From a virus: a stretch of 64,000 bases of DNA. Position numbers and translations under genes: made by a program. The notes under the pieces were generated by a model, which ran no database searches, had not been told where the DNA came from, and saw only the letters and a list, made by a program, of their open reading frames with translations. Within the stretch, counting starts at the first letter, position 1. Every line of letters starts with the position of its first letter. Of the stretch, positions 1 through 64,000 are shown piece after piece. Location of the stretch: IMG/VR virus record IMGVR_UViG_3300005617_000232, positions 1-64,000 of that record. One strand, 5' to 3'.

Positions 1-259
1 CCATCGAGAAGTTGTCGGCCTGGATGATGGCCGCGGTGCCCGAGTTGATCGCGATGTCCGGCTGCGCGCTGGACGGGATGAAGACGAGGACGCTGAGGTA
101 CGCCGCGCTGACCGTGTCGAGAAAGTCGGGATCTAGATCGACCTCGACGTAAGGGAACGCCGCGTCGGGCGTGATGGTGACGTACTGGTCGTCTCCCCCG
201 CCTCCACTCGGCGCGGCAGCGGTGACGACAGCAGTCGCGACTGAGGTAGCGGTCGTCAC
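1..259 (-). CDS. tail-tip/minor tail protein, N-terminal part (runs off left edge)
   Basis: Partial gene with a GTG start 3 bases after the distal tail gene; 86 codons are open to the window edge. The N-terminus is Thr/Ala/Val-rich, then a Gly run, then a beta-rich segment typical of jelly-roll or carbohydrate-binding domains (alternating aromatic and acidic residues, ending ADNFSM). Its position right after tape measure and distal tail protein is that of a tail-associated baseplate/hub protein. The frame and character of the last residues fit the open frame at the right end of the window (62425-64000), so the two are probably one gene. Confidence 0.75.
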   Translation of the reverse strand, partial: MTTATSVATAVVTAAAPSGGGGDDQYVTITPDAAFPYVEVDLDPDFLDTVSAAYLSVLVFIPSSAQPDIAINSGTAAIIQADNFSM

Positions 260-262
260 GCG

Positions 263-724
263 CTAGAGGTCCGGGTCCTGCGCGATCAGCCCGAAGTCGA
301 AGTGCCGCGTGCGGAAGTTGTCGGCGGGCTGGATCTCCAGCGTGCGCTCGTAGAACACCGTCAGCGAGTGTGAGCCGTCACCGGGTGCCGTCCATGACAG
401 GGTGCCGCTCGTGGGCGCGATGATGGCATCCAGCGCTTCCCTGAGAGCCTTCTCCATCGCGTTGAAGCGCGCCTGGCAGGCACTCGGCGCTACCGACTGC
501 ACGATCATGCGCCCCTCGAACACCGGGTGGCGTGGCCCCTTCCAACTCTTATGGACGATGCCACCGTGCCCGAACGGGACGTCCTCGGACGGCACCCGCA
601 GCGTCGGCCCGTCGAGGCCGTGGATGGTGTCGATCCAGTAGAGGTCGTCGTTCGACCCGTTCGCGAACACGCCGTTGTTGAACGTGATCGCCCCGAGCGT
701 GTAGATAGCGGAGTAGTCGGCCAT
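263..724 (-). CDS. distal tail (Dit-like) protein
   Basis: 153 residues, ATG start immediately after the tape-measure stop (TAG then ATG, no gap). In siphophages the gene after the tape measure normally encodes the distal tail protein, the hub joining the tail tube to the tip. The sequence is beta-rich, with a conserved-looking N-terminal beta segment and a C-terminus (near RTRHFDFGLIAQDPDL) like the ends of Dit-type minor tail proteins. The assignment rests mainly on synteny and size. Confidence 0.72.
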   Translation of the reverse strand: MADYSAIYTLGAITFNNGVFANGSNDDLYWIDTIHGLDGPTLRVPSEDVPFGHGGIVHKSWKGPRHPVFEGRMIVQSVAPSACQARFNAMEKALREALDAIIAPTSGTLSWTAPGDGSHSLTVFYERTLEIQPADNFRTRHFDFGLIAQDPDL

Positions 725-3700
725 CTACATCCCGTGCGTCCCGCCGCTGGCGTAGTCGTAGGCCGCCGCTCCGCGCCTGCGCTGCCCGGCTGCCTCGGGG
801 TGCTCGTGACCCTTGCGGTCGGCGCGTAGCTCGTTGTGAATCTTCCGCAGGAGGTCGATCTGCGTGTTGCCCTGCGCGGTCGTCACCGGCCGCACCGAGG
901 ACGCCACCGATGTCGTGCGCGTGCCCGGACGGTCGATGGGCAGTGGCTGCGACCCCGTGTTCGACGTGGTGCCGCCCACCAGGCCCGCGGTCGCCCCTCC
1001 GGGGATCAGGTTGCCGAGGAGGTTGAACGTGAAGCCCTGGATCGTCTGGAGGAACTCGAACTCCTGCTTCTTGGCGGCGAGCAGGTCCTGCTGCTTCTGC
1101 GTGTCCTGGTGTCGCAACTCCGCGATGGCGGCCTGCTCGGCCGCGATCTCGTTGCGCAGCCGCTTCCACTCATTCGTGCCGCGCTTGACGTGGGACTGTG
1201 CCTCCTTCAGCGCCCGGATAAGCCGCTGTCGCGCGCGGATCTCCTTGTTGATCGACGCCTGCGCCCGGTCCTCACCCAACCCCGAGGTTCCCGTCGTCGC
1301 CAACTCCACGTCCAGCTGCGCGCTCTCGACCCGCGACGAGTCGCGCTCCTCCTGGCGTCGGCTCCGCAGAGAGGCGATCTCTCGGCGAACAGCAGCCTTC
1401 GCCAGCCGCAGTTGCTGGAGTTCCGAACGCAGCGCCTGCGTATCCCTACCCGCCTTGCGCGCCTCGCGGATGCGCGCCTGCACGTCCGCGATGCTTCTCC
1501 GCAGGAACGCACGCAAGGCGTCGTTCGCCTTGATGTCATCCCCGAGCGCCTCTGTCGCCCCGGCAGCCGAGACGCGCGCCTCCCGTCGCGTCTGCTCGGA
1601 ACTGATGACGGCGATGAGGGCATCGTCGCGGTCCTTCTGCGCCTGGAGAATCTTGTCGGCCTTGCTCTTGGCATCGGCAGCAGCAGCCTGCGCCTTCGAT
1701 TCCTGCTCGGAGAGGATGCTCGCGATGGCGCTGTTGGTGGCGTCGAGCGCGTTGGCGGCATTCACTACCGCTGCTTCGTTCACGTCGCCTGAGGCGAACA
1801 GCCTCCGCTTTCGCGCGAGGTCGGCTTCCTGCTTCGCCTGGCGTTCGCGCAAGATTCTCAGGTCGTCCGACTCGCCGGGTGTCGTCTGCGCAATAGCGAG
1901 TTGTCCTCCGAGGCTCAGGCTCCGGGTGACTCCCTGCATCCCGGTGCCGATCTTCTTGCCGAACTGGTCCACCGAGTCCGCGATGGCCGACATGTCGCGG
2001 GCCACGGTGTCCTTCAGATGGTCGAGCGACTTGCTGCTCTCCTCGTCGCCTCGGCGGAAGTGCCCGACGATGGAACTGATACCCCGTCCGATCAGACCCG
2101 CCGGGCCGAGCAACTGAATCCCTTCGGCCTTCTTCAGCAGATCGAACAGCCGATTGCCGCCAGGAATCTTGTCCGCGAGATCGCCCACGGCGTCTCCGAT
2201 CAGACCGATCCCAAAGGCCGCGTCACCGGCCCCCTTCGTGATGTCGCGGAGGTTCTTGACGAACGCCGTCAGCGGGCCGATGGTCAGTTTCCCGAACTCG
2301 ATCCCGAGGTCGCTCGCGTCGTCCTTCAACTCCTGCGTCTGCCCCTTCAGCCCACGCGACTTCTCCTCGGCCTCCTCCTGCGCCACGCCGTACTCGTGTG
2401 CTGCCCGGGCGGTGTCCTGGTAACTCGCCCGCTGCTGCCCGGTGAGGGTGAGCAGGCCCGTGACCGCGCGGCGCGAGAAGATCATCGTGAGGATGTTCCG
2501 CTGCTGCTGCACGTCCACTCCGTCGAGGGCCTGCGCTAGCCGCTCGAAGGCATCCGGCCGTAGCTGACCCTGCGTGGTGAACAGTTCCTTGCGGAAGTCG
2601 AACGTACCGCCTTCCAACTTCGCGAGCGCCTCGCGCGCCTGGTTGGACGGGTTCGTAAGCCGCAGCAGCGACTGGCGCAGTAGCGACCCTGCCTGACTCG
2701 CGGAGACGCCTCCCTGGACCATCTGGATCAGCAGCGTCGTGGTGTCGCGGATCGACAGCCCGAAGGCGTTCGCCACCGGCGCAGCAACCCGGAGTGACTG
2801 CGCGAAGTCCTCGTTGCTTCCCGCTGCCGACTTGCCCGCGATGGCGATGGAGTCGGTCACGTCGGTCGTCTGCTCGGCGGTCAGGTTGTAGGCGTCAAGC
2901 AACTGAACGGTCGTGCGGACCGCATCGGCGTGCTCCAACTCGGCGGCCGTCGCCAGGTTCAGAATCGCGGGCGTTTCCTTGTACGCCTCGTTCAGCGTCT
3001 GCCCGCTCTCGGTCGTCTCTCGAATCACCTCGATGGCATCGAGCGATGAAGCCTGGAACACCTCGGACGAGCGACCGATGGCCTGCGCGTTCTCCTGAGC
3101 CTGCTTGAGTTCTGCACCGGTCGCGTGCGTGGCGAACTCGATCTGATGCATCTGCTCCTCGAAGTCCTGCGCGCCCTCGATCGACTTGAAGAAGGCGATG
3201 GCACCCGCGGTCGCCGCCAGGAACGCTGGGTTCACTCCGAGGCTCGCTCCGCGCAGGCCGGTGAGGGTCGCCGACTCGGCCAGGATTGCTTCACTCGCGT
3301 GTGACGAGAACGCTGCGTGCTGTCCCGTAGCGAAGGCAGCACGCTCCTCCGCAATCGCCTTTGCGCGCAGCGCCCCCGTCGCCGTCACCAGAGCGTCGAT
3401 CTCGCCCACGGTCGCAGCCGTCGTCTTGTCCGTGATCGCGAACAGCGCCCGCTGCGCTACGGCGTCTGCATCGGCCGCTGCGGCCTTCTGGAGGTGCGCC
3501 TTAGCCGCCGCACCCTGAACGCCCTGCCCGGCCACCAGAGCCGCGTTGTAGCGCTCCTGTGCCTCCGTCAGCAGCGTCTCCGCGGTGGCCGTCTCCTTCG
3601 CCGCGGTAGAGAGGGCCTGAAGTTGCCCGGTCTGCGCAGCGGTACCGGCGCTCGGCGGGACAGCGAACTGCGTGGCGGCGAGTTGCCGCCTGATCTGTGC

Positions 3701-3772
3701 CTCGGTCTGAGCCTTGAAGGCTGCCGTCTCAGGCAGCACCTCGACGAACGCGACGGCAATCGGCTCGCCCAC
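725..3772 (-). CDS. tail tape measure protein (TP901 type)
   Basis: 1,015 residues. The GTG start overlaps the stop of the frameshifted chaperone by one base (TAGTG). A helical N-terminus rich in Ala and Gln is followed by a TP901 core (about residues 190-450: aggregation motif near QDFEEQMHQIEF, then repeated Ala/Gly helices and MVQGGVSASQAGSLLRQ). A central hydrophobic Gly-rich segment (about 510-570) and a long charged coiled coil (about 630-930) follow. It sets tail length and threads the tube. The C-terminus is Gly/Ser/Thr-rich. At about 1.5 angstrom per residue this would give a tail near 150 nm. Confidence 0.95.
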   Translation of the reverse strand: MGEPIAVAFVEVLPETAAFKAQTEAQIRRQLAATQFAVPPSAGTAAQTGQLQALSTAAKETATAETLLTEAQERYNAALVAGQGVQGAAAKAHLQKAAAADADAVAQRALFAITDKTTAATVGEIDALVTATGALRAKAIAEERAAFATGQHAAFSSHASEAILAESATLTGLRGASLGVNPAFLAATAGAIAFFKSIEGAQDFEEQMHQIEFATHATGAELKQAQENAQAIGRSSEVFQASSLDAIEVIRETTESGQTLNEAYKETPAILNLATAAELEHADAVRTTVQLLDAYNLTAEQTTDVTDSIAIAGKSAAGSNEDFAQSLRVAAPVANAFGLSIRDTTTLLIQMVQGGVSASQAGSLLRQSLLRLTNPSNQAREALAKLEGGTFDFRKELFTTQGQLRPDAFERLAQALDGVDVQQQRNILTMIFSRRAVTGLLTLTGQQRASYQDTARAAHEYGVAQEEAEEKSRGLKGQTQELKDDASDLGIEFGKLTIGPLTAFVKNLRDITKGAGDAAFGIGLIGDAVGDLADKIPGGNRLFDLLKKAEGIQLLGPAGLIGRGISSIVGHFRRGDEESSKSLDHLKDTVARDMSAIADSVDQFGKKIGTGMQGVTRSLSLGGQLAIAQTTPGESDDLRILRERQAKQEADLARKRRLFASGDVNEAAVVNAANALDATNSAIASILSEQESKAQAAAADAKSKADKILQAQKDRDDALIAVISSEQTRREARVSAAGATEALGDDIKANDALRAFLRRSIADVQARIREARKAGRDTQALRSELQQLRLAKAAVRREIASLRSRRQEERDSSRVESAQLDVELATTGTSGLGEDRAQASINKEIRARQRLIRALKEAQSHVKRGTNEWKRLRNEIAAEQAAIAELRHQDTQKQQDLLAAKKQEFEFLQTIQGFTFNLLGNLIPGGATAGLVGGTTSNTGSQPLPIDRPGTRTTSVASSVRPVTTAQGNTQIDLLRKIHNELRADRKGHEHPEAAGQRRRGAAAYDYASGGTHGM

Positions 3773-4433
3773 TAGACCCCCATTCCGATCCGCTCCAGGT
3801 TGGCCGTGTTCATCCGCGCGACGGCCTCCTCGTCATAGGCGTCTCCGACGTAGGCGGTGGCATCTAGTCGCACCTCCTCGGCCTCTGCCTGCTTCGGCGC
3901 GTGACCCACGGCCCAGGAGTCCAGAACAGCCACAGCATCGTCCAGCGAGAGTCCCTGCCGGATGTGGTCGTCGAGGAGGAGCGTGTATGCGGCGTCACAG
4001 TAGTCACGGATCGTCAGTGCACCTCGATCTCCTCCGGAGAGGGTGACTCGTCCTTCGATGAGGCTTCGATGGTTCCAGGCCCAGGTCCAGATTCCGAGTC
4101 CGAGAAGAAAGGGCGCTCGGTCATCTGCTCCCATACCCACTCGCGCAGGGCATTCAGTTGGCCGAAGTCGATGGCCTTCTCGCCGCGGAGCTTGCGCCAG
4201 GCATCGTGATCTTCCTCCGCGATAGCGAGCAGGATCAACTGCTCCGTGCCCTCGGCGCTGATCCCGATGACGACACCGCCCGAATCGCTCACCTCGCGCT
4301 CGCCGCGGGCTGCGGCCTCCAGCGTCTCGGCCCACTCGCTCGGGTCGATGGCGCGCGTTCGGAAGGTCACTCCCTCTAGTTCGAACGTCGGTCGTTCCTT
4401 CGTGAAGCTGACGGTGCCGTTCTCTCCTGCCAC
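3772..4433 (-). CDS. tail assembly chaperone GT-type fusion via -1 frameshift
   Basis: The long chaperone product starts at the ATG at 4433, reads the 139-residue G frame to the slippery site at 4107-4113, shifts -1 and continues to the TAG at 3772. The downstream frame (from about LTIRDYCDAAYTLLL) is clearly coding but has no plausible start of its own and opens only at the overlap. A G/GT pair just upstream of the tape measure is the universal siphophage arrangement. The product should be about 220 residues. It binds the tape measure during tail assembly and is absent from the virion. Confidence 0.85.
4014..4433 (-). CDS. tail assembly chaperone G-type (unshifted product)
   Basis: 139 residues, ATG start. 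It has a beta-rich N-terminus, an acidic helical middle and an unstructured acidic Ser/Pro/Glu-rich C-terminal tail, which is the part read through when the ribosome does not shift. Size, position upstream of the tape measure and the overlapping -1 frame identify it as the short chaperone. It should be more abundant than the fusion. Confidence 0.88.
   Translation of the reverse strand: MAGENGTVSFTKERPTFELEGVTFRTRAIDPSEWAETLEAAARGEREVSDSGGVVIGISAEGTEQLILLAIAEEDHDAWRKLRGEKAIDFGQLNALREWVWEQMTERPFFSDSESGPGPGTIEASSKDESPSPEEIEVH
4107..4113 (-). promoter_or_regulatory. -1 ribosomal frameshift site CCCTTTC
   Basis: On the minus strand the heptamer CCCTTTC lies in the zero frame as C CCT TTC, a canonical X XXY YYZ slippery sequence. 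Slipping back gives CCC TTT, so both tRNAs can re-pair. It sits 31 codons before the stop of the short chaperone and is followed by a GC-rich stretch that could form a stimulatory structure. It explains how the downstream frame is expressed. Confidence 0.85.
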
Positions 4434-4442
4434 GTTCTCCTC

Positions 4443-4841
4443 CTACAGTCGGGCGGCCTCTAGGGCCGGGGCGAGGTACGGGTAGGCATGGCCTCCCGGG
4501 TGATGCACTACGGCGACTGGATGCGCAGCCCCGGGCCAGAACAGCGCCTGCTTCGTGCGCGGCCTGATCTCGTGCGGCTCCGTGCCCTCCTCGACGTAGC
4601 GGGCGTACTCTACGTTGCTCCCGATTCGCGCCACAAGACCAGTTGGGCCTTGAACGATCTCGTGCGTGATGCTGGATCGGAGGCGTCCGGTGTCCACGTT
4701 CGGACCCGGCCGCCCGCTGGCGTTCAACTTGGCAGCGGATTCGACGTTGATAGCCCGGCGCGTGAGATCGCGCCCGATCGGCCCCAGGGGATTCCGGAGC
4801 ATGGCCTGGAGCGCAGCGTCATTCCAGACGATGCGCGTCAC
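4443..4841 (-). CDS. HK97 gp10-like head-tail/tail completion protein
   Basis: 132 residues from a GTG that overlaps the upstream stop (GTGA). Features of the gp10-like family are visible: an N-terminal helix, the DTGRLRSSI segment, a beta-hairpin with VEYARYVEEGT, and a C-terminal HPGGHAYPYLAPALEA. This family acts at the head-tail interface or in tail completion. It is preceded by a putative tail terminator and followed by tail chaperones. Confidence 0.85.
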   Translation of the reverse strand: MTRIVWNDAALQAMLRNPLGPIGRDLTRRAINVESAAKLNASGRPGPNVDTGRLRSSITHEIVQGPTGLVARIGSNVEYARYVEEGTEPHEIRPRTKQALFWPGAAHPVAVVHHPGGHAYPYLAPALEAARL

Positions 4842-5377
4842 GTCGCCAACTCCTCCGGGTAGCCGTCGAGTGCCACGGTGAACTGCATCTCCCAGCCTCC
4901 GCAGCCACCGCTCGGGGTGATCGACTGCATCCCCCAGTTCACCAGGTCGGAGCACTTGGAGAACAGCAGCGGCGGGTCGGTGTTGATCATGTTGAAGATG
5001 CGGTTCCACAGCGCCCATCCGTCGCTGAGGATCTGACGGCTGGCCTCCGTGACGTCCTCGGCCTCGGGCGGCACGTACCGCTTGCCCTCGATCCTCCCGG
5101 TCGGCACGCAGCGCGTGGCGTGGATGCGGAGCGTCGGCCGGACGATCTGGAACACGGGCGACAGCGTGCCCGGGGAGCGCGCGCCCTCGCCGACCGGATT
5201 CACCCAGACGACGAGTTGCTCGCAGCAGTCGTGTACCGGCACGCCGTAGGCGATGAGTTGTCGCTCGGGCGCTCCCACCAGGTCGGTGCCCAGTTGCTCG
5301 GGCACGGAGTCGAGCGCACCCGCTGCCGCCTCCAGAAGTTCCTGCGCCGTGTCGAATAGTGCGCCCGCATCCGACAT
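4838..5377 (-). CDS. putative tail terminator / neck protein
   Basis: 179 residues, ATG start. No family motif is certain, but its position between the head-tail adaptor and the gp10-like gene is that of a tail terminator or head-closure protein. It has several Cys residues (a CC pair near residue 52 and others in the C-terminal half), an N-terminal helix and a beta-rich body. The role is inferred from synteny. Confidence 0.7.
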   Translation of the reverse strand: MSDAGALFDTAQELLEAAAGALDSVPEQLGTDLVGAPERQLIAYGVPVHDCCEQLVVWVNPVGEGARSPGTLSPVFQIVRPTLRIHATRCVPTGRIEGKRYVPPEAEDVTEASRQILSDGWALWNRIFNMINTDPPLLFSKCSDLVNWGMQSITPSGGCGGWEMQFTVALDGYPEELAT

Positions 5378-5380
5378 CGG

Positions 5381-6517
5381 CTACGTCCCGCTCGCGCCGC
5401 GCAGCCTCACCGGGTACTGAAGATCAGGCGACCACACCGACGAGCGCCCTGCGGCGTCGCCGCTGAACAGGCCCACGAAGGAGTCGATCGCCGCGATGCC
5501 GGTCATGCCGGTCTTGAGCGCCGCCGCGACGAAGGGCACCGTCTCGATCGTGACCCCCTCGCGCGCCACGCGCGCGACGTTGTCGGGCAGTGAGCACTCA
5601 CCGGTGCCGGTCGGGCAGGCGCGCCATATCTCGCAGGCGAGCGCCATCGCCGCGGAGCGTGCGGTCTGCGGCGGGTCGGCACCGTAGGTGTACGTGACCG
5701 CGAAGGTGCCCTCCTCCGTCTCGGGGAGGTCGATGATCTGGCAGCCGGGCCACACCAGGCGGCGGCGCGGATCGGTGATGTCGCGCACGCGCACGAGCTT
5801 GTTCGGCTCGATGATGTCGTACTCCGACGGGTCGAGCGCGACGCCGTCGATCAGGACCTCCTCGACCTCGCGGATGGGCACCCCCGCCAGGACGACCTCC
5901 GAGGTCGGAGCGCATCCACAGGCGCGCGTCTCGCACGCCCAGCGCGCTCGTGACGGGTCCCAGGTGAAGTCGAGGCCGTAGGTCCACGGCCCCCAGCAGC
6001 CGCAGCCTGTGTTACAGGGGCGCACCGTCACCGGCCCGCACTCGCCTGGGTAGAGGCCGTTGGAGACCTCGTAGAGGATCTCGGTCGCCGCGCGGATGGC
6101 GGCGTCCTGGGCGTCCGTGGAGTCGTCCGCGAAGCCTTCGCAGCACGAAGCCACGGCCGCGCGCGTAGTCCAGGCCGAGCACGGGGGGGTCGTACCCGGC
6201 CCGAAGTCCGTGAGCGGGGGGAGAGCAGAGAGTCCGAGGATGGAGTGCGCGAGCGTCAGGTCCTCGGAGGTGGAGTGCTCCTCGTCGAAGGAGCCGTCCT
6301 CCGACCAGATCATCGAGTAGTCACCCTCGGTGTCGGTCGGATCGGTGTAGACCAGCGAGTAGATGCCGGTGACGCCGATCTCCACAATGCCCGCGGTCGT
6401 CGGGCCGAAGATGGTGGTGTTCTGGTTGTCGTCGACCCTGAAGGCGAGCGTGCCGACCAGGCCGGTCAGTCCAGAGTTGAACGTGACCTCAAAGGTAGAC
6501 CCCGGCTCCCTCGTCAC
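5381..6517 (-). CDS. head-to-tail adaptor with N-terminal beta domain
   Basis: 378 residues. Residues 1-100 form a beta-rich Ig-like segment. From about 110 the sequence resembles gp6-type connector proteins: helices with AAIRAATEILYEVSNG, then a beta module with ready-made turns (DPSEYDII, RRLVWPGCQIIDLP) and a C-terminal helix. It is Cys-rich (a CNTGCGCWG stretch), unusual for a cytoplasmic connector. It should form the ring under the portal. The fusion with an extra beta domain is noteworthy. Confidence 0.75.
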   Translation of the reverse strand: MTREPGSTFEVTFNSGLTGLVGTLAFRVDDNQNTTIFGPTTAGIVEIGVTGIYSLVYTDPTDTEGDYSMIWSEDGSFDEEHSTSEDLTLAHSILGLSALPPLTDFGPGTTPPCSAWTTRAAVASCCEGFADDSTDAQDAAIRAATEILYEVSNGLYPGECGPVTVRPCNTGCGCWGPWTYGLDFTWDPSRARWACETRACGCAPTSEVVLAGVPIREVEEVLIDGVALDPSEYDIIEPNKLVRVRDITDPRRRLVWPGCQIIDLPETEEGTFAVTYTYGADPPQTARSAAMALACEIWRACPTGTGECSLPDNVARVAREGVTIETVPFVAAALKTGMTGIAAIDSFVGLFSGDAAGRSSVWSPDLQYPVRLRGASGT

Positions 6518-6550
6518 CGCAGGGATTCTAGGGTGCGAAGCGGAGGGTGG

Positions 6551-6886
6551 CTAGATGGGCGCTATGGGAGGCCCTGCGGAGTCACTCCAGTCCTGATCCG
6601 TATCGGCGGGCGGATGCTCAGCCACCACGCGCCAGTGCTCGCCGTTGAACGATTCCTCGATGGTGACGGAGCCGTCACGGTGCATGTGCTGTCGTCTGTG
6701 GATTACGGGATGCGATGTCTCAACCCGGGCGAGGTCGGTGAGAGCAAGTTCGGCCCACTCCGACAGCGATAGCCCGGCACGCTTGGCTGCCGCGCGTAGT
6801 TCGGCTTCCTCGCTCTGAGAGACCCGTACCTCTACTCGGATGCGTCTGTATCCATCGAGCGCGAGGAGCGTGTCTCGCTCGTTCAG
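6551..6886 (-). CDS. ribbon-helix-helix protein, apparent CTG start
   Basis: 111 residues, easily missed because there is no ATG/GTG start. The frame starts at a CTG overlapping the upstream TGA (CTGA junction, like the ATGA/GTGA junctions elsewhere). An N-terminal RHH fold is clear: a basic beta strand (YRRIRVEVRVSQ), helix SEEAELRAAAKRAG, turn LSLSEW and a second helix. The C-terminal half is acidic and of unknown role. It is likely a DNA-binding regulator, co-transcribed with the leaderless gene just upstream. The start codon is inferred. Confidence 0.7.
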   Translation of the reverse strand: MNERDTLLALDGYRRIRVEVRVSQSEEAELRAAAKRAGLSLSEWAELALTDLARVETSHPVIHRRQHMHRDGSVTIEESFNGEHWRVVAEHPPADTDQDWSDSAGPPIAPI

Positions 6887-7083
6887 AACTCGGCCCGGTC
6901 CCAGTTGGTCGGGTCGTCCTTCGGGTCTGCGTTCGCACGCCGCTCGTTGAACTCGCGGAGCCTAATGACGTTCGCCTCGCGCATCCGCTTGGCTGCTGCG
7001 TCGGGGAGCACGCCCGTGACCTGAAGTTCGTCGTACTCAGCCTGGGTCTCGATGAACTCGGGAAACTGTGTCGCGGTCTTCAT
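6883..7083 (-). CDS. small protein of unknown function (leaderless)
   Basis: 66 residues beginning MKTATQFPEF. The ATG lies 10 bases after a strong TAGAGT -10 element, so translation is probably leaderless. An upstream in-frame start would lie inside the promoter and is not favoured. The protein is acidic and helical, with no recognised domain. It overlaps the RHH gene that follows, so the pair forms a small operon inside the structural region. Confidence 0.72.
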   Translation of the reverse strand: MKTATQFPEFIETQAEYDELQVTGVLPDAAAKRMREANVIRLREFNERRANADPKDDPTNWDRAEF

Positions 7084-7122
7084 GGCACCGCTCACTCTAG
7101 TAGACCCACCGGACGATGTCAA
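7081..7122 (-). promoter_or_regulatory. repeat-class promoter P1, leaderless
   Basis: Minus strand: TTGACA (7117-7122), 17-base spacer, TAGAGT (7094-7099), then 10 bases ending GTGCC before ATGAAG. This is the best match to a sigma70 consensus among the repeated promoters and places the RNA start at or within about 3 bases of the ATG. Confidence 0.82.
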
Positions 7123-7125
7123 GTA

Positions 7126-7419
7126 CTACTCGCGCACCTCGACCATGATCTCGGGCGGGTGGTCGTCGGTGAAACTCGGCCCGGTACACATCGGCTCCAG
7201 GCGCTGGTCGTTGCGGAAGCGGTTGCCGCAGACCGGGCAGACGAACGTGAAGCCCGTGCCCGTCTCGAACAGCCCCGTCTCGACGAGCACCCGGCCGACC
7301 TCATCCGTGCGGTACGCCTTGCGCTCGGCCGCCGTGATGGCCGTCTCGGATCCCGGAGGCAGCCAGGGAGGCTGGCCCTGAGTAGGACGCAGCCTCCCCT
7401 GGACTACACGCTGCTGCAC
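7126..7419 (-). CDS. small zinc-ribbon-like protein
   Basis: 97 residues. The GTG start overlaps the upstream TAG (TAGTG). The C-terminal half carries CPVCGNR and a later Cys, suggesting half of a zinc ribbon; the N-terminal half is basic and charged. Function unknown. Confidence 0.7.
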   Translation of the reverse strand: MQQRVVQGRLRPTQGQPPWLPPGSETAITAAERKAYRTDEVGRVLVETGLFETGTGFTFVCPVCGNRFRNDQRLEPMCTGPSFTDDHPPEIMVEVRE

Positions 7420-7694
7420 TACTGGACGGTGCCTTCCGGCGGGCCGTCGCCTTCGCCGTACTCCGGTGCGCCGTCATTCACGACCGCGTGCAGGACAGGC
7501 ACGCCGAGCGAGACCACGTTGCCGTTCTCGTCGTACTCGTGGCCGTAAGCGTCGGCTGCCGCCTGGTGCGCGTCCGCTTCCTTGCCGAACTGCTTCGAGG
7601 TCTCCACCACGACGTGCCCGCCGGTGCGTGCCTCGTAGACGTACTTCCCGCTGTCCGTCTTGACGACCTGTGCGTATGTGACGTCGTCGGCCAT
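7419..7694 (-). CDS. small protein, YegP-like beta hairpin
   Basis: 91 residues from an ATG overlapping the upstream stop (ATGA). Residues 5-50 alternate beta strands in the manner of YegP/DUF1508 domains (YAQVVKTDSGKYVYEA, then a KEADAHQAAADAYG helix), followed by an acidic tail. The family link is tentative. Confidence 0.7.
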   Translation of the reverse strand: MADDVTYAQVVKTDSGKYVYEARTGGHVVVETSKQFGKEADAHQAAADAYGHEYDENGNVVSLGVPVLHAVVNDGAPEYGEGDGPPEGTVQ

Positions 7695-8089
7695 CACGCG
7701 AAGGTGTATCCGCCGATGGTGAGGAGCACGATGTTCGCGCCCGACGTGTCCGACTTGTAGCCGAGCCACGACGTGACGGTCGCCGGGACCACCCACCAGC
7801 CGTTGAAGATGGCGGGGATGTTCGCGGTCAGTGCGTACTGGTCGAACAGTCGCGTCGCCGCCGCATCCGCACCGCCGGTCGTGACGGTGAAGTTGTGGGA
7901 CGCCGCGTTTGCCTGCGCGTGGATCGTGCGCAGGATGCCCGTGGTCGCAGCCGAGGACGACTGGTACGCGGCCGTTGACGTGATCGACGTCATCGCCGGG
8001 ACCAGCGCCGCCGGAGTGCTCACGGCGTAGCGGACGCCAAGCCTGTCGGCAAGGCCGCCGCCTACGTGGTTCATGCCAGGAATCATCAC
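7694..8089 (-). CDS. hypothetical structural-region protein
   Basis: 131 residues, GTG start overlapping the glycosyltransferase stop. Rich in Ala, Ser and Thr with no charged core and a beta-prone, Gly-rich C-terminus (near LLTIGGYTFA), as in small virion surface proteins. No domain recognised. Lies in the row of surface-type genes after the collagen-like protein. Confidence 0.7.
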   Translation of the reverse strand: MMIPGMNHVGGGLADRLGVRYAVSTPAALVPAMTSITSTAAYQSSSAATTGILRTIHAQANAASHNFTVTTGGADAAATRLFDQYALTANIPAIFNGWWVVPATVTSWLGYKSDTSGANIVLLTIGGYTFA

Positions 8090-8769
8090 TGGCGGACCTC
8101 CTCCGGGGCGACTCGGGGATCAGCGACCTGGACCATGTCCACGTCTTCGCCGTACAGGTTACGCAGAGAGCCGGATGCGTACAAGAGGAACGACTTGAAG
8201 TGCCCGGGCATCGAGGTGGGCACGAGCCACGGTGTGTACCCGGCCTCGCGTGCCCGCCAGCAGAAGCTCACGTCCTCGCCGCCGTCGGGGCGAATCGAGG
8301 AGAACCAGCCGTCCGGGCCGATCGCAGCGAACACCTCGCGATGGGTGAGCGTGAAGCCCGCGCCCACCATGCCGACCTGCTTGGTCTCGTTGGGCACGCG
8401 CTGGAGCGGGTGGTACATCTGCTCCTGGTCCGTCCACACGCCCGCGCAGATCACCTCCCCCGTCTCGTCGAGGTACGGCCCGTGGTAGATGCCCGGCCCC
8501 CGCTTGTCGGCCTCCTCCAGGAGCGCCCACACGTCGCGCGGCTCGAACACCATGTCGTTGTCGACCATGAACAGCCAGTCGCGCCCGGCCTCCATGAACT
8601 CCTGCACGAGCCTGTTGCGGTTCTCGTGGATGTACGGCCCCGGAACGAGGATGTAGTCGGCGAGGAAGCGGTGCTGCCAGTCGTCCTTGAACAGGTTGAC
8701 GACCGAGTGCATGAAGTTGAAGGAGACGTTGGGGCCGGTGATGAACCCGAGGTGACAGTCGCCCTCCAC
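8086..8769 (-). CDS. glycosyltransferase, GT-A fold (GT2-like)
   Basis: 227 residues, GTG start. The DXD-type metal site is seen as DND at residues 70-72 within WLFMVDNDMVF. A conserved GAGFTLTHREVF segment and GEDVSFCWRAREAGY (the acidic acceptor-site motif of GT2 enzymes) follow. It transfers a sugar from a nucleotide-sugar; donor and acceptor are unknown. It sits among virion surface genes, suggesting it decorates one of them. One of at least seven glycosyltransferases here. Confidence 0.85.
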   Translation of the reverse strand: MEGDCHLGFITGPNVSFNFMHSVVNLFKDDWQHRFLADYILVPGPYIHENRNRLVQEFMEAGRDWLFMVDNDMVFEPRDVWALLEEADKRGPGIYHGPYLDETGEVICAGVWTDQEQMYHPLQRVPNETKQVGMVGAGFTLTHREVFAAIGPDGWFSSIRPDGGEDVSFCWRAREAGYTPWLVPTSMPGHFKSFLLYASGSLRNLYGEDVDMVQVADPRVAPEEVRQ

Positions 8770-8780
8770 GCGCGGCAGTC

Positions 8781-10001
8781 TTACAGGTATCCGGGAGAGG
8801 TGAAGCCGCGGCCGACGTCGGAGGGCGCGCCAACGTCGCTCGGCACGTCCGCCAGGGAGTTGTAGAGCCAGATGCCCCCGTCGCCGCGCACACCGCAGTC
8901 ACGCGCGGGCTGGCCCGACTTCGACCCGGTGGGAACGGTGTCGCCGGTGACCGAGAAGCGAAGGAACGGCCAGGTGCCCTTCACCGGATGCACCTTCGTC
9001 GTGACGAAGGCCCCGTAGTAGTCGCCCACGTCGCCACCGTCCCACGAGGACCACTGCGGGTAGACCTTGCCGACCGCGCTCGCGGCGGGCATCCACACGT
9101 CGTACATCTCGGTCGGCCCGATGGGGTCGGTGTTCGGCCTCGGCGGGAACGCCTTGAAGAAGTACGTCGAGGGCGCTGACCCGTTCGGCTTGAACAGGAT
9201 GCGCGAGAGCGTCTGATGCGCCACCTTCGACCGCGCTGGCCCCGCGTTCTGCGGCTCGTTCGACAGGAAGATGCCCTGGTAGTTCGTGATGATGGTGACC
9301 CTGTCCATACGGAGGTCGTCGATGATCGCCTCCTGCGTCTGGAACCCATCCGAGTGGTGCGACGTGCCCGCGGTCGTCACCTGAATCCTGCACGCCTCGA
9401 TCTGGAGGATCTTGCAGATCCAGCGCACGGTGATCGCGTCGGCGGCCCCACTGAGGAAGATGTCCCAGCCTTCGAGGTGGAACGTCCCGCTGTCCTGCCT
9501 CGGGATGATGTGGCCCTCGTTCTGCTCGCTCGACTGGATGCGCCCCGCGATGGCTTCGACGTCGTTGTAGCCCTCGACCTGGCCGATCGACCCGGTGAGG
9601 TCCTGCGTGAGCGCCGTGATGCGCAGGTCCTGGTTCGACCCGACGGGCACGCTGCGCGCGGAGTTCGTCAGCGCGCGCACGGTGGGCGATGAGAGCGACG
9701 GTGGTGCCCAGCGCAACTTCGGGTCGCCCGACGGGTCCGGCGGTACCGGGTCGGCCGTCTCGACGGCTGTCACGCGCGCCTTGAACGTGCTGCCGATGTC
9801 GCCTGGCCCGAGGACCAGAGTGTCGGTGTCGCGGCCGGGGATGACCGCGCAGTTGAGGCCGCTGCCATCGCAGCGCAGCCACTCGTAGCTGAACTCAAGA
9901 TGATCGAGGTCGAACGTCCAAGTGCCGTCGGTCGTCGTCAGCGTCCCGCCTGAGTGCGTCTCGCCACTGACCACCGGCGGCGTCACGTTCACGACCGTCA
10001 C
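8781..10001 (-). CDS. surface protein: Ig-like domain plus beta-helix
   Basis: 406 residues, GTG start overlapping the upstream TGA. Residues 1-85 form an Ig-like domain of the kind common in actinobacterial surface proteins (GTLTTTDGTW ... FSYEWLRCD ... GPGDIGSTFKARVTAV). Residues about 130-270 look like a right-handed beta-helix (stacked short strands, HHSDGFQTQEAIIDDLR, VTIITNYQGIF), as in pectate-lyase-fold tailspikes. It probably binds or cleaves host surface glycan. No catalytic residues are certain. Confidence 0.75.
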   Translation of the reverse strand: MTVVNVTPPVVSGETHSGGTLTTTDGTWTFDLDHLEFSYEWLRCDGSGLNCAVIPGRDTDTLVLGPGDIGSTFKARVTAVETADPVPPDPSGDPKLRWAPPSLSSPTVRALTNSARSVPVGSNQDLRITALTQDLTGSIGQVEGYNDVEAIAGRIQSSEQNEGHIIPRQDSGTFHLEGWDIFLSGAADAITVRWICKILQIEACRIQVTTAGTSHHSDGFQTQEAIIDDLRMDRVTIITNYQGIFLSNEPQNAGPARSKVAHQTLSRILFKPNGSAPSTYFFKAFPPRPNTDPIGPTEMYDVWMPAASAVGKVYPQWSSWDGGDVGDYYGAFVTTKVHPVKGTWPFLRFSVTGDTVPTGSKSGQPARDCGVRGDGGIWLYNSLADVPSDVGAPSDVGRGFTSPGYL

Positions 10002-10306
10002 GTAACGATCCCCGTGGGCGCACTCTCCGCGACGTTGGATGGCAGCGGCGGCGCTGGCGCGTAGGTCCCCACGTCCAGGCTGAACGCTCCGTTGCTGCCG
10101 CGACAGACGGCGGCCACCTGAAACGGCGGACCGGGCACTGTCTTGGAGAACTTCGCCTCGCGCCTCGGCGTGCCGTCCTTCAGGTTTGCGGTCGCCACCG
10201 ACACTGCCTGGCCGTTCGCGTAGAGGACGTAGCCGCCGACTCCCGCTGGCGGTGTCCATCCCAGCGTGATGGTCGTGCTCGTCTCCGCGATCTTCGTGAG
10301 TGTCAC
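9998..10306 (-). CDS. fibronectin-III-like single-domain protein
   Basis: 102 residues, GTG start. The pattern TTITLGWTPPAGVGGYVLYANGQ is typical of the first strands of an FN3 domain; a Pro/Ala-rich tail follows. Such domains on phage particles usually give weak glycan or surface binding. It overlaps both neighbours. Confidence 0.72.
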   Translation of the reverse strand: MTLTKIAETSTTITLGWTPPAGVGGYVLYANGQAVSVATANLKDGTPRREAKFSKTVPGPPFQVAAVCRGSNGAFSLDVGTYAPAPPLPSNVAESAPTGIVT

Positions 10307-10491
10307 TGGCCCCTCAGGTGCTCTAGAAGCTCGGCACGGTCCATCGCGTCCACGTCGATGTTCTTGTGGTCCGCGGTGAGCGCGGGATGAAGTTCCGAAT
10401 CGAACAGAGTCGCCGACGCCAGCACGCGGAGCGTCGCGGTGTCCATCTGCTCCAACTCGGCGTCGGGGATGTCTACGAGGCGGTCTGCCAT
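10303..10491 (-). CDS. small acidic protein
   Basis: 62 residues, ATG start, stop overlapping the next gene. Helical and acidic, no recognised domain. Its ATG overlaps a TGA in the alternative reading frame of the upstream gene, relevant to a possible frameshift there. Confidence 0.65.
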   Translation of the reverse strand: MADRLVDIPDAELEQMDTATLRVLASATLFDSELHPALTADHKNIDVDAMDRAELLEHLRGQ

Positions 10492-10510
10492 CACGCGGGA
10501 GTGTAGTACG

Positions 10511-11221
10511 TCACCAGCCCACCGCCGAGAGCCAGTCCGCATCGCGCATCGCGCCACCGCTGCTCGCGATGAAGGCAGCGGAGATCGCGATGTAGTTCGA
10601 CGCCGCAGCGGTCGTATGCGTCCATGTGGACTGCTCGGCCCCTGCGCCGCTCTTGTCGCGGTACTCCAACTCCATGTTCGCTCCCGAGTTGACCGCCGTC
10701 TCGTCCGCCTCGGTGTAGTTCGTGCCCGGCGCAATGGTCGTCGTCGGGGTAGAGGCGTGTACCTCCACGCAAGCCACGATCAGCGCGTTTGCCGCGTTCG
10801 GCGTATGCGCCGCACAGGTCAGGCCGTCGGTCGAGGTATTGGTGGCCGTGCGCGGCTGCGTGTTGAACGTGTCGAGCACGTCGGTCGTCGTCGAGAACTC
10901 GGCCACGATGAGCCGTCGGAAGGCGGCGCTGGCCGAGAAGGTGACCGTCACGGTCGAGGAGCCAGCGTTCGCCTGGCGCTTGTAGTACATGGCGAGGCCC
11001 TGCCCCTGTGTGATGTCGCGGACCTCGGCGATGAGGGTGAAGACGTTGCCGAGGCCGTCGGAGACATCGGTGATCGCGTTCGTGTTGCCCGCCCCAAGGT
11101 CGTAGCTGATCTCGGCGATGAGCAGGCTGCCCGCCGTGACCGGTGCCCCCAGGGTGGCGGCGATGGTGCCCGCGCTCCCCGAGCCGGGGTTGTTGGCGAT
11201 CGACTGAAGCTCGGTGGACAT
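10511..11221 (-). CDS. virion surface-type protein, beta-sandwich
   Basis: 236 residues, ATG start. Rich in Thr, Ser, Ala and beta strands with few charges; the pattern (AGSLLIAEISYD, FTLIAEVRDITQGQGLAMYYKRQ, ANALIVACVEVHA) fits a jelly-roll or lectin-like sandwich. Probably exposed on the virion. The frame stops at GW, but a neighbouring frame continues for about 9 more codons to a TGATG junction with the next gene, so the true C-terminus may be longer. Confidence 0.72.
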   Translation of the reverse strand: MSTELQSIANNPGSGSAGTIAATLGAPVTAGSLLIAEISYDLGAGNTNAITDVSDGLGNVFTLIAEVRDITQGQGLAMYYKRQANAGSSTVTVTFSASAAFRRLIVAEFSTTTDVLDTFNTQPRTATNTSTDGLTCAAHTPNAANALIVACVEVHASTPTTTIAPGTNYTEADETAVNSGANMELEYRDKSGAGAEQSTWTHTTAAASNYIAISAAFIASSGGAMRDADWLSAVGW

Positions 11222-12562
11222 CTAGCCCACCGGGTTCGGCAGCCACAGATCGGGCACGAAGATGCCCGAGCGGCGGCGGTGCCACGCGCCCCGCGCGCGC
11301 TCCATGAGAACGGCGGTCGCTCCTGCGTTCACGAAGCCGTGGCGCGGCTGATAGGTGGCGGCGACAACCGCTGGCGTGTAGTCAACGAGCGCGCCCATGA
11401 AGTCGCAGTACTGGGTACGCGACGAAGACGACGTGTTCTTGCGGACGCGGAGCACCGGGGACGTTCCCACGGTGACGTTCGATCCGACCGTTCCCGAGTA
11501 GTCCACTGTCTTTCCGCCGCCAGCCCAGTGGAAGCCCGAGGTGGACGCCGCCGAGCCATCCGTGGAGGTGGTGAACTCAGAGATGACCGGGTTCGAGAGC
11601 ATCTGGAACCCGCAACTAGCCACAGCGGCGGCCGAGTAGGCGTGGTCGCCGAGGATGCAGATCGCGTTCAGCGTGTCACCGCTGGCGATCCCGGCCGTGG
11701 TGTAGCTCGTCAGGTTCGCGTCGTAAGTGTCCGTCGTATTGGCTGCCGAGCGTTTGATCTGAGAAGGCTGCGTGGTGGGACTCGCCACGCCGAGAGGATG
11801 GGTGTTATCGACGTCGTTGAACAGGTTGGTCGTACCAGCAGCCGCGTTCGTCCAGCCGACGCGGGCGTTGTCCGAGATGGGGATGAGCAGGTAGATCTTC
11901 CCGTCACCCGGCCATGAGGTGTTGCTCGTCCCGGTTGAATCGTTCACGGCACAATCGTCGGAGTACATCACCTTGCTGCTACCAGGGCTTGTGATGTGCC
12001 CGACGCTGAGGGTGGTGGTAGACGCAAGCGTCAATCCGCTGGACGTAGCGACCGTCGTCCCTTCGAGTCGAAGCTCGACATCGGTGATCTGATTGCTCGC
12101 GTTCCTGATGATCTTCACCTCGACGCGATACCAAACCGAGCCGTCGAGCGCGACCGCAGCGGAGTCGGAGCCGATCTGCGCTCCGGTCACGTTGTTCTGA
12201 AGCGCCAGGACGCCAGTCGTCTTGAGGATGACGCTGACGCCCTGGGTGCCCGACCGGATGCCCGCTACTCCCATGATCTCCGTGTTCGACGTGGGGGTCG
12301 TGTCGAACCGGAAGTAGCAGCGCGTGAATGACGTCTGGGAGGCCGCATAGATCACGGACGTACCCAGCGCCGCCGCCTGCTTTAGCGGGTTGACGACCTG
12401 AGTCGCAGCGACGCTCGTATCGAACTTGACCGAAGCCACACCGCTACGGAAGACGGACGTATCACGGCTCGGATCGGTGCCGGAAACCGTAGCCTCTAGC
12501 GTTGCCTCCGGGCTTCCGGCGGCGAATCCGATCTCGAAGCCACAGGTGACGAGCCTTGCCAC
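11222..12562 (-). CDS. LamG/concanavalin-like surface protein
   Basis: 446 residues. The first 220 residues have the pattern of a concanavalin-like lectin domain (SGVASVKFD, FTRCYFRFDTTP, VWYRVEVKIIRNASNQITDVELRLEG, then a DD pair near VMYSDDCAVND). The second half is another beta domain ending in a basic tail. It probably binds glycans on the host or decorates the particle. Next to the collagen-like gene. Confidence 0.75.
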   Translation of the reverse strand: MARLVTCGFEIGFAAGSPEATLEATVSGTDPSRDTSVFRSGVASVKFDTSVAATQVVNPLKQAAALGTSVIYAASQTSFTRCYFRFDTTPTSNTEIMGVAGIRSGTQGVSVILKTTGVLALQNNVTGAQIGSDSAAVALDGSVWYRVEVKIIRNASNQITDVELRLEGTTVATSSGLTLASTTTLSVGHITSPGSSKVMYSDDCAVNDSTGTSNTSWPGDGKIYLLIPISDNARVGWTNAAAGTTNLFNDVDNTHPLGVASPTTQPSQIKRSAANTTDTYDANLTSYTTAGIASGDTLNAICILGDHAYSAAAVASCGFQMLSNPVISEFTTSTDGSAASTSGFHWAGGGKTVDYSGTVGSNVTVGTSPVLRVRKNTSSSSRTQYCDFMGALVDYTPAVVAATYQPRHGFVNAGATAVLMERARGAWHRRRSGIFVPDLWLPNPVG

Positions 12563-12563
12563 T

Positions 12564-12884
12564 TTAGGGCACTGTCACCGTCGTCGAAGCGAACGTGTTC
12601 TTGTGGGAGAGGTTCCCGACCTCGACGGTGTACGTGCCCGACTCGGGTGCCAGGAAGGCGTCGTTCCAGTCGAAGCAGTCGTCGATGGTGTTCACGAACT
12701 GGCCCACCTGCACGCTGCCGTCGGGATGGATGACGCGCACTTCGACCGTCTTCGAGCCGGTGCCGCAGACGGTGAGGTCGATGTAGGTGCCGTCGTAGGT
12801 TGCCGAGACGGTGATCTTGCCCGCCTGCGCGGCGGGTGCCAGCGCGAGCGCGAGGATCGCGATGACGAGGACGATGTAACGCAT
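12564..12884 (-). CDS. small secreted protein with signal peptide
   Basis: 106 residues. A clear signal peptide (MRY, then a hydrophobic stretch rich in Ile/Leu/Ala, with cleavage probably after AQA at residue 21) precedes a beta-rich domain with two Cys (near residues 40 and 69) that could form a disulfide. A secreted protein inside the structural region is unusual: it may act in the envelope during infection, for example in exclusion. Function unknown. Confidence 0.78.
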   Translation of the reverse strand: MRYIVLVIAILALALAPAAQAGKITVSATYDGTYIDLTVCGTGSKTVEVRVIHPDGSVQVGQFVNTIDDCFDWNDAFLAPESGTYTVEVGNLSHKNTFASTTVTVP

Positions 12885-12896
12885 GACTCCTCCTTG

Positions 12897-17609
<4,713 letters not shown>

Positions 17610-17637
17610 GACGTAGACGGAAGTGGCGTATCAGGCT

Positions 17638-17665
17638 GAGGGGCGGGCAGGAACGCCCGCCCCTC
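17638..17665 (-). terminator. GC-rich hairpin, probable terminator
   Basis: Perfect 11-base stem (GAGGGGCGGGC / GCCCGCCCCTC) with a 6-base loop, between the probable major tail protein gene and the collagen-like gene. There is no T-tract on either side, as is common in high-GC Actinobacteria. It could reduce transcription from capsid genes into the fibre gene. Confidence 0.65.
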
Positions 17666-17685
17666 GCACGCCTATCTCGCTCGGC

Positions 17686-18336
17686 TCAGCTTCCGATGGC
17701 TCCATCCCCGACCGTTCCGCACTCCGTCGCGGAGGGCAGATCGTCGTTGGTGAACCACCGTGCCCAGTTGACGACGTCGGCACCGTTGGGCGGGCCGTCG
17801 CCGTAGGGGCCGCCGCCCCAGAGCGGGTTGCGAGCCGAGACACCGTTCAGCACGGTGCGGCCCACGCCTTCCGCCTGGGTGTTGTTGCCCCACCACCAGC
17901 GCGTCCTGGGGAACACCCAGTGGACGAGCTTGTAGGTGGAATCCGGCGCGTTGCCGACGTAGTGCTTCGCCCAGAACTCGAAGCCCACGTAGACCGGATC
18001 GTCATCGCAGTCCAGCGCGTCCGCGCCGTTGACACCGACGACCAGACCGGCGTTGGTGATCGGGTCGTCGCCCGTCATCATCGCCTCGGCCGCAGGCTCC
18101 AGCACGTCCTTGCCGAACTCGAACTCGAACCAGTTGAACACCGGGCGGCCCTTGATCGAGGCCACCGAGCAGCCGCAGCCATCGCGAGCGATGACGTCGG
18201 TGCCCTGGTCGATGTTCGGGTTGAACCCGACCGTGACCGGGTGGCGGCCGACATAGGTGCCTCCAGCCGCGTTCCCGTCGCTGTCGAGTTCCGTGATGCG
18301 GTAGGCGCAGAGGCCGTATGGCACTCCACACTGCAT
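17686..18336 (-). CDS. probable major tail (tube) protein
   Basis: 216 residues, ATG start. Located between capsid genes and the tail module, of the right size, beta-rich with aromatic-rich strands (FNWFEFEFGKDVLEPAAEAMMTG, YKLVHWVFPRTRW). Several Cys (CGC near residue 55) may give structural bonds. In this phage the tail chaperones lie 13 kb further on, so the placement is not classical; a head-decoration role is the alternative. Confidence 0.65.
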   Translation of the reverse strand: MQCGVPYGLCAYRITELDSDGNAAGGTYVGRHPVTVGFNPNIDQGTDVIARDGCGCSVASIKGRPVFNWFEFEFGKDVLEPAAEAMMTGDDPITNAGLVVGVNGADALDCDDDPVYVGFEFWAKHYVGNAPDSTYKLVHWVFPRTRWWWGNNTQAEGVGRTVLNGVSARNPLWGGGPYGDGPPNGADVVNWARWFTNDDLPSATECGTVGDGAIGS

Positions 18337-18360
18337 GGTCTTACCTCCTCTCCAGCGAGG

Positions 18361-19233
18361 TCACGGGGTCGTGCTCCTGTCCACCCGGACGGCCGCGAGC
18401 AGCGCCGTGTCCCAATAGGCCACGTAGTTGCGCTCCGCTCGGAAGGTCGCCCGGTTGGTCGTGGTGTCCAGGACCTGTGATGTCGGCCCGAGCACCTCGA
18501 CTTCTGCATCGCGGGTCAGTCGCACCGGGCCGGTGGCCCAGGCGAAGCCCTGGTCGGCTGAGAGCGCGCCGCCTACGACGGCACCGATGTAGCCATCGCC
18601 GATGATCACCGGCGTGCCCCTCGGTGTGTACGCCCTCGTACCGTCGGTGTCGATCAGGTCGTAGGCCATCCAGGAGATGGCCGTTGCCGGATCGAGGTGG
18701 ATCATGCCCTGCCGGGCCGTCGCCCCGATCGCGTTCTCCAGAAGCGAAGCCGCCTCCCGCGGGCCAACCGCTACTGCCGCACTACCGGCGGGGAACGTCG
18801 CCCCCGCCCAGTCATTCGGCAGATCGGCTGGCTTCGTGAAGTGCGGTCGATCTGCGTCGGCGTCGCCGAAGGCCAGTTCCCTCTCGACCTGGAACCCCTC
18901 GACGGCGACGAACGCCTGACGGACGCGGTTACGCGCCCGCTGAGCGCCTGCCTCGTTGCCGAGGCCGATGCCGCTACACGAGAAGCTGAAGCCGACAGCG
19001 AAGGAACTGAACTCGGGCTGTGGTGCCTCGCCGCCTTCGTCCTTGACCCGCATGGTCCCGACCGCGCATGGGTTGTGGCTCCACGGTAGGTCGGTGGGGT
19101 AGGAGTCGACGACGACGCCCGCACGCCAGTGCGGATCGTTCTGGTCGATGATCGTGCCCGGGGTCGTGACGATCCCGTAGGGCCGGGCAGACGGAGGAGG
19201 CCCGTCGATACGCAGTGGTGCGAGAGCGCTCAC
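18361..19233 (-). CDS. virion structural protein next to capsid gene
   Basis: 290 residues, ATG start, directly after the major capsid gene in transcription order. Contains a long beta-rich body and a helix FVAVEGFQVERELAF. The pattern (MIHLDPATAISWMAYDLID, TGPVRLTRDAEVEVLG) resembles structural proteins downstream of capsid in actinophages. Function not established; could be a minor capsid or vertex protein. Confidence 0.75.
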   Translation of the reverse strand: MSALAPLRIDGPPPSARPYGIVTTPGTIIDQNDPHWRAGVVVDSYPTDLPWSHNPCAVGTMRVKDEGGEAPQPEFSSFAVGFSFSCSGIGLGNEAGAQRARNRVRQAFVAVEGFQVERELAFGDADADRPHFTKPADLPNDWAGATFPAGSAAVAVGPREAASLLENAIGATARQGMIHLDPATAISWMAYDLIDTDGTRAYTPRGTPVIIGDGYIGAVVGGALSADQGFAWATGPVRLTRDAEVEVLGPTSQVLDTTTNRATFRAERNYVAYWDTALLAAVRVDRSTTP

Positions 19234-19278
19234 TGGCTACCTCCTCCGTCTCGTGTCCGGCGATTCACCCTTCGTCCG

Positions 19279-21015
19279 TTACGCGCAGGACCTGGCCGTT
19301 GCGGTACCGGCGGTCGTGCCGTTCGGGCAGAGCGTGAACTGGCCGTAGAACGCCTCTGCGGCGATCACAGCCGCGTTCTCGAACGTCTCCGAGAAGAACT
19401 TGACGTCGTTCGTCTCGTTGAGGATCGAGTCGCGGACGAGGCCGAGGTTCAGTTCGCCCTGGTCGATGAACAGGATTCCGCCCTCGGGCCAGAGGAGCAC
19501 CTCGGCGATGTTCGGCAGATCGAGGATGTCGCCCTCGCCCTGCGTTCCGATCACCTGAGCGCCGCCCGTGCGGCTGTCGAGGTACCAGTCCACGGCGACC
19601 TGCGTCCGTGCCTGGATGAGAGCCGCCACGGATGCGCGCGTGACAGGAGGCTCGATCTGGAACTGACGGGCCGTGAGGTCCGCCACGATCAGGTCGGCCA
19701 GCCATGCCGGTGCGAGCGACCGCAGGACTGCGGATGCCGCCAGGCGGTGCCGCGAGCGGTAGCCCGCTGCCAGCCTGAGCAGGTTGTAGACGAGGCCGTC
19801 GAAGGCACCGTATGCCTGCGCCGTCTCGGTGACCGTCTTGGTCTGCGGGTCAGCGAACACCGCGTCGAGCAGGAGGGAGTCCCGCGTGCGGGCCGCCTGC
19901 ACGCCGAGCAGATCCTGATACGCAGCGATCAACTCGGGGAACGCGATGGACGCGAGGTTCCCTGCCTGGAGGCAGGCCGCGATGATGTCTGCCCGGACTT
20001 CCGAGTCCGTCGGGCACTCGACGACGACGCAGTCCTTCGTGAACGTGCCGCCTTCGTCCTGCGCCTCGGTGAGATGCGTGATCCCGTCGGTCGTGTCCGT
20101 CGTCGCGATGGAGATGTCGGGGTAGTACCGCAGGCCGCCCCGCGTCGCGTTGAAGCCTGCGAACGCATCCCGGACCGGGCGGTCCGTGACGCCCATCGCG
20201 TCGATGTCGTAGCGGATGGTGGACGGTGCGCACCAGCCACCGGCGGCGACCAGCGCCTCGGGGCCGCGCACCGCGCGGATCTTCGCGTCGTCGGCCTGGA
20301 TGGAGTCGCCGTAGAGCCTGCGCTCCTCCGGGTACTCCCAGGACGCCGAAGCGACGACGACCTTCTGGACGAATCCAGGAGGCGTCGAGACGAAGCTGCG
20401 GAGCGATGTCATCAGCGCGTGCGACAGACCGTCGCGGTCGAGCTTCTCGCCCTGCGGGATGCCCTCGATCCCGGCGGAAGCGACGAGGGACGCTACGGCC
20501 CCACCCTCACCCTCGACCGTGATCGGCTGGTGCCTGCGCGGCACCGCGGGCGGCTTGTGGCGGAAGGGAGCGACCGAAGCGATGACCGCTTCCGGCTCCT
20601 CGACTGCCTCTGGCTCCTCGGTCGTCTCGGCCTCGGCCGTGACTTCGAGGACTTCCGGCTCCGAAGGCTCGGACGGCTCGCTGGGAGCAGGCTCCTCGGG
20701 AGCAGGCTCGGACGGCTCGTCGGCCTCCAGTTCGACTCCCGCGTCGGCGGCCATCTCGGCCATCTCGGCGGCGAATCGCTCGGCCTCGGTCACCTTCTCG
20801 GTGAGCGCGGCCTTCAGGGCCTTTAGTGCGGATGCGCCCTCCTGCGCCAGTTCCTTGCGCTGGTTGAAGTCGGGCGGCTCCTCCATGCCCTCGAACGCCT
20901 CGCCGCTGGCGATGCGCCCGAACGCGGAGTTGTGCTGGTCGATGAGGTCCTGGATCTCCTCGACAGACATCGAGGTGATCTGCTCCAGATCGACCACGGG
21001 GAACAGCGGTTCCAT
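19279..21015 (-). CDS. major capsid protein with N-terminal scaffold-like domain
   Basis: 578 residues from the ATG at 21015, chosen because a GGGAGGA ribosome-binding site lies 7 bases upstream. Residues 1-170 are helical, acidic and Glu/Pro-rich like a delta-domain or fused scaffold (coiled coil about 40-90, then SEPSEPSEPE). The remainder (about 180-578) is capsid-like with HK97-type features: a long central segment, a PxxAWLADL helix and a C-terminal beta segment. No separate scaffold gene is seen. The N-part is probably removed by the MuF-fused protease. Confidence 0.85.
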   Translation of the reverse strand: MEPLFPVVDLEQITSMSVEEIQDLIDQHNSAFGRIASGEAFEGMEEPPDFNQRKELAQEGASALKALKAALTEKVTEAERFAAEMAEMAADAGVELEADEPSEPAPEEPAPSEPSEPSEPEVLEVTAEAETTEEPEAVEEPEAVIASVAPFRHKPPAVPRRHQPITVEGEGGAVASLVASAGIEGIPQGEKLDRDGLSHALMTSLRSFVSTPPGFVQKVVVASASWEYPEERRLYGDSIQADDAKIRAVRGPEALVAAGGWCAPSTIRYDIDAMGVTDRPVRDAFAGFNATRGGLRYYPDISIATTDTTDGITHLTEAQDEGGTFTKDCVVVECPTDSEVRADIIAACLQAGNLASIAFPELIAAYQDLLGVQAARTRDSLLLDAVFADPQTKTVTETAQAYGAFDGLVYNLLRLAAGYRSRHRLAASAVLRSLAPAWLADLIVADLTARQFQIEPPVTRASVAALIQARTQVAVDWYLDSRTGGAQVIGTQGEGDILDLPNIAEVLLWPEGGILFIDQGELNLGLVRDSILNETNDVKFFSETFENAAVIAAEAFYGQFTLCPNGTTAGTATARSCA

Positions 21016-21150
21016 TGCTGGGTCCTCCCACGAGAAGTGAACAACACGACTCGCGGTGCCCCCAGGACTTCCGCTGGCTTCGGTGACCCCCAGGATCACC
21101 GTAGTTGAAGGCAGGTTAGAGCACTAGGCGGATGGACGCAAGGAACGCGC
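21016..21150 (-). other. non-coding gap upstream of the major capsid gene
   Basis: A 135-base stretch between the glycosyltransferase stop and the capsid ATG, one of the two largest gaps. It holds a hairpin with stem GGTGA/TCACC and 9-base loop (21082-21100), a direct repeat of CCCCCAGGA, and the strong ribosome-binding site at its capsid end. A boosted promoter or mRNA-stabilising hairpin for capsid is plausible. No clear -10/-35 pair seen. Confidence 0.55.
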
Positions 21151-21771
21151 TCAGTCGGCGACGAACACGGCGGCCTGGCGCGCCGGGTTCGTGCCCTTGT
21201 ACATCCGGTTCTTCGCGAGCGACCAGCCGACGTCGGGGTGCTCGACCAGGCAGGGCACGGTGGCCCACACCGGCAGCTTGCGCGTGCGCACGAACGCGCC
21301 CACCACCGGATCGTCGCCGACGGTCAGCATCCTGCGCCGCGCGCGAGCGGCGACGTGCTCCTCCGCGAACGGGACGAACTCCTCGACCAGGGCGCGCGGC
21401 CAGCAGAGCGCCACCACCGGTGTCCAGTTGACCGCGGTTGGAAGCTGGCACCACCGCTCGCCGCGCTTGGCCGCCTCGCGTACCCAGCGGCCGGGCAGGC
21501 CCATGCCGGGAACGAACAGCGCGACCAGATGGCCGGGGCGCTCGCTCAACGCCGCCAGGGCGCGCTCGCGGAAGCGGGTGCAGGGAACTGCATCGTCCTG
21601 CACGACCAGCCGCCAGGTGGCGTCCTGTGGCGTCCGGCGCAGGCACTCGATGTACGTGCGGATGGCCGAGGGCGGGCCGTCAGGCTCGGGGTCGTCGACC
21701 ACCTCATAGGTCGAGAGCGCTTGGGGGAGCGCTCTCGACGGGTGGTGCTGGATGCAGATGGAGATGGTCAG
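21151..21771 (-). CDS. glycosyltransferase-like protein, apparent CTG start
   Basis: 206 residues counting from a CTG that overlaps the upstream TGA (CTGA) with an AAGGAG ribosome-binding site 5 bases away; an in-frame ATG at 21828 has no such support. The start gives a strand ISICIQHHPSR, then DDP/QDDAVPC, an acidic metal-site-like motif after a beta strand (WRLVVQDD), as in GT-A or LPS-type GT25 enzymes. A C-terminal DDPVVGAFVRT follows. Donor and acceptor unknown. Lies beside the capsid gene. Confidence 0.72.
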   Translation of the reverse strand: MTISICIQHHPSRALPQALSTYEVVDDPEPDGPPSAIRTYIECLRRTPQDATWRLVVQDDAVPCTRFRERALAALSERPGHLVALFVPGMGLPGRWVREAAKRGERWCQLPTAVNWTPVVALCWPRALVEEFVPFAEEHVAARARRRMLTVGDDPVVGAFVRTRKLPVWATVPCLVEHPDVGWSLAKNRMYKGTNPARQAAVFVAD

Positions 21772-21935
21772 GCCATCTCCTTGCCGTCCTGGGGATCGTC
21801 GCCGTGGGTGAACACGGTCCAGCCGCACGACTTGAACGCAGGGCAGACTTTCCAGCGAAACAGGCCGTCGTACTTGTAGTGCAAGAGTCTTCCGCAGCGG
21901 GGGCAGATCCTCCGCTCGCTGATGCCGACCCTCAC
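21768..21935 (-). CDS. small zinc-ribbon protein
   Basis: 55 residues, GTG start in a GTGA overlap. Two Cys pairs (CPRCG and, after about 20 residues, CPAFKSC) with aromatic residues between: a topoisomerase/rubredoxin-like zinc ribbon. Function unknown. Confidence 0.72.
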   Translation of the reverse strand: MRVGISERRICPRCGRLLHYKYDGLFRWKVCPAFKSCGWTVFTHGDDPQDGKEMA

Positions 21936-22057
21936 GACCGCACCTTCAACTCGTGCAGCGCGCACTGGGTCTTGACGGCATCGACGATCTGCTCGTAGGT
22001 CATTCCTGCTGCGAAGGCCGCTGCGACGGCCTCCTTGAGGATCTGGCTCGGCAGCAT
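21932..22057 (-). CDS. 41-residue helical protein
   Basis: ATG start overlapping the upstream TAA (TAATG). Amphipathic helix, small; no domain. Co-transcribed with the two zinc-type neighbours. Confidence 0.6.
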   Translation of the reverse strand: MLPSQILKEAVAAAFAAGMTYEQIVDAVKTQCALHELKVRS

Positions 22058-22320
22058 TAGTTCCACGTCCCAGGCCAACGCCGGTCGAGGTCTTCGTTGA
22101 GTTGCTTCCACCACTCGGTGGTGTCGCGTCCGTGAACAGGGCAGTGCTCCGCTGGCTTCCAGTTCTCGTAGCCCTCCGAGTCCACGCGGCTGATGCAGCC
22201 GTCGCAGTCCTCCTCAATCTGCTCAGTGATGAAGGCGTCGCGCTGGACGCTTTCGGAATCGCTGAACGTGCGCACGCGCTGTGCGGTGGACATGACGTTC
22301 TCCTCTCGTGTGGACTTCAT
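22057..22320 (-). CDS. small CxxC protein with dual start
   Basis: 87 residues from the promoter-proximal ATG (MKSTREENV), or 78 residues from an internal ATG preceded by GAGGAG. Contains a CDGC pair and a later C/H set (EHCPVHG), probably zinc-binding. Driven by repeat-class promoter P2. Confidence 0.72.
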   Translation of the reverse strand: MKSTREENVMSTAQRVRTFSDSESVQRDAFITEQIEEDCDGCISRVDSEGYENWKPAEHCPVHGRDTTEWWKQLNEDLDRRWPGTWN

Positions 22321-22359
22321 GGCACACCTGACTCTAGCAGAGTGCCAGGACGGATGCAA
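22318..22359 (-). promoter_or_regulatory. repeat-class promoter P2
   Basis: TTGCAT (22354-22359), 17-base spacer, TAGAGT (22331-22336), 10 bases ending GTGCC, then ATGAAGTCCAC. Fires into the zinc-protein/glycosyltransferase/capsid group, so late genes have an internal start. Confidence 0.8.
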
Positions 22360-22375
22360 CCTCGATGTGGAGGAG

Positions 22376-24667
22376 TTACTTCGTGGCAGCGATGGAGCGC
22401 GCGACCTTCGCGACGAACGGATCGCCCGCCGCGCCAAGCTCCACGAGCATGTCCACGTCCTGCTCGCTCAGGAGCACCTGGTCGGCACGCAGCGCCTCGG
22501 CGCGATCCTCGTCGTCGGGTGCGCTGAGGATGAGCGTCGAGATGTCGAGGCCGTCGGCAGCCGACGCCGCCAGCGCCAACTGCGATCGCTGCACCGCGTA
22601 GCCCGGGACATTCACCGCCAGGGCCGCCTGAAGCTCCAGCCGACCATCGACCGCACGCCAGTCGCCCGAGGGCGGGCACGCGCGGAAGTCGCGCACCTGC
22701 TCGTCGGTGGCGTCGGACTTGATCGCGCCGCAGACCCAGATGCCGAAGATGCCGTCCTTCGCGCGGCCGAACGCGACGCAGGTGCCGGTGTGGTCGTAGT
22801 GCTTGCGGGCAGCGGCGGCGTTCAGGTGCAGCGGCGCGTGGCCGGTACCGATGGTGAAGCGTCCGACCGGGACCTCGGAGCCGTCGTCGCAGAGCATCGC
22901 TCCCAGGTGGAAGTGCATGTAGCCCGAGGGAGAGTGCGGCGCGAACATGCACGACGCGAACGCCCCGTTGGCGCGACCGGCGTGGCAGGTGTTCCAGAGC
23001 GCCAGGTGTCCGAAGAACTCCCCCGAGGGCAGGATCGTGATGGGCGTCGGCTCGTCGGCCTCCTCGCGGAAGAACCACTCGCGCGGCGGTGCCACCGGAG
23101 CGGCGCTGGCGACGAGCGGCAGCGGCGCGACCGGAGCCTGCGCGTCGTGCCCGTGCCGGTCTACCTGGCGCAGCGCGTAGCCCGAGGCCACGAGCGCGTG
23201 GTCGCCCACGATGCGGATGGTCGTCTCCTCGAAGGCGGCGATCGAGGCCAGGCTGACCCCGCCGATCTTGCCGCCGATGCCATGCAGGTAGCCCTCGGGC
23301 ACCATGCCCATGAGCGTCGCGAAGGGGTCGGCTCCCTCGAACACCACCTCGGGCGGCACCTCCTCGAACGTCGTGGCGTCGATGAACGCCTCGCGCTCCT
23401 TCGGTAGGTCGAGCGACACGCCGACGCCGTTCTCCAGTTCCTCCAGCGCAGCGCGGCCCTTCTCGTTCGCCGAGAAGCTCCCCTCGCCCCAGATCACGAC
23501 GGCGCGCTCGGAGATGTCGTCCGGCAGTGAGAACCCCTCCTTCTCGAACTCGGAGACGGGAATCCACGTCAGCGAGTCGATGCGCCCGGACGTCTCCGTC
23601 TCGTGCTGCTTCTCGTGGCTCGACGCGAACGGAAGCGGAAGGTCGCGGTGGCTGATCTCACCGGGCAGCAGGTAGCGCCCGTCGCTCGTCGGGTGGCCCT
23701 CGATCGCGAGGATGCCCTCCCACGGCGTGCGCGCGGCCTCAGTGGCGGGCTGGGCCTGGTCCTCGTCGATGGTGATGGTGACGGCGGCAGTTGCGGCCTC
23801 GGGGTTCACGGCCTCCTCCTCGCGCTCGGACATGACGGCAGGGTAAGCGTCCGACAGGACGGCACTCGCGACTTCTGCCTCAACCTGATCCTCGGCACCG
23901 CCGCCCGAGTAGATGACCGTGCACCGGCAGTTGATCACTTCCTCGTCGGGCAGATCCGGGTCGCCGGGGTACATCGCCGGGTAGCCGCCGACGTCGAAGA
24001 ACTCGTTGAGCGGAACCTCCTGCCCGTCGGCGTCGGCGTGCGTATCGCGCGTGCGGTCGTCGCCCGTCGCGAGCCACACCTTCGTCACGTCCTCGCGTCC
24101 CTCGAACGCATCGGTCGCGATCCCCATGCTGGCTCCGTTCGCCAGGCCGATCAGATCGGTGCGCGCGAGCGCGGTCGCCCGGTAGGCAGCGACGGAGTCG
24201 ACGGCCTCGGTGATGGCACCGGCGGTGCGTGGGATCGAGTAGCCCTCCAGCGCGGCCCGCTCGATGACGTCGCGGTAGACCTGCCGCAGGTCGGCCTCGG
24301 TGGCGAACGTGGCGTGCGCCCCGATCTTCTCCAGCAACTCGGCCGTGATGCGCGGCTTCACGTCGAACGCAACCTCGTGCGCCTCGTAGGCCGCCACGAG
24401 GAGTTTCACCAGTTCGGCACGCTCGCGCTTGGTCAGCCGCTCGACCTGGTCGCCCAGTTCGCTCGGGATGACTTCGTCCTCGTCCGGCGGATGCACCGCA
24501 GCCGTCACTGCGTCGGGGGTGCCGTGGGAGTAGCGGCGCGTGCGGCGCGCCATCTTGCGACCGGCACCGCGCAGAAGGCGCTCGTAGGCGTCGGCCAGCG
24601 GCTGGATCGCCTCGTCGAGCGAGTCGATGACGGACGCCGTGATGCGGTTGAGTTGGTTCGGCGTCAT
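22376..24667 (-). CDS. MuF-like head protein fused to capsid maturation protease
   Basis: 763 residues, ATG start overlapping the portal stop (ATGA). Residues about 1-280 are a Mu F-type minor head domain, ending in the family signature TRDTHADADGQ ... INCRCTVIY. A linker of about 50 acidic residues follows. The C-terminal two-thirds match actinophage capsid maturation proteases: GHLALWNTCH, SGYMHFHLGAML, VGRFTIGTGHA, then HYDHTGTCVAFGRA, GIWVCGAIK and the RACPPSGDWR loop. It should cleave scaffold-like tails inside the procapsid. Confidence 0.88.
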   Translation of the reverse strand: MTPNQLNRITASVIDSLDEAIQPLADAYERLLRGAGRKMARRTRRYSHGTPDAVTAAVHPPDEDEVIPSELGDQVERLTKRERAELVKLLVAAYEAHEVAFDVKPRITAELLEKIGAHATFATEADLRQVYRDVIERAALEGYSIPRTAGAITEAVDSVAAYRATALARTDLIGLANGASMGIATDAFEGREDVTKVWLATGDDRTRDTHADADGQEVPLNEFFDVGGYPAMYPGDPDLPDEEVINCRCTVIYSGGGAEDQVEAEVASAVLSDAYPAVMSEREEEAVNPEAATAAVTITIDEDQAQPATEAARTPWEGILAIEGHPTSDGRYLLPGEISHRDLPLPFASSHEKQHETETSGRIDSLTWIPVSEFEKEGFSLPDDISERAVVIWGEGSFSANEKGRAALEELENGVGVSLDLPKEREAFIDATTFEEVPPEVVFEGADPFATLMGMVPEGYLHGIGGKIGGVSLASIAAFEETTIRIVGDHALVASGYALRQVDRHGHDAQAPVAPLPLVASAAPVAPPREWFFREEADEPTPITILPSGEFFGHLALWNTCHAGRANGAFASCMFAPHSPSGYMHFHLGAMLCDDGSEVPVGRFTIGTGHAPLHLNAAAARKHYDHTGTCVAFGRAKDGIFGIWVCGAIKSDATDEQVRDFRACPPSGDWRAVDGRLELQAALAVNVPGYAVQRSQLALAASAADGLDISTLILSAPDDEDRAEALRADQVLLSEQDVDMLVELGAAGDPFVAKVARSIAATK

Positions 24668-26592
24668 CCCGCCGCGCCTGAGAGTGCCTTCACCCGCCCC
24701 AGGAAGCCCGCTGGGAGGTCGGGTGACACCTCGTAGATGGTGGAGATGACATGCAGTTCGAGGACCTCGGCGAGCGCCTGAGCTTGCGTGGTCGAGACGC
24801 CCATGCGCACGGCGACGTCCACGAACTCGCGTCCGCCGTCCATCGCCAACGCCATGAGGTCGTCCGGCCCGTGCTCCATGACCACCGCTGGACCGAGCGC
24901 GGCGGCCACCTCTGCGAAGGGCGTGCCCTTCACCGCATCGACGCAGTCCGGGCATCGTCCCGCCAGGTGCGCGCGCAGGCGCGCTCCGACGCGCGAGCGG
25001 ATCTGCCCGAGCGTGGCCTCTGCGGCTCCGATGAGCCGGTAGGTCGACTCCATGCCCGAGGGCACCGGCGGCGCGTTGCGCGTCGTGTCCTCGCCGGTCG
25101 GCGGGCCTCCGTTGCCGTTGCCGCCACCGGCGGGCTTGGTTGGCACCGGCGGCACCGGCGTGATGGCGGGGGGCGGCTGCTTCTCCACGAGCGCCCCGCC
25201 CTCGACCTCGACCTGCTGGTGCGTCGCCATGAACAGACGCCGGGCCATCTCGTCATCGTCCTTGATCCTGTCGTCCTCGGTCGCGTTGCCCTCGGCACGC
25301 AGGTACTCGTCGCTGACCGCGAGCGCCTCGTGCAACTTCAGCGCGTCGGCGAAGCCGTCCGGGTTCGTGAGGATCTCGGCCGGGTCGTAGCCGACCGTGA
25401 CCGACTTCCAGTCAGCGCGGCCTGCGGCCTTCGCTGCCGGGCGCAGGTAACTCGACGCGAGATTGTCGGCGAGCGACTGCGCCACCGGGTCGATGTGCGA
25501 CCAGGCGTCCTCGTCGATCATCCAGGCGTTCCAGTGTTGCGTGCCCGAGGTTGAGAGGCCCATCACCTTCTCGGGCGGCATGTCGACGCCGACCGCGAAG
25601 CGCTGGAGCGCCTTCTCGCGAAGCTCCAACTCGCGGATGACTTCGTCCGGGTTCCAGATCTTGATCAGGCTCCACAGGTCGTCCATGCGCCGCCCGTCGG
25701 GCGGGTCAGGGATGCGGATGACGATCGGCGCGACCGACTCCGCTGAGCCGGGCTTGCCGATGGCCGTGATCATGGCCTGCGTGAGGCGGGACTGGAACGG
25801 GTCCTCCTCCGGGTTCTCCTCACCGACCACCTGCTGGAGCGGCTTCATCGACCACGAACGCGGGATCGCCAGGATGCCGGGGCCGGACAGCCGCGAGATC
25901 AGACGCGCGTTGATCGAGTGCGTGGCACGGACGATCTCCTCGCACTCGGCGAGCACGGAGCGCATGGGGGCGTCGGCCATGAGCGTGTAGGCCGGGTGGG
26001 GCCGCCACCAGCGGTACACCTGCACGCCGTCGCCTACCGGGTCGAACTCGTCGTCCGGGGCCTCCAGAAGCTCCTGCGGCGTCATGCCGGGGGTGCGGCG
26101 GCGGTGCCACACGGTGTCCTCGCCGCGCTTGCCCTGCTGGCGCATCTCCAGGGTCGAGACGATCTCCCACGTTTCCTCGTCGTCGTAGTCGGGGTTCGAC
26201 GCCGTCCACAGCAGCAACTCCTCGCCGCACAGGAAGTCAAGCTGGCCGTAGGTCGAGAACATGAGCGAGCGACCGCCGCCGGGGTCCTGGATGCGGTCGA
26301 ACAGCGCGATGAGTTCCGGGTCCTCGGACTCGGTCACCTCGCCGTTCTCATCGCGGGTCGCAGCGAACCAGCGGATCTTCGGAAGCGCGCGTGCCTGGAA
26401 CTGGGCCGCGTAGCGCACGGCCCCTATCTGGTCGTAGTACGCGAGGGAATCACCCTGCCACTGCGGCGCGCGCGTGAGGCCGGTGGACTTGCCGCCACCG
26501 CCGGTCGCACGCGCGGCCGAGGCGGTGATCGCGCTCGGCACGCTCATGGTGAGGCCCTGCGCCCTCCCGAGCCGCACCTGCCTGGTTGCCAC
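24664..26592 (-). CDS. portal protein
   Basis: 642 residues from GTG (TAGTG junction). SPP1/HK97-type portal features: WQGDSLAYYDQI at the start, helices with VRYAAQFQARALP, the WRPHPAYTLMADAPMRSV crown region, a long stem helix segment and MGLSTSGTQHWNAW. The C-terminal extension carries CPDC (a possible zinc site) and helices. It forms the dodecameric DNA entry ring. Followed by the MuF-protease fusion. Confidence 0.93.
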   Translation of the reverse strand: MATRQVRLGRAQGLTMSVPSAITASAARATGGGGKSTGLTRAPQWQGDSLAYYDQIGAVRYAAQFQARALPKIRWFAATRDENGEVTESEDPELIALFDRIQDPGGGRSLMFSTYGQLDFLCGEELLLWTASNPDYDDEETWEIVSTLEMRQQGKRGEDTVWHRRRTPGMTPQELLEAPDDEFDPVGDGVQVYRWWRPHPAYTLMADAPMRSVLAECEEIVRATHSINARLISRLSGPGILAIPRSWSMKPLQQVVGEENPEEDPFQSRLTQAMITAIGKPGSAESVAPIVIRIPDPPDGRRMDDLWSLIKIWNPDEVIRELELREKALQRFAVGVDMPPEKVMGLSTSGTQHWNAWMIDEDAWSHIDPVAQSLADNLASSYLRPAAKAAGRADWKSVTVGYDPAEILTNPDGFADALKLHEALAVSDEYLRAEGNATEDDRIKDDDEMARRLFMATHQQVEVEGGALVEKQPPPAITPVPPVPTKPAGGGNGNGGPPTGEDTTRNAPPVPSGMESTYRLIGAAEATLGQIRSRVGARLRAHLAGRCPDCVDAVKGTPFAEVAAALGPAVVMEHGPDDLMALAMDGGREFVDVAVRMGVSTTQAQALAEVLELHVISTIYEVSPDLPAGFLGRVKALSGAAG

Positions 26593-26747
26593 TAGGCCGC
26601 CTTGTCGTTCTGAGTCCGCGCCCTGGCGGCCTCGCGCTTGGCGGCACGCGCTTGCTCCTGCGCGACCCGTGCCTCGCGGATGCGCTCTGACCGGGCGATG
26701 CGCTCGGCCATGCGCTCCTCTCTCGACTTGCCACACCCGCAGGCCAT
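26592..26747 (-). CDS. 51-residue basic coiled-coil protein
   Basis: ATG after a GAGGAGGAGG ribosome-binding site. Starts MACGCGKS, then an Arg/Glu/Ala-rich helix. Two Cys near the N-terminus suggest metal binding or a disulfide. Overlaps the portal start. Function unknown. Confidence 0.65.
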   Translation of the reverse strand: MACGCGKSREERMAERIARSERIREARVAQEQARAAKREAARARTQNDKAA

Positions 26748-26802
26748 CGGCCTCCTCCTCGCTCGCTTGCGCGGGAGGATAGTTGGCGCAGGTGACGGCT
26801 GG

Positions 26803-27108
26803 CTACTCCTCCAGCTTGTCGATGCCGACGCCGAGGTAGCCGACGGCGGCTCCGAGCGCCACCACACCGGCGGCCACGAGCGTCGCGTGCGACCACAACT
26901 GCCACGCGCCCCACCAGGCCAGGACGATGTACGTGCCAGCGCACCAGGGGCAGGTGATGAGGTACTCGGCCTTCGTGCCCCAGTTCTCCCCGAGGCGGGC
27001 GAGCACGTAGTCGCGGGGCCGGTCGAGGATGGCGTCGTCGCCGATGAGCTTCCAGATGCGGAAGGACGCGAGCGCCAGCAGCGCGAACTCCCAGGGTTCG
27101 GGGATCAC
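26803..27108 (-). CDS. DUF1360-like membrane protein
   Basis: 101 residues. The signature LASFRIWKLIGDDAI followed by a TM segment with CPWCAGTYIV and a second TM segment matches DUF1360. Membrane-located; function unknown in phages, occasionally linked to envelope stress or exclusion. Confidence 0.75.
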   Translation of the reverse strand: MIPEPWEFALLALASFRIWKLIGDDAILDRPRDYVLARLGENWGTKAEYLITCPWCAGTYIVLAWWGAWQLWSHATLVAAGVVALGAAVGYLGVGIDKLEE

Positions 27109-27308
27109 TCCTCCTCCGATTCCTCGCGCTGGGCCGCCTGCTCGTCTGCGCCGTCGTGCAGACCGCGCACCATCGAGTAGGTGATCTTCTGGAACTGGCG
27201 GCCTTTGACGTATGCCTCGTCCGCGTCGGCTACGTCCAGTTCAGCCGAGAACACGTAGCGGGCACCCTGCTCGCCTTCGGAGCCGACCTCCGTGAGTTTG
27301 ATCTTCAC
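27105..27308 (-). CDS. small acidic protein
   Basis: 67 residues, GTG start in a GTGA overlap with the preceding tiny membrane ORF. Beta N-terminus and helical acidic C-terminus. No domain recognised. Confidence 0.65.
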   Translation of the reverse strand: MKIKLTEVGSEGEQGARYVFSAELDVADADEAYVKGRQFQKITYSMVRGLHDGADEQAAQREESEEE

Positions 27309-27391
27309 CAGCCGAAGAACCTGATCTTCACCCAGGCCACCAGGAGCGGCACCGCGACGAAGAAGCCCGAGAGGCCGACCAGCGTGCGCAT
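27305..27391 (-). CDS. 28-residue single-TM peptide
   Basis: Very short ORF joined to its neighbours by ATGA and GTGA overlaps: start MRTLVG, one hydrophobic span, basic end RFFGW. The double overlap and membrane composition argue for translation. One of several such peptides in this genome. Confidence 0.6.
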   Translation of the reverse strand: MRTLVGLSGFFVAVPLLVAWVKIRFFGW

Positions 27392-27813
27392 CAGGACTTC
27401 GTCCCGGGCGGGAGCACGATGCGGCTGTTAGGTATCGCGATCGGCGACCGCGCGTCCGGGTGCTTCTCCCAGGGCGGCGGCAGGTCGGAGAGCGACATGC
27501 CCTCGCCGATGATGGCCGCGCCGCCGGGGAGGATGCCCTGCTGCATGACGCCTTGCAGGAGCGTGCCGAGCACCTTGTGGCAGGTCTCCATCATGGCCGA
27601 CTGCTCCTCGGTCACGTCCTCGGGGTCGGTGCCCGGCCACACGAACGACTCCTTCGGGACGGTCAGCACCACGATGTCGCCGCGCTTCGGGGTCACGGTC
27701 GCGATCCAGTCGAGGATCATCTTCGTCATCCGCTCCTCGTGCGCTCGCTGCTTCTCCTTCGCTTCCTCGGCGGCGGCGCGCAGGTCGCGCTTCTTCTCCT
27801 GGGCCTGGCTCAC
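27391..27813 (-). CDS. hypothetical protein, coiled N-terminus
   Basis: 140 residues from a GTG overlapping the glycosyltransferase stop. Charged coiled coil (about 1-30), then a compact domain with TPKRGDIVVLTVP and several Met-rich segments. No recognised family. Confidence 0.65.
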   Translation of the reverse strand: MSQAQEKKRDLRAAAEEAKEKQRAHEERMTKMILDWIATVTPKRGDIVVLTVPKESFVWPGTDPEDVTEEQSAMMETCHKVLGTLLQGVMQQGILPGGAAIIGEGMSLSDLPPPWEKHPDARSPIAIPNSRIVLPPGTKS

Positions 27814-28553
27814 GGGCGGGATGCTAGCGCCGCCAGCGGGTCGGGGATAGAGGGCGGCCACGGCTTCCAGTCGAGCGTGACGTCCTCGTCGGGGTCGAGC
27901 AGCGACTGGAGGTGGGCGTTCGCATGGAAGCGCCCTCCATCGTGCTCGTAGTACCGGTCGGCCCGGGCCTGGCGCTCAGCCACGCGCGTCCATCCGAAGT
28001 GGTAGACGCCGACGCCGGTGTCGAAGCCGCGCTGCCCGCGAACGCGCTGAGGCTCACGGCCGCACGCGAGCTTCTTGTGGGGGATGCGCCAACTCGAACC
28101 GGTCAGCTTCGCAGGGGCCTGCCACAGGATCGGGCAGCGACGGTCGCCCCACTGGCCGTCCACGCGCAGGCCCACGCGCTCGCCGTCGACCTTCCAGACC
28201 TCGCGCATCCACAGCGAGTAGACCGGGGCCTGGTTCACGGTCAGGCTGCCGCGCAGAGCCACCGTGTCGCCGATGAACTCGTCGGCGTCTATCGAGAGCA
28301 CGTAGGTCGGCTGCCCCGAGATCGTCCACGCGAGCAGCCGGTTGCGCGCGACGGACTCGTCCTCGAAGAACGGCGGGCCGTCGTTGCGCTCGACGTGCAC
28401 GTCCTCGAACTCGGCGGCGACATCCCAGGTGGCATCGGTCGAGTAGTCGTCGAGCAGGCGCACCTCGTCGCAGAACGTGAGCAGGTGGTGCAGCCAGGGT
28501 TCGAGGTAGCGGTCGGCCTCGTTGTGCACGATCGCGGACGCGATGAGCTTCAC
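27810..28553 (-). CDS. glycosyltransferase family 2-like
   Basis: 247 residues, GTG start (GTGA). GT-A hallmarks: VHNEADRYLEPWLHHLL at residues 9-25, DDYSTDATWDVA (nucleotide site), and a DAD metal motif (89-91) in VLSIDADEF. Followed by an acceptor region with W-rich segments. Likely inverting. First of a run of glycan genes to about 35.4 kb. Confidence 0.87.
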   Translation of the reverse strand: MKLIASAIVHNEADRYLEPWLHHLLTFCDEVRLLDDYSTDATWDVAAEFEDVHVERNDGPPFFEDESVARNRLLAWTISGQPTYVLSIDADEFIGDTVALRGSLTVNQAPVYSLWMREVWKVDGERVGLRVDGQWGDRRCPILWQAPAKLTGSSWRIPHKKLACGREPQRVRGQRGFDTGVGVYHFGWTRVAERQARADRYYEHDGGRFHANAHLQSLLDPDEDVTLDWKPWPPSIPDPLAALASRP

Positions 28554-28786
28554 GCCGAATCCAGCCACTGGTCGAGCAGCGCCTGCGGGTCCTCGCTCTC
28601 GCAGAGCGTCACGGTGTCCACGATGGTCTGACGGATCTCGTCGCGGTAGGGACGGCCGGGGTCGTCGTCCAGGAAGCCGTCGCGGCACTGGATGTGCAGG
28701 GTGGCGAGCCTCATCACCATCACGTCGGTGAGGGACTCAATCTCTCGCGGCGTGAGGCCAGATCGGTCACGTCCTGCGGTAGCCAT
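28550..28786 (-). CDS. small helical protein
   Basis: 78 residues from an ATG inside the 3' end of the next upstream glycosyltransferase (67-base overlap). Acidic with two Cys; no known domain. The unusually long overlap means the start is uncertain. Confidence 0.6.
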   Translation of the reverse strand: MATAGRDRSGLTPREIESLTDVMVMRLATLHIQCRDGFLDDDPGRPYRDEIRQTIVDTVTLCESEDPQALLDQWLDSA

Positions 28787-29484
28787 TCCCACCACCTCTC
28801 GAAGTCGTCGGGGTACGGGTCCCACGCGCGCGCCCATCCGGCCTCGACGTACTCGCGAGCGAGCGACGCCCACGGCTCCGCGCCGATGCGGTCGAGTTGG
28901 ACGTTGGGCAGGTCCGGCTTCAGCCAGCCCGCCTTCGCGTGGTAACGGTGCTGCCAGATGGTGAAGCCCGCGCGGCCGTTCTTGCCGAGCGAGAGCGGCA
29001 CCGGCTTGCGCTGCGTGAACGCGCTCGCGCGCATGAGGCCGACGCCGCCGATGTGGCGCGCCGGGAGGATGGTGTAGCGGTTGCGCTTGAGGATGCCCTC
29101 GTAGCGGCCCGACCATCCCGCCTCCATGCCGACCAGTTCGTACTCGGGGTGGCGCTTGGCCGCCTCCAGGACGATCTGCAACCAGCCGGGCGGCATGGCG
29201 ATGTCGTTGTCGACCTTCACGAAGTAGTCCGCGTCCGAGAGCGCGATAAAGTCGTTCATGGTCGCGCCGGTCGAGTGCCAGCCGCCCTCGCGCAACTCGA
29301 AGGCCGGGACGGGAATGGGATGGTCGCCGTCGCGCAGGTACTCCAGGGTGCCGTCCTCGGAGCCGTCGTCGTACACGACCAGGCGCGTGACGTACTCCCA
29401 GGCGGTGTTGCGCTTGAGCAGTTCGAAGGTGGCCTGCGTGAACTCCAGACGGTTCCACGCGCAGTAGAGGATCTCGACCTTCAC
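28720..29484 (-). CDS. glycosyltransferase family 2-like
   Basis: 254 residues from GTG (GTGA). Clear GT2: ILYCAWNRLEF, VYDDGSEDGTLEYL (residues 38-50), and DND at 92-94 in FVKVDNDIA. A conserved Met/His/Trp-rich acceptor region follows. It may extend a short glycan with the other transferases nearby. Confidence 0.88.
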   Translation of the reverse strand: MKVEILYCAWNRLEFTQATFELLKRNTAWEYVTRLVVYDDGSEDGTLEYLRDGDHPIPVPAFELREGGWHSTGATMNDFIALSDADYFVKVDNDIAMPPGWLQIVLEAAKRHPEYELVGMEAGWSGRYEGILKRNRYTILPARHIGGVGLMRASAFTQRKPVPLSLGKNGRAGFTIWQHRYHAKAGWLKPDLPNVQLDRIGAEPWASLAREYVEAGWARAWDPYPDDFERWWEWLPQDVTDLASRRERLSPSPT

Positions 29485-29678
29485 TGGAAGCACTTCTTGC
29501 ACGCCCGGGAGAACCTGTCGGCCCTGCGGCGGGTCATCACGTCGAAGCGGCGCGGGGCCAGATACCTCGGCCAGTTCGGGAACCACCAGTGGCCGCAGGG
29601 GGTCTTCCACGACTCTGCATCCATGAACTCGATGCGGTGGTAGACGTCGCCGCGGTCGGAGAGGATGACCACCTTCAC
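29481..29678 (-). CDS. small Cys/His protein
   Basis: 65 residues, GTG in a GTGA overlap. PCGHWWFPNW in the middle and CKKC at the C-terminus suggest a zinc-binding fold. Function unknown. Confidence 0.65.
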   Translation of the reverse strand: MKVVILSDRGDVYHRIEFMDAESWKTPCGHWWFPNWPRYLAPRRFDVMTRRRADRFSRACKKCFQ

Positions 29679-29893
29679 AGCGACCACCCCACCGGGCGCA
29701 CCAGACGCACGTCCTCCATGCCGTCGGTGTCGCGACCGAGCCGCTCCTGCACGAAGATGCCCTCGGGGAGGTGCGCTTCCAGGCCGGGCATCATCGACAG
29801 GCGCAGGTACTCGTTCGGCCCCAGCGGCGTCCAGGCGGCCTGGAGAATCAGCGCGATGAACGACTGCACGCCGGTGTAGTCGACCTCACCCAC
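29675..29893 (-). CDS. small hypothetical protein
   Basis: 72 residues, GTG start with an 8-base overlap (GTGGGTGA). Hydrophobic helix in the first half. No recognised domain. Confidence 0.6.
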   Translation of the reverse strand: MGEVDYTGVQSFIALILQAAWTPLGPNEYLRLSMMPGLEAHLPEGIFVQERLGRDTDGMEDVRLVRPVGWSL

Positions 29894-30557
29894 CGCGCAC
29901 CTGCCCCACGAGTTCGAGCATCCGGGCGCGCTCGGCCTGGTGCTCGGGCTGCCGCCACATGCGGTCGTAGTGGTAGGAGTAGGGCAAGTTCTCCTTCGGC
30001 ACGTCCACGAGCACGCGCGGCGTGAGCGCGGTGAACACGATGTCGCAGGTGCGCCGGAAGAACTCGCCGCTGGTTCCAAGCATCTCGTTCATGCCTCGCG
30101 CTCGCTCGTACTCGATGAACGCCCGCTGCGGCGCGTCCCGGTGGAACACCGCCCCGAAGCCGACGAGCGCGTGGTCGGTGTAGAAGTCGTGGCGGAACTC
30201 GGGCGGCATGTTGCAGACGACGTAGTGCTCGGCCGGTGGCGGCGGCGGATTCGGGTCTATGGTCGCCGCGCCCTGCAACTCCGCCCACGCCCGCACGAGC
30301 GCCTGCGGGTCGCTCACGATGCAGTCGTCGTCCTGCACGTAGATGAGGTCGGCATCGGTGTACTCGATGGCGGCGTAGCGGCCGTAGACGGACAGGTCGC
30401 TCACCCGCACGCTCGTGATGCGCCGCGCGTCGATCAGCACCTCGGCCCCGTTATCCCAGACGAGCACGTCCCACTCCTCGGGCAGTGACGGCAGCACGCT
30501 CTCGCGCAGCGCGCCCCACTGGTCGCCGCGGGTGACGATGATGGCGGCGACGTTCAC
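29886..30557 (-). CDS. glycosyltransferase-like (GT-A)
   Basis: 223 residues, GTG start. VAAIIVTRGDQW at the N-terminus, then WDNG and a DDD metal motif (76-78) in YVQDDDCIV; acceptor-side GTSGEFFRRTCDIVFTALTP. Small for GT2 but the core is complete. Part of the glycan run. Confidence 0.8.
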   Translation of the reverse strand: MNVAAIIVTRGDQWGALRESVLPSLPEEWDVLVWDNGAEVLIDARRITSVRVSDLSVYGRYAAIEYTDADLIYVQDDDCIVSDPQALVRAWAELQGAATIDPNPPPPPAEHYVVCNMPPEFRHDFYTDHALVGFGAVFHRDAPQRAFIEYERARGMNEMLGTSGEFFRRTCDIVFTALTPRVLVDVPKENLPYSYHYDRMWRQPEHQAERARMLELVGQVRGG

Positions 30558-30594
30558 CGCCAGCGCCGCCGCGTTTCTACGTGCAATCGCTTGG

Positions 30595-31098
30595 TCAGTA
30601 TCTCCATTGCTCCACGGGCACGTCCGCGATTCTCAGGCCCGTCTCGATGGCCCGGCGGCGTTCCCCCTGGCCGGTCGGGTGCCACTCCACCAAGAGCCGT
30701 GTGAGCCGTGCTGCCGCGCCCGTCTGGATGAGGTACTCCAGCAGGTCGTACTCCGCGCCCTCGGCGTCGAGTTTGAGGATGACCGGCCCCTCGGGCAACC
30801 CCTCGATGACGCGGGCGAGGTCGACGCAGCGCACGAGCGGCCAGTGCTCGGCGTCACCCACCTGCGAGTTGAGGCCGTCCTCCATGTAGCGCACTTCGCC
30901 GTCGTAGACCCAGGCGGCCTTGCGCTCGATGACCACGTTCGTCTTGAACTGCGCCAAAACGGCGGCACTCGGCATCGCCTCTGACGCCTTCGGCGCGGGG
31001 TCGTAGCCGATGAGCACGTCGGGCCGGTACCACTCGATGAGCCGCTCGATGGAGTAGTCGCCGCCGTAGCGGGCGCAGCCCACGTCGATGACGATCAC
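30595..31098 (-). CDS. FkbM-type SAM methyltransferase
   Basis: 167 residues, GTG in a GTGA overlap. Start IDVGCARYGGDY (SAM site), then ILKLDAEGAEYDLLEYL, the classic FkbM motif, and LLVEWHP. FkbM enzymes O-methylate sugars or small molecules. It would modify the glycan made by the neighbouring transferases. Confidence 0.85.
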   Translation of the reverse strand: MIVIDVGCARYGGDYSIERLIEWYRPDVLIGYDPAPKASEAMPSAAVLAQFKTNVVIERKAAWVYDGEVRYMEDGLNSQVGDAEHWPLVRCVDLARVIEGLPEGPVILKLDAEGAEYDLLEYLIQTGAAARLTRLLVEWHPTGQGERRRAIETGLRIADVPVEQWRY

Positions 31099-31166
31099 GA
31101 CAGACTCGCCACCACGAGGAGCACGGCCACGACGGCCCAGAAGCCGAACCAGAGGGCGACCCTCAT
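31095..31166 (-). CDS. 23-residue single-TM peptide
   Basis: Start overlaps the methyltransferase stop (ATGA) and its stop overlaps the next start (GTGA). One hydrophobic span (ALWFGFWAVVAVLLVVASL). Same class as other tiny membrane peptides here. Confidence 0.6.
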   Translation of the reverse strand: MRVALWFGFWAVVAVLLVVASLS

Positions 31167-31714
31167 GCCCGTGCCACGCACCCATAGCCCAGCACGAACT
31201 CCTCGCCAGTCGCGCGCACGCGCTTCATCGGTGACGTCTCGAACTGCGGGTCCCACACCGAGCCGCGCGCCTGGTGCAGCACGATCTCGAACCCGGCCTC
31301 GGTGAGCAGCCGCTCCATGCCCGCCTTCGTGAAGCGGTGGAGGTCCTCGGCCTCGACCTCGGGCCAGTTGGTCGGGTAGGTCATCACGAGGTAGCCGCCG
31401 AGGTGCTGAAAGAGCCGAGGCATCCTGCTCAGTAGGCCGTCAGGGTGGTGGATGTACTGAAGCACTTGCGTGCAGAGAATCGTGTCGATGGGCGGGACAC
31501 TCTCATCGGTGCCGCCATAGTCCACGCCTCCGACGTTCCCAGGGAAGCTCGCCCTGTCGAACCCGTGGTATTCGGCCCCGAAGCTCTCGACCAGCGACCG
31601 GTACGGCTGCTTCCCGCACCCGTAGTCGAGCACGCGGCCCTTCAGGTAGCCGAGCGTCCCGGCCTTCTCGACGAAGGCGCGGATGCTCTCACGCTCGTAG
31701 TCGCGGAGGTTCAC
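31163..31714 (-). CDS. class I SAM methyltransferase
   Basis: 183 residues. VLDYGCGKQPYRSLV is the SAM-binding loop; TILCTQVLQYIHHP and LFQHLGGYLVMTYP are motifs II/III of small-molecule methyltransferases. Probably acts on a sugar or glycolipid in this cassette; protein substrate not excluded. Confidence 0.87.
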   Translation of the reverse strand: MNLRDYERESIRAFVEKAGTLGYLKGRVLDYGCGKQPYRSLVESFGAEYHGFDRASFPGNVGGVDYGGTDESVPPIDTILCTQVLQYIHHPDGLLSRMPRLFQHLGGYLVMTYPTNWPEVEAEDLHRFTKAGMERLLTEAGFEIVLHQARGSVWDPQFETSPMKRVRATGEEFVLGYGCVARA

Positions 31715-31902
31715 ACCTCCCCCTCGATCTCAGCAGGCATCGGGCGGCATCCGCAGTACGTCGACACCTTTGACCAGTCGCCCTCATCCACCTCGCGCCA
31801 GGAGCCGTACCAGTACGCCCCGGAGTGCCACGCGAACCTCCTGCCGCAATCGTCGCACGTCCACTGTTGCGGCCCATGCGGGAGTAGAACAGGTGCGCTC
31901 AT
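31711..31902 (-). CDS. small zinc-ribbon protein ending AEIEGEV
   Basis: 63 residues with CDDCGRRF and CGC: half of a zinc ribbon. Its last codons belong to a repeated DNA motif shared by three consecutive genes. Confidence 0.68.
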   Translation of the reverse strand: MSAPVLLPHGPQQWTCDDCGRRFAWHSGAYWYGSWREVDEGDWSKVSTYCGCRPMPAEIEGEV

Positions 31903-32214
31903 GTCGCCTCCCCCTCGATCTCAGCGAACCAGGCCCGCAACGACGTGAGGCACGATCCGCAGATGTCTACGTTGGCCGCATGGAACGCCGGGCCGTGTGT
32001 GCCGTAGTCCTCCCGCTCGGGGATCAGCGGCGTCCATCCTTCGACGTTCCGCGCTGAGAGATCGGCTCCCTCAAGAAGCCCCTCGGCTGTTCCGACCTTC
32101 GGGCGTCCAGACGGTATCTCCTTGCCGCACCGGTCGCAGCGGTACACCGCGACCCGCGCCTCGGCAGGACGTACCTCGATGCTTCTCACGTCGCCTCCTC
32201 CCCCTCGATCTCAG
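31721..32214 (-). repeat. three copies of an AEIEGE-coding 3' end
   Basis: Near-identical DNA (minus strand GCTGAGATCGAGGGGGAGG plus a few bases) occurs at about 31721-31735, 31909-31924 and 32196-32215, each at the 3' end of a gene and running into its stop and the next start. The copies code AEIEGE. This suggests duplication or recombination at gene ends. Confidence 0.75.
31899..32189 (-). CDS. zinc-binding protein ending AEIEGEAT
   Basis: 96 residues, GTG start. CDRCGKEIPSGR and CGSCLTSL form two zinc half-sites around a variable loop. Ends in the shared AEIEGE tail. Confidence 0.68.
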   Translation of the reverse strand: MRSIEVRPAEARVAVYRCDRCGKEIPSGRPKVGTAEGLLEGADLSARNVEGWTPLIPEREDYGTHGPAFHAANVDICGSCLTSLRAWFAEIEGEAT

Positions 32215-32794
32215 CCAGGCAATGCCGGGCGATCTTGTGCTGTACGGGACGTTTTCTCTCGGGAAGAGCGCAGCCGATCTGTTCGATCTCCCGCAGCGCC
32301 GCGAGCGCCTTGTCGAGACGGCCATGCTCATCCAGCCAACGCATCTGCTGTTCGGCAGCCTCGTCGCGAAAGCCGTCCCCCTCAGCCTTCACCCGTTCCA
32401 CTTCCGCGCGCTCGCGCTTGAAGCCCTCATCGCACTTGAGCAGCGCAGCCTTCACCCGCTCTAGCTCGGCCTCGGCTACCTCGGCGCGATTCTTCCATCC
32501 CGCCCTTATCGGTTGCATCTGCTCACTTATACGCAGCCGCTCTAGCTCGGCAGCGAGGGAGTCGAGGGCGGCTAGCGCCTCCTCCTGCGTAATCGTGCGT
32601 CCGTCATCGAAGTCCAGCGTCACCTTTGCCCCGCGAGCCACCCACGGCCGCACCGTCGCCAGCAGCGCCTCTGTATCCGCGCTCACGCGGTATGCTTCTC
32701 CCCGACGCCTGAACTCGGAGCCTTCTCCGCTAGTAGGGTTGTCGCTCGCAAGCGGCCCTTCGGGGTCGTTTGTTTGTTCTGTGTCCGCGCTCAC
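32186..32794 (-). CDS. coiled-coil protein ending AEIEGEEAT
   Basis: 202 residues, about half predicted coiled coil (residues 70-180; Glu/Arg/Lys-rich heptads). The N-terminus contains a repeat of SADTE. Ends in the shared AEIEGE tail. Unknown function. Confidence 0.68.
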   Translation of the reverse strand: MSADTEQTNDPEGPLASDNPTSGEGSEFRRRGEAYRVSADTEALLATVRPWVARGAKVTLDFDDGRTITQEEALAALDSLAAELERLRISEQMQPIRAGWKNRAEVAEAELERVKAALLKCDEGFKRERAEVERVKAEGDGFRDEAAEQQMRWLDEHGRLDKALAALREIEQIGCALPERKRPVQHKIARHCLAEIEGEEAT

Positions 32795-32985
32795 GACAGC
32801 GCCTCGCGCTTCGCGTCTCGGTAGCGCTCACCAATCGCGGTTGCCGCCTCTAACCGCTTCCGAGCTTCGGCTTCCCGTTCTACTCGCTCTAGTTCGTCCC
32901 ACACGTGCTGCACCGCCGCATCGAAGCGCGGCTCGTCCGGCCCCACTTCGCGGATGTACATGAGGTCGCGCTTCCAGGGCTTCAC
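32791..32985 (-). CDS. small charged helical protein
   Basis: 64 residues, GTG start. Alternating Arg/Glu helix; no domain. GTGA overlaps on both sides. Confidence 0.62.
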   Translation of the reverse strand: MKPWKRDLMYIREVGPDEPRFDAAVQHVWDELERVEREAEARKRLEAATAIGERYRDAKREALS

Positions 32986-33149
32986 GATTCCTCCTTCTCG
33001 CGGTGCGCATCACAGAGGCGGCACTCGCCGGGATCATGCAGCGGAAGATGGCGCACACTCATAGCCAGGTCGAGCGACTCTTTGAAGTCAGGCTCCTCGT
33101 TGGCGCGCTGCGCCATTCGCCACAGCGTGATGTCCTTAGGCTCGCTCAC
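32982..33149 (-). CDS. 55-residue CxxC protein
   Basis: GTG start, ends ES. Contains CRLCDAH near the C-terminus, a possible zinc site. Both ends overlap neighbours (GTGA), supporting expression despite its size. Confidence 0.62.
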   Translation of the reverse strand: MSEPKDITLWRMAQRANEEPDFKESLDLAMSVRHLPLHDPGECRLCDAHREKEES

Positions 33150-33343
33150 GACAGCGCCTCATCGAGAGCAGCGAGGGCGGCCGATGCTCCCTCCTTACAA
33201 CGGTCGCAGCCGATAGAGCACACCGCCGCTTGGTGAGCCGCCTCCACCACCGCCACGATCTGCGGGAGGGCGTCCTGGAGCGCCGCGATGTCGTTGTCGC
33301 GCCACTCGTTGCCCAGCCCCTTCAGCTTCTCCGATGCGCTCAC
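33146..33343 (-). CDS. small Cys-cluster protein
   Basis: 65 residues from GTG. Helical, with CSIGCDRC near residue 44; unknown function. Confidence 0.65.
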   Translation of the reverse strand: MSASEKLKGLGNEWRDNDIAALQDALPQIVAVVEAAHQAAVCSIGCDRCKEGASAALAALDEALS

Positions 33344-33477
33344 AGCCAGCGCCTCTCGCTCGGCAGCCAGAGCAGCAGGTGCCAGTCGCCGCAGTGGTTC
33401 TCCTGGCGACCGGCGAACGCCATGAGGGGGAGCAACTTCAACAGCATGAGCAGCACCGCCACCCAGAACGGAATCAC
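33340..33477 (-). CDS. 45-residue membrane protein
   Basis: GTG in a GTGA overlap. One hydrophobic span (WVAVLLMLLKLLPLMAFA) then a Trp-rich, basic C-terminus. May associate with the membrane. Confidence 0.6.
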   Translation of the reverse strand: MIPFWVAVLLMLLKLLPLMAFAGRQENHCGDWHLLLWLPSERRWL

Positions 33478-33662
33478 TCGGCCGACTCCCAGTAGTCCTC
33501 GGCCAGAGGTGCTGGCTCGGGCCAACCCTTCTCGATGGCGGCCTTGCCGACCTCGCGGAACGCAGCGACCGACTCATCGCTGAGCGGCTCGTCATGGTTC
33601 ACGTCGATGTATGCATCGTCGTCACCCGTCTTCTCGGGGTCGATGTAGATGCGCGTTCTCAC
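33474..33662 (-). CDS. small acidic protein
   Basis: 62 residues from GTG, overlapping the deacetylase stop. Beta N-terminus, helical acidic end. No domain. Confidence 0.62.
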   Translation of the reverse strand: MRTRIYIDPEKTGDDDAYIDVNHDEPLSDESVAAFREVGKAAIEKGWPEPAPLAEDYWESAE

Positions 33663-34186
33663 GAGGCCGTCCACTCCCTCATGTCGAGGAGGTCGTAGAA
33701 CCAGGGGCGCGTGGAGGTCTGCTCGATCTGCGTGCGGTAGCAGGAGAGTGCCGCGAGCTTGCGGGCGATGAACTCCGGGCGATCGGGCGTCGACGGCGTG
33801 CCGTGCGAGCGCGTGCCCCTGGGCGAGTAGGTGCGGTAGCGGATGATGTCGATGTCCTGGAACACGGTCAGGCAGAGGCGGCCCACCAGGTTGTGCTCCT
33901 CGTGGCCGAACTCCTCCACGTCGGGGGCGATGACGCGAAGGTAGTCGTCGGCACCCGAGGGGTCGCGCAGGCCGATGAGGAACGCCTCGACCGTGTCCTC
34001 GGCCGCGCCCTTCGGCACCGGCATCTGGTGGAACGAGCAGCCGAGCCAGGTGGTCGCGTGCTCCAGTTCGACGTCGCGGCCCTCGTCGTACACGACCACG
34101 ACGTGGGCGGCGTGGCGCTGCGCGAGGTAGCTCGCGAACAGCGTCTCGTCGTCGGCGTGCGGAGCGACGAGGAGGGTGCGCGTCAC
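33659..34186 (-). CDS. PIG-L/LmbE-type deacetylase
   Basis: 175 residues, GTG start (GTGA). The N-terminal motif VAPHADDETLFA (HADDE at 10-14) is the zinc site of PIG-L-family enzymes, which remove N-acetyl groups from sugars such as GlcNAc derivatives. EFGHEEHN (second His) fits the C-terminal zinc ligand. Shorter than free-living homologues (about 220-300 residues). Its place between glycan genes suggests a role in the same pathway. Confidence 0.85.
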   Translation of the reverse strand: MTRTLLVAPHADDETLFASYLAQRHAAHVVVVYDEGRDVELEHATTWLGCSFHQMPVPKGAAEDTVEAFLIGLRDPSGADDYLRVIAPDVEEFGHEEHNLVGRLCLTVFQDIDIIRYRTYSPRGTRSHGTPSTPDRPEFIARKLAALSCYRTQIEQTSTRPWFYDLLDMREWTAS

Positions 34187-34443
34187 GTCACCTGCTCCCC
34201 GTCGAGGATGCGCTGCGCGTAGTGCGAGACGTCGTCCGGGGCACCGTAGGTCTTCACGCCACCGACGATGCCAACGTAGGTCGCCGGGTACGTGCGGTTC
34301 GCGATGATCTCCAACGCCGAGCGGTAGCGGTCGCGCTCGCGGACCAACTCGTCCACCGCCGCGCTCGCCTTCGTCTCGACGCTGCCCCACCGATCCTGAA
34401 ACGGCAGGGCGATGAAGTCACGCAGTGTCGCCTCGGCGCTCAC
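34183..34443 (-). CDS. small hypothetical protein
   Basis: 86 residues, GTG start. Helical with a beta hairpin (YPATYVGIVGGVKTYGAP). No recognised family; overlaps both neighbours. Confidence 0.65.
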   Translation of the reverse strand: MSAEATLRDFIALPFQDRWGSVETKASAAVDELVRERDRYRSALEIIANRTYPATYVGIVGGVKTYGAPDDVSHYAQRILDGEQVT

Positions 34444-34700
34444 TTCTTCCTCCCCGGCTTCGGGTCGGGCTTGAAGTGGTCGCTCTCGGAGCGGGGCAGA
34501 GCGGCTTCACTCTGACGTCGTTCAACCCCGCCCCGCTCCAACAGCGTCCGGCTTCCCTCGATGGACCCGGCCAGGTGCCGGTCGAGGCTGTCGAGGGCGA
34601 GTTGCCTGATCTTCGCGTCCGGCTCAAGCCCCTCGGCTTCGAGGGCGCGCCACTTGGCAGCGGGCACGTACACGGCGACGGTCGGCACGCGCGGGAGCAT
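34440..34700 (-). CDS. ribbon-helix-helix-type DNA-binding protein
   Basis: 86 residues, ATG start. N-terminus VAVYVPAAKWRALEAEGLEPDAKIRQLALDSL resembles an RHH strand-helix-helix; the C-terminal half is basic and Pro/Lys-rich. Three tandem 7-base repeats lie just upstream, so autoregulation is likely. Confidence 0.7.
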   Translation of the reverse strand: MLPRVPTVAVYVPAAKWRALEAEGLEPDAKIRQLALDSLDRHLAGSIEGSRTLLERGGVERRQSEAALPRSESDHFKPDPKPGRKK

Positions 34701-34703
34701 ACC

Positions 34704-34724
34704 AGTAACTAGTGACTAATGACT
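34704..34724 (-). promoter_or_regulatory. three tandem heptamers, probable operator
   Basis: Forward sequence AGTAACT AGTGACT AATGACT: three heptamers in tandem, 3 bases upstream of the RHH-type gene's ATG and overlapping the stop of the glycosyltransferase. AT-rich islands in a GC-rich genome. Tandem short repeats are typical of RHH operators. Confidence 0.65.
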
Positions 34725-35405
34725 AGCCCCTCTACGCCAGAGCGGCTGCCTCGACTTGAACAGCGCGTGGTCCTCCCGGTAGCGGCGCTGGCCCCGCTGG
34801 TACGTGGCGTCGTCGGTGCCCTTGCGCATGCCCTGGTCGTCGCGCCAGATGTGGTGCAGGTGCTCGACGTGGGAGCGCCGGGCCGAGAAGTACGCGCGGC
34901 GGGCCTTCGCGGTCTCGATGAGTTCGTTGTCGACCCAGCAGTGCCAGTAGCCCTCGTGCAGCGCCTTGCCCGGCTCGTCGATCGTGCCGTGCTGCTCGAT
35001 GTACTCGCGCGAGATCAGGGAGTGCGTGGAGTGCATCCCGCGCTTCACCAGCGGGTTGCCCAGGTCGTTGGTGCCGGTGACGCCAGGGAGCCGCTGAGCG
35101 ATCTCCAGGGCCTCCTCGTCCCAGCCTGGGTGGAAGCGCAGGTCGTCGCCGCCCTGGAACACGTAGGGCGCGTTCGTGCACAGGACGCCGTAGTTGATCT
35201 TGCGCGCGTAGTCGCCACCCTCCAGGAGGAAGGGAACGATGTGGTAGGCAGCGTCCGTTCGCGAGCACGCGGCGATCTGCTCCGTGTCTCCGGACGTGCA
35301 CAGGAACACGATCTCGGTGACCAGGGTGGATGCCTCGTGGATGGACTCGACCAGCGGGCCTGCGCGCTCGGGTCGATCGAGCACCGGGATGAGGACGGCG
35401 ATCAC
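34716..35405 (-). CDS. glycosyltransferase-like protein
   Basis: 229 residues from GTG (GTGA). GT-A-like: AVLIPVLDRPER, VFLCTSGDT and FQGGDDLRFHPG with a GGDD metal-site-like turn; acceptor-side WHCWVDNELIETAKARR. Sits directly after terminase in transcription order and begins the glycan run. Confidence 0.8.
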   Translation of the reverse strand: MIAVLIPVLDRPERAGPLVESIHEASTLVTEIVFLCTSGDTEQIAACSRTDAAYHIVPFLLEGGDYARKINYGVLCTNAPYVFQGGDDLRFHPGWDEEALEIAQRLPGVTGTNDLGNPLVKRGMHSTHSLISREYIEQHGTIDEPGKALHEGYWHCWVDNELIETAKARRAYFSARRSHVEHLHHIWRDDQGMRKGTDDATYQRGQRRYREDHALFKSRQPLWRRGASH

Positions 35406-37048
35406 CCGCGCAGACCGGGCCGGTAGGACGTGTCGCGCTCGCCCGAAGGTGCGCGGAAGCGCGGCGGCTGGGCCTGGCCCGACGGCACGCTCATGGTCAC
35501 CCCGCCGGTCTTGTTGCGCGACCAGATCACCATGCTCGACCACGCGTCCACCTGGTCGTCGTGGCTGCCCATGTTGAACACCGCAAGCTCCTCGATGAAC
35601 GCCTGCACGCGGGCAGGGGTGCGCGGGTCGTAGTCGGTGCCTTCGTCGTTCATGTAGCCCGGCAGGAAGCAGTTGTGGCCCACCAGCGCAGGCTCGGCGG
35701 ACTCGGCGCGGACCTCCTTCGACCCCTTCGCTTGACCCAGCACCACGCCCTGCACGCGCGAGCGAACGGAAGCGGCGGCGTCGGGACCGTTGGCCGTGTT
35801 CTCGATGAGCACGAACTGCGGGACGTCGGGCCATAGCGCCGACGACCAGATCGACAGTTCCAGCATGGCCTCAATGGTGGCGTTCAGCGCCGCGCGCTCG
35901 TGGTACAGGCGCAGCAGGTAGCGGTGCGCGCCCTTGCATCCCCACACCTGCCCGGCCACGAAGTCGGAGTGATCGCGGTCCTTCACGGACGTGTCCCAGG
36001 AGTGGACGATCAGGTCGAACAGCCCGACCCGCGACGCCAGTTCCGTCACCTGCTCAGGGCCGAACACCTCGCGCGGGGAGTAGTAGGACAACTCGGGCGG
36101 GTAGTAGCGCCAGTCCGCGCGCTTCAGCAGGTTGCCCTCCCGTGGGGCAGGGCGTTGCTGCAACTGCCCGGCGATCGTGTACTCGCTTCCCATGTCGGCC
36201 TTCAGGCGCGCCATCTCCTTCGCCCCGAAGCGCTCGGGCCACAGCAACTCCCCGGGCTTGGAGCGCTTGTCCTGCGGCCACACGAACGGATGCTTCGGCT
36301 CGTACTCGGCCGGAAGGCACAGGTGGTCCCAGCCGCCGCGCTCCAGTAGGTGGCCGGTCAGGTCCTGCTCGTGCAGGCGCTGCATGATGATCACCTCGAT
36401 GCCGGTGGCCGGATCGTTGAAGCGCGATGAGATGACCGAGTCGTGCCAGTTCAGCACCTTGCCGCGCAGCGCGTCGGAGGTCACCTCGTCGGCCTTGTGC
36501 GGGTCGTCGATGATCACGATGTCGCCGCCCTCGCCGGTCGCCGTGCCGCCTACCGACGTCGCGATGCGGTAGCCGGTGCGGTCGTTCTCGTAGCGCGTCT
36601 TCTGGTTCTGGTCGCCGGTGAGCGCGAACACGTCCGAGAAGCGCGACAGGAACCACCCTGACTGGATGAGCCGCCTGGACTTGACTGCATCCCTGGTCGC
36701 CAGATCGTCGCCGTAGGAGGCCGTCAGGAAGCGCATGGAGGGCTTGGTCGTCCACAGCCACACCGGCCAGAACACGCTGACCGCGAGCGACTTCATGTGC
36801 CGCGGCGGGATGTTGACGATCAGGCGCTGCACCTCGCCCTCAGCGCAGTCCTCCAACTTCTCGGCGATGGCATCGACGTGCCAGCCCTGGGAGTACTCGG
36901 TCGTCGGCTCGATGACCGACCACGCGCCCCGGATGAACGCGCGGAAGTCGCCGCTCAGGCGCTCGGCCTCCTCGGCCAGCATCTCCCCGTTCTTACGCCG
37001 CTCGATGGCGGCGTCGATCTCCGTGAGGGCTTCCGCGTAGGTGGTCAC
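35402..37048 (-). CDS. terL: terminase large subunit
   Basis: 548 residues, GTG start (GTGA). N-terminal ATPase: Walker A-like PPRHMKS (81-87), Walker B IVIIDD (177-182), then a C-motif region. C-terminal nuclease: HSWDTSVKD, IENTANG and SHDDQVDA, the acidic triad of RNase H-like packaging nucleases. It cuts and pumps DNA into the procapsid through the portal. Confidence 0.96.
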   Translation of the reverse strand: MTTYAEALTEIDAAIERRKNGEMLAEEAERLSGDFRAFIRGAWSVIEPTTEYSQGWHVDAIAEKLEDCAEGEVQRLIVNIPPRHMKSLAVSVFWPVWLWTTKPSMRFLTASYGDDLATRDAVKSRRLIQSGWFLSRFSDVFALTGDQNQKTRYENDRTGYRIATSVGGTATGEGGDIVIIDDPHKADEVTSDALRGKVLNWHDSVISSRFNDPATGIEVIIMQRLHEQDLTGHLLERGGWDHLCLPAEYEPKHPFVWPQDKRSKPGELLWPERFGAKEMARLKADMGSEYTIAGQLQQRPAPREGNLLKRADWRYYPPELSYYSPREVFGPEQVTELASRVGLFDLIVHSWDTSVKDRDHSDFVAGQVWGCKGAHRYLLRLYHERAALNATIEAMLELSIWSSALWPDVPQFVLIENTANGPDAAASVRSRVQGVVLGQAKGSKEVRAESAEPALVGHNCFLPGYMNDEGTDYDPRTPARVQAFIEELAVFNMGSHDDQVDAWSSMVIWSRNKTGGVTMSVPSGQAQPPRFRAPSGERDTSYRPGLRG

Positions 37049-37593
37049 GCGTTCAACTCACGGCGGGGAGGCTGGTCGATCACCTCCACGGCCGCCAGCT
37101 TCGAGAGCGCCTCGCGCACTGCCACCAGTTCGTCGAGCGGCAGATCGTCGAGGCGGGAGGCGTCGAGGACCAGCGCGTGCTCGATCTTGCCCTCGTGCTT
37201 GACCCGGTCGCGGCGCAGGTGCGCGTAGGCCGGGCCTCCGTGGGTCGCCAGCTCGACCTCCAGGATGCGCGCGTTGACTTCCCCCGGGTTGGTGCGCAGC
37301 GCGATGACCCGCGCCGCCGCACGCAGGCGCTCGGCGTAGTGCTCGCGGCCCTCGGCCTGCGCTGCCTCGATGGCCTGCTGGAACTCAGGCTCCCGAGCAG
37401 CGAACATGCGGATGCGCGACGCAGTGGTGTCAATCTGCCTCGCCGCCAGGTCGAGGCCGATGCCCTGGCGCAGCGCGTCCAGGTATGCCTCGCGCTGGGC
37501 CTCGTTGTGCACGTCGGCGAACAGGGGCACGGGGGTGTGCCCGTCGTAACCGACCGGGCGCTCTACGTCGGTGGGTGCTTTCCTCGCGCGCAC
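37045..37593 (-). CDS. terminase small subunit
   Basis: 182 residues, GTG start. HTH-like N-terminal half (REAYLDALRQGIGLDLAARQIDTTASRIRMF, residues 33-66), helical oligomerisation region and basic C-terminus, in the universal place before terL. Recognises the packaging site. Confidence 0.85.
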   Translation of the reverse strand: MRARKAPTDVERPVGYDGHTPVPLFADVHNEAQREAYLDALRQGIGLDLAARQIDTTASRIRMFAAREPEFQQAIEAAQAEGREHYAERLRAAARVIALRTNPGEVNARILEVELATHGGPAYAHLRRDRVKHEGKIEHALVLDASRLDDLPLDELVAVREALSKLAAVEVIDQPPRRELNA

Positions 37594-37600
37594 GCGTGCG
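37589..37600. other. 12-base palindrome at small-terminase start
   Basis: CGCACGCGTGCG spans the presumed start region of the small terminase gene. Could be part of a packaging recognition region or chance in GC-rich DNA. Confidence 0.35.
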
Positions 37601-37631
37601 AGGGAGCGTAGCGCGAGGGCTGGTGGAGGTG

Positions 37632-37838
37632 CTACTCCGGGCCGCTCGTATCTTGGTTCGAGTCGCCGCGCAGGCTCAGCCCGAACGCATTAGCCTCGGG
37701 CGGGAAGGGTGGCAGCGGCGGGTTGTGGTCATCACAGTAGAACGCGAGCATCCCGCCCAGACCCACGAGGTACATGCGCGTGTTGCGCGACAGACAGCCC
37801 GGATGGTCACACCGGACGTTCTCGGCAACGTTGCTCAC
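37632..37838 (-). CDS. small Cys/His protein
   Basis: 68 residues, GTG start. CDHPGC and CDDHN give a possible zinc site. Pro-rich tail. Unknown. Confidence 0.62.
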   Translation of the reverse strand: MSNVAENVRCDHPGCLSRNTRMYLVGLGGMLAFYCDDHNPPLPPFPPEANAFGLSLRGDSNQDTSGPE

Positions 37839-38152
37839 GTCGGCCTCGAAGCTGGAAACGACGCTTCCTTCTGAGACTCAACACGGCGGCGAATCCACTT
37901 GAAGCCCGTGTGGTACTCCTCCAGCCGCTCACACTCACGATCGATCCAGTCGAGCAGCGTGGTCATATCGGTGATCAGTTCCAGGTGTCGCGTCTCGCGT
38001 TCGTCAGCGGCCTCCAACTGCTCTTCGAGGTCGAGTAGCGTCTGCGCGACTAGCTGGACGTTCTCCCGCGAGTGAAGGGTCATCGGCGTTCGGAGGAACG
38101 TCTTGGCGAGGTCAGACGCGCTCAGTTCCGTATGTGGTCTGGAGCCCGTCAT
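37835..38152 (-). CDS. coiled-coil protein
   Basis: 105 residues from the ATG in an ATGA overlap. Long heptad helix (about 35-90, Glu/Leu-rich), basic end. Unknown. Confidence 0.63.
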   Translation of the reverse strand: MTGSRPHTELSASDLAKTFLRTPMTLHSRENVQLVAQTLLDLEEQLEAADERETRHLELITDMTTLLDWIDRECERLEEYHTGFKWIRRRVESQKEASFPASRPT

Positions 38153-38277
38153 CGCCACGGCCCATTCGGGAACATGCGGAAGTAGCGGTTCCAGATCGCG
38201 GTGTAGCGCTCAGGCGTGATCTCGCGGCGGAGCATGCGAGCGAGGAGGTTGGGCCTCGTGCTTGGTTTCGAGGTCAC
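38149..38277 (-). CDS. 42-residue basic protein
   Basis: GTG start overlapping the upstream TGA; stop overlaps the next ATG. Arg-rich with YTAIWNRYFRMFPNGPW. Found only by junction overlap; unknown. Confidence 0.58.
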   Translation of the reverse strand: MTSKPSTRPNLLARMLRREITPERYTAIWNRYFRMFPNGPWR

Positions 38278-38492
38278 GGTTTTTCTTCCAACGGTTGGTT
38301 AGCCCACGACTTCCACAGCGAGGACGTAGAGGGGTAGTCGGACGCCGGACGCCTCATGCGCCACCACTCCAGCTTCAGCAGGCGCTCACAGACGGCTGTG
38401 ATCTCGTCCGCACTCAGGTCGCCCTCGTCTCCTAGCCACCGCTCGGCTAGGTCAACACAGTCCGGTTCCTTAGACACGCTGGATTCACCCAC
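38274..38492 (-). CDS. small helical protein
   Basis: 72 residues, GTG start with an 8-base GTGGGTGA overlap. Helical with Trp-rich second half. Unknown. Confidence 0.62.
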   Translation of the reverse strand: MGESSVSKEPDCVDLAERWLGDEGDLSADEITAVCERLLKLEWWRMRRPASDYPSTSSLWKSWANQPLEEKP

Positions 38493-38640
38493 GCGGCAGC
38501 ACCGCCTTGAGCGCCTTGCGAAGCTCACGCGCGAAAGGCATCTTCCGCTTACGAAGCGCGTCGCGCAGCGCCGCGATCTCGGCGTCGGTCAGCAGGACGT
38601 AGGTGAGGTCGGCCTCGCCGTTGCTGCGGAGCACCTTCAC
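38485..38640 (-). CDS. 51-residue basic helical protein
   Basis: GTG start in a GTGA overlap. Ala/Arg/Lys helix near the C-terminus (ARELRKALKAVL), with a beta N-terminus. Unknown. Confidence 0.6.
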   Translation of the reverse strand: MKVLRSNGEADLTYVLLTDAEIAALRDALRKRKMPFARELRKALKAVLPRG

Positions 38641-39476
38641 GGGTACCTCGTCACGGCCGCGACGCCGAACAGCGAGTGCATCCACTCGGACACCTTGCGG
38701 CCCCAGCACGCCGAGCACGCGGCGTACCCGGTGAACGAGTACGGCGTCGAGTGGCCGGGCCAGCGGCCCGCGAGGAAGCGCGCGTAGAACGCGATGGCCT
38801 GCGGCCACCCGACTGAATCCGGCACCTCACCCTTCGGGCCATCCCAATCTGGGACATGCCAGCCGCTCCCGCACGAGGATAGGCCCCACACGTTGAAGCG
38901 GTTGTTGGAGCACGCCGCTGCGCCCAGGGAGGACTCCGTCGCGGCGGCTGCGGCCATGAAGTAGGGGCTGACCCCGTACCGGCGGCCCCAGCGCTCCAGG
39001 ATGGCTCCTGTGCCCGCCATAGGCGTGCCTGACAGGCCACGGTTGAGGCGTGCGACCACCTGGCCGACTGAACGCTGCCAGCGGCTTAGAGCGGCTCCTG
39101 CGGCCTTCGCGCGTGCCTGCCACTCCTCTGCGGCGAAGCGTGCCCACCGGCACGTCTTGCCGCGCACGATCGGAGTGCGGTCGGCCAACTGCCCGCCGCG
39201 GTTCACCTGCCGCTCCCAGGTCAGGGTCCGGTAATGAACGACAGCGCGGCGGGCAGACTTGCAGCGCTCGCCGTAGACGACGAACGCCGCGGAGCCGATG
39301 GAGTAGCCGGGCGCAGCGGCACGGATTGGTGCTGCCCCAGGGGAGGGGGTCCGTGCCCGGCCTGCGGCAGCCGACGCCTCGGGGGAAGCGGAGGCGGCTG
39401 CGCCCGAACTTGTGGTCGCCCAGATGAGGGTGGCGATGAGGGCGACGAGATAACCAGAGACGACGATTATTGCCAT
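38637..39476 (-). CDS. membrane-anchored lysozyme-like protein
   Basis: 279 residues from the ATG at 39476 (GGAGGAG further upstream). An N-terminal TM segment (about 3-22) is followed by an Ala/Pro linker and a C-terminal lysozyme/glucosaminidase-like domain: ILERWGRRYGVSPYFMAAAAATESSLG (catalytic Glu) then NNRFNVWGLSSCGSGW and SAIAFYARFL-type segments. Several Cys may form disulfides outside the membrane. May attack peptidoglycan from the periplasmic side; separate from the main lysis genes. Confidence 0.78.
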   Translation of the reverse strand: MAIIVVSGYLVALIATLIWATTSSGAAASASPEASAAAGRARTPSPGAAPIRAAAPGYSIGSAAFVVYGERCKSARRAVVHYRTLTWERQVNRGGQLADRTPIVRGKTCRWARFAAEEWQARAKAAGAALSRWQRSVGQVVARLNRGLSGTPMAGTGAILERWGRRYGVSPYFMAAAAATESSLGAAACSNNRFNVWGLSSCGSGWHVPDWDGPKGEVPDSVGWPQAIAFYARFLAGRWPGHSTPYSFTGYAACSACWGRKVSEWMHSLFGVAAVTRYP

Positions 39477-39655
39477 TCGAGTTGAGATGACCCTCTCTCC
39501 TCCGTGCGCTTCGCCCGCGCGATTGCCCGGGCCTGGTCGCGCCGCACGCGCTCGTCGTGAGCGAGCCATAGGTCGGCTATTGCGGCGATCACGGTGAAGA
39601 CGGCGAGGATGCCGACGATGTAGATGACGAACGTGGTGACAGGATCGAACACCAT
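39467..39655 (-). CDS. 62-residue TM protein
   Basis: ATG after GGAGGG. N-terminal TM span (TTFVIYIVGILAVFTVIAAIADLWLA) and a charged C-terminus. Its end overlaps the start of the lysozyme-like gene. Could be a holin-like or anchor protein. Confidence 0.65.
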   Translation of the reverse strand: MVFDPVTTFVIYIVGILAVFTVIAAIADLWLAHDERVRRDQARAIARAKRTEERGSSQLEWQ

Positions 39656-39831
39656 CAGGTTCCCTCCTTCTCCGCGCGGGGCGACGCTAACACGCTGCGA
39701 GGACGGTCCCAACCGTTGGCGTGTGCCAGCGCCTTCGCGCAGTGGTCGTGGGTGTACGTGCCGTCGGTGTTTCGATGGTGCTCGGCGCACTCCTTCCCGC
39801 AGTTCACGCAGGGGCGCTTTACCTCGGTCAC
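39655..39831 (-). CDS. 58-residue zinc-finger protein
   Basis: GTG in a GTGA overlap. CVNCGKEC ... H ... H ... C in the first half, consistent with a small zinc finger; Arg-rich tail. Unknown. Confidence 0.63.
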   Translation of the reverse strand: MTEVKRPCVNCGKECAEHHRNTDGTYTHDHCAKALAHANGWDRPRSVLASPRAEKEGT

Positions 39832-40019
39832 AGCTTCTCAGCCCACTCCAGGGCGAGGGCCGCGCACCGGCGGGCCTCCTCCACGTCGCCCTCCTGGATT
39901 GCCATCTGCGCGAGGAACGAGTAGCCCTCGGCCATGTCGGTCGCGCGGTGGGCTTCGTCGCGCCACTGGTCGAGCCGCGTCCTGAGCGCTGCATCGGTGG
40001 GTGCGTCGACCTCCGTCAT
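39828..40019 (-). CDS. small helical protein
   Basis: 63 residues, ATG start. Two helices with TPR-like spacing (SFLAQMAIQEGDVEEARRCAALALEWAEK). Unknown. Confidence 0.64.
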   Translation of the reverse strand: MTEVDAPTDAALRTRLDQWRDEAHRATDMAEGYSFLAQMAIQEGDVEEARRCAALALEWAEKL

Positions 40020-40477
40020 CGTCGCCGGATCGCCACGTCGTAGGGCTTCTCGATGACGGTCGAGTTGCGCTCGATGATGGCGGCGTACTCCGGGTTGGCC
40101 TTCGCCGCCCGCGTCGCCTCGACGGCGGCCACGCGGTAGCTCACCGTCTCGACCACGATCTCGGAGACGCGCTCGTCGGGCATCCCCGCAGCGAGCAACT
40201 CGTCGCGGATGGCCTCGGCGTCGTATGCCTTCTCGGGGCCGCCGCGGATCTCGGCCTTGCGACCGCCGCCGACCGAGAACGTCTTCGCGGTGCCGCCCTT
40301 CTGCCAGTAGCGCACGAGGGAGTCGGAGAGTACGCGCTTGACTTCGCGCCAGCGCCCCTCGATCTCGCGGATGTCCTGGAGCGCGAGCGCGACCTCGCGC
40401 GGCTCGTTCAGGTTCACCACGGTGCCGGTGCCGGGCACGACCAGCGCCTCGGACTCGCGTACCTCGATGTCGGTCAT
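40016..40477 (-). CDS. phage protein of unknown function
   Basis: 153 residues, ATG start. Two-part architecture: N-terminal beta/helical (EVALALQDIREIEGRWREVKRVL) and C-terminal helical (EAIRDELLAAGMPDERVSEIV ... RAAKANPEYAAIIERNST). Resembles Gam-type or early-protein helices only loosely. Likely DNA-associated. Confidence 0.66.
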   Translation of the reverse strand: MTDIEVRESEALVVPGTGTVVNLNEPREVALALQDIREIEGRWREVKRVLSDSLVRYWQKGGTAKTFSVGGGRKAEIRGGPEKAYDAEAIRDELLAAGMPDERVSEIVVETVSYRVAAVEATRAAKANPEYAAIIERNSTVIEKPYDVAIRRR

Positions 40478-40740
40478 GTCGCCTCCCGTATGGCTGCTTC
40501 GGTGAGCCTGTACTCAGGCACGCCGTGAATCCATCGCTCGCGGACGACCAGGCCCTCGCGTTCCATGTTCGCCAGGAGACGACCGCCGGTGCGGCGGTAG
40601 GCGTGCTGGCGACCAGTCGACGGGTTCCACGAGGTGTTCTTCTTCTCCGTGTAGTACTGGACGAAGGTGCCACCTCTGATCCCGGTGCGGATGCCTCGCG
40701 CGAGGAGCCAGCGCACCGCGTCTTGCTGCGCGACCGTCAC
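40474..40740 (-). CDS. winged-helix-like protein
   Basis: 88 residues, GTG in a GTGA overlap. LLARGIRTGIRGG, then GGRLLANMEREGLVVRER and HGVPEYRLT fit a winged helix with a beta wing. Likely DNA-binding regulator. Confidence 0.66.
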   Translation of the reverse strand: MTVAQQDAVRWLLARGIRTGIRGGTFVQYYTEKKNTSWNPSTGRQHAYRRTGGRLLANMEREGLVVRERWIHGVPEYRLTEAAIREAT

Positions 40741-40913
40741 TGCATCTCCCTCTGCTTGGCCTCCCGCCCGCGGCGGTAGCTGGTCAGGTACTCAGGCTCG
40801 TCGGACTGCTTCTCCGCGCCCTCGCGACCGTGACGGAAGCCGTCCTCGCGCAGGCGTACCCGCCTGGACGTCTCCGCGCTTCCCACGATCTTCGGGGCTA
40901 CTCCTCGGGGCAT
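40737..40913 (-). CDS. 58-residue charged protein
   Basis: ATG start, stop overlapping the next GTG. Arg/Glu-rich. No domain. Confidence 0.62.
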   Translation of the reverse strand: MPRGVAPKIVGSAETSRRVRLREDGFRHGREGAEKQSDEPEYLTSYRRGREAKQREMQ

Positions 40914-40923
40914 GTGGTCTCCT

Positions 40924-41010
40924 TCATCGTCTCGGGCCGTTCGTCGCGATGAGCGCGAACAGCGGGATGCCGATCAGACAGACGACCGCGGCGGCGATCG
41001 TGGTGATCAT
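40924..41010 (-). CDS. 28-residue single-TM peptide
   Basis: ATG start with a weak GAGG box. MITT then a hydrophobic span (IAAAVVCLIGIPLFALIA), basic end. Joins the set of tiny membrane peptides. Confidence 0.58.
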   Translation of the reverse strand: MITTIAAAVVCLIGIPLFALIATNGPRR

Positions 41011-41015
41011 CGTCC

Positions 41016-41192
41016 TCACTCCTTCCCCTCGGGTCGGTGGGGGTTCGGCTGGAAGTCGTACTCGGGGTCGCAGAGCGCGCAGGTGGCCGGATCGTGCGTC
41101 TGGTCCTTGCGGCGGTCGCAGTGGCGGCACCTGCCCGCCCCGTTGCACTCGAAGGGGTGGAAGTTCTCGGCGGGGTCGACGTGGGCGGTCAT
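41016..41192 (-). CDS. 58-residue zinc-type protein
   Basis: ATG in an ATGA overlap. CRHCDRRK and CALCDPE form two CxxC half-sites. Unknown. Confidence 0.66.
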   Translation of the reverse strand: MTAHVDPAENFHPFECNGAGRCRHCDRRKDQTHDPATCALCDPEYDFQPNPHRPEGKE

Positions 41193-41392
41193 CGGCAGGT
41201 GCAGTCGAGGTAGCGGGTGAGCACCACCGGGCCGCAGCGCACGCTCCACTTGACGCCCTGCGCGTACTGGCGCGAGGGGTGGAGCGTGTTGCGCTGCACG
41301 AGCCGGACGCGGGGGATTCGGTGCTGGCGGCCGAAGCCCCAGTCGAGGAACCACCAGCGCCAGGTGTATCGAGGGAGCAGGCGGACGTTCAT
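41189..41392 (-). CDS. 67-residue basic protein
   Basis: ATG start (ATGA). Arg/Trp-rich (YTWRWWFLDWGF), ends in Cys. Unknown. Confidence 0.62.
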   Translation of the reverse strand: MNVRLLPRYTWRWWFLDWGFGRQHRIPRVRLVQRNTLHPSRQYAQGVKWSVRCGPVVLTRYLDCTCR

Positions 41393-41763
41393 GCCGCCAC
41401 CGCTGCGAATGCAGCCTCGGCCTCGTCGCAGCCCGTCCAGTCGGTGTAGCCGTCCGTGTCCCAGTCGCGCCGGAAGGCGGTGACGCGGCGGGTGCCGGTG
41501 ACTGCGCCATCGCTCAGGCGCATCACGATCTGCACGTCGCTGCCGTCGGCCTTCGCGCCGTAGAGCGTAACCTCGGCGTAGCTCGGCAGGATCTCGACCT
41601 TGATGGGCGAGGCGGTCAGGCCAAACTCGCCGCTGTCGGTGAGGGAGAGCAGTGCGGTGACTGCGCGCCCGATGCGCTCGTTCATGGGCGTCGCGGCCGA
41701 CAGCTTGCGGCCGAGGCGATCAGTTGTGCGCGGGTTGAGCGGCGCGCTGGATGTGTGAGTCAT
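41389..41763 (-). CDS. hypothetical protein
   Basis: 124 residues, ATG in an ATGA overlap. Beta-rich centre (SPIKVEILPSYAEVTLYGAKADGSD) and helix start. No recognised family. Confidence 0.65.
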   Translation of the reverse strand: MTHTSSAPLNPRTTDRLGRKLSAATPMNERIGRAVTALLSLTDSGEFGLTASPIKVEILPSYAEVTLYGAKADGSDVQIVMRLSDGAVTGTRRVTAFRRDWDTDGYTDWTGCDEAEAAFAAVAA

Positions 41764-41969
41764 GACGCCTCCTTTAGCACCTTCGCGTTGCGCTCGGCGA
41801 GGCAGGCGGGGTGCCACTTGGTGTGCTTCAGGGTGAAGTCCTGCAACGAGGGCTTGCCGGGCACCGGCATCTCGAAGGGCACCTGAGTGCCGTCCGTGAT
41901 CTGGCTCTTGCAGCCCGCGCATGGGGGGTTCTGCGTAGCGGTCATGGTGTCTCCTGTCGTGGACTTCAT
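41760..41969 (-). CDS. 69-residue zinc-type protein with dual start
   Basis: Starts MKSTTGDT at promoter P3, or from an internal ATG after AGGAGA (61 residues). CAGCKS and KWHPACLAE form a zinc half-site pair. Unknown. Confidence 0.7.
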   Translation of the reverse strand: MKSTTGDTMTATQNPPCAGCKSQITDGTQVPFEMPVPGKPSLQDFTLKHTKWHPACLAERNAKVLKEAS

Positions 41970-42009
41970 GGCACTAGGGACTCTAGCAGACCCCGCGGGA
42001 TGGAGTCAA
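41967..42009 (-). promoter_or_regulatory. repeat-class promoter P3
   Basis: TTGACT (42004-42009), 18-base spacer, TAGAGT (41980-41985), 10 bases ending GTGCC, then ATGAAGTCCAC. Confidence 0.8.
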
Positions 42010-42013
42010 GCGC

Positions 42014-42334
42014 CTACGCGGCTTGGTTCAGGCGGCGCTCGCACGCCTCGCGGGCACCGGGGTAGCGGTGCGCTCCGGGGCCGTGCGGGCAGCGGCGGCG
42101 GCCGAGCACGCGGTCGGCTCGCTCGCGCAGGCGGCGCAGGAAGGCTTCGATGACCGGGTGGTGCCCCGCGCACGCCTCGTAGGTGCGCGAGTACGGGTCG
42201 TCGGGGTCTACGTGGTGGCGGTGGATGCGTCCCGAGCAGGGGCCTGCGGCGGCGTCAAAGAGATACGCGGCGGCGCACACGCCGTCGCGCGGAAGGTCAC
42301 GCCAGGCGCGGGTGTTGTAGACCTCGGTATGCAC
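42014..42334 (-). CDS. HNH-type nuclease-like protein
   Basis: 106 residues, GTG start. A compact HNH-like core: CSGRIHRHHVDPDDPYS then CAGHHPVIEAF, with a Cys-rich C-terminus. May act in DNA processing. A palindrome (CCGTAATACGG) and AT-rich DNA lie upstream. Confidence 0.7.
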   Translation of the reverse strand: MHTEVYNTRAWRDLPRDGVCAAAYLFDAAAGPCSGRIHRHHVDPDDPYSRTYEACAGHHPVIEAFLRRLRERADRVLGRRRCPHGPGAHRYPGAREACERRLNQAA

Positions 42335-42375
42335 GGGACATCACTGCCCCGAATCGTACCCCGTATTACGGATGC
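42335..42375 (-). promoter_or_regulatory. possible promoter/operator upstream of HNH gene
   Basis: AT-rich gap with an 11-base palindrome (CCGTAATACGG) and a TACGAT-like -10 before the GTG start. It lacks the conserved GTGCCATGAAG element. Weak evidence. Confidence 0.4.
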
Positions 42376-43611
42376 TTATGCAGTGGGGGCGTACTCGGGC
42401 TGACCCGTGAAGTCGGCGTAGCGCTGGCGGATGACGTCGCAGTAGGCGGGGTCGATCTCCATGATCAGCGCCCGTCGCCCTGCCACCTCTGCGGCGACCA
42501 GAGTGGAACCCGAGCCGCCGAATAGGTCGAGGACTGTCTCCCCGCGCCGAGTGCTGTTGAGAATGGCCCGTTCCAGCAGCGCGACAGGCTTCTGTGTGGG
42601 ATGGAGATCATTGGTGCGTGGCTTCGGGTGTTCCCAGATGGTGACCTCGTTGGTAGCTCCGAAGAACCGCGGAGCCTTCTTCGCCTTCGAGGCATAGAGC
42701 AACGGCTCGTGCCTGGGTATGTACTGGGCGGTGAGCGCGCCGGTGGGAACGTCCTTCACCCAGATGATCACGGCCCGCTGAGTGAAGCCGGAATCGACGA
42801 CCGCGTTCAACACCTCGCGCGAGCGCGAGTCGGAGAACCAGAGGTACAAGGAGCCGTCCGGGCGCAGCAACTCAAACATGACCGGCAACGCCGCTGCGTA
42901 CAACTCGGCGTTCTGATCCCCGAGCACCGTTCGCGTCTTGCGCTTGCCCGTTCGAGCAGAGAACTCCTGCGCGCCGCCCTGGTACTTCACCCCGTAAGGA
43001 GGGTCGGTCAGCACCAGGTCGACACCACCGCCGGTCAGATGCCTTACCTGCTCGTCGTCGGTGGCGTCGCCGCACATAAGTCGATGCCCACCCAGTTCGT
43101 AGACCTCCCCAAGCGCGGAACGCGGGTCGGCTGGAGGGTCGACAACCGCGTCAGGATCGCCGACGCGGTTCCCGCGGTTCCGCCATTCAATATCCGCCAG
43201 CAACTCCTCTACGTCGTCGCGCTCGTACCCTGTGCCGCGCAGGGCGTCCGCGTCGTAGTACGGCTTCAGCAACTCGGCCAGCAGGTCGTCCTCGTACTCG
43301 CCCAGGTCGCCCGTGCGGTTATCGGCCAGCAGGTACGCCTCCACCTCGGCCTCGGTCAGGTCGGAGCGCACGACCGCGATGTGCGTCCAGCCCGCGTCGA
43401 CCGCAGCGCGCAGGGTGTGGTTGCCCGCCACCACCGTGCCGTCCGGCAGTGCCAGGATGGGTCGCTGCTGCCCGAAGCGCTCCAGGGACGCGCGGATGGC
43501 CTCCACGTTGCCCCGGCGCGGGTTGCGCGGGTGCGCCTGCATCTCGTCGACCGGCGCGAGCATCCGCCGCAGACCCTCGTTGCCGTTCCACACCTTGCGC
43601 GCAGTCGCCAT
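42376..43611 (-). CDS. ParB-domain DNA methyltransferase
   Basis: 411 residues, ATG in an ATGA overlap. N-terminal ParB-like nuclease/CTPase-fold domain (about 18-110: HPRNPRRGNVEAIRASLERFGQQRP, GTVVAGNHTLRAA) and C-terminal N6-adenine/N4-cytosine methyltransferase with DPPY (203-206) and FGGSGS near 372, in the order of beta-class enzymes. The ParB part probably guides DNA binding. Likely protects phage DNA from restriction or regulates it. Confidence 0.9.
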   Translation of the reverse strand: MATARKVWNGNEGLRRMLAPVDEMQAHPRNPRRGNVEAIRASLERFGQQRPILALPDGTVVAGNHTLRAAVDAGWTHIAVVRSDLTEAEVEAYLLADNRTGDLGEYEDDLLAELLKPYYDADALRGTGYERDDVEELLADIEWRNRGNRVGDPDAVVDPPADPRSALGEVYELGGHRLMCGDATDDEQVRHLTGGGVDLVLTDPPYGVKYQGGAQEFSARTGKRKTRTVLGDQNAELYAAALPVMFELLRPDGSLYLWFSDSRSREVLNAVVDSGFTQRAVIIWVKDVPTGALTAQYIPRHEPLLYASKAKKAPRFFGATNEVTIWEHPKPRTNDLHPTQKPVALLERAILNSTRRGETVLDLFGGSGSTLVAAEVAGRRALIMEIDPAYCDVIRQRYADFTGQPEYAPTA

Positions 43612-44009
43612 CAGAGCGAAGCGTACAAGCGGCGCTGGAGCCACTCAGCGCGCTTCTCCGGGCCTCCGAGGCGTTCGGCGAGGTAGGCCATCGTGTCCGG
43701 CCGGTTGCGCGTCAGGTACGCACCCAGCAGCCTGCGGGTGACTTCATGCTCGGCGGTGAGCTTGCCGTGGCAGCCGGTGGTGCCGTCACCACAGAGCATC
43801 ACCAGGTTGGCCTCGACGTCGTCGCGCGGCTTGTTGAGCAGGTGATGGAGGGTGAGCTTGCGCGTGGCGCGGGTGGCCCCGCAGATCACGCACTCGTCCC
43901 AGTGGACGTGCAGGCGGCGCAGGAGTTCCAGGTCGCGGACCCGGCGCACGGGCTTCGGGTCAGGTGCCAAGCGGCTCGCGGATCGGCTGGGGGTCGAAGG
44001 GCTTGCCAC
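43611..44009 (-). CDS. HNH endonuclease
   Basis: 132 residues. Clear HNH: CVICGATRATRKLTLHHLLNKPRDDVEANLVMLCGDGTTGCHGKL (Cys ligands and HH). The start is uncertain: an ATG at 44009 or a TTG about 38 bases later near the overlap. Possibly a packaging-associated or homing nuclease. Confidence 0.85.
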   Translation of the reverse strand: MASPSTPSRSASRLAPDPKPVRRVRDLELLRRLHVHWDECVICGATRATRKLTLHHLLNKPRDDVEANLVMLCGDGTTGCHGKLTAEHEVTRRLLGAYLTRNRPDTMAYLAERLGGPEKRAEWLQRRLYASL

Positions 44010-44358
44010 GTGCGTCGGAGTAGACCATCCGGTGCTCCTGAGAGCGGGCGGTGAGGACGCGCTCGATCTCGCCGCTGTCCCAACTCCCCGGCGTCCAGAC
44101 GTGGGCCGCGGTGCCCGCCATGCGGAAGGCGGTCATCCAGTCTTTCTGGTCGGGTCGCAGCCGATCGCCGTCGCCCTTGATCTCCACCACGATGGTGCGG
44201 TCGCGCACGAGCATCAGGTCGGGGAAGCCCTTGCCGTCGGCGGCGACCGGCGTGCGCCAGATCCCGTCGCGCCCTTGCATCGCGGAGAAGTGCGCCACCT
44301 TCCACCCGAGCGTGCGGGCGAGGTCGATGACGGCCTTCTGAAGATCCTTGCCGGTCAC
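43960..44358 (-). CDS. VRR-NUC nuclease
   Basis: 132 residues, GTG in a GTGA overlap. PD-(D/E)XK core: FPDLMLVRDRTIVVEIKGDGD with D47, E59 and K61. VRR-NUC domains act in DNA repair or Holliday-junction cleavage. Neighbour of a second PD-(D/E)XK protein. Confidence 0.87.
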   Translation of the reverse strand: MTGKDLQKAVIDLARTLGWKVAHFSAMQGRDGIWRTPVAADGKGFPDLMLVRDRTIVVEIKGDGDRLRPDQKDWMTAFRMAGTAAHVWTPGSWDSGEIERVLTARSQEHRMVYSDARGKPFDPQPIREPLGT

Positions 44359-44747
44359 CGGGGCGGCAGCCCCAGAAGGGCGCGTAGCGGCACCACACGG
44401 GCACGTGTCGGGCAGGAACCGTAGGGCTGGTCGCGTACCTCGGCTACCTCCACAAGGCCGCGCAGGCGGGCCGTGGAGACGCCGACGAAGCACGAAGGCG
44501 GATCCCCGAGGGCGAAGATCCAGCAGTCGGCTTCGCTAGTCGAGATGCCGCACGGCTTCCACTGGCCCTGCCGTCCGGGATCGTGCGCGACCTCGACGTA
44601 GACCTTGCCGGTCTCCAGCGCACGGCGGTCGTGCTTCACCTCGAAGCGGTCCCCTCCCGATGCCATCTCGTAGAACCACGCCTCGACCGCGAGGCCCCCG
44701 GCCAACTGCACGTCGAACCGGTAGTCGCGGTTGTGCGGAACGCTCAC
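44355..44747 (-). CDS. PD-(D/E)XK-type nuclease-like protein
   Basis: 130 residues, GTG in a GTGA overlap. GGDRFEVKHDRRALETGKVYVEV (D33, E36-V-K38) matches the catalytic strand of small restriction-fold nucleases seen in phages, followed by ISTSEADCWIF. Substrate unknown. Confidence 0.75.
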   Translation of the reverse strand: MSVPHNRDYRFDVQLAGGLAVEAWFYEMASGGDRFEVKHDRRALETGKVYVEVAHDPGRQGQWKPCGISTSEADCWIFALGDPPSCFVGVSTARLRGLVEVAEVRDQPYGSCPTRARVVPLRALLGLPPR

Positions 44748-45370
44748 CCGATCAGCCTCGGCAGCGTCTCGCGCACGTCGCCGTTCCACTCTCCGGGCAC
44801 CTCGTTCCCGAGGCTCACCCATCCCTCGCGCTGGCGGCGGGCGAACAGTTCGAGGTACGGCCCCGGGAAGGACTCGGCCAACTCGTAGAGCGTGTCGGGC
44901 TTGCGCGAGTGGCGCGCGTTCGTTGACAGCAGGCCGACCCAGTTCGTGCGCACCGCAGCGTTGCCGCGGGACGCCAGCAGGATCGGCTCCGAGCACCCGC
45001 GCAGCCAGTAGCCGACCCCGTAGGCCGGGGCGAACACCGGCTCGCGTCCGCCGGTGATGTCGGTCGCCTTCAACCACGGCAGCCCGGTCTTGAACGTGAA
45101 GCCCCACGTCTCGATGAGGCGCAGCGCGTCGGGGATGAAGGGCCAGGTCGTCCACAGCAACAGGACGGCATCGCGCGCGCACACGTCGCCGACGGGGAGC
45201 GCTTCCAGGGCTGCCTGGTCGAGCGTGCCGTACTCGTAGTTCGCGTAGCCGGTCAGGTCGCGGTGCTGGTTCGCAGCCTGGTACTGCCAGGGCGGGTCGG
45301 CGATCACGACCTTGAACGGGTCGCCGGACCACGGAGTGACCGGCGTCACCTCGTCCGCGAACAGGCTCAC
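44744..45370 (-). CDS. MT-A70-family methyltransferase
   Basis: 208 residues, GTG start. DPPW at 25-28 (VVIADPPWQY) and LLLWTTWPFIPDALRLIETWGF identify the MT-A70 group (adenine N6). In phages these usually methylate DNA. With the ParB-type enzyme, two methylation specificities are possible. Confidence 0.9.
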   Translation of the reverse strand: MSLFADEVTPVTPWSGDPFKVVIADPPWQYQAANQHRDLTGYANYEYGTLDQAALEALPVGDVCARDAVLLLWTTWPFIPDALRLIETWGFTFKTGLPWLKATDITGGREPVFAPAYGVGYWLRGCSEPILLASRGNAAVRTNWVGLLSTNARHSRKPDTLYELAESFPGPYLELFARRQREGWVSLGNEVPGEWNGDVRETLPRLIG

Positions 45371-45708
45371 AGCCGCTTCCACCACTGCTCCTCGCGGTCA
45401 CGCTCACTTCCCCACTCCACGTCCTCGATGAGGAGTTGGTGCTCGGGGGTGGCCGTCAGTTCGGCAGGCTCATCGCTGGGCAGCGCGTCGGCCTGCTCCA
45501 CCCCCGAGTCTTCAGCGTCCGGGTCGAACGTCTCGAACGCGGTGTCGACCTCGTCCTCGCGGTGAGGGTGCGCGCGCAGGTACGCCTGCATCGCCGCGGT
45601 GACGGGGTTGTCCGGGACCGACTCACCACAATCGGCCCCGGACCCACGAGCAAGCGGCCCTCCGTCCAGCCCTGAAGGGCTTCTGCGAGCGTACTCCTTC
45701 GGATTCAC
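45367..45708 (-). CDS. acidic hypothetical protein
   Basis: 113 residues, GTG start. Acidic, Pro-rich middle; C-terminus with several Trp. Unknown; overlaps both neighbours. Confidence 0.64.
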   Translation of the reverse strand: MNPKEYARRSPSGLDGGPLARGSGADCGESVPDNPVTAAMQAYLRAHPHREDEVDTAFETFDPDAEDSGVEQADALPSDEPAELTATPEHQLLIEDVEWGSERDREEQWWKRL

Positions 45709-45992
45709 TTCTTGCTCGACTCCTCGGGCAGCCCGTACTGCGCCAGCACCTCGCCCCAGAACTGGGCGGCCTCGCGGTTCGCGATCTCGACCATCATGTT
45801 GCGCTCACCCGAGCGGCTGAGGTCCCTGTCCTGGGTGCGGCGCAGGGCCAGGCCCGCCAGGCTCGCGATCTCCTTGCGGACGATCATCTGGATCGCCCCG
45901 ATCAGCGCCTCGTTGTCCGAGCGCGCGACCGCTCCGAGCGTCGCGATGATGTCCTTCTCGGCGTCCGTGAACTCGACCGGCTCGACTCCCAT
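45705..45992 (-). CDS. helical protein of unknown function
   Basis: 95 residues. Two long helices (EKDIIATLGAVARSDNEALIGAIQMIVRK; FWGEVLAQYG). Could be a DNA-binding or coil protein. No family certain. Confidence 0.64.
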   Translation of the reverse strand: MGVEPVEFTDAEKDIIATLGAVARSDNEALIGAIQMIVRKEIASLAGLALRRTQDRDLSRSGERNMMVEIANREAAQFWGEVLAQYGLPEESSKK

Positions 45993-46348
45993 CAGACCTC
46001 CTCTCTGATACGACCTGTGGATATTCCCTCCAGGGGGAGGACCGCCATCGCTCGACGGATCTGCTCCTGGCGTCGGGATGACATAAGCGGGTAGAGACGC
46101 TGGGTCAGTTCACGCGCCCGCGCCCCGATGAGTCGCCATTCCCAGATGTCCTGCTGAGCGCCCTGGTGCCAACTCTGTGCGCGTGCGCTCCTGCGTTGCA
46201 GATGAAGGCTGCCGCCGTGGGCCGCCTGGAGCCGCTCCAGCGGCTCTCGCTGCACCTGCTTCGCCTTCACCACCAGACCACGGTTGTCGTAGAACGTGCC
46301 CTCGCCCTCTAGGAAACCAGCGGTCCACATGAGGTCGGGATCGGTCAT
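45992..46348 (-). CDS. LAGLIDADG-like homing-type protein
   Basis: 118 residues, ATG start. One motif like the LAGLIDADG helix (AGFLEGEGTFYDNRG, residues 10-24) with a basic DNA-binding body (RRSARAQSWHQ) and a C-terminal helix. One domain suffices for dimeric enzymes. Freestanding, not in an intron as far as seen. Confidence 0.72.
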   Translation of the reverse strand: MTDPDLMWTAGFLEGEGTFYDNRGLVVKAKQVQREPLERLQAAHGGSLHLQRRSARAQSWHQGAQQDIWEWRLIGARARELTQRLYPLMSSRRQEQIRRAMAVLPLEGISTGRIREEV

Positions 46349-47010
46349 TCGACACCGAGGGCCGCGCGCACCCTGGTTAGGTCGTCGCGTCGCACCACGA
46401 CATTCTCCCCGGCCTCCTGTGCGTTGGCGAGCAGACTGTGCACCGCGTCCAGCAGGCGCGGGATGTCCGGCTCACCCTCGTCAAGCACCGGGGGGAGAGA
46501 TGGACGTTCGGTCGGCTCCTCGCGCACCTCCTGCTTCATGCGCTCGTTCAGCACCGCTCGCGTCCAGCCCGCCTCGGCGGCGCGCTTCAGCCAGGTCTTC
46601 TGGTCGCGGCCGGACAGGGGTGCCACCAGTGCGTGCGTGGAGAAACTCAGAGACGGCTCACGGCGCGACGGAGGCACCGAGCGGCAGACCCATAGGCGGT
46701 TCAGGAGCGTCTGCTCGGCCAGGCCCGTCGCCTCGATGGCCTGCGCGAAGCGCTCGCGGTACGCGCCCTCCCCGAACAGGAGCCAGTCGCCTATCCACCA
46801 CGCGCAGGATCGGTTGATCAGCCCGAGCGCGGCCCCGAGCGCCTCGTACTTCTCATACGGCAGGTCGGGGTCGAGGCGCAGGGAGGTGCCCGTGGTGTCG
46901 AGCACGCCCCCAGCGCGCAACTCGTCGATGACGCTTGCCGCGGTGCGCAGGTCGAGGCCCGGGAACGTGACCTCCGGGTTGACCTCCTCGACCAGGGCGA
47001 CGTTGCTCAC
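46345..47010 (-). CDS. LmbU-like protein
   Basis: 221 residues, ATG start. The core (INRSCAWWIGDWLLFGEGAYRERFAQAIEATGLAEQTLLNRLWVCRSVPPSRREPSLSF ends near FSTHALVAPL) matches LmbU-type regulators, which bind DNA in actinomycete antibiotic clusters, and related phage proteins. Probably a transcription factor of the early genes. Confidence 0.75.
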   Translation of the reverse strand: MSNVALVEEVNPEVTFPGLDLRTAASVIDELRAGGVLDTTGTSLRLDPDLPYEKYEALGAALGLINRSCAWWIGDWLLFGEGAYRERFAQAIEATGLAEQTLLNRLWVCRSVPPSRREPSLSFSTHALVAPLSGRDQKTWLKRAAEAGWTRAVLNERMKQEVREEPTERPSLPPVLDEGEPDIPRLLDAVHSLLANAQEAGENVVVRRDDLTRVRAALGVE

Positions 47011-47291
47011 GCTGCCTCCGGTGCCTTCACGCTGTGCTCCTCCTCGACCGGCAGCGTGGGCTGCACGTCGAGGTACGTGCCCACATCCACGAGGACGCTC
47101 GTCGCCTTCGGCGGCGGCTGCTGGACGGAGACGGACTCGAAGGTGGCGTTGCGCACCGGCACCACCAGGTACTCGCCTTCGTCCTGGGTCACCTTCTTGC
47201 GCGCCTGGACGGGACCGGTCGCCTCTGCGTGCCCGACGATGAACCAGCGGTTCCCATCGCCTTGCCGCATCAGCACGAGGTAGTTCGTCAT
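47007..47291 (-). CDS. hypothetical protein
   Basis: 94 residues, ATG after a GAGAGGAG box. Beta-rich start (YLVLMRQGDGNRWFIVGHAEA), acidic end. Unknown; small regulator or partner of the next gene. Confidence 0.65.
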   Translation of the reverse strand: MTNYLVLMRQGDGNRWFIVGHAEATGPVQARKKVTQDEGEYLVVPVRNATFESVSVQQPPPKATSVLVDVGTYLDVQPTLPVEEEHSVKAPEAA

Positions 47292-47301
47292 GCGTCTCCT
47301 C

Positions 47302-47772
47302 TCAGATCCCGATGGCTCGGGAGATCGTGGGGCGGGTGACGTCGTAGCGGCGGGCCAGGGAGCGGATGCTCTCACCGGCCTCGAAGCGCGCACGCGCCTC
47401 GTGCACCTGCTCGGGCGTCATCTTGAACTGGTTCGAGCGCTTCCGAGGTGAGTCGACCGGGAGGCCGAAGTGCGCCTGGAGCGTCGAGATGATGAGGCGG
47501 CTCACCGCGATGCGGCGTCCGGGCAGCGTGGCCTCGTCGGCCGCCGCCTTGATCGCCGCGTGAAGCTCGTGAGACATCCGCAGCATCCACTGGTCGGAGC
47601 CTGACGCCTCGCGGTACGGGTAGCCGCTCGACTCGTAGGGCGCGCGGAAGCGGGCCGCCAGAGCCTCGCAGATCACGTCGTTGCGGTTGCGGTCGCGCTC
47701 CTTCGCGACGCGCTCGACCTCGGCGTAGAGCGTCTGGGGAACATCCTTGACGTGAACCTGTGCGGACTTCAT
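47302..47772 (-). CDS. RHH-RHH-HTH regulator
   Basis: 156 residues from the ATG at promoter P4 (MKSAQVHV). Three DNA-binding segments: RHH 1 (about 3-45, VHVKDVPQTLYAEVERVAKERDRNRNDVICEALAAR), a second RHH-like part (about 60-105, MSHELHAAIKAAADEATLPGRRIAVSRLIISTL) and a resolvase-type HTH (about 120-156, SIRSLARRYDVTRPTISRAI). Likely a regulator that bridges operators. Leaderless start. Confidence 0.78.
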   Translation of the reverse strand: MKSAQVHVKDVPQTLYAEVERVAKERDRNRNDVICEALAARFRAPYESSGYPYREASGSDQWMLRMSHELHAAIKAAADEATLPGRRIAVSRLIISTLQAHFGLPVDSPRKRSNQFKMTPEQVHEARARFEAGESIRSLARRYDVTRPTISRAIGI

Positions 47773-47811
47773 GGCACGGCGCAGTCTAGCGGGTGCGGCG
47801 GCTGTTGTCAC
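47770..47811 (-). promoter_or_regulatory. repeat-class promoter P4
   Basis: GTGACA (47806-47811), 17-base spacer, TAGACT (47783-47788), 10 bases ending GTGCC, then ATGAAGTCC. It overlaps the end of the yhhQ gene. Confidence 0.78.
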
Positions 47812-48362
47812 GCCGTCACGGGTTTCCCGGGGATGCGCCGCAGCGCCCAGATGACGGGGATGGCCGCGAGCGTCATCCACGCCTTGCCCACGATCTGCCC
47901 CTCGACCAGTTCGCGGTGCCACCAGCCGAACGCGAGCGTGACGAAGATGATGGAGTCGAGCACGAAGCCGACGACGTTGCTAGCCACCAGGGCCTTGAGC
48001 CAGCCGCGCTCGGACAGCGGCTCGTACACGGCCAGGTCGGACATCTCGGAGATGAGGAACGCGATGGCCGACGCAACCGCGACCGACACGTATCCGCCGG
48101 GGATCGTCGAGTTGGCTTCGATGGCGATGGACAGCCCGGCACCCACCAGGATCGCCACGATGACCGCTGAGCGGCCCAGGGAGCGATGGACGACGTCCCT
48201 GAGGGTGAAGGCCAGGCCAGCGAACCAGACGCCCGCAGGAGCCGTCAGGCCGAAGCCGACGGACGTGAAGCCCCAGTGCGTGACGGCGTAGTTCGCGGCC
48301 CAGACGGTGCCGACGAACAGTGCGGCTGCCACCAGCCCTACGGCGTTATCTCGAAGTCGCAA
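47808..48362 (-). CDS. yhhQ: YhhQ-like 7-deazapurine (queuosine precursor) transporter
   Basis: 184 residues; five to six TM helices (TAGVWFAGLAFTLRDVVHRSLG, AVIVAILVGAGLSIAI, VSVAVASAIAFLISEMSDLAVY, KALVASNVVGFVLDSIIFVTLAFGWW). The FTLRDVVHRSLGR and SEMSDLAVYEPL segments are characteristic of the VUT/YhhQ family, which imports preQ0/preQ1. Adjacent to a DpdA-like enzyme, it would supply the base for DNA modification. No preQ0 biosynthesis genes are present. Confidence 0.85.
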   Translation of the reverse strand: MRLRDNAVGLVAAALFVGTVWAANYAVTHWGFTSVGFGLTAPAGVWFAGLAFTLRDVVHRSLGRSAVIVAILVGAGLSIAIEANSTIPGGYVSVAVASAIAFLISEMSDLAVYEPLSERGWLKALVASNVVGFVLDSIIFVTLAFGWWHRELVEGQIVGKAWMTLAAIPVIWALRRIPGKPVTA

Positions 48363-49188
48363 CGGTCAGTCCTCCCTCCTGGCGGTAACCGTCCGGTTCC
48401 GGCCAGTTCTCGATGGATTCCAGAATCTGGTCACGCCACGCGAGTGCCCAGTCGAGGCAGTTCGCGCAGGTCTTCGCCTTGTGCTCCGTCGGGTGGAGCT
48501 TCCCACAGAGCGTCCGGCGGGGCCAGTTGAACAGCGACGGCTGCTGGTCGTCGCCCGACACCCAGCGGGCCTGGGAACTCCAGGACATGGAGTCGGCCGA
48601 GGTAAGCGCGTCGGCGTACTTCTCGATACCGGCGACCTTCACTCCGAAGCCGTGCAACTTGAGCGGCAGGAGGGAGCGGAAGATGTCGGCCGCCTCCTGC
48701 GTGTTCTGGCGGCGGCAGACTGAGCCGACTCCGATGAGTGGCTCGTTGCTCAGGTCGACGTCGTTCTCGTCGTACATCTCTGCGCAGCGGTGGTAGTCGT
48801 CGACCGTCCAGCCCTGAAGCACCGGGATGACGACCGACCCAAGCCGCTCGCGCAGCGACATGAAGTTCAGCACCGTGCGCAGTTGGTGCTCCTCGATAGT
48901 CAGGCCCGTCTTCGCGAGCACGAACGGCTCGCACATCCAGTCCATCGGGGCAGCCCACGCGAGGTTGCCGATCTCGTCCTCGAACCGGCGAACGTCGGCG
49001 ACGTACTCGTCCTCGGTGGTCAGCCAGGCCCCGTGCATGTTCAACTCGGTAAAGCCTCCCGAGTCGAGTGCCCACGGGCCTACGGCGACCGGCAGCGTCT
49101 TGCGCTCGTAGAGGCGGCGGCGCGAGACGAACAGGTCGCGCTCGGTCTCCAGCCAGTTCGGCCGGTGCGTGCCGAGCCAGAACTTCAC
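48346..49188 (-). CDS. dpdA: DpdA-like tRNA-guanine-transglycosylase-fold DNA modification enzyme
   Basis: 280 residues, GTG in a GTGA overlap. TGT hallmarks: DSGGF at 42-46 (general-base Asp and substrate loop), PVLQG near 122-126 and SADSMSWS with D199 as the candidate nucleophile. C228, H232 or H236, C241 and C244 form a probable zinc site. DpdA enzymes swap guanine in DNA for a 7-deazaguanine, protecting phage DNA from host nucleases. Next to the transporter; the stop overlaps its start by 17 bases. Confidence 0.87.
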   Translation of the reverse strand: MKFWLGTHRPNWLETERDLFVSRRRLYERKTLPVAVGPWALDSGGFTELNMHGAWLTTEDEYVADVRRFEDEIGNLAWAAPMDWMCEPFVLAKTGLTIEEHQLRTVLNFMSLRERLGSVVIPVLQGWTVDDYHRCAEMYDENDVDLSNEPLIGVGSVCRRQNTQEAADIFRSLLPLKLHGFGVKVAGIEKYADALTSADSMSWSSQARWVSGDDQQPSLFNWPRRTLCGKLHPTEHKAKTCANCLDWALAWRDQILESIENWPEPDGYRQEGGLTVATSR

Positions 49189-49862
49189 GCGCCCGCCTCC
49201 TCCAGGATGCGCTCGGCCTCGACGTAGGTCTGGTACCACGGCTCGTGCTCGTCGACCGGCCCCTGCGCCAGCACTGCGATGGCGTCGGCCTTCTCCTCCT
49301 CGGTCGGGGGGTCCATCGGCACGCCGCCCATGCGCCTGATCCAGCGCCACTGCACCGGGCGGGGGATGACGCGCTCGGTCGCCGGAAGCTCCTTCATCGT
49401 CGGGCCGAGTTCAGGGAAGATGCTGACGCCGGTCAGCGCAGGCTGCGGCGGGCGGCCTCCGCGGACGTAGTCGTTGAGCGCCTGCTGGCGCAGGTTGTCG
49501 TATGCCTTGCGGAACTGCGCTCGCACGGTCGCGATGTTGTCGGAGTGCAGGATGGCCCAGCGGCCACCGACGTGCTCGGCAGCGGCGCGCACGGTCTCGG
49601 GTGCCTGCTTCAGGCTGCCGCGCTCAGCGATCTCCCACGCCTCCTCGGTGGTCGGCAGGTTGAGCGCGCGCTCGGCCACCTGCTCCAGGATCTGCCCGAT
49701 GGAGGGCCGGAACTTCTCGGTCCCGATGAGGTCGTCGACCGCCTGGGCCACGACGCCCTCCGGGAACTGGCTGAGCTTGTCCGCGTAGCGCGCGATGGCA
49801 CGGTCCGAGAACTCCTCCCGCCAGGAATCCTGTAGGGCTTCGAGCACGGGCACGAGGCTCAT
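49185..49862 (-). CDS. helicase loader (G39P-like)
   Basis: 225 residues, ATG in an ATGA overlap. N-terminal helices with YADKLSQFPEGVVAQAVDDLIGTEKFRPSIGQILEQV (about 23-60) resemble the G39P/DnaC-family loader inhibitor domain; the remainder is Ala/Glu helical. It would place the host replicative helicase at the phage origin with the initiator upstream. Confidence 0.72.
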   Translation of the reverse strand: MSLVPVLEALQDSWREEFSDRAIARYADKLSQFPEGVVAQAVDDLIGTEKFRPSIGQILEQVAERALNLPTTEEAWEIAERGSLKQAPETVRAAAEHVGGRWAILHSDNIATVRAQFRKAYDNLRQQALNDYVRGGRPPQPALTGVSIFPELGPTMKELPATERVIPRPVQWRWIRRMGGVPMDPPTEEEKADAIAVLAQGPVDEHEPWYQTYVEAERILEEAGA

Positions 49863-50614
49863 GCGCTTCTCCTCTCGGTCACGAGTTGGACGATCTTCTC
49901 GATGCGGCCCTCGCTGCGCGCCTTCGCGTTGACGGCCTGGATGGAGCGCTCGAACTGCGCACCTGAGCCGTACACCACCGATGGCGACGGTGGCCCCTTC
50001 CACCACGGGTCGGCGAGCGCGGCCTGGATGATCAGGCGGTGGTCGTCGAACGTGGCCTCGGGGTACTCGCGGATGCGCAGGATGATCTTCGAGAGCCAGT
50101 CGGCAGAGCGAAGGTTCTGGCCGGTCAGTTCGTTCCAGGTCTTCAGCACCCAGACGGCCTTAACGGCGTGCTCCTTCGTGACGGGCTTTCGGTCGACGGT
50201 GCTCGGCACCGACGATAGTTCGCGCGCGCGCGGTTCTATGTCTTTGGATGGTTGCTCTTTGGATGGTTGCTCTAAGGACGGTTCGGGCGTAATCCTGACG
50301 CCCCCCTGTGTCGTAGATGTCGCCCCCTCCGGTGCAGTAGATGTCGCCCCGGGGGGTGACATATTGACGCCCCACCGAACCGCACCCGAATCGTGGGTGC
50401 CGGTGTTCGTGATCGCACCGGAAGACTCCAGATCCCGGAGGCAACGTTGCACCTGGCGACGTGACATCCGAGCCTCGTGCGCGATCGTGGCGACCGCGGG
50501 CCATGAGTCCCTGCCGTCCTCGCCAGCGTGGTCGGCGAGCACGAGCAGTACGAGCCTACGTCCGAGCGTCTCCTCGGAGTGCTTCAGAACCCAACTCATT
50601 ACGTGGACTGACAT
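49859..50614 (-). CDS. HTH replication initiator
   Basis: 251 residues, ATG start. N-terminal HTH_36-like domain (SWPAVATIAHEARMSRRQVQRCLRDLESSGAI, about 37-70), a low-complexity middle with repeats (GATST and EQPSK pairs) and a C-terminal helical domain with WVLKTWNELTGQNLRS. Matches phage initiators placed before a helicase loader. Middle repeats are candidate origin iterons. Confidence 0.77.
   Translation of the reverse strand: MSVHVMSWVLKHSEETLGRRLVLLVLADHAGEDGRDSWPAVATIAHEARMSRRQVQRCLRDLESSGAITNTGTHDSGAVRWGVNMSPPGATSTAPEGATSTTQGGVRITPEPSLEQPSKEQPSKDIEPRARELSSVPSTVDRKPVTKEHAVKAVWVLKTWNELTGQNLRSADWLSKIILRIREYPEATFDDHRLIIQAALADPWWKGPPSPSVVYGSGAQFERSIQAVNAKARSEGRIEKIVQLVTERRSA
50230..50370 (-). 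repeat. direct repeats in initiator gene, candidate origin
   Basis: Minus strand: GGGGCGACATCTAC occurs twice (about 50310-50360) and GAGCAACCATCCAAA twice in direct tandem (about 50236-50265) with AT-rich flanks. Iteron-like repeats inside the initiator gene recall the lambda ori. They also make the protein's repeated segments. Confidence 0.55.
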
Positions 50615-50666
50615 CTACTACCTCAACTTGATCGAAGTGACTTGAACGAACTGACGAAGACTTCAT
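50556..50666 (-). CDS. 36-residue leader ORF upstream of initiator
   Basis: Begins at the ATG of promoter P5 (MKSSSVRSSH) and runs out of frame into the initiator start, overlapping it. Could tie initiator translation to its own; may be just the leaderless start's by-product. Confidence 0.5.
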   Translation of the reverse strand: MKSSSVRSSHFDQVEVVDVSPRNELGSEALRGDART

Positions 50667-50682
50667 GGCACGACCTAGTGTA
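50664..50682 (-). promoter_or_regulatory. repeat-class promoter P5 (weak)
   Basis: TACACT (50677-50682) 10 bases before GTGCC-ATGAAGTC, matching the repeat class downstream of the -10. No good -35 at 17 bases. Drives the initiator operon. Confidence 0.6.
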
Positions 50683-50764
50683 CTCTCATGGGGAGTGGCT
50701 CCGTGATCTCTACCTCCTCCAGCGCTAGTTGGCGTTGGGGTCGAAGGGACTGCGTGGCCTTCAT
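50675..50764 (-). CDS. 29-residue ORF between annealing protein and initiator
   Basis: ATGAAGGCCACGC start similar to the repeat-class start region but without a -10 match. Small acidic peptide. Might be a relic of a promoter copy or a leader. Confidence 0.45.
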   Translation of the reverse strand: MKATQSLRPQRQLALEEVEITEPLPMRVH

Positions 50765-50814
50765 GGCGCACGTTCGGGGAAGGGCCGGGGCAACTCGGCC
50801 CCAGCCCCACGCCC

Positions 50815-51738
50815 TCAGTCCGCTGCCTTCTCCTCCGTCTCGGCCGTGCCCTCGAAGGGCGTCTCCAGCGTGCCCAGTTCGAGCACCAGGCCCTCGAAGG
50901 CCCAGGCGTATGCCTGCTGGATCTCCTCGCGCGAGGGCGGCGGGAACTCCCCACCCTCCCACGCCTTCGCGACGGCGTTCGCGAGCCGCCTCCACCACTG
51001 CCCGGTCTGCGCCTTCGTCAGGTCGTCGAGCTTGGCCCCGAAGACATGCTGGGACAGTTGCTCCTCGATGGCGACCCAGTTCTCCTCGGGCGCGAGGTCG
51101 CGCTGGGCGATGCGGATCGAGGCGGCGTCCTCAGCTGACTTCACCTGGATGGCCCCTTCGATGAGGCTGTTGGCCGGGTTGAACGGCTGCCCGGTCGGCC
51201 CCGCCGGACGGCTGCTTCCTGTCGGCCCCGCGCCGCGCGTCGTCTCCTGCGGCGTGCCCGAGTCGGCGTCCGAGTGCGACGTCTCCGCGGTGGCGAGCGC
51301 GAAGGCTTGAGCGACGACGTACTTGAACGCCATCGTCATCGCCTTCGACGTGGACTTGTCTCCCATGTCGGTGCCCTCGCCCCAGCCCGACGCCTTGAAC
51401 GAGTCACCCGCTGCGCCGTAGAACGTGAACTCGACGTGCAGGTTGACCTCGTACATCGTCTTGTTGTTGCCGGTCATGCGCTCGCCGGTGATGCGTTCCA
51501 GGACGTGCGGCACCACGAACACGCCGTGCTTGGCGAGCAGCGGGTTGAGCGCATTCATCACGTCGTCGTGCCCGCGGAACATGAACTTCTGCTGCTCGTT
51601 GCGCTGCGTCTTTCCGATCGCGGGAAGTTCGTCGATGATCGCGATCATGCGCTGGTGGACGGTGCGGTCGTCGATGAGCAGACGCTCGACCGCCTCGCGC
51701 GCCGCCTGGGTGATGGGTTCGTTCTCGGTGATGGTCAT
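50815..51738 (-). CDS. erf: ERF-family single-strand annealing protein
   Basis: 307 residues, ATG in an ATGA overlap after GGAGG. ERF signature GEGTDMGDKSTSKAMTMAFKY at 120-140 after an alpha-beta core; C-terminal half is low-complexity then helical. Promotes annealing recombination. No exonuclease partner was recognised nearby. Confidence 0.9.
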   Translation of the reverse strand: MTITENEPITQAAREAVERLLIDDRTVHQRMIAIIDELPAIGKTQRNEQQKFMFRGHDDVMNALNPLLAKHGVFVVPHVLERITGERMTGNNKTMYEVNLHVEFTFYGAAGDSFKASGWGEGTDMGDKSTSKAMTMAFKYVVAQAFALATAETSHSDADSGTPQETTRGAGPTGSSRPAGPTGQPFNPANSLIEGAIQVKSAEDAASIRIAQRDLAPEENWVAIEEQLSQHVFGAKLDDLTKAQTGQWWRRLANAVAKAWEGGEFPPPSREEIQQAYAWAFEGLVLELGTLETPFEGTAETEEKAAD

Positions 51739-52346
51739 GTGAGCGCCTCCTGTTCCTCACGGACGACCCTGACCAGCGAGATGCCGCGCGCCTCCAGGGC
51801 GTCGAGCTTCTCCTGGTCGTCGTCCTCCTTGACGATGTACTCCACGGCCGTCGGCCGGAAGGCGTGGAAGATGCCGGGCGTGTACCCCGGCTCCGTGGCG
51901 TCCGGCTGCCAGGTGAGCACCGCCTTGCGGTGAGCGACCAGCACCCAGGTCTCGCCGATGACGAACCCGCGCGGCACCGCGGTGATGCGACGGCTGACGC
52001 CCATCCTGAGCGCCTCTGCCGTGAACTCCCTCGGGGTCGAGTAGAACGACTCCCCGATCCAGAGCAGCCCGCACTTCTCCCCGAGCCTGCCGGGCGCTCC
52101 GAGCGGGCAGCCTGCGGAGTGCACGTCGCTGCCATGCGGCCCGATGTGGCCCTCCAGCAGCGCGTCGGGGGTCACCCACGTCCATCCGCGGGTCGGCTTG
52201 GTGCCGCACCCGCAGGTGGGGCAGACCGGCAGCGCGATGGGGAGTGCATCGCAGGCGTCCATGAGGCCGCCGCTCACGAGGTAGAGGCCGCCGGGCTTGC
52301 GGTACCCGCAGCCCCTGGCTCCCTCGACGCTAGTCCTGATGCTCAT
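51735..52346 (-). CDS. Cys-rich phage protein of unknown function
   Basis: 203 residues. CPTCGCGTKP and a second Cys set (GCPLGAPG, EKCG) form zinc sites; the middle has VSRRITAVPRGFVIGETWVLVAHRKAVL, a beta domain typical of proteins near recombination genes in actinophages. Function unknown. Confidence 0.7.
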   Translation of the reverse strand: MSIRTSVEGARGCGYRKPGGLYLVSGGLMDACDALPIALPVCPTCGCGTKPTRGWTWVTPDALLEGHIGPHGSDVHSAGCPLGAPGRLGEKCGLLWIGESFYSTPREFTAEALRMGVSRRITAVPRGFVIGETWVLVAHRKAVLTWQPDATEPGYTPGIFHAFRPTAVEYIVKEDDDQEKLDALEARGISLVRVVREEQEALT

Positions 52347-52357
52347 GCGTTCCTCCT

Positions 52358-52744
52358 TCAGTCGAGGTCGGCGTAGTCCGCCATGACCTCGTGGTGGCGG
52401 GGATGCTTCGGGTCTGTGATGTCGTAGGGGCCGTCGTCGGGCGCGAGCCGGATGACGTCGCCCCGCTCGTCGGCGGTGAGCACGCCGGGCTGCACGCCCT
52501 GGTCGGAGATGACCAGCACGCTGACCTGCGCCGGGCGCGTGGCCGCGCGGTAGCCGCGCGCCACACCCAGTTCGTAGGCGGCCCAGCAGCGCTGGCGGTG
52601 CGTGCCGCGCAGCGCGTCGTCGATGGCGCGGCGTGCCTGCCCGCGCAACTCAGCCTCGAAGCCGAAGTCGCGCTCGCCGCGGTCCTCCTCGGCGTACACG
52701 CGACCGACGTGCAGGCCGCGCTCGTATTCCAGGTCGGGGATCAT
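52358..52744 (-). CDS. hypothetical protein
   Basis: 128 residues, ATG in an ATGA overlap. Charged helical first half, beta C-terminus. No family. Confidence 0.65.
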   Translation of the reverse strand: MIPDLEYERGLHVGRVYAEEDRGERDFGFEAELRGQARRAIDDALRGTHRQRCWAAYELGVARGYRAATRPAQVSVLVISDQGVQPGVLTADERGDVIRLAPDDGPYDITDPKHPRHHEVMADYADLD

Positions 52745-52968
52745 GCCTCCTCCTCGCTCGGGATCGCCAGGTACTCGAACACGGGCGTGACTTCGCCGTG
52801 CAGGTCGCAGCGCCAGGGACCGTACTGCTGCCCCTCGTTCGTCAGGGCAAGGATGTCGCGCCGGGCCAGCCCCTTGCAGACCGGGCACAGAGGAAGCTCG
52901 CGCTCCACGAAGCGCGGCGCGCGCGGCGCAGGCTCCGGGACCCAGGGTTCGCTCGTGGTGTCACTCAT
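52741..52968 (-). CDS. small zinc-type protein
   Basis: 75 residues, ATG in an ATGA overlap. CPVCKGLA and CDLHGE give a zinc half-site pair. Unknown. Confidence 0.68.
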   Translation of the reverse strand: MSDTTSEPWVPEPAPRAPRFVERELPLCPVCKGLARRDILALTNEGQQYGPWRCDLHGEVTPVFEYLAIPSEEEA

Positions 52969-53144
52969 GGCGTCTGCTCCACATGGACGCTGACCGCCTT
53001 GCAGGGCTGCCCTGATCCGTGGAGAACCTTCGCCGTCTTGTACGCGCAGACGCAGAAGGTGATGCCGACGATTGCGATTGCGATCGCCATCATCGCCGCC
53101 CGGAAGCTCTTGTGGTCCCACTCGTGCCAGGTGTTCTCGCTCAT
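52965..53144 (-). CDS. 59-residue TM protein
   Basis: ATG start. N-terminal charged part, one TM span (AAMMAIAIAIVGITFCVCAYK), short C-terminus. Unknown. Confidence 0.66.
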   Translation of the reverse strand: MSENTWHEWDHKSFRAAMMAIAIAIVGITFCVCAYKTAKVLHGSGQPCKAVSVHVEQTP

Positions 53145-53266
53145 GGCGTCTCCTTCGTCTCGATGATCTCCATGCACTCCTCACACCAGTCGACCGGCGA
53201 CCGGGCGAAACTGACGGCGATGGCCTTCGACGAGTGCGAGCAGATCGAGCCGCTGACCCAGCGCCC
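53141..53266 (-). CDS. coding-like frame without a canonical start (zinc-type)
   Basis: Between two genes, a frame with strong GC3 bias reads on from the TGA of the upstream gene, has CSH and CEEC Cys/His pairs and ends in an ATGA overlap with the next gene. No ATG/GTG/TTG start is present in it; the overlapping GTG frame gives a less coding-like peptide. Readthrough or an unusual start is possible. Low confidence. Confidence 0.4.
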   Translation of the reverse strand, partial: GRWVSGSICSHSSKAIAVSFARSPVDWCEECMEIIETKETP

Positions 53267-53509
53267 TCACGACCGCACCTGCACGAGCGGGCCGTCGTTG
53301 TCGACCTCGTTCACGAGCGAGATCCCGAGGAGCACCGTCTCCTTCTCGACACCCAAGAAGGTGCTCAGGTTCTCGACCGACTGGTCGAAGGTGTAGCCCT
53401 TCGTAACGATGTCGTGCTGCACGATCTGGCTCATCTGCCGACCGCGCTCAATGTGAAGCGGAGTAACAGTCAGGGAGTTCATCTCTCCTCCTTCAGTCGT
53501 GGACTTCAT
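53267..53509 (-). CDS. small protein with dual start
   Basis: 80 residues from the promoter-proximal ATG (MKSTTEGGE) or 71 from an ATG after AGGAGGAGAG. Helical-beta with an acidic tail. Unknown. Confidence 0.7.
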   Translation of the reverse strand: MKSTTEGGEMNSLTVTPLHIERGRQMSQIVQHDIVTKGYTFDQSVENLSTFLGVEKETVLLGISLVNEVDNDGPLVQVRS

Positions 53510-53547
53510 GGCACGTCGGACTCTAGCACACTCACCGGCCGTGTCAA
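53507..53547 (-). promoter_or_regulatory. repeat-class promoter P6
   Basis: TTGACA (53542-53547), 16-base spacer, TAGAGT (53520-53525), 10 bases ending GTGCC, ATGAAGTCCAC. Confidence 0.82.
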
Positions 53548-53765
53548 GCGCCCTTTGCCCAGGGATTCAGCAGCCACTCCCCCGGCTCCCCATCGACCGG
53601 GCGGTACATGATTCCGTCCGGTCGAACGTTGCGCTTGTGCAGGTCGAGCAGCAGGTCGCCCAGACTCACATCGTCGGCTGAGCCGACGCAGACGAGGTCG
53701 GTGCCGGTGCCTGGTGGGGCTTGGTCGATGTAGACGCGGAACGGGGTCTCGCTCTGCTCGGTCAT
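53544..53765 (-). CDS. small hypothetical protein
   Basis: 73 residues, ATG start; its stop lies within promoter P6's -35 region. Mixed alpha-beta. Unknown. Confidence 0.65.
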   Translation of the reverse strand: MTEQSETPFRVYIDQAPPGTGTDLVCVGSADDVSLGDLLLDLHKRNVRPDGIMYRPVDGEPGEWLLNPWAKGA

Positions 53766-54049
53766 GCCTGCCTCCTCTTCGTCGTGGTGACGTAGAACGT
53801 CTCGTGGTCGTGGCGCAGCGCGTAGATGCGCTCGCCGTCCTCAGTCCACACGTAAAGGCACGTCGGGTCCGCCTGGGGTCGGAGTCCCAGGTGCGCCCGC
53901 TCGGGGCTTAGACGGCCGCAGGAGAGCGCAGAGCGCACCTCCTGCTCGATGCCCACGGTGTCGAAGTGCGGGAAGCGCTCCGCAGCGCGCCACATGGCGT
54001 GGTCGGTCACGTGCACCGGGCCGGTCCAGTTGAGGGCGGCGGCGCTCAC
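53762..54049 (-). CDS. DUF4258-like small protein
   Basis: 95 residues from GTG (GTGA). VTDHAMWRAAERFPHFDTVGIEQEVRSALSCGRL then LYVWTEDGERIYAL ... FYVTTTKR resembles DUF4258/toxin-fold proteins. Could be an RNA-directed protein; no partner antitoxin visible. Confidence 0.65.
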   Translation of the reverse strand: MSAAALNWTGPVHVTDHAMWRAAERFPHFDTVGIEQEVRSALSCGRLSPERAHLGLRPQADPTCLYVWTEDGERIYALRHDHETFYVTTTKRRQA

Positions 54050-54516
54050 GCGCGTTCCCGGTACCGGCGCACAGCGCGCAGGGCGGCCCAGTCGCACTCG
54101 TGCTCGACATAGCGGCGCTGACCGCGTCCTCCCTGTCGATGCACCTGCTTGGACGATCGGTAGTAGTTGCGCGGCGACTGCCGGTGGTGCATGGCCTCGT
54201 GCGCGGTGACCGCGACGAGCGCCTCCCGCCAGTCGGCCAGGGCAAAGACGGGCGGTGCCTCTTTGCGCTCATAGGTCAGGTAATCGTCCATCGGGATGCC
54301 GGGCTTCGGAAGGCCCACCCGGATGACCGGGCGATCCTCGCCGTCGGCCGGGTACCAGTAGTGCCGGTAGTAGCCGGTCGTGTGTCCGCTGCTACCGCGG
54401 CGGTGGTGCACCTTGACGTGCACGTCGTCGGCGTCCAGGTCGCGCAGCACCGAGCGCACGAGCTTGCGCACCTCCGCGTCCGGGTACTGGGAGCGGTTGC
54501 TGATGCGGATGCTCAT
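54046..54516 (-). CDS. HEXXH metalloprotease-like protein
   Basis: 156 residues, ATG in an ATGA overlap. TAHEAMHHRQ with HEAMH at 106-110 after an alpha-beta domain; basic C-terminus with CDW. SprT-like or unknown zinc protease. Confidence 0.72.
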   Translation of the reverse strand: MSIRISNRSQYPDAEVRKLVRSVLRDLDADDVHVKVHHRRGSSGHTTGYYRHYWYPADGEDRPVIRVGLPKPGIPMDDYLTYERKEAPPVFALADWREALVAVTAHEAMHHRQSPRNYYRSSKQVHRQGGRGQRRYVEHECDWAALRAVRRYRERA

Positions 54517-54734
54517 CGCGCTTCCTTCACCCGGGTCGTGGTGATGGTCCCGTCCTCGTGGCGCTCGACGCGCGCCACCTTGATCTCGCCGTTCTCGAAC
54601 ACGCCGACCAACCACGGCTCCCCCGCGCGGATGGCGCGGTTCTGGGCGACGGAGAGGGCCGACCCGATGGTGGGCCAGCCCCGCTCGTCGCGACCGATCC
54701 TGAAGCGGCCGGTGCCTCGCTCTCTAGCGGCCAT
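54513..54734 (-). CDS. small hypothetical protein
   Basis: 73 residues, ATG in a TGATG overlap. Beta-rich with a basic N-terminus. Unknown. Confidence 0.66.
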   Translation of the reverse strand: MAARERGTGRFRIGRDERGWPTIGSALSVAQNRAIRAGEPWLVGVFENGEIKVARVERHEDGTITTTRVKEAR

Positions 54735-55111
54735 CAGTTCCACCGCCCGATGATGCTCTCGCCGTACTTCTCGACGAAGGCTTCGTCGTTCCAGGTAGTG
54801 AGGCGGCCCCGGTTCGAGTTGTGGATGTAGAGCGTGGTGTCGGCGATGTACTCGTCGCCGTCGATGATCGCTGCCGTCTCGCCGCGGAGCGTGCGTCCGG
54901 TGGACTGCTCGCGCTTCCAGAGGGTCAGGGTCGACTTGTGCATCTTCGTGCCGGTGGGGAACTGGCCGAGTGCGACGCGGCCGACTGAGTCGTAGCGCTG
55001 GGGGTCTTCCGTCCAAGCCTGGACTTCGACCTCGCGGGTGGAACCGAAGGCGGTAACTTCGACGGTGCGGGTCTGGCGGATCATGCTGGCTCCTCCGTTT
55101 GTGGACTTCAT
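54734..55111 (-). CDS. hypothetical early protein with dual start
   Basis: 125 residues from the promoter ATG (MKSTNGGAS), or 116 from an ATG after GGAGGAG. Beta-rich with conserved-looking YIADTTLYIHN. First gene of the early region after the terminator. Unknown. Confidence 0.7.
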   Translation of the reverse strand: MKSTNGGASMIRQTRTVEVTAFGSTREVEVQAWTEDPQRYDSVGRVALGQFPTGTKMHKSTLTLWKREQSTGRTLRGETAAIIDGDEYIADTTLYIHNSNRGRLTTWNDEAFVEKYGESIIGRWN

Positions 55112-55150
55112 GGCACGTCGGACTCTAGCAGACGTACATGACGCGCGCAA
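55109..55150 (-). promoter_or_regulatory. repeat-class promoter P7
   Basis: TTGCGC (55145-55150), 17-base spacer, TAGAGT (55122-55127), 10 bases ending GTGCC, ATGAAGTCCAC. It lies just after the terminator and starts the early region. Confidence 0.8.
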
Positions 55151-55171
55151 GTTCCACGAACCGGAGACGCA

Positions 55172-55200
55172 GAGAGGCCCGGCTCATCACCGGGCCTCTC
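55172..55200 (-). terminator. GC-rich hairpin, probable terminator
   Basis: Perfect 11-base stem (GAGAGGCCCGG / CCGGGCCTCTC), 7-base loop, between the holin gene and promoter P7. No T-tract, like the hairpin at 17638. Separates lysis from early genes. Confidence 0.7.
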
Positions 55201-55232
55201 GCCTCACAGACACACCACCGCGCGGGAGTGTA

Positions 55233-55640
55233 CTAGACCCCTTCGTCAGCGGTGAGCATCGACACGACCGAACCCTGCACCGGGGCCGGTGGCGGGGTGG
55301 GATCACTCCCCGGCCTCAGGCCCAACTCCGCGAGGGAGTTCAGGATGCTGCCGACCATCGCCGCCACGATGACGACGTAAGCCGCACCGGCTACGACACC
55401 CATGTCGAGGCCGTCGATCACGATGTCCGCCTGACCGGCGAAGTAGCTCGCCGCGTACAGGACGAGGTAGCCGCCGATCTTGAACACGACGTCCTTGCGC
55501 AGGAAGTCGGCGACGTAGGACAGCCTGAACGTCCGCGACTTGAGCGCGGCGATGACGCCGAGCACGAAGTCGACGAAGATCAGGATGACGAGCACGTCGA
55601 CCTTCCCGTCGTTCCAGAACGCCTGGAAGAACTGACCCAC
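55233..55640 (-). CDS. phage holin (Phage_holin_4-type)
   Basis: 135 residues, GTG start after AGGAGGA. Three TM segments with VLVILIFVDFVLGVIAALKSRTF and VFKIGGYLVLYAASYF, matching the holin_4_1 class. The C-terminus is Pro-rich and cytoplasmic. It controls lysis timing, releasing the endolysins upstream. Confidence 0.85.
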   Translation of the reverse strand: MGQFFQAFWNDGKVDVLVILIFVDFVLGVIAALKSRTFRLSYVADFLRKDVVFKIGGYLVLYAASYFAGQADIVIDGLDMGVVAGAAYVVIVAAMVGSILNSLAELGLRPGSDPTPPPAPVQGSVVSMLTADEGV

Positions 55641-55688
55641 TTGGTCCTCCTTCGCTAGCTAGCGCCCGGAGTATGCGCCGCCGGTCGG

Positions 55689-56423
55689 CTATCTGTCAGT
55701 GATGACGACGGCCTCTCCGTCCTCGTCGATGAGCCTGTCCATCAGCGAGTACGGCATCCAGGTGGGCGGGTAGTACGAACCCCAGGAGTTCATAAAGCAG
55801 AACGCGCCGCGCCGGTCGCTCATCCGGTAGAGGCAGACGCAGTGGCCGCCGCGGACCGAGCCGAGGCTCTGCACCGGTAGCCACCGCTCCCCGGTGAGCG
55901 TGGTGAGCGGGTTGTCGAAGCCCGAGTACCAGTTGATCCCGATCGAGACCGCCAGGCCCGCGTAGATGGCCGCGCGCAGTTCGTCGAAGCTCGTGGCCCA
56001 CCTGTACGCCGCGATGCCGTGAGCGGCCGTTACATCGCCCGTGACGCCGCCCTGGACGCGACGGTGCCCGCGCTTCTCCAGGATCTGGCAGGCGGCCCGC
56101 ACTGAGGTGCCCTCCTGCGGCGGCGTGTCGTCCCACTCGTCCACGAGTTGGGCCTCCCCGTAGAGCCACCGGCAGGCGTAGCGGTACGTGAGGTCCCGGC
56201 CCGACGCCAGCAGCCGCTGGTAGTGGTTCGTGACCGACATCATCGCGCTCGTACCGAAGCCGACGCACGACCCCTCCTCACCCTGGTCGTGGTCCTTCCA
56301 CCACCAGGGCAGCCCGAGCGACTTCTCGGTCCCGGGCGGCGCGGCGGGCAGCGCCACGGCCGACAGGGGGTAGCGCTCGACGTGCTCGAAGTCCGGCGGG
56401 CGGCGGCGGCCGAGGGGCTTCAT
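55689..56423 (-). CDS. papain-like (C1) cysteine peptidase
   Basis: 244 residues, ATG in an ATGA overlap. DQGEEGSCVGFGTSAMM with C53, then GGHCVCLYRM (H194) and MNSWGSYY (N212 S W): the Cys-His-Asn triad and Gln-equivalent of C1 peptidases. It has no signal peptide. Among lysis genes it could cleave cell-wall cross-bridges or host surface protein. Confidence 0.87.
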   Translation of the reverse strand: MKPLGRRRPPDFEHVERYPLSAVALPAAPPGTEKSLGLPWWWKDHDQGEEGSCVGFGTSAMMSVTNHYQRLLASGRDLTYRYACRWLYGEAQLVDEWDDTPPQEGTSVRAACQILEKRGHRRVQGGVTGDVTAAHGIAAYRWATSFDELRAAIYAGLAVSIGINWYSGFDNPLTTLTGERWLPVQSLGSVRGGHCVCLYRMSDRRGAFCFMNSWGSYYPPTWMPYSLMDRLIDEDGEAVVITDR

Positions 56424-56503
56424 CGAAGCACCGCCCAGATGAGCAGGAGGATGATCACCAGCACGATCACGCCTCCAGAGATGTAGATGCCGCTCGCGGT
56501 CAT
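56420..56503 (-). CDS. 27-residue single-TM peptide
   Basis: ATGA overlaps at both ends. MTASGIYI then a hydrophobic span (VIVLVIILLLIWAVL). Fits between two lysis enzymes; a candidate membrane effector or tiny holin-like peptide. Confidence 0.6.
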   Translation of the reverse strand: MTASGIYISGGVIVLVIILLLIWAVLR

Positions 56504-57264
56504 AGCGCCAGTGCCTCCTTGAGTTGAACTCCAACTGTGGGGCTGCCCAGGGTGTAATCAGGCCCGTGCCCGGTCGACCCGTAGAGCAGTGAGTGGCCGA
56601 CGAGCGGGCGCGCGTCGATGCCGAGATGAACGTGCGACTTCGCCCCCTGGTAGTAGATGCGCCCCACGTAGTCGCCCTTGCGGAACGTGCGCCCGACCGA
56701 GGGTGCCTGGATGAGGTGTCCGTACCAGTACGCGAGCTTCGACTTGCCGGTCGCGTAGAACGCATCTCCGGGGTTCGCGCTCGACGCCTTCGAGACGATC
56801 ATGTCCTCGACTGCGAGCACGCTGAGACCGCCGATCCAGCCGTCGTCGTAGGCCGGGTAGTACGGGATGCCGTCGGTGTTGTGCGTGAGTTGGTGGTTGA
56901 GCACGCTGGCCCCGCCGTTGTAGAGCGGCCCGAGGTCGGGCATCGGGATGGGCGGCGGCTTCGGCGCAGGCGGCTTCCACGCGATGTAGAGCGACTTGCG
57001 GTAGGCGTCGAGCAGCGGCCACAGGACGTCCCAGGTGGCCTGCCCGATGTTGCCGGTGGCGGGGATGCCCTCGCGCGGCTGGATGACCATCTTGAGCGCG
57101 CTGTACAGGCCGGTGCCGAACGTCTGCGTGTCGGTCTTCCACCCGCCCGGCAGGAGGCCGTCCTCGTAGCGGCGCGCGGCGAACTTCGCGATCTTCACGT
57201 CGAGGCCGACGGTGGGTCCGCGCTCGTCGTGGCCCGAGTACATGGGACGCTTGAGCTTCGGCAT
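56500..57264 (-). CDS. M23-like peptidase with N-terminal wall-binding domain
   Basis: 254 residues from ATG in a TGATG overlap. N-terminal helical domain like peptidoglycan-binding repeats (GTGLYSALKMVIQPREGIPATGNIGQATWDVLW), Pro linker, C-terminal M23/LytM-like domain with GHLIQAPSVGRTFRKGDYVGRI and HVHLGID (HxH). Endolysin candidate. Confidence 0.8.
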   Translation of the reverse strand: MPKLKRPMYSGHDERGPTVGLDVKIAKFAARRYEDGLLPGGWKTDTQTFGTGLYSALKMVIQPREGIPATGNIGQATWDVLWPLLDAYRKSLYIAWKPPAPKPPPIPMPDLGPLYNGGASVLNHQLTHNTDGIPYYPAYDDGWIGGLSVLAVEDMIVSKASSANPGDAFYATGKSKLAYWYGHLIQAPSVGRTFRKGDYVGRIYYQGAKSHVHLGIDARPLVGHSLLYGSTGHGPDYTLGSPTVGVQLKEALAL

Positions 57265-57986
57265 CAGATGATGTACTCGCCGAGGTAGTCGGCCAGCGGC
57301 CAGGTCAGCGCCTGTGGGTACACCGGCGGCGGCATCCCCAGGTACGGGTAGACCCCGGCCACCGGCTGCGAGGTCGGCCACCCGAGGTTGCGCGCCACGC
57401 GGTCCATCGCATCCGGCGTCTGCGGCGGGTTCTCGTTCATGTACGCCTCGGGCAGGCACGCGAAGCCCGCGTCGATGAGCACCTTCGCCTTCTCCCGCGT
57501 CATGGTCGAGAAGTTCGTCACGGTCGCCAGCGGGCACGTCGGCAGCGGTCCGCCGCCCTGGCCGCGCAGGACGTTCACGACGCCGTCGTAGTCACCCGGT
57601 CCCTCGATCTCTGCGATGGCAAGGTCGGAGTCGGCGGGCACGTAGTAGAGGTTGCCGCCCTGCGTGACCCACCCCCCGGCGAGCATCCCGTGGAAGCGGA
57701 AGGTGTCGACGAACTGCGGGTAGATGGAGCGGTTGTACTCGCCCGTCAGACGGCCGTCCTCGTCGGCCCCGGAGTCGTCGAGGATGAGCGCGGCCCACTC
57801 GTAGCCCTTCGCCACGAGCCGCCGCGCTGCTTCGTCGAGGGAGTGCCTGCCGCCCGTGTAGCCCTTGCGCGGACCCCAGGCGAGGAAGACGCCCCTACGG
57901 AAAGGGTCGGGCGGGAGGTGCCTCCTTGAGCGCCTCCACGTCTGCACGTAGCTCGATGATCGCCTGCCCCTGGCTGTCCACGTCAC
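57264..57986 (-). CDS. TIM-barrel-like protein (glycoside hydrolase-like)
   Basis: 240 residues as the open frame; the true start is unclear, as no ATG/GTG lies near VFLAWGPRKGYTGG, so the first 30 residues may be spurious. Repeated strand-helix units (WAALILDDSG, GMLAGGWVTQGG, CPLATVTNFSTM) suggest a TIM barrel of the phage endolysin group. Cell-wall role inferred from neighbours. Confidence 0.7.
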   Translation of the reverse strand: MTWTARGRRSSSYVQTWRRSRRHLPPDPFRRGVFLAWGPRKGYTGGRHSLDEAARRLVAKGYEWAALILDDSGADEDGRLTGEYNRSIYPQFVDTFRFHGMLAGGWVTQGGNLYYVPADSDLAIAEIEGPGDYDGVVNVLRGQGGGPLPTCPLATVTNFSTMTREKAKVLIDAGFACLPEAYMNENPPQTPDAMDRVARNLGWPTSQPVAGVYPYLGMPPPVYPQALTWPLADYLGEYII

Positions 57987-58209
57987 CCTTCAGGGAGTTG
58001 GTGAACTTCACCAGCCCTTCGAGGTTGTCGCGGATGCTCTTCGTCACGCCGTCGAACACGCCCGTGCCCGCGGTCCAGCGCCAGGGCGTGACCATCTTCG
58101 TCGTGGCCTTGACCGTGACGCCAGCCTTCGCCGCCAGAGCAGCGATCAGCTTGTCGAACTCGTCCGCCGACCAGCCCGTGGGCGGATTCGGGGGAAGTGG
58201 TGCGGTCAT
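57895..58209 (-). CDS. small protein upstream of lysis enzymes
   Basis: 104 residues. Helical with a coiled C-terminus. Overlaps the TIM-barrel gene. Unknown. Confidence 0.63.
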   Translation of the reverse strand: MTAPLPPNPPTGWSADEFDKLIAALAAKAGVTVKATTKMVTPWRWTAGTGVFDGVTKSIRDNLEGLVKFTNSLKGDVDSQGQAIIELRADVEALKEAPPARPFP

Positions 58210-58219
58210 CGTGCCTCCT

Positions 58220-58609
58220 CTAACTGGTCCAGATCTTCACAAGGTTCGCCACGCCGATGAATCCTACGAGCACCAGCCCGCCGGTGACGCGCGCCGTCCA
58301 ACTCTCGATCGCCTTGAGGCGCTTGTCGTTCGACTCCTTGAAGTCGTCGAAGCTCTCCCGCGTCGCGAACAGCGAAGCCTGCTGGCGCATCTGCTCGATG
58401 AGGCCGTTGTGCGCGGCGAGGCGCTCCTGAGCCTCGTTCGCGGCCACGGCCACGGCATCACCGGCTGCCTTGTTGGCAGCCTCCGTCTCGCGGCGCAGTG
58501 CAGCGATCTCGGCGGTGAGGTGGCGGTCGAGCGCGGCGATGCGCTCCGTCACAACGGAGGTCGCCGGATCGGTTGTACGACCCGCGCCGGGTCCCACTTC
58601 CTCACTCAT
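58220..58609 (-). CDS. XhlA-like coiled-coil membrane protein
   Basis: 129 residues from ATG in an 8-base overlap. Long coiled coil (about 20-100) and a C-terminal TM helix (TGGLVLVGFIGVANLVKIW), the layout of hemolysin XhlA, a lysis accessory. Confidence 0.72.
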   Translation of the reverse strand: MSEEVGPGAGRTTDPATSVVTERIAALDRHLTAEIAALRRETEAANKAAGDAVAVAANEAQERLAAHNGLIEQMRQQASLFATRESFDDFKESNDKRLKAIESWTARVTGGLVLVGFIGVANLVKIWTS

Positions 58610-59012
58610 TACCGTCGCCAACGCTTTCGGGCAGCGTGGGGATGAACCCGAAGCGGTCGAGCACGATCTGCTTGCAGTTCTGGTGCGGAGCCAGGGCTTC
58701 GATGAGGAACACGGTCGAGCCTCGCGTCTGCCGCAGCGCGCGCTCACGGGAGGGGTCCTCCCGGATCGCCGCCATCAGCACCTCGTCGAGCCGCTCGATG
58801 GTCGCGTCGTGGCGCTCGTTCTGGTCGAGGCAGCCGATGTACGTCAACTCCGCGCGCTGCTGCGCTTGGGCCTCGATGAGCACGCGGTTGTCGTGTGAGC
58901 GCCGGACCGACTCCCGGTTCACGAGGACGATCGCGACCACGAAGGAGAGCGTCAGCAGCAAGAGCACGCCTACCGCCTGCCAGCGCCTCAGATGCACTTC
59001 GCGGTTCGGCAC
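58602..59012 (-). CDS. N-terminally anchored coiled protein (spanin-like?)
   Basis: 136 residues, GTG in a TAGTG overlap. N-terminal TM (AVGVLLLLTLSFVVAIVLV), then charged periplasmic helices with two Cys. Resembles an inner-membrane spanin-like subunit, though Actinobacteria often lack outer membranes; role uncertain. Confidence 0.68.
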   Translation of the reverse strand: MPNREVHLRRWQAVGVLLLLTLSFVVAIVLVNRESVRRSHDNRVLIEAQAQQRAELTYIGCLDQNERHDATIERLDEVLMAAIREDPSRERALRQTRGSTVFLIEALAPHQNCKQIVLDRFGFIPTLPESVGDGNE

Positions 59013-59143
59013 TACGGCCACCAGACGTACAGTTGGACGAGTTCGACGACGACCGCGAGCGTCACCACGACGGCGATGTAAGCCACGAGGCGGGCCGTCC
59101 AGCTAGGTCTCGTCGGTGCGTGGAGGAAGTCGCTCAGGTTCAT
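59012..59143 (-). CDS. 43-residue TM protein
   Basis: ATG start, basic N-terminus, one TM span (VAYIAVVVTLAVVVELVQLYVWW). Unlisted small membrane gene next to lysis proteins. Confidence 0.6.
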   Translation of the reverse strand: MNLSDFLHAPTRPSWTARLVAYIAVVVTLAVVVELVQLYVWWP

Positions 59144-59340
59144 GGCTCCTTATCCGGCGGCCCTGACCCGTAGACCGTCTTGAACAGGATCATTCCCATC
59201 GCGGCGGGAATCAATGCGGGGTTCGCTCCCCGGTCGATGACCCCAGAGTAGACGAGCAGAGCGACCCCGACGTATCTGACTACCGTCGGGAACCAGTCGT
59301 CGAGCTTCTTGCGACCGTTCGGTTGCTTGGACCTGGTCAC
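59140..59340 (-). CDS. 66-residue TM protein
   Basis: GTG start. Basic N-terminus and one to two TM segments (VRYVGVALLVYSGVI, AAMGMILFKTVYG). Similar to small holin-like proteins. Confidence 0.64.
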   Translation of the reverse strand: MTRSKQPNGRKKLDDWFPTVVRYVGVALLVYSGVIDRGANPALIPAAMGMILFKTVYGSGPPDKEP

Positions 59341-59393
59341 TCACACGTCTCCCTCTCCCTTCGGCGAATGGACGCCGACGGCAAGACGGAAGT

Positions 59394-59999
59394 CTATGAG
59401 GCTTCGCGGATGGTTACGAACGCGAGACCCGAGCGGACGAAGTGGTTGCTCGGGTGGTGGTTGAGCGCAGCGCGTGCTCGCGCCTGCTGCGTGAACTCCT
59501 CGTCGTAGCGGAAGCCCACCGCCGCCATCGCGCCCTTCCAGTACGCGGCGGGCTGGCAGTTGACGTGGTGGTGCCCGGCCTGGCCCGGCTCCGCGTGCGT
59601 CAGCAGCACGGCGCGCGCCATCTGGAAGGTCGCGAGGAAGTTCGGGACGTGCTCCTCGGCGACGTGCTCGACGAACTCACACGACCACACAAGGTCGGTC
59701 GCTCCCTTCTCTAGCTGGCTGCCGTACACCTCAGTCGGCCACGGGCCTCGGGTGTAGTCGTGCATGTAGAACTGCCAGTTCTCGGAGACTTGCAGCACGC
59801 CGTCGATGCCGGTCACGTCGCAGCCCGCGTCGGCGAAGTAGCGCGCCGCATGGCCTTCCCCGCAGCCGACGTCGATCACGCTGCGGACACCCTGGACGAA
59901 CACGAGCCAGTCCCACAGGTCCGGGTACCAGGTCGCGGCGTCGCCGCCCTCGATGTAGCCGCCGAGGTGCGGGCGCTCCGTCTCGATGTAGAACGTCAC
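59394..59999 (-). CDS. SAM-dependent methyltransferase
   Basis: 201 residues, GTG in a GTGA overlap. VIDVGCGEGHAARYFADAGCDVTGIDG (SAM loop) and LVWSCEFVEHVAEEHV (motif II/III region). Class I; HHHV and Trp residues in the substrate side. Next to a GT4 enzyme; possible sugar or lipid methylation. Confidence 0.88.
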   Translation of the reverse strand: MTFYIETERPHLGGYIEGGDAATWYPDLWDWLVFVQGVRSVIDVGCGEGHAARYFADAGCDVTGIDGVLQVSENWQFYMHDYTRGPWPTEVYGSQLEKGATDLVWSCEFVEHVAEEHVPNFLATFQMARAVLLTHAEPGQAGHHHVNCQPAAYWKGAMAAVGFRYDEEFTQQARARAALNHHPSNHFVRSGLAFVTIREAS

Positions 60000-60193
60000 G
60001 CACGCCACCAGATGATGAGCGCGGAGCCGAACAGGATCAGTCCGCTCGCGAAGAAGCAGCCCAGCATCGGCCCATAGCGCCAGTAGCAGCCGACCGTCAG
60101 CACCGCTCCGACGACCATAAGCACGGCTGTCTTCCAGGCTGCTGCCCACAGACGGGCACGCAGCATCCACTCAGGGTCGTGCTCGCGCGGCAT
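59996..60193 (-). CDS. 65-residue membrane protein
   Basis: ATG start. Two TM segments (TAVLMVVGAVLTVGCYW, LGCFFASGLILFGSALIIW). Basic ends. Unknown. Confidence 0.66.
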   Translation of the reverse strand: MPREHDPEWMLRARLWAAAWKTAVLMVVGAVLTVGCYWRYGPMLGCFFASGLILFGSALIIWWRA

Positions 60194-60198
60194 CCTGC

Positions 60199-61332
60199 TC
60201 ACGCGCGAGATGTCCCTGCGTACCAGCCTCGCTCGAACAGCGACCCGAGCCGGTTGAACCACTCCGCGTAGCGCGGCCCCACAGCGTCCAGGGAGAAGCG
60301 ATCGAGCGCCTCCTTACGTACCTTGCTCGGCTTCAGCTGCATGGCCCTCTCCGTGGCTCTCACGCCCTCTGCGAGGGTCGTGAAGCGAAGCTCGTCGGGA
60401 ACGGTGTCCACGAACGCTCCGAAGTCGGTGGAGACGGCCGGGGTGCCGCACAGCGGCCCCTCGACGGCGACCGCGCCGAACGGCTCGATGTAGCACGTCG
60501 GCACGAGCAGCGCCCGCGCTTTCCCCATCAGTTCGTTCCGCTCGGCCACGCCGACGGTGCCGACGTAGTGGACGTCGCCCTCCAGCCGCGTGCCGTCGTG
60601 GCACTCGATCAGCCCCTCGGCCGAGTGAGACACGCCGCTGCCCGCGAAGTAGATCGGCATCTTCAACTCGTGCGCGATCTCGGCGGCGATCTGCACGCCC
60701 TTGCGCGCGATCATCCGGCCGACGAAGCAGAGGTAGTCGTCCTTGTGCTTGTGCAGCGACCACTCCTCGGGCGCGAAGAAGTTTGGGATGACGGAGTCGA
60801 AGAAGCGCCCGGTGGCCTGGCCCCACTTGCCGTACATGAAGTGCCGCCAGGCGTTCGACTCGAAGCAGATGTGCGGGTGCCGCTCCATGCTGCGGTCCGA
60901 GATCATCACGCCGTCGTAGCCCGCCGCCCACTCGACGGTCACGCCCGGCGGCATGGCCTGGTGGATCGGCTTCATCGCAAGCCCGCCGGTGAGCAGCACG
61001 AGGTCGCCCTGCTCGTAGCGCACCATGATCTCCCCGATCGCCCTGGCGTTGATCGTGCGGTAGCTGAAGTCGGTCGACGACCAGCTCCCCGCCACGATCG
61101 GCAGCATGTTTGCGTCGCCGTCTCCGTACCACTCGTGCATCTCCTCGTCGGAGAACAGCGGCACCAGAGTGGTGCCGGGCGGGGCGTCTGACCGCTCGCC
61201 GCCGTAGAGGACGATCTCCCACCCCAGGGCGGTCATCATGGTCAGGAACTTCGCCGTCTTCGTCGTGAACGCACAGACGGTCACGTCGCGCGAAACGTGC
61301 GCGTGCGGGAGTGCGACGAGGTGCAGCCTCAC
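60199..61332 (-). CDS. glycosyltransferase family 4-like
   Basis: 377 residues. GT-B with a GT4-type nucleotide-sugar site (LCFVGRMIARKGVQIAAEIAHEL; VPTCYIEPFGAVAVEGPLCGTPAVSTDFGAF with the E-x7-E pattern). Retaining transferase with unknown donor. Lies between tail-tip and lysis genes, away from the main glycan run. Confidence 0.87.
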   Translation of the reverse strand: MRLHLVALPHAHVSRDVTVCAFTTKTAKFLTMMTALGWEIVLYGGERSDAPPGTTLVPLFSDEEMHEWYGDGDANMLPIVAGSWSSTDFSYRTINARAIGEIMVRYEQGDLVLLTGGLAMKPIHQAMPPGVTVEWAAGYDGVMISDRSMERHPHICFESNAWRHFMYGKWGQATGRFFDSVIPNFFAPEEWSLHKHKDDYLCFVGRMIARKGVQIAAEIAHELKMPIYFAGSGVSHSAEGLIECHDGTRLEGDVHYVGTVGVAERNELMGKARALLVPTCYIEPFGAVAVEGPLCGTPAVSTDFGAFVDTVPDELRFTTLAEGVRATERAMQLKPSKVRKEALDRFSLDAVGPRYAEWFNRLGSLFERGWYAGTSRA

Positions 61333-61640
61333 GAGCGCCGGGCGCGCGTGCGGCGGCGGCGTTCCTCCGGAGTAGGTCCTTCCGGCTTCGGCTCGACCGG
61401 CTTCGGCGCGTAGCGGCGATCGTGGTTCTCAAGCGTCCGCTGCTGCCGCTTCAACTGCTTGTCGATGACGTACTCGGCCCTGTCCTTCTCGGCCTTCGTC
61501 GCCTTGCGCTCGACGCCGGTGCGCTCGTCCACGACCTTCATCTGAGGTCGCCGCGCCTCGTAGATCGCGATGCGCTTCTCGATGCGCTCCCGTCGCTTCT
61601 CAGCGGAGAGCGGCGGCCCGGTGCGGCGCGGGATCATCAT
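61329..61640 (-). CDS. basic coiled-coil protein
   Basis: 103 residues. Lys/Arg-rich helix (about 15-80). Could bind DNA or act in tail assembly. Unknown. Confidence 0.65.
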   Translation of the reverse strand: MMIPRRTGPPLSAEKRRERIEKRIAIYEARRPQMKVVDERTGVERKATKAEKDRAEYVIDKQLKRQQRTLENHDRRYAPKPVEPKPEGPTPEERRRRTRARRS

Positions 61641-62425
61641 GTGCCGAGCACGCTACCCGGCCAGTCGGGATCGGTGTCGCCTTCGCCCCAGTACGCGATG
61701 AGAAGCTGGGGCACGAGGCCCCACCCGCCGCTGGGAATGTCCGGGCCTCCGGGTATCCAGATGTCGTCACCGGGGCTGCCGCCGTCGACCGCACCCTCGA
61801 CCTGGCCTGCCTCCAGGTTGATCCCAGTGTTCACGGCCAGCACGATCTCGCACGTCTCGGCCTCGCCCCCCATCGTCGAGTCGAAGTCGTCGAACGGGTG
61901 CGTGTCCTGGTCGAACTCCACGAATCGCCAGTGATCCAGGCGGATGCCGTACAGGTCGCCGTAGTAGTTCGGCGATGGCGGCGCCAGGTTGTTGTGGTAG
62001 CGGAACTCGCCCTGGCCCTCGTCGTAGTTCGACTTGAACAGGCTCGTGCCGTTGAAGACGGGGTAGACATCGACGATGGCGTGGATGGAGTAGAGGCCGC
62101 GCTTGAGCAGGCGCACGCCCGCGAGCACCTCTCCCTCGTCGGGATCGTTCGTCTGCCGGTACGGGCCAGCGGGACCGCCGACGTCGTACACGGTGTCGTC
62201 GAAGCTCGGGTCCCAGTCCGTCCAGTAGACGTTGTCGCCCTCGTCCTCGGCGATGTAGTGCACGCGGTTGGCCTCCGGGTCCTCGACGTTCGCGATGAGC
62301 GCGCGGAAGAAGATCGGGCAGCAACTCTCGCCCACGAGCGGGGGTCGCCGCGCAAGCTGGCGAACTCGGAAGTCGGTCGCCGCTTGCGCTCGATCGGACG
62401 TGACCTCCTGGACGGGCTGCGTCAC
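61637..62425 (-). CDS. minor tail protein, jelly-roll type
   Basis: 262 residues, GTG in a TAGTG overlap. Beta-rich with repeated strand patterns (HYIAEDEGDNVYWTDWD, KRGLYSIHAIVDVYPVFNG, IRLDHWRFVEFDQDTHPF), typical of phage receptor-binding or tail-tip sandwich domains. It follows the hub protein and is likely in the tail tip. Confidence 0.75.
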   Translation of the reverse strand: MTQPVQEVTSDRAQAATDFRVRQLARRPPLVGESCCPIFFRALIANVEDPEANRVHYIAEDEGDNVYWTDWDPSFDDTVYDVGGPAGPYRQTNDPDEGEVLAGVRLLKRGLYSIHAIVDVYPVFNGTSLFKSNYDEGQGEFRYHNNLAPPSPNYYGDLYGIRLDHWRFVEFDQDTHPFDDFDSTMGGEAETCEIVLAVNTGINLEAGQVEGAVDGGSPGDDIWIPGGPDIPSGGWGLVPQLLIAYWGEGDTDPDWPGSVLGT

Positions 62426-64000
62426 TAGAACCCGACCTCGCCGTCGGAACTCACCTGAATCTCGGAGAGCGTCAGCACCGAGGGCGAACCTTCCCAACTG
62501 ACGGTGTAGGCGTAGACGCGCTGCGCGCCCGAGAACCCACCGAGCACGTCCGGCGTGGCCTCGATCCCGATCAGGTCGCCGATGTGGAAGCAGTTGATCT
62601 GGGTACCCGGCACCGGCGTGACGTGGATGATGTCACGCGGCATCGCCGAGTACCAGGAGAACACCTGCCACTGGTAGCGGAACATGTCGCGGCCAGGCGC
62701 GCCGAACCCCGGGATGCAGTTGTCGTCGTAGCCGTCGATGATGTCGACCTGCATCCGCACGTCGTAGGCCGACTGGCTGTCGAGTCGGCGCTGGCCGAGC
62801 GGGTTGCCTCCGCTGCCCGGCGCATCGCCCCCGGAGTACGGCGGGTTCACGTCACCGCCCGGCGGGCGCACCAGGTTCGGGTCGTCACCGGTGACGTTGA
62901 AGCACCAGTGCTGGTCGCCCTTCGGGTCGGCGGCGGTGGTGATGGAGGGACCGCCGAACAGTTGGTACTTGTTGACCACCTGGGTCATGTCGCGGTTCCA
63001 GCGGATCTCGTTCGCGTTGCGTGCCCCCATGCCATAGGAGAACAGCACGTCGCCCGAGCGGTCGGTGCCGTAGTTGCCGTTGTAGACGTCGATCTGCCCG
63101 GTCACTCCCCCGCCCGGGTTGATCGGACTGAGCACGACGTCGACCTGGCCTGTCGAGATGAGCAGGCTGATCAGTTCGCTGATCTTCATCGGCCAGTCCA
63201 CCGGCGCGCCGGTCAGGCCCGGGCCTCCACCCGCGAAGCCCCCCATCTGAATCGGTAGCGGCCCCTCGGCCAGCCCCGGCGGCGGCCCTCCGACGTTGCC
63301 GTCGAGCGACACGCGCCCGGTCGAGTCGACCGTGTTGATCAGCACAGCCTCGATGATCTGCGGCCCGGTCACGTACTGCTCGATGATCCGCGGCTTCGAG
63401 AAGTCGCCGTCGTCGTCGCGGACGACGCGGTACTGGAGAAGCTCCAGCGCGTCCTGCGCGTTGTAGACCACGGTGCCCTCGTCCTTCGCGCTGTTCACCT
63501 CGCGGTTGAGGATGCGCCCGTGGAACACGATGCAGGAATCCACACCGTCGGTTACCTCGATGCGCAGGAGGTCGCCGCAGTCGCCGATGGCGCGATCCAT
63601 CGGGATCGTGACGGTCGCCTGCGACGGGCGGTTGAACCGTGGCGTCCATCCTCCAGAGCGGCAGACGTTGGTCACCTCGGTGCCGCCGATGTAGATGCGG
63701 GCGCTCAACTCCCCGGAGTCGGCGCAGCAGCCGATCGGGTCGGGTGGAGGCTCCGCGCCCCCTCCCCCCTCGCCTCCGAAGAAGTCGGCCTCCTCGCCGC
63801 CGCCCGTCACGACAGTCACGAACGTCGGCTCCCACACGAACCACGGCGGGTCGGGGTAGTTGACCGGAGCGTCTCCGAGCGGGTCTGCGCCGTCGAACGC
63901 CCAGCGCCCGGTCACTGTCGCGCCGAGCGAGATCCAGCCGCTCGTCGACCAGGCCAACTCGTCGACGCCGATCGTGTCGTCCGCCAGCGTGCCGCCTCCG
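62425..64000 (-). CDS. tail-tip/minor tail protein, C-terminal part (runs off right edge)
   Basis: At least 525 codons. The frame is open to the right edge (reading GGGTLADDTIGVDELAW before the TTG at 63957), so no true start is visible. Beta-rich N-part, Gly/Pro-rich linker with CC near residue 67, then a Dit/hub-like body (ARIYIGGTEVTNVCRSGGW, IFHGRILNREV, LLQYRV, then a C-terminal beta domain with WEGSPSVLTLSEIQVS). Tail hub/baseplate role. Probably the continuation of the gene at 1-259. Confidence 0.85.
   Translation of the reverse strand, partial: GGGTLADDTIGVDELAWSTSGWISLGATVTGRWAFDGADPLGDAPVNYPDPPWFVWEPTFVTVVTGGGEEADFFGGEGGGGAEPPPDPIGCCADSGELSARIYIGGTEVTNVCRSGGWTPRFNRPSQATVTIPMDRAIGDCGDLLRIEVTDGVDSCIVFHGRILNREVNSAKDEGTVVYNAQDALELLQYRVVRDDDGDFSKPRIIEQYVTGPQIIEAVLINTVDSTGRVSLDGNVGGPPPGLAEGPLPIQMGGFAGGGPGLTGAPVDWPMKISELISLLISTGQVDVVLSPINPGGGVTGQIDVYNGNYGTDRSGDVLFSYGMGARNANEIRWNRDMTQVVNKYQLFGGPSITTAADPKGDQHWCFNVTGDDPNLVRPPGGDVNPPYSGGDAPGSGGNPLGQRRLDSQSAYDVRMQVDIIDGYDDNCIPGFGAPGRDMFRYQWQVFSWYSAMPRDIIHVTPVPGTQINCFHIGDLIGIEATPDVLGGFSGAQRVYAYTVSWEGSPSVLTLSEIQVSSDGEVGF

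What the first reader, a model, noticed from the sequence alone, without database searches (positions are those of the whole stretch)
47808..49188. DpdA beside a YhhQ-like transporter: salvage-based 7-deazaguanine DNA modification
A TGT-fold enzyme with the DSGGF motif, PVLQG, a candidate nucleophile D199 and a Cys/His zinc cluster overlaps a YhhQ-family transporter gene. TGT-fold proteins of this type (DpdA) insert 7-deazaguanines into DNA. YhhQ imports preQ0/preQ1. No folE/queD/queE/queC homologues are visible, so the phage may import the precursor rather than make it. Together with two DNA methyltransferases the genome may be heavily modified. Known family logic; the specific gene pair and lack of synthesis genes are the interesting part.
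Basis: partly seen in the sequence, partly recalled or inferred. Interest (0 to 1): 0.85.

Follow-up and report, generated by a model that had tools for sequence, protein, structure and literature searches.

The report
Phage DNA-base swap enzyme with importer
This bacterial virus carries a two-gene cassette: an enzyme of the kind that swaps guanine in DNA for a modified base, and beside it a membrane protein that most likely imports that base from outside the cell; the same pairing recurs in many unrelated viruses and mobile elements that cannot make the base themselves.

Summary
Window 48346-49188(-) is a DpdA (Pfam PF23859, E 4e-80). Its predicted structure best matches the solved DNA preQ0 insertase DpdA, and all three TGT-type aspartates are invariant. 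It overlaps by 17 bp a Vut_1-family (YhhQ-like) transporter gene at 47808-48362(-), which has its own ribosome-binding site. folE, queD, queE and queC families are absent from the 64,173-bp record.

The pairing is not peculiar to this phage. Vut sits beside dpdA in 23 of 80 viral and 29 of 80 bacterial-genome DpdA loci, always on the same strand, 50 of 52 times overlapping or within 11 bp, in both gene orders. Searching from the transporter instead, 47 of 51 distinct viral Vut genes lie within 500 bp of a TGT/DpdA-like gene with no que gene nearby; three enzyme families are involved. Of 27 bacterial genomes carrying the pair, none has a tRNA TGT and 14 have no QueC.

This strongly favours a salvage cassette feeding DNA modification, beyond the 2019 survey, which saw no correlation of phage YhhQ with any phage group. 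Transport, substrate and modified base are untested; the transporter falls below queuosine-precursor-transporter equivalog cut-offs, so preQ0/preQ1 is inferred.

The parts
48346..49188 (-). dpdA: TGT-fold DNA guanine/7-deazaguanine transglycosylase, 280 aa; D42, D83 and D199 invariant, Cys/His cluster at 228-244
   Evidence: PF23859 E 3.9e-80, phrog_1279 E 2.2e-84; AlphaFold model pLDDT 89.5, best PDB match 7UI4 DpdA Z 18.6, then TGTs Z about 18; conservation
47808..48362 (-). Vut_1-family (YhhQ-like) 6-TM transporter, 184 aa, TTG start, overlaps dpdA by 17 bp
   Evidence: PF02592 E 2.1e-10, phrog_4899 E 3.6e-35; below the TIGR00697/PRK11212 equivalog cut-offs; model pLDDT 89.9 with the fold of ECF S-components such as RibU, BioY, ThiT, Z 9-10.5
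48371..48380 (-). Shine-Dalgarno-like AGGAGGGAGG of the transporter gene, inside the 3' end of dpdA
   Evidence: read from the sequence
49185..49865 (-). upstream gene, weak helicase-loader-like match; its stop overlaps the dpdA start by 4 bp
   Evidence: phrog_2289 helicase loader E 6e-4, phrog_9804 E 2e-9; sequence
49859..50614 (-). replication-initiation-like protein with HTH_36; places the pair in the replication module
   Evidence: phrog_1032 E 5e-20, PF13730 E 3e-10
42376..43644 (-). DNA methyltransferase (N6_N4) with ParB-like N-terminal part
   Evidence: PF01555 E 1.8e-29; phrog_498 E 3e-105
44744..45385 (-). MT-A70-type DNA methyltransferase
   Evidence: PF05063 E 6.4e-26; phrog_359 E 1.2e-46

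Best explanation
The two genes form a co-translated salvage cassette for 7-deazaguanine DNA modification. The Vut/YhhQ-like protein is made in the host membrane and brings in an exogenous 7-deazaguanine base, most likely preQ0 or preQ1. DpdA then exchanges selected guanines in the replicating phage DNA for that base through a TGT-type covalent mechanism: D199 attacks C1', D42 acts as acid/base and D83 reads the base (roles by analogy with TGT). The phage carries no synthesis genes, so the modification depends on base supplied by the host or the surroundings; its likely benefit is protection from host restriction. Shown here by computation: gene identity, intact catalytic residues, fold, translational overlap, absence of synthesis genes in the record, and a strict and repeated Vut-DpdA linkage. 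Inferred: transport activity and substrate, enzyme activity, the presence of modified base in virions, and the protective role.
For: Profiles and structures place the enzyme next to the solved DNA preQ0 insertase DpdA 7UI4. Synthesis families are absent from the record. Linkage from the enzyme side: Vut beside dpdA in 23/80 viral and 29/80 genome loci, all on the same strand, 50/52 overlapping or within 11 bp; 46 of 141 distinct DpdAs, with Vut upstream (40) or downstream (6, including the window). Linkage from the transporter side: 47 of 51 distinct viral Vut genes lie within 500 bp of a TGT/DpdA-like gene with no que gene in the locus, across three enzyme families; families B and C share three conserved Asp and an S-x-D ending. 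Whole records: 0 of 30 Vut+ phage records have QueC against 4 of 19 Vut- records (CAjan set aside), and no Vut occurs in any Vut- record. Hosts: 0 of 27 Vut-DpdA genomes have a full tRNA TGT (controls 14/14; one, G007, has a borderline match of 26.4 bits near QueC that is not a full-length TGT), and 14 of 27 lack QueC, so in those genomes no known tRNA use or internal source of the base remains. 19 of 22 DpdA genomes without the adjacent gene have no Vut anywhere. Literature: E. coli YhhQ imports preQ0 (PMC5372724); DpdA inserts preQ0 into DNA and protects it from restriction enzymes (PMC6884629).
Against: No biochemical data. The transporter is below the NCBIfam cut-offs for queuosine precursor transporters (31.6 against 50.95 bits). 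Most DpdA loci (90 of 141 distinct) have neither Vut nor que genes nearby, so DpdA is kept without a linked supply. Mycobacteriophage Orion, a DpdA-only phage, had no detectable modification (PMC6884629). QueC is no rarer in Vut+ hosts (13/27) than in Vut- hosts (8/22), P 0.56. Two viral Vut loci (L181, L207), and CAjan, have que genes as well, so the transporter is not confined to phages without synthesis. The Vut scan was seeded with DpdA-linked Vut sequences, which favours that subfamily.
Confidence: 0.8

Rival explanations
1. Same cassette, different cargo: this transporter subfamily imports another 7-deazapurine (queuine, 7-carboxy-7-deazaguanine, a natural-product base) or another nucleobase, and DpdA inserts that base, giving a DNA modification not yet catalogued.
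For: The transporter scores below the preQ0/preQ1 equivalog cut-offs. COG1738 members differ in cargo: the E. coli one takes preQ0/preQ1, the Chlamydia one only queuine (PMC11130926). Three different enzyme families partner with it. Most carriers are actinomycetes, whose relatives make 7-deazaguanine natural products (own knowledge).
Against: Phage DpdAs tested so far insert preQ0 and its direct derivatives (PMC6884629). CAjan pairs a relative of this transporter with preQ0 synthesis genes.
Confidence: 0.2
2. The transporter serves the host's queuosine tRNA pathway (a metabolic boost), and its position beside dpdA is only shared regulation.
For: YhhQ's known role is queuosine salvage (PMC5372724); some hosts, such as rhizobia, are expected to have that pathway (own knowledge).
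Against: None of 27 genomes with the pair has a full tRNA TGT. Vut is essentially absent without a linked TGT/DpdA-like gene and appears with three such families.
Confidence: 0.04
3. DpdA here is inactive or acts on another substrate such as RNA or a small molecule, so no DNA modification results.
For: Orion, a DpdA-only phage, had unmodified DNA (PMC6884629); most homologues lack any linked source of base.
Against: Catalytic Asp residues are invariant in 71 of 71 relatives; the nearest solved fold is the DNA insertase; Orion was grown in a host without the pathway, and the related mycobacteriophage DpdA loci examined show no Vut nearby.
Confidence: 0.1

Closest known systems
Phage DpdA of 'group 3' (DpdA without preQ0/G+ synthesis genes), Hutinet et al. 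2019, PMC6884629
   Same: Singleton DpdA of the PF23859/phrog_1279 family, about 50% identical to mycobacteriophage proteins; no synthesis genes. The authors already proposed host-made preQ0 or uptake of exogenous 7-deazapurines, and noted that some phages encode YhhQ.
   Different: They reported no correlation of YhhQ with any phage group. Here the transporter overlaps dpdA as one unit, and the transporter subfamily is strictly linked to DpdA-like genes across many phages.
Seuratvirus CAjan / EC151 preQ0 modules
   Same: DpdA plus a YhhQ-like transporter in one region.
   Different: Those phages carry folE, queD, queE and queC; the transporter is not adjacent to dpdA and Seuratvirus transporters are only distantly similar to this one (about 34% over 61%).
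E. coli YhhQ / QPTR (COG1738, PF02592)
   Same: Pfam family, six-helix membrane protein, S-component-like fold (PMC5372724).
   Different: Shorter (184 aa), diverged, below the NCBIfam equivalog cut-offs; linked to DNA rather than tRNA modification.
Bacterial DpdA (7UI4)
   Same: Best structural match, Z 18.6 over 245 residues.
   Different: 413 aa and 13% identity; bacterial dpdA usually lies in a gene cluster of over ten genes forming a restriction-modification system (PMC6884629).

Membership tests
DpdA (PF23859, phage 7-deazaguanine DNA transglycosylase) | Match to the curated profile above its cut-off | tested here: met
   269.4 bits against 27, residues 2-267
DpdA (PF23859, phage 7-deazaguanine DNA transglycosylase) | TGT-type fold | tested here: met
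   7UI4 Z 18.6; Z. mobilis TGT Z about 17.9; model pLDDT 89.5
DpdA (PF23859, phage 7-deazaguanine DNA transglycosylase) | Three catalytic/recognition aspartates | tested here: met
   D42, D83, D199 identical in 71 of 71 relatives; their assignment to TGT roles rests on motif order and own knowledge of TGT, not on a computed residue superposition
DpdA (PF23859, phage 7-deazaguanine DNA transglycosylase) | C-terminal zinc site | tested here: inconclusive
   C228, H232, H236, C241, C244 present; H232 and C244 conserved, the others variable or poorly aligned; low-confidence part of the model
DpdA (PF23859, phage 7-deazaguanine DNA transglycosylase) | Inserts a 7-deazaguanine into DNA | not testable with these tools
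   needs LC-MS or an enzyme assay
Vut_1 family (PF02592) | Match above the Pfam gathering score | tested here: met
   41.6 bits against 27.2
Vut_1 family (PF02592) | Six-helix membrane protein with vitamin-transporter (S-component) fold | tested here: met
   Top 11 VIA-align matches are ECF S-components or CbiM/NikM-type proteins, Z 7.9-10.5; unrelated rows 6.6 or less
Queuosine precursor transporter equivalog (TIGR00697 / PRK11212, YhhQ-QPTR) | Match above the curated equivalog cut-off | tested here: not met
   31.6 bits against 50.95; 26.9 against 252. It is therefore filed as Vut_1 family, YhhQ-like, not as YhhQ
Queuosine precursor transporter equivalog (TIGR00697 / PRK11212, YhhQ-QPTR) | Transports preQ0, preQ1 or queuine | not testable with these tools
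   needs a transport assay
Phages with their own preQ0 synthesis (group 2 of PMC6884629) | folE, queD, queE, queC present | tested here: not met
   No match at E<=1 for PF01227, PF01242, PF04055, PF06508 in the 64,173-bp record; the record may be incomplete

The most novel reading that the evidence does not exclude
A mobile two-gene salvage cassette (importer plus base-exchange enzyme) has been assembled more than once from different TGT-like families. It makes the DNA modification of phages and other mobile elements depend on a 7-deazaguanine released by other microbes: an epigenetic shield switched on by what is in the medium, working even in hosts with no queuosine biology at all.
Probability: 0.55. 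Interest if true: 0.72.

Novelty: new variant of a known kind. Interest (0 to 1): 0.58.

Why it matters
The largest class of DpdA phages in the 2019 survey has the inserting enzyme but no known source of the base, and the one mycobacteriophage of that class that was tested carried no modification. A linked importer explains where the base could come from and predicts that modification appears only when the base is supplied; tests in standard medium would then wrongly report such phages as unmodified. It turns the question into a cheap experiment with phages already in collections, and links phage anti-restriction to cross-feeding of a micronutrient between microbes.

Tried and rejected
Host prediction: terminase and major capsid matches are weak and mixed (Roseobacter, Aeromonas, actinophages). 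High G+C, an LmbU-type regulator just below its cut-off and the capsid relatives suggest an actinobacterial host, but this is not settled. Sequence search of the PDB with DpdA and Vut profiles gave nothing. The idea that pair-carrying hosts lack preQ0 synthesis more often than other DpdA hosts was rejected (13/27 against 8/22 with QueC, P 0.56). Joining the window DpdA family to families B and C by profile comparison was inconclusive (B: 12% probability; C: none), although B and C are related to each other (95%). Strict mutual exclusion of Vut and que genes was rejected as absolute: L181, L207 and CAjan carry both. A first Vut alignment of very diverse members was too variable to scan with. 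Cui et al. 2023 and the 2024 MMBR review are not held, so an earlier description of the pair there cannot be excluded.

Full report
Observation. dpdA runs from 49188 to 48346 on the minus strand (280 aa) and the transporter from 48362 to 47808 (184 aa). The dpdA GTG follows GGAGGAGG and overlaps the stop of the previous gene by 4 bp; the transporter TTG lies 8 nt after AGGAGGGAGG and overlaps dpdA by 17 bp. Both therefore look translationally coupled, in a run with a replication-initiation-like gene and a weak helicase-loader-like gene. Profile matches are unambiguous: PF23859 DpdA E 4e-80, PF02592 Vut_1 E 2e-10, phrog_4899 E 4e-35. The transporter is below the NCBIfam cut-offs for queuosine precursor transporters, so its cargo is not given by annotation.

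Absence of synthesis genes. The window is an IMG/VR virus record of 64,173 bp. QueC, radical SAM, PTPS (QueD) and GTP cyclohydrolase I families have no match at E<=1, while most control genomes ring. The record may not be complete.

Structure. AlphaFold models from 71 and 44 related sequences reach pLDDT 89.5 and 89.9. For DpdA the best solved match is 7UI4, the DNA preQ0 insertase, Z 18.6, followed by archaeal and bacterial TGTs at about 18. For the transporter the eleven best matches are ECF S-components for riboflavin, biotin, thiamin and folate and related CbiM/NikM proteins, Z 7.9 to 10.5, above the unrelated rows. E. coli YhhQ is itself placed in the vitamin uptake (ECF-like) family and imports preQ0 (PMC5372724). 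D42, D83 and D199 are identical in all 71 DpdA relatives; the metal site is only partly conserved. Residue roles are assigned by motif order, not by superposed coordinates.

Linkage seen from the enzyme. A scan of viral contigs and one of bacterial genomes gave 80 DpdA loci each. A Vut gene lies beside dpdA in 23 and 29 of them, always on the same strand; 50 of 52 overlap or lie within 11 bp, the other two at 232 and 447 bp. After removal of near-copies, 46 of 141 DpdAs have it, 40 with Vut upstream and 6, including the window, with Vut downstream. On a quick tree the Vut label needs 17 changes and the gene order 3, so the pair has been made or lost repeatedly (fast tree, many weak branches). 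que genes occur in five viral loci, none with Vut.

Linkage seen from the transporter. A separate scan with Vut sequences gave 80 viral loci, 51 distinct. In 47 a TGT/DpdA-like gene lies within 500 bp and no que gene is present; one more is 769 bp away; two have a CAjan-type DpdA with que genes; one (L195) has an unknown 225-aa neighbour. Three enzyme families take part: the window's DpdA, family B (phrog_15826; Bhagsy, Aoka, ReqiPine5) and family C (phrog_887; RHph_N3_2, Pam5, RHph_X2_30). B and C are related by profile comparison; their link to the window family rests on conserved motifs and annotation, not on a significant profile match. The scan was seeded with DpdA-linked Vut genes, so it speaks for this subfamily.

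Whole records and hosts. In 30 phage records with the pair QueC is absent; 4 of 19 without it have QueC (P 0.02), and none of those 19 has a Vut gene anywhere. These records were chosen from the flank analysis, so the P value is only indicative. In 27 bacterial genomes that carry the pair, no full tRNA TGT is found although all 14 control genomes have one; G007 has a borderline partial match that lies near its QueC. 14 of the 27 have no convincing QueC. In 19 of 22 genomes with dpdA but no adjacent Vut there is no Vut at all (P 8e-11). In these hosts the imported base has no known tRNA use.

Mechanism. The best reading is import of a 7-deazaguanine base by the Vut protein and its exchange into DNA by DpdA. 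Steps shown by computation: gene identity, intact residues, fold, coupling, linkage, missing synthesis. Steps inferred: transport, cargo, exchange activity, base in the virion, protection from restriction. The main caution is that Orion, a DpdA-only phage, had unmodified DNA in M. smegmatis (PMC6884629); but that host makes no 7-deazaguanine, and the related mycobacteriophage DpdA loci examined here show no Vut gene, so the result is what the salvage model predicts for a phage without an importer.

Comparison with what is known. Hutinet et al. 2019 described DpdA-only phages, suggested exogenous uptake as one option, and found no correlation of YhhQ with any phage group. Phage preQ0 transporters beside full synthesis pathways are known from Seuratvirus and EC151, and YhhQ is reported in two haloviruses. 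Library searches found no description of a tight dpdA-Vut pair; two key papers are not held. I rate it a new variant of a known kind.

Noticed in passing
L158, L050 and other genome loci: Many dpdA loci without Vut sit among an FtsK-like gene, a Prim-Pol replication gene and a tyrosine integrase, the make-up of actinomycete integrative conjugative elements, suggesting DpdA also travels on these.
   Followed up: partly
L253 (Streptomyces sp. NBC_01216 plasmid), hits H183-H192: dpdA-like genes annotated as hypothetical proteins on large Streptomyces plasmids; in the one examined a DUF4007 gene lies nearby and no transporter is annotated next to it.
   Followed up: partly
L143:8132-9295, L151:7160-8488 and relatives: DNA methyltransferase genes (N6_N4 type in 20 distinct loci, C5-cytosine type in 14) lie within 2.5 kb of dpdA, mostly in Vut-carrying loci; the window also has two methyltransferases a few kb from the pair.
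   Followed up: partly
G007:C34:409616-415532 (also G006:C253, G020:C56): In some actinobacterial genomes a second Vut gene lies 2-3 kb from QueC, in one case with a TGT-like gene nearby, apart from the dpdA-Vut pair.
   Followed up: no
L195:1578-2255: The only distinct viral Vut without a recognised TGT-like neighbour overlaps by 4 bp an unknown 225-aa protein (phrog_23010) that contains an S-A-D-G stretch like the TGT-like families; possibly a fourth partner family.
   Followed up: partly
window 12897-17609 (-): 1570-aa collagen-like tail fibre protein with a locally higher G+C content.
   Followed up: no
window 60199-61332, 27810-28688, 34716-35834 (-): Glycosyltransferase-like genes (the third only weakly) and a SAM methyltransferase at 59394-60170; targets unknown.
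   Followed up: no
window 46345-47010 (-): LmbU-like transcriptional regulator (NF038070, 124.7 bits against a cut-off of 125) a little downstream of the pair.
   Followed up: no
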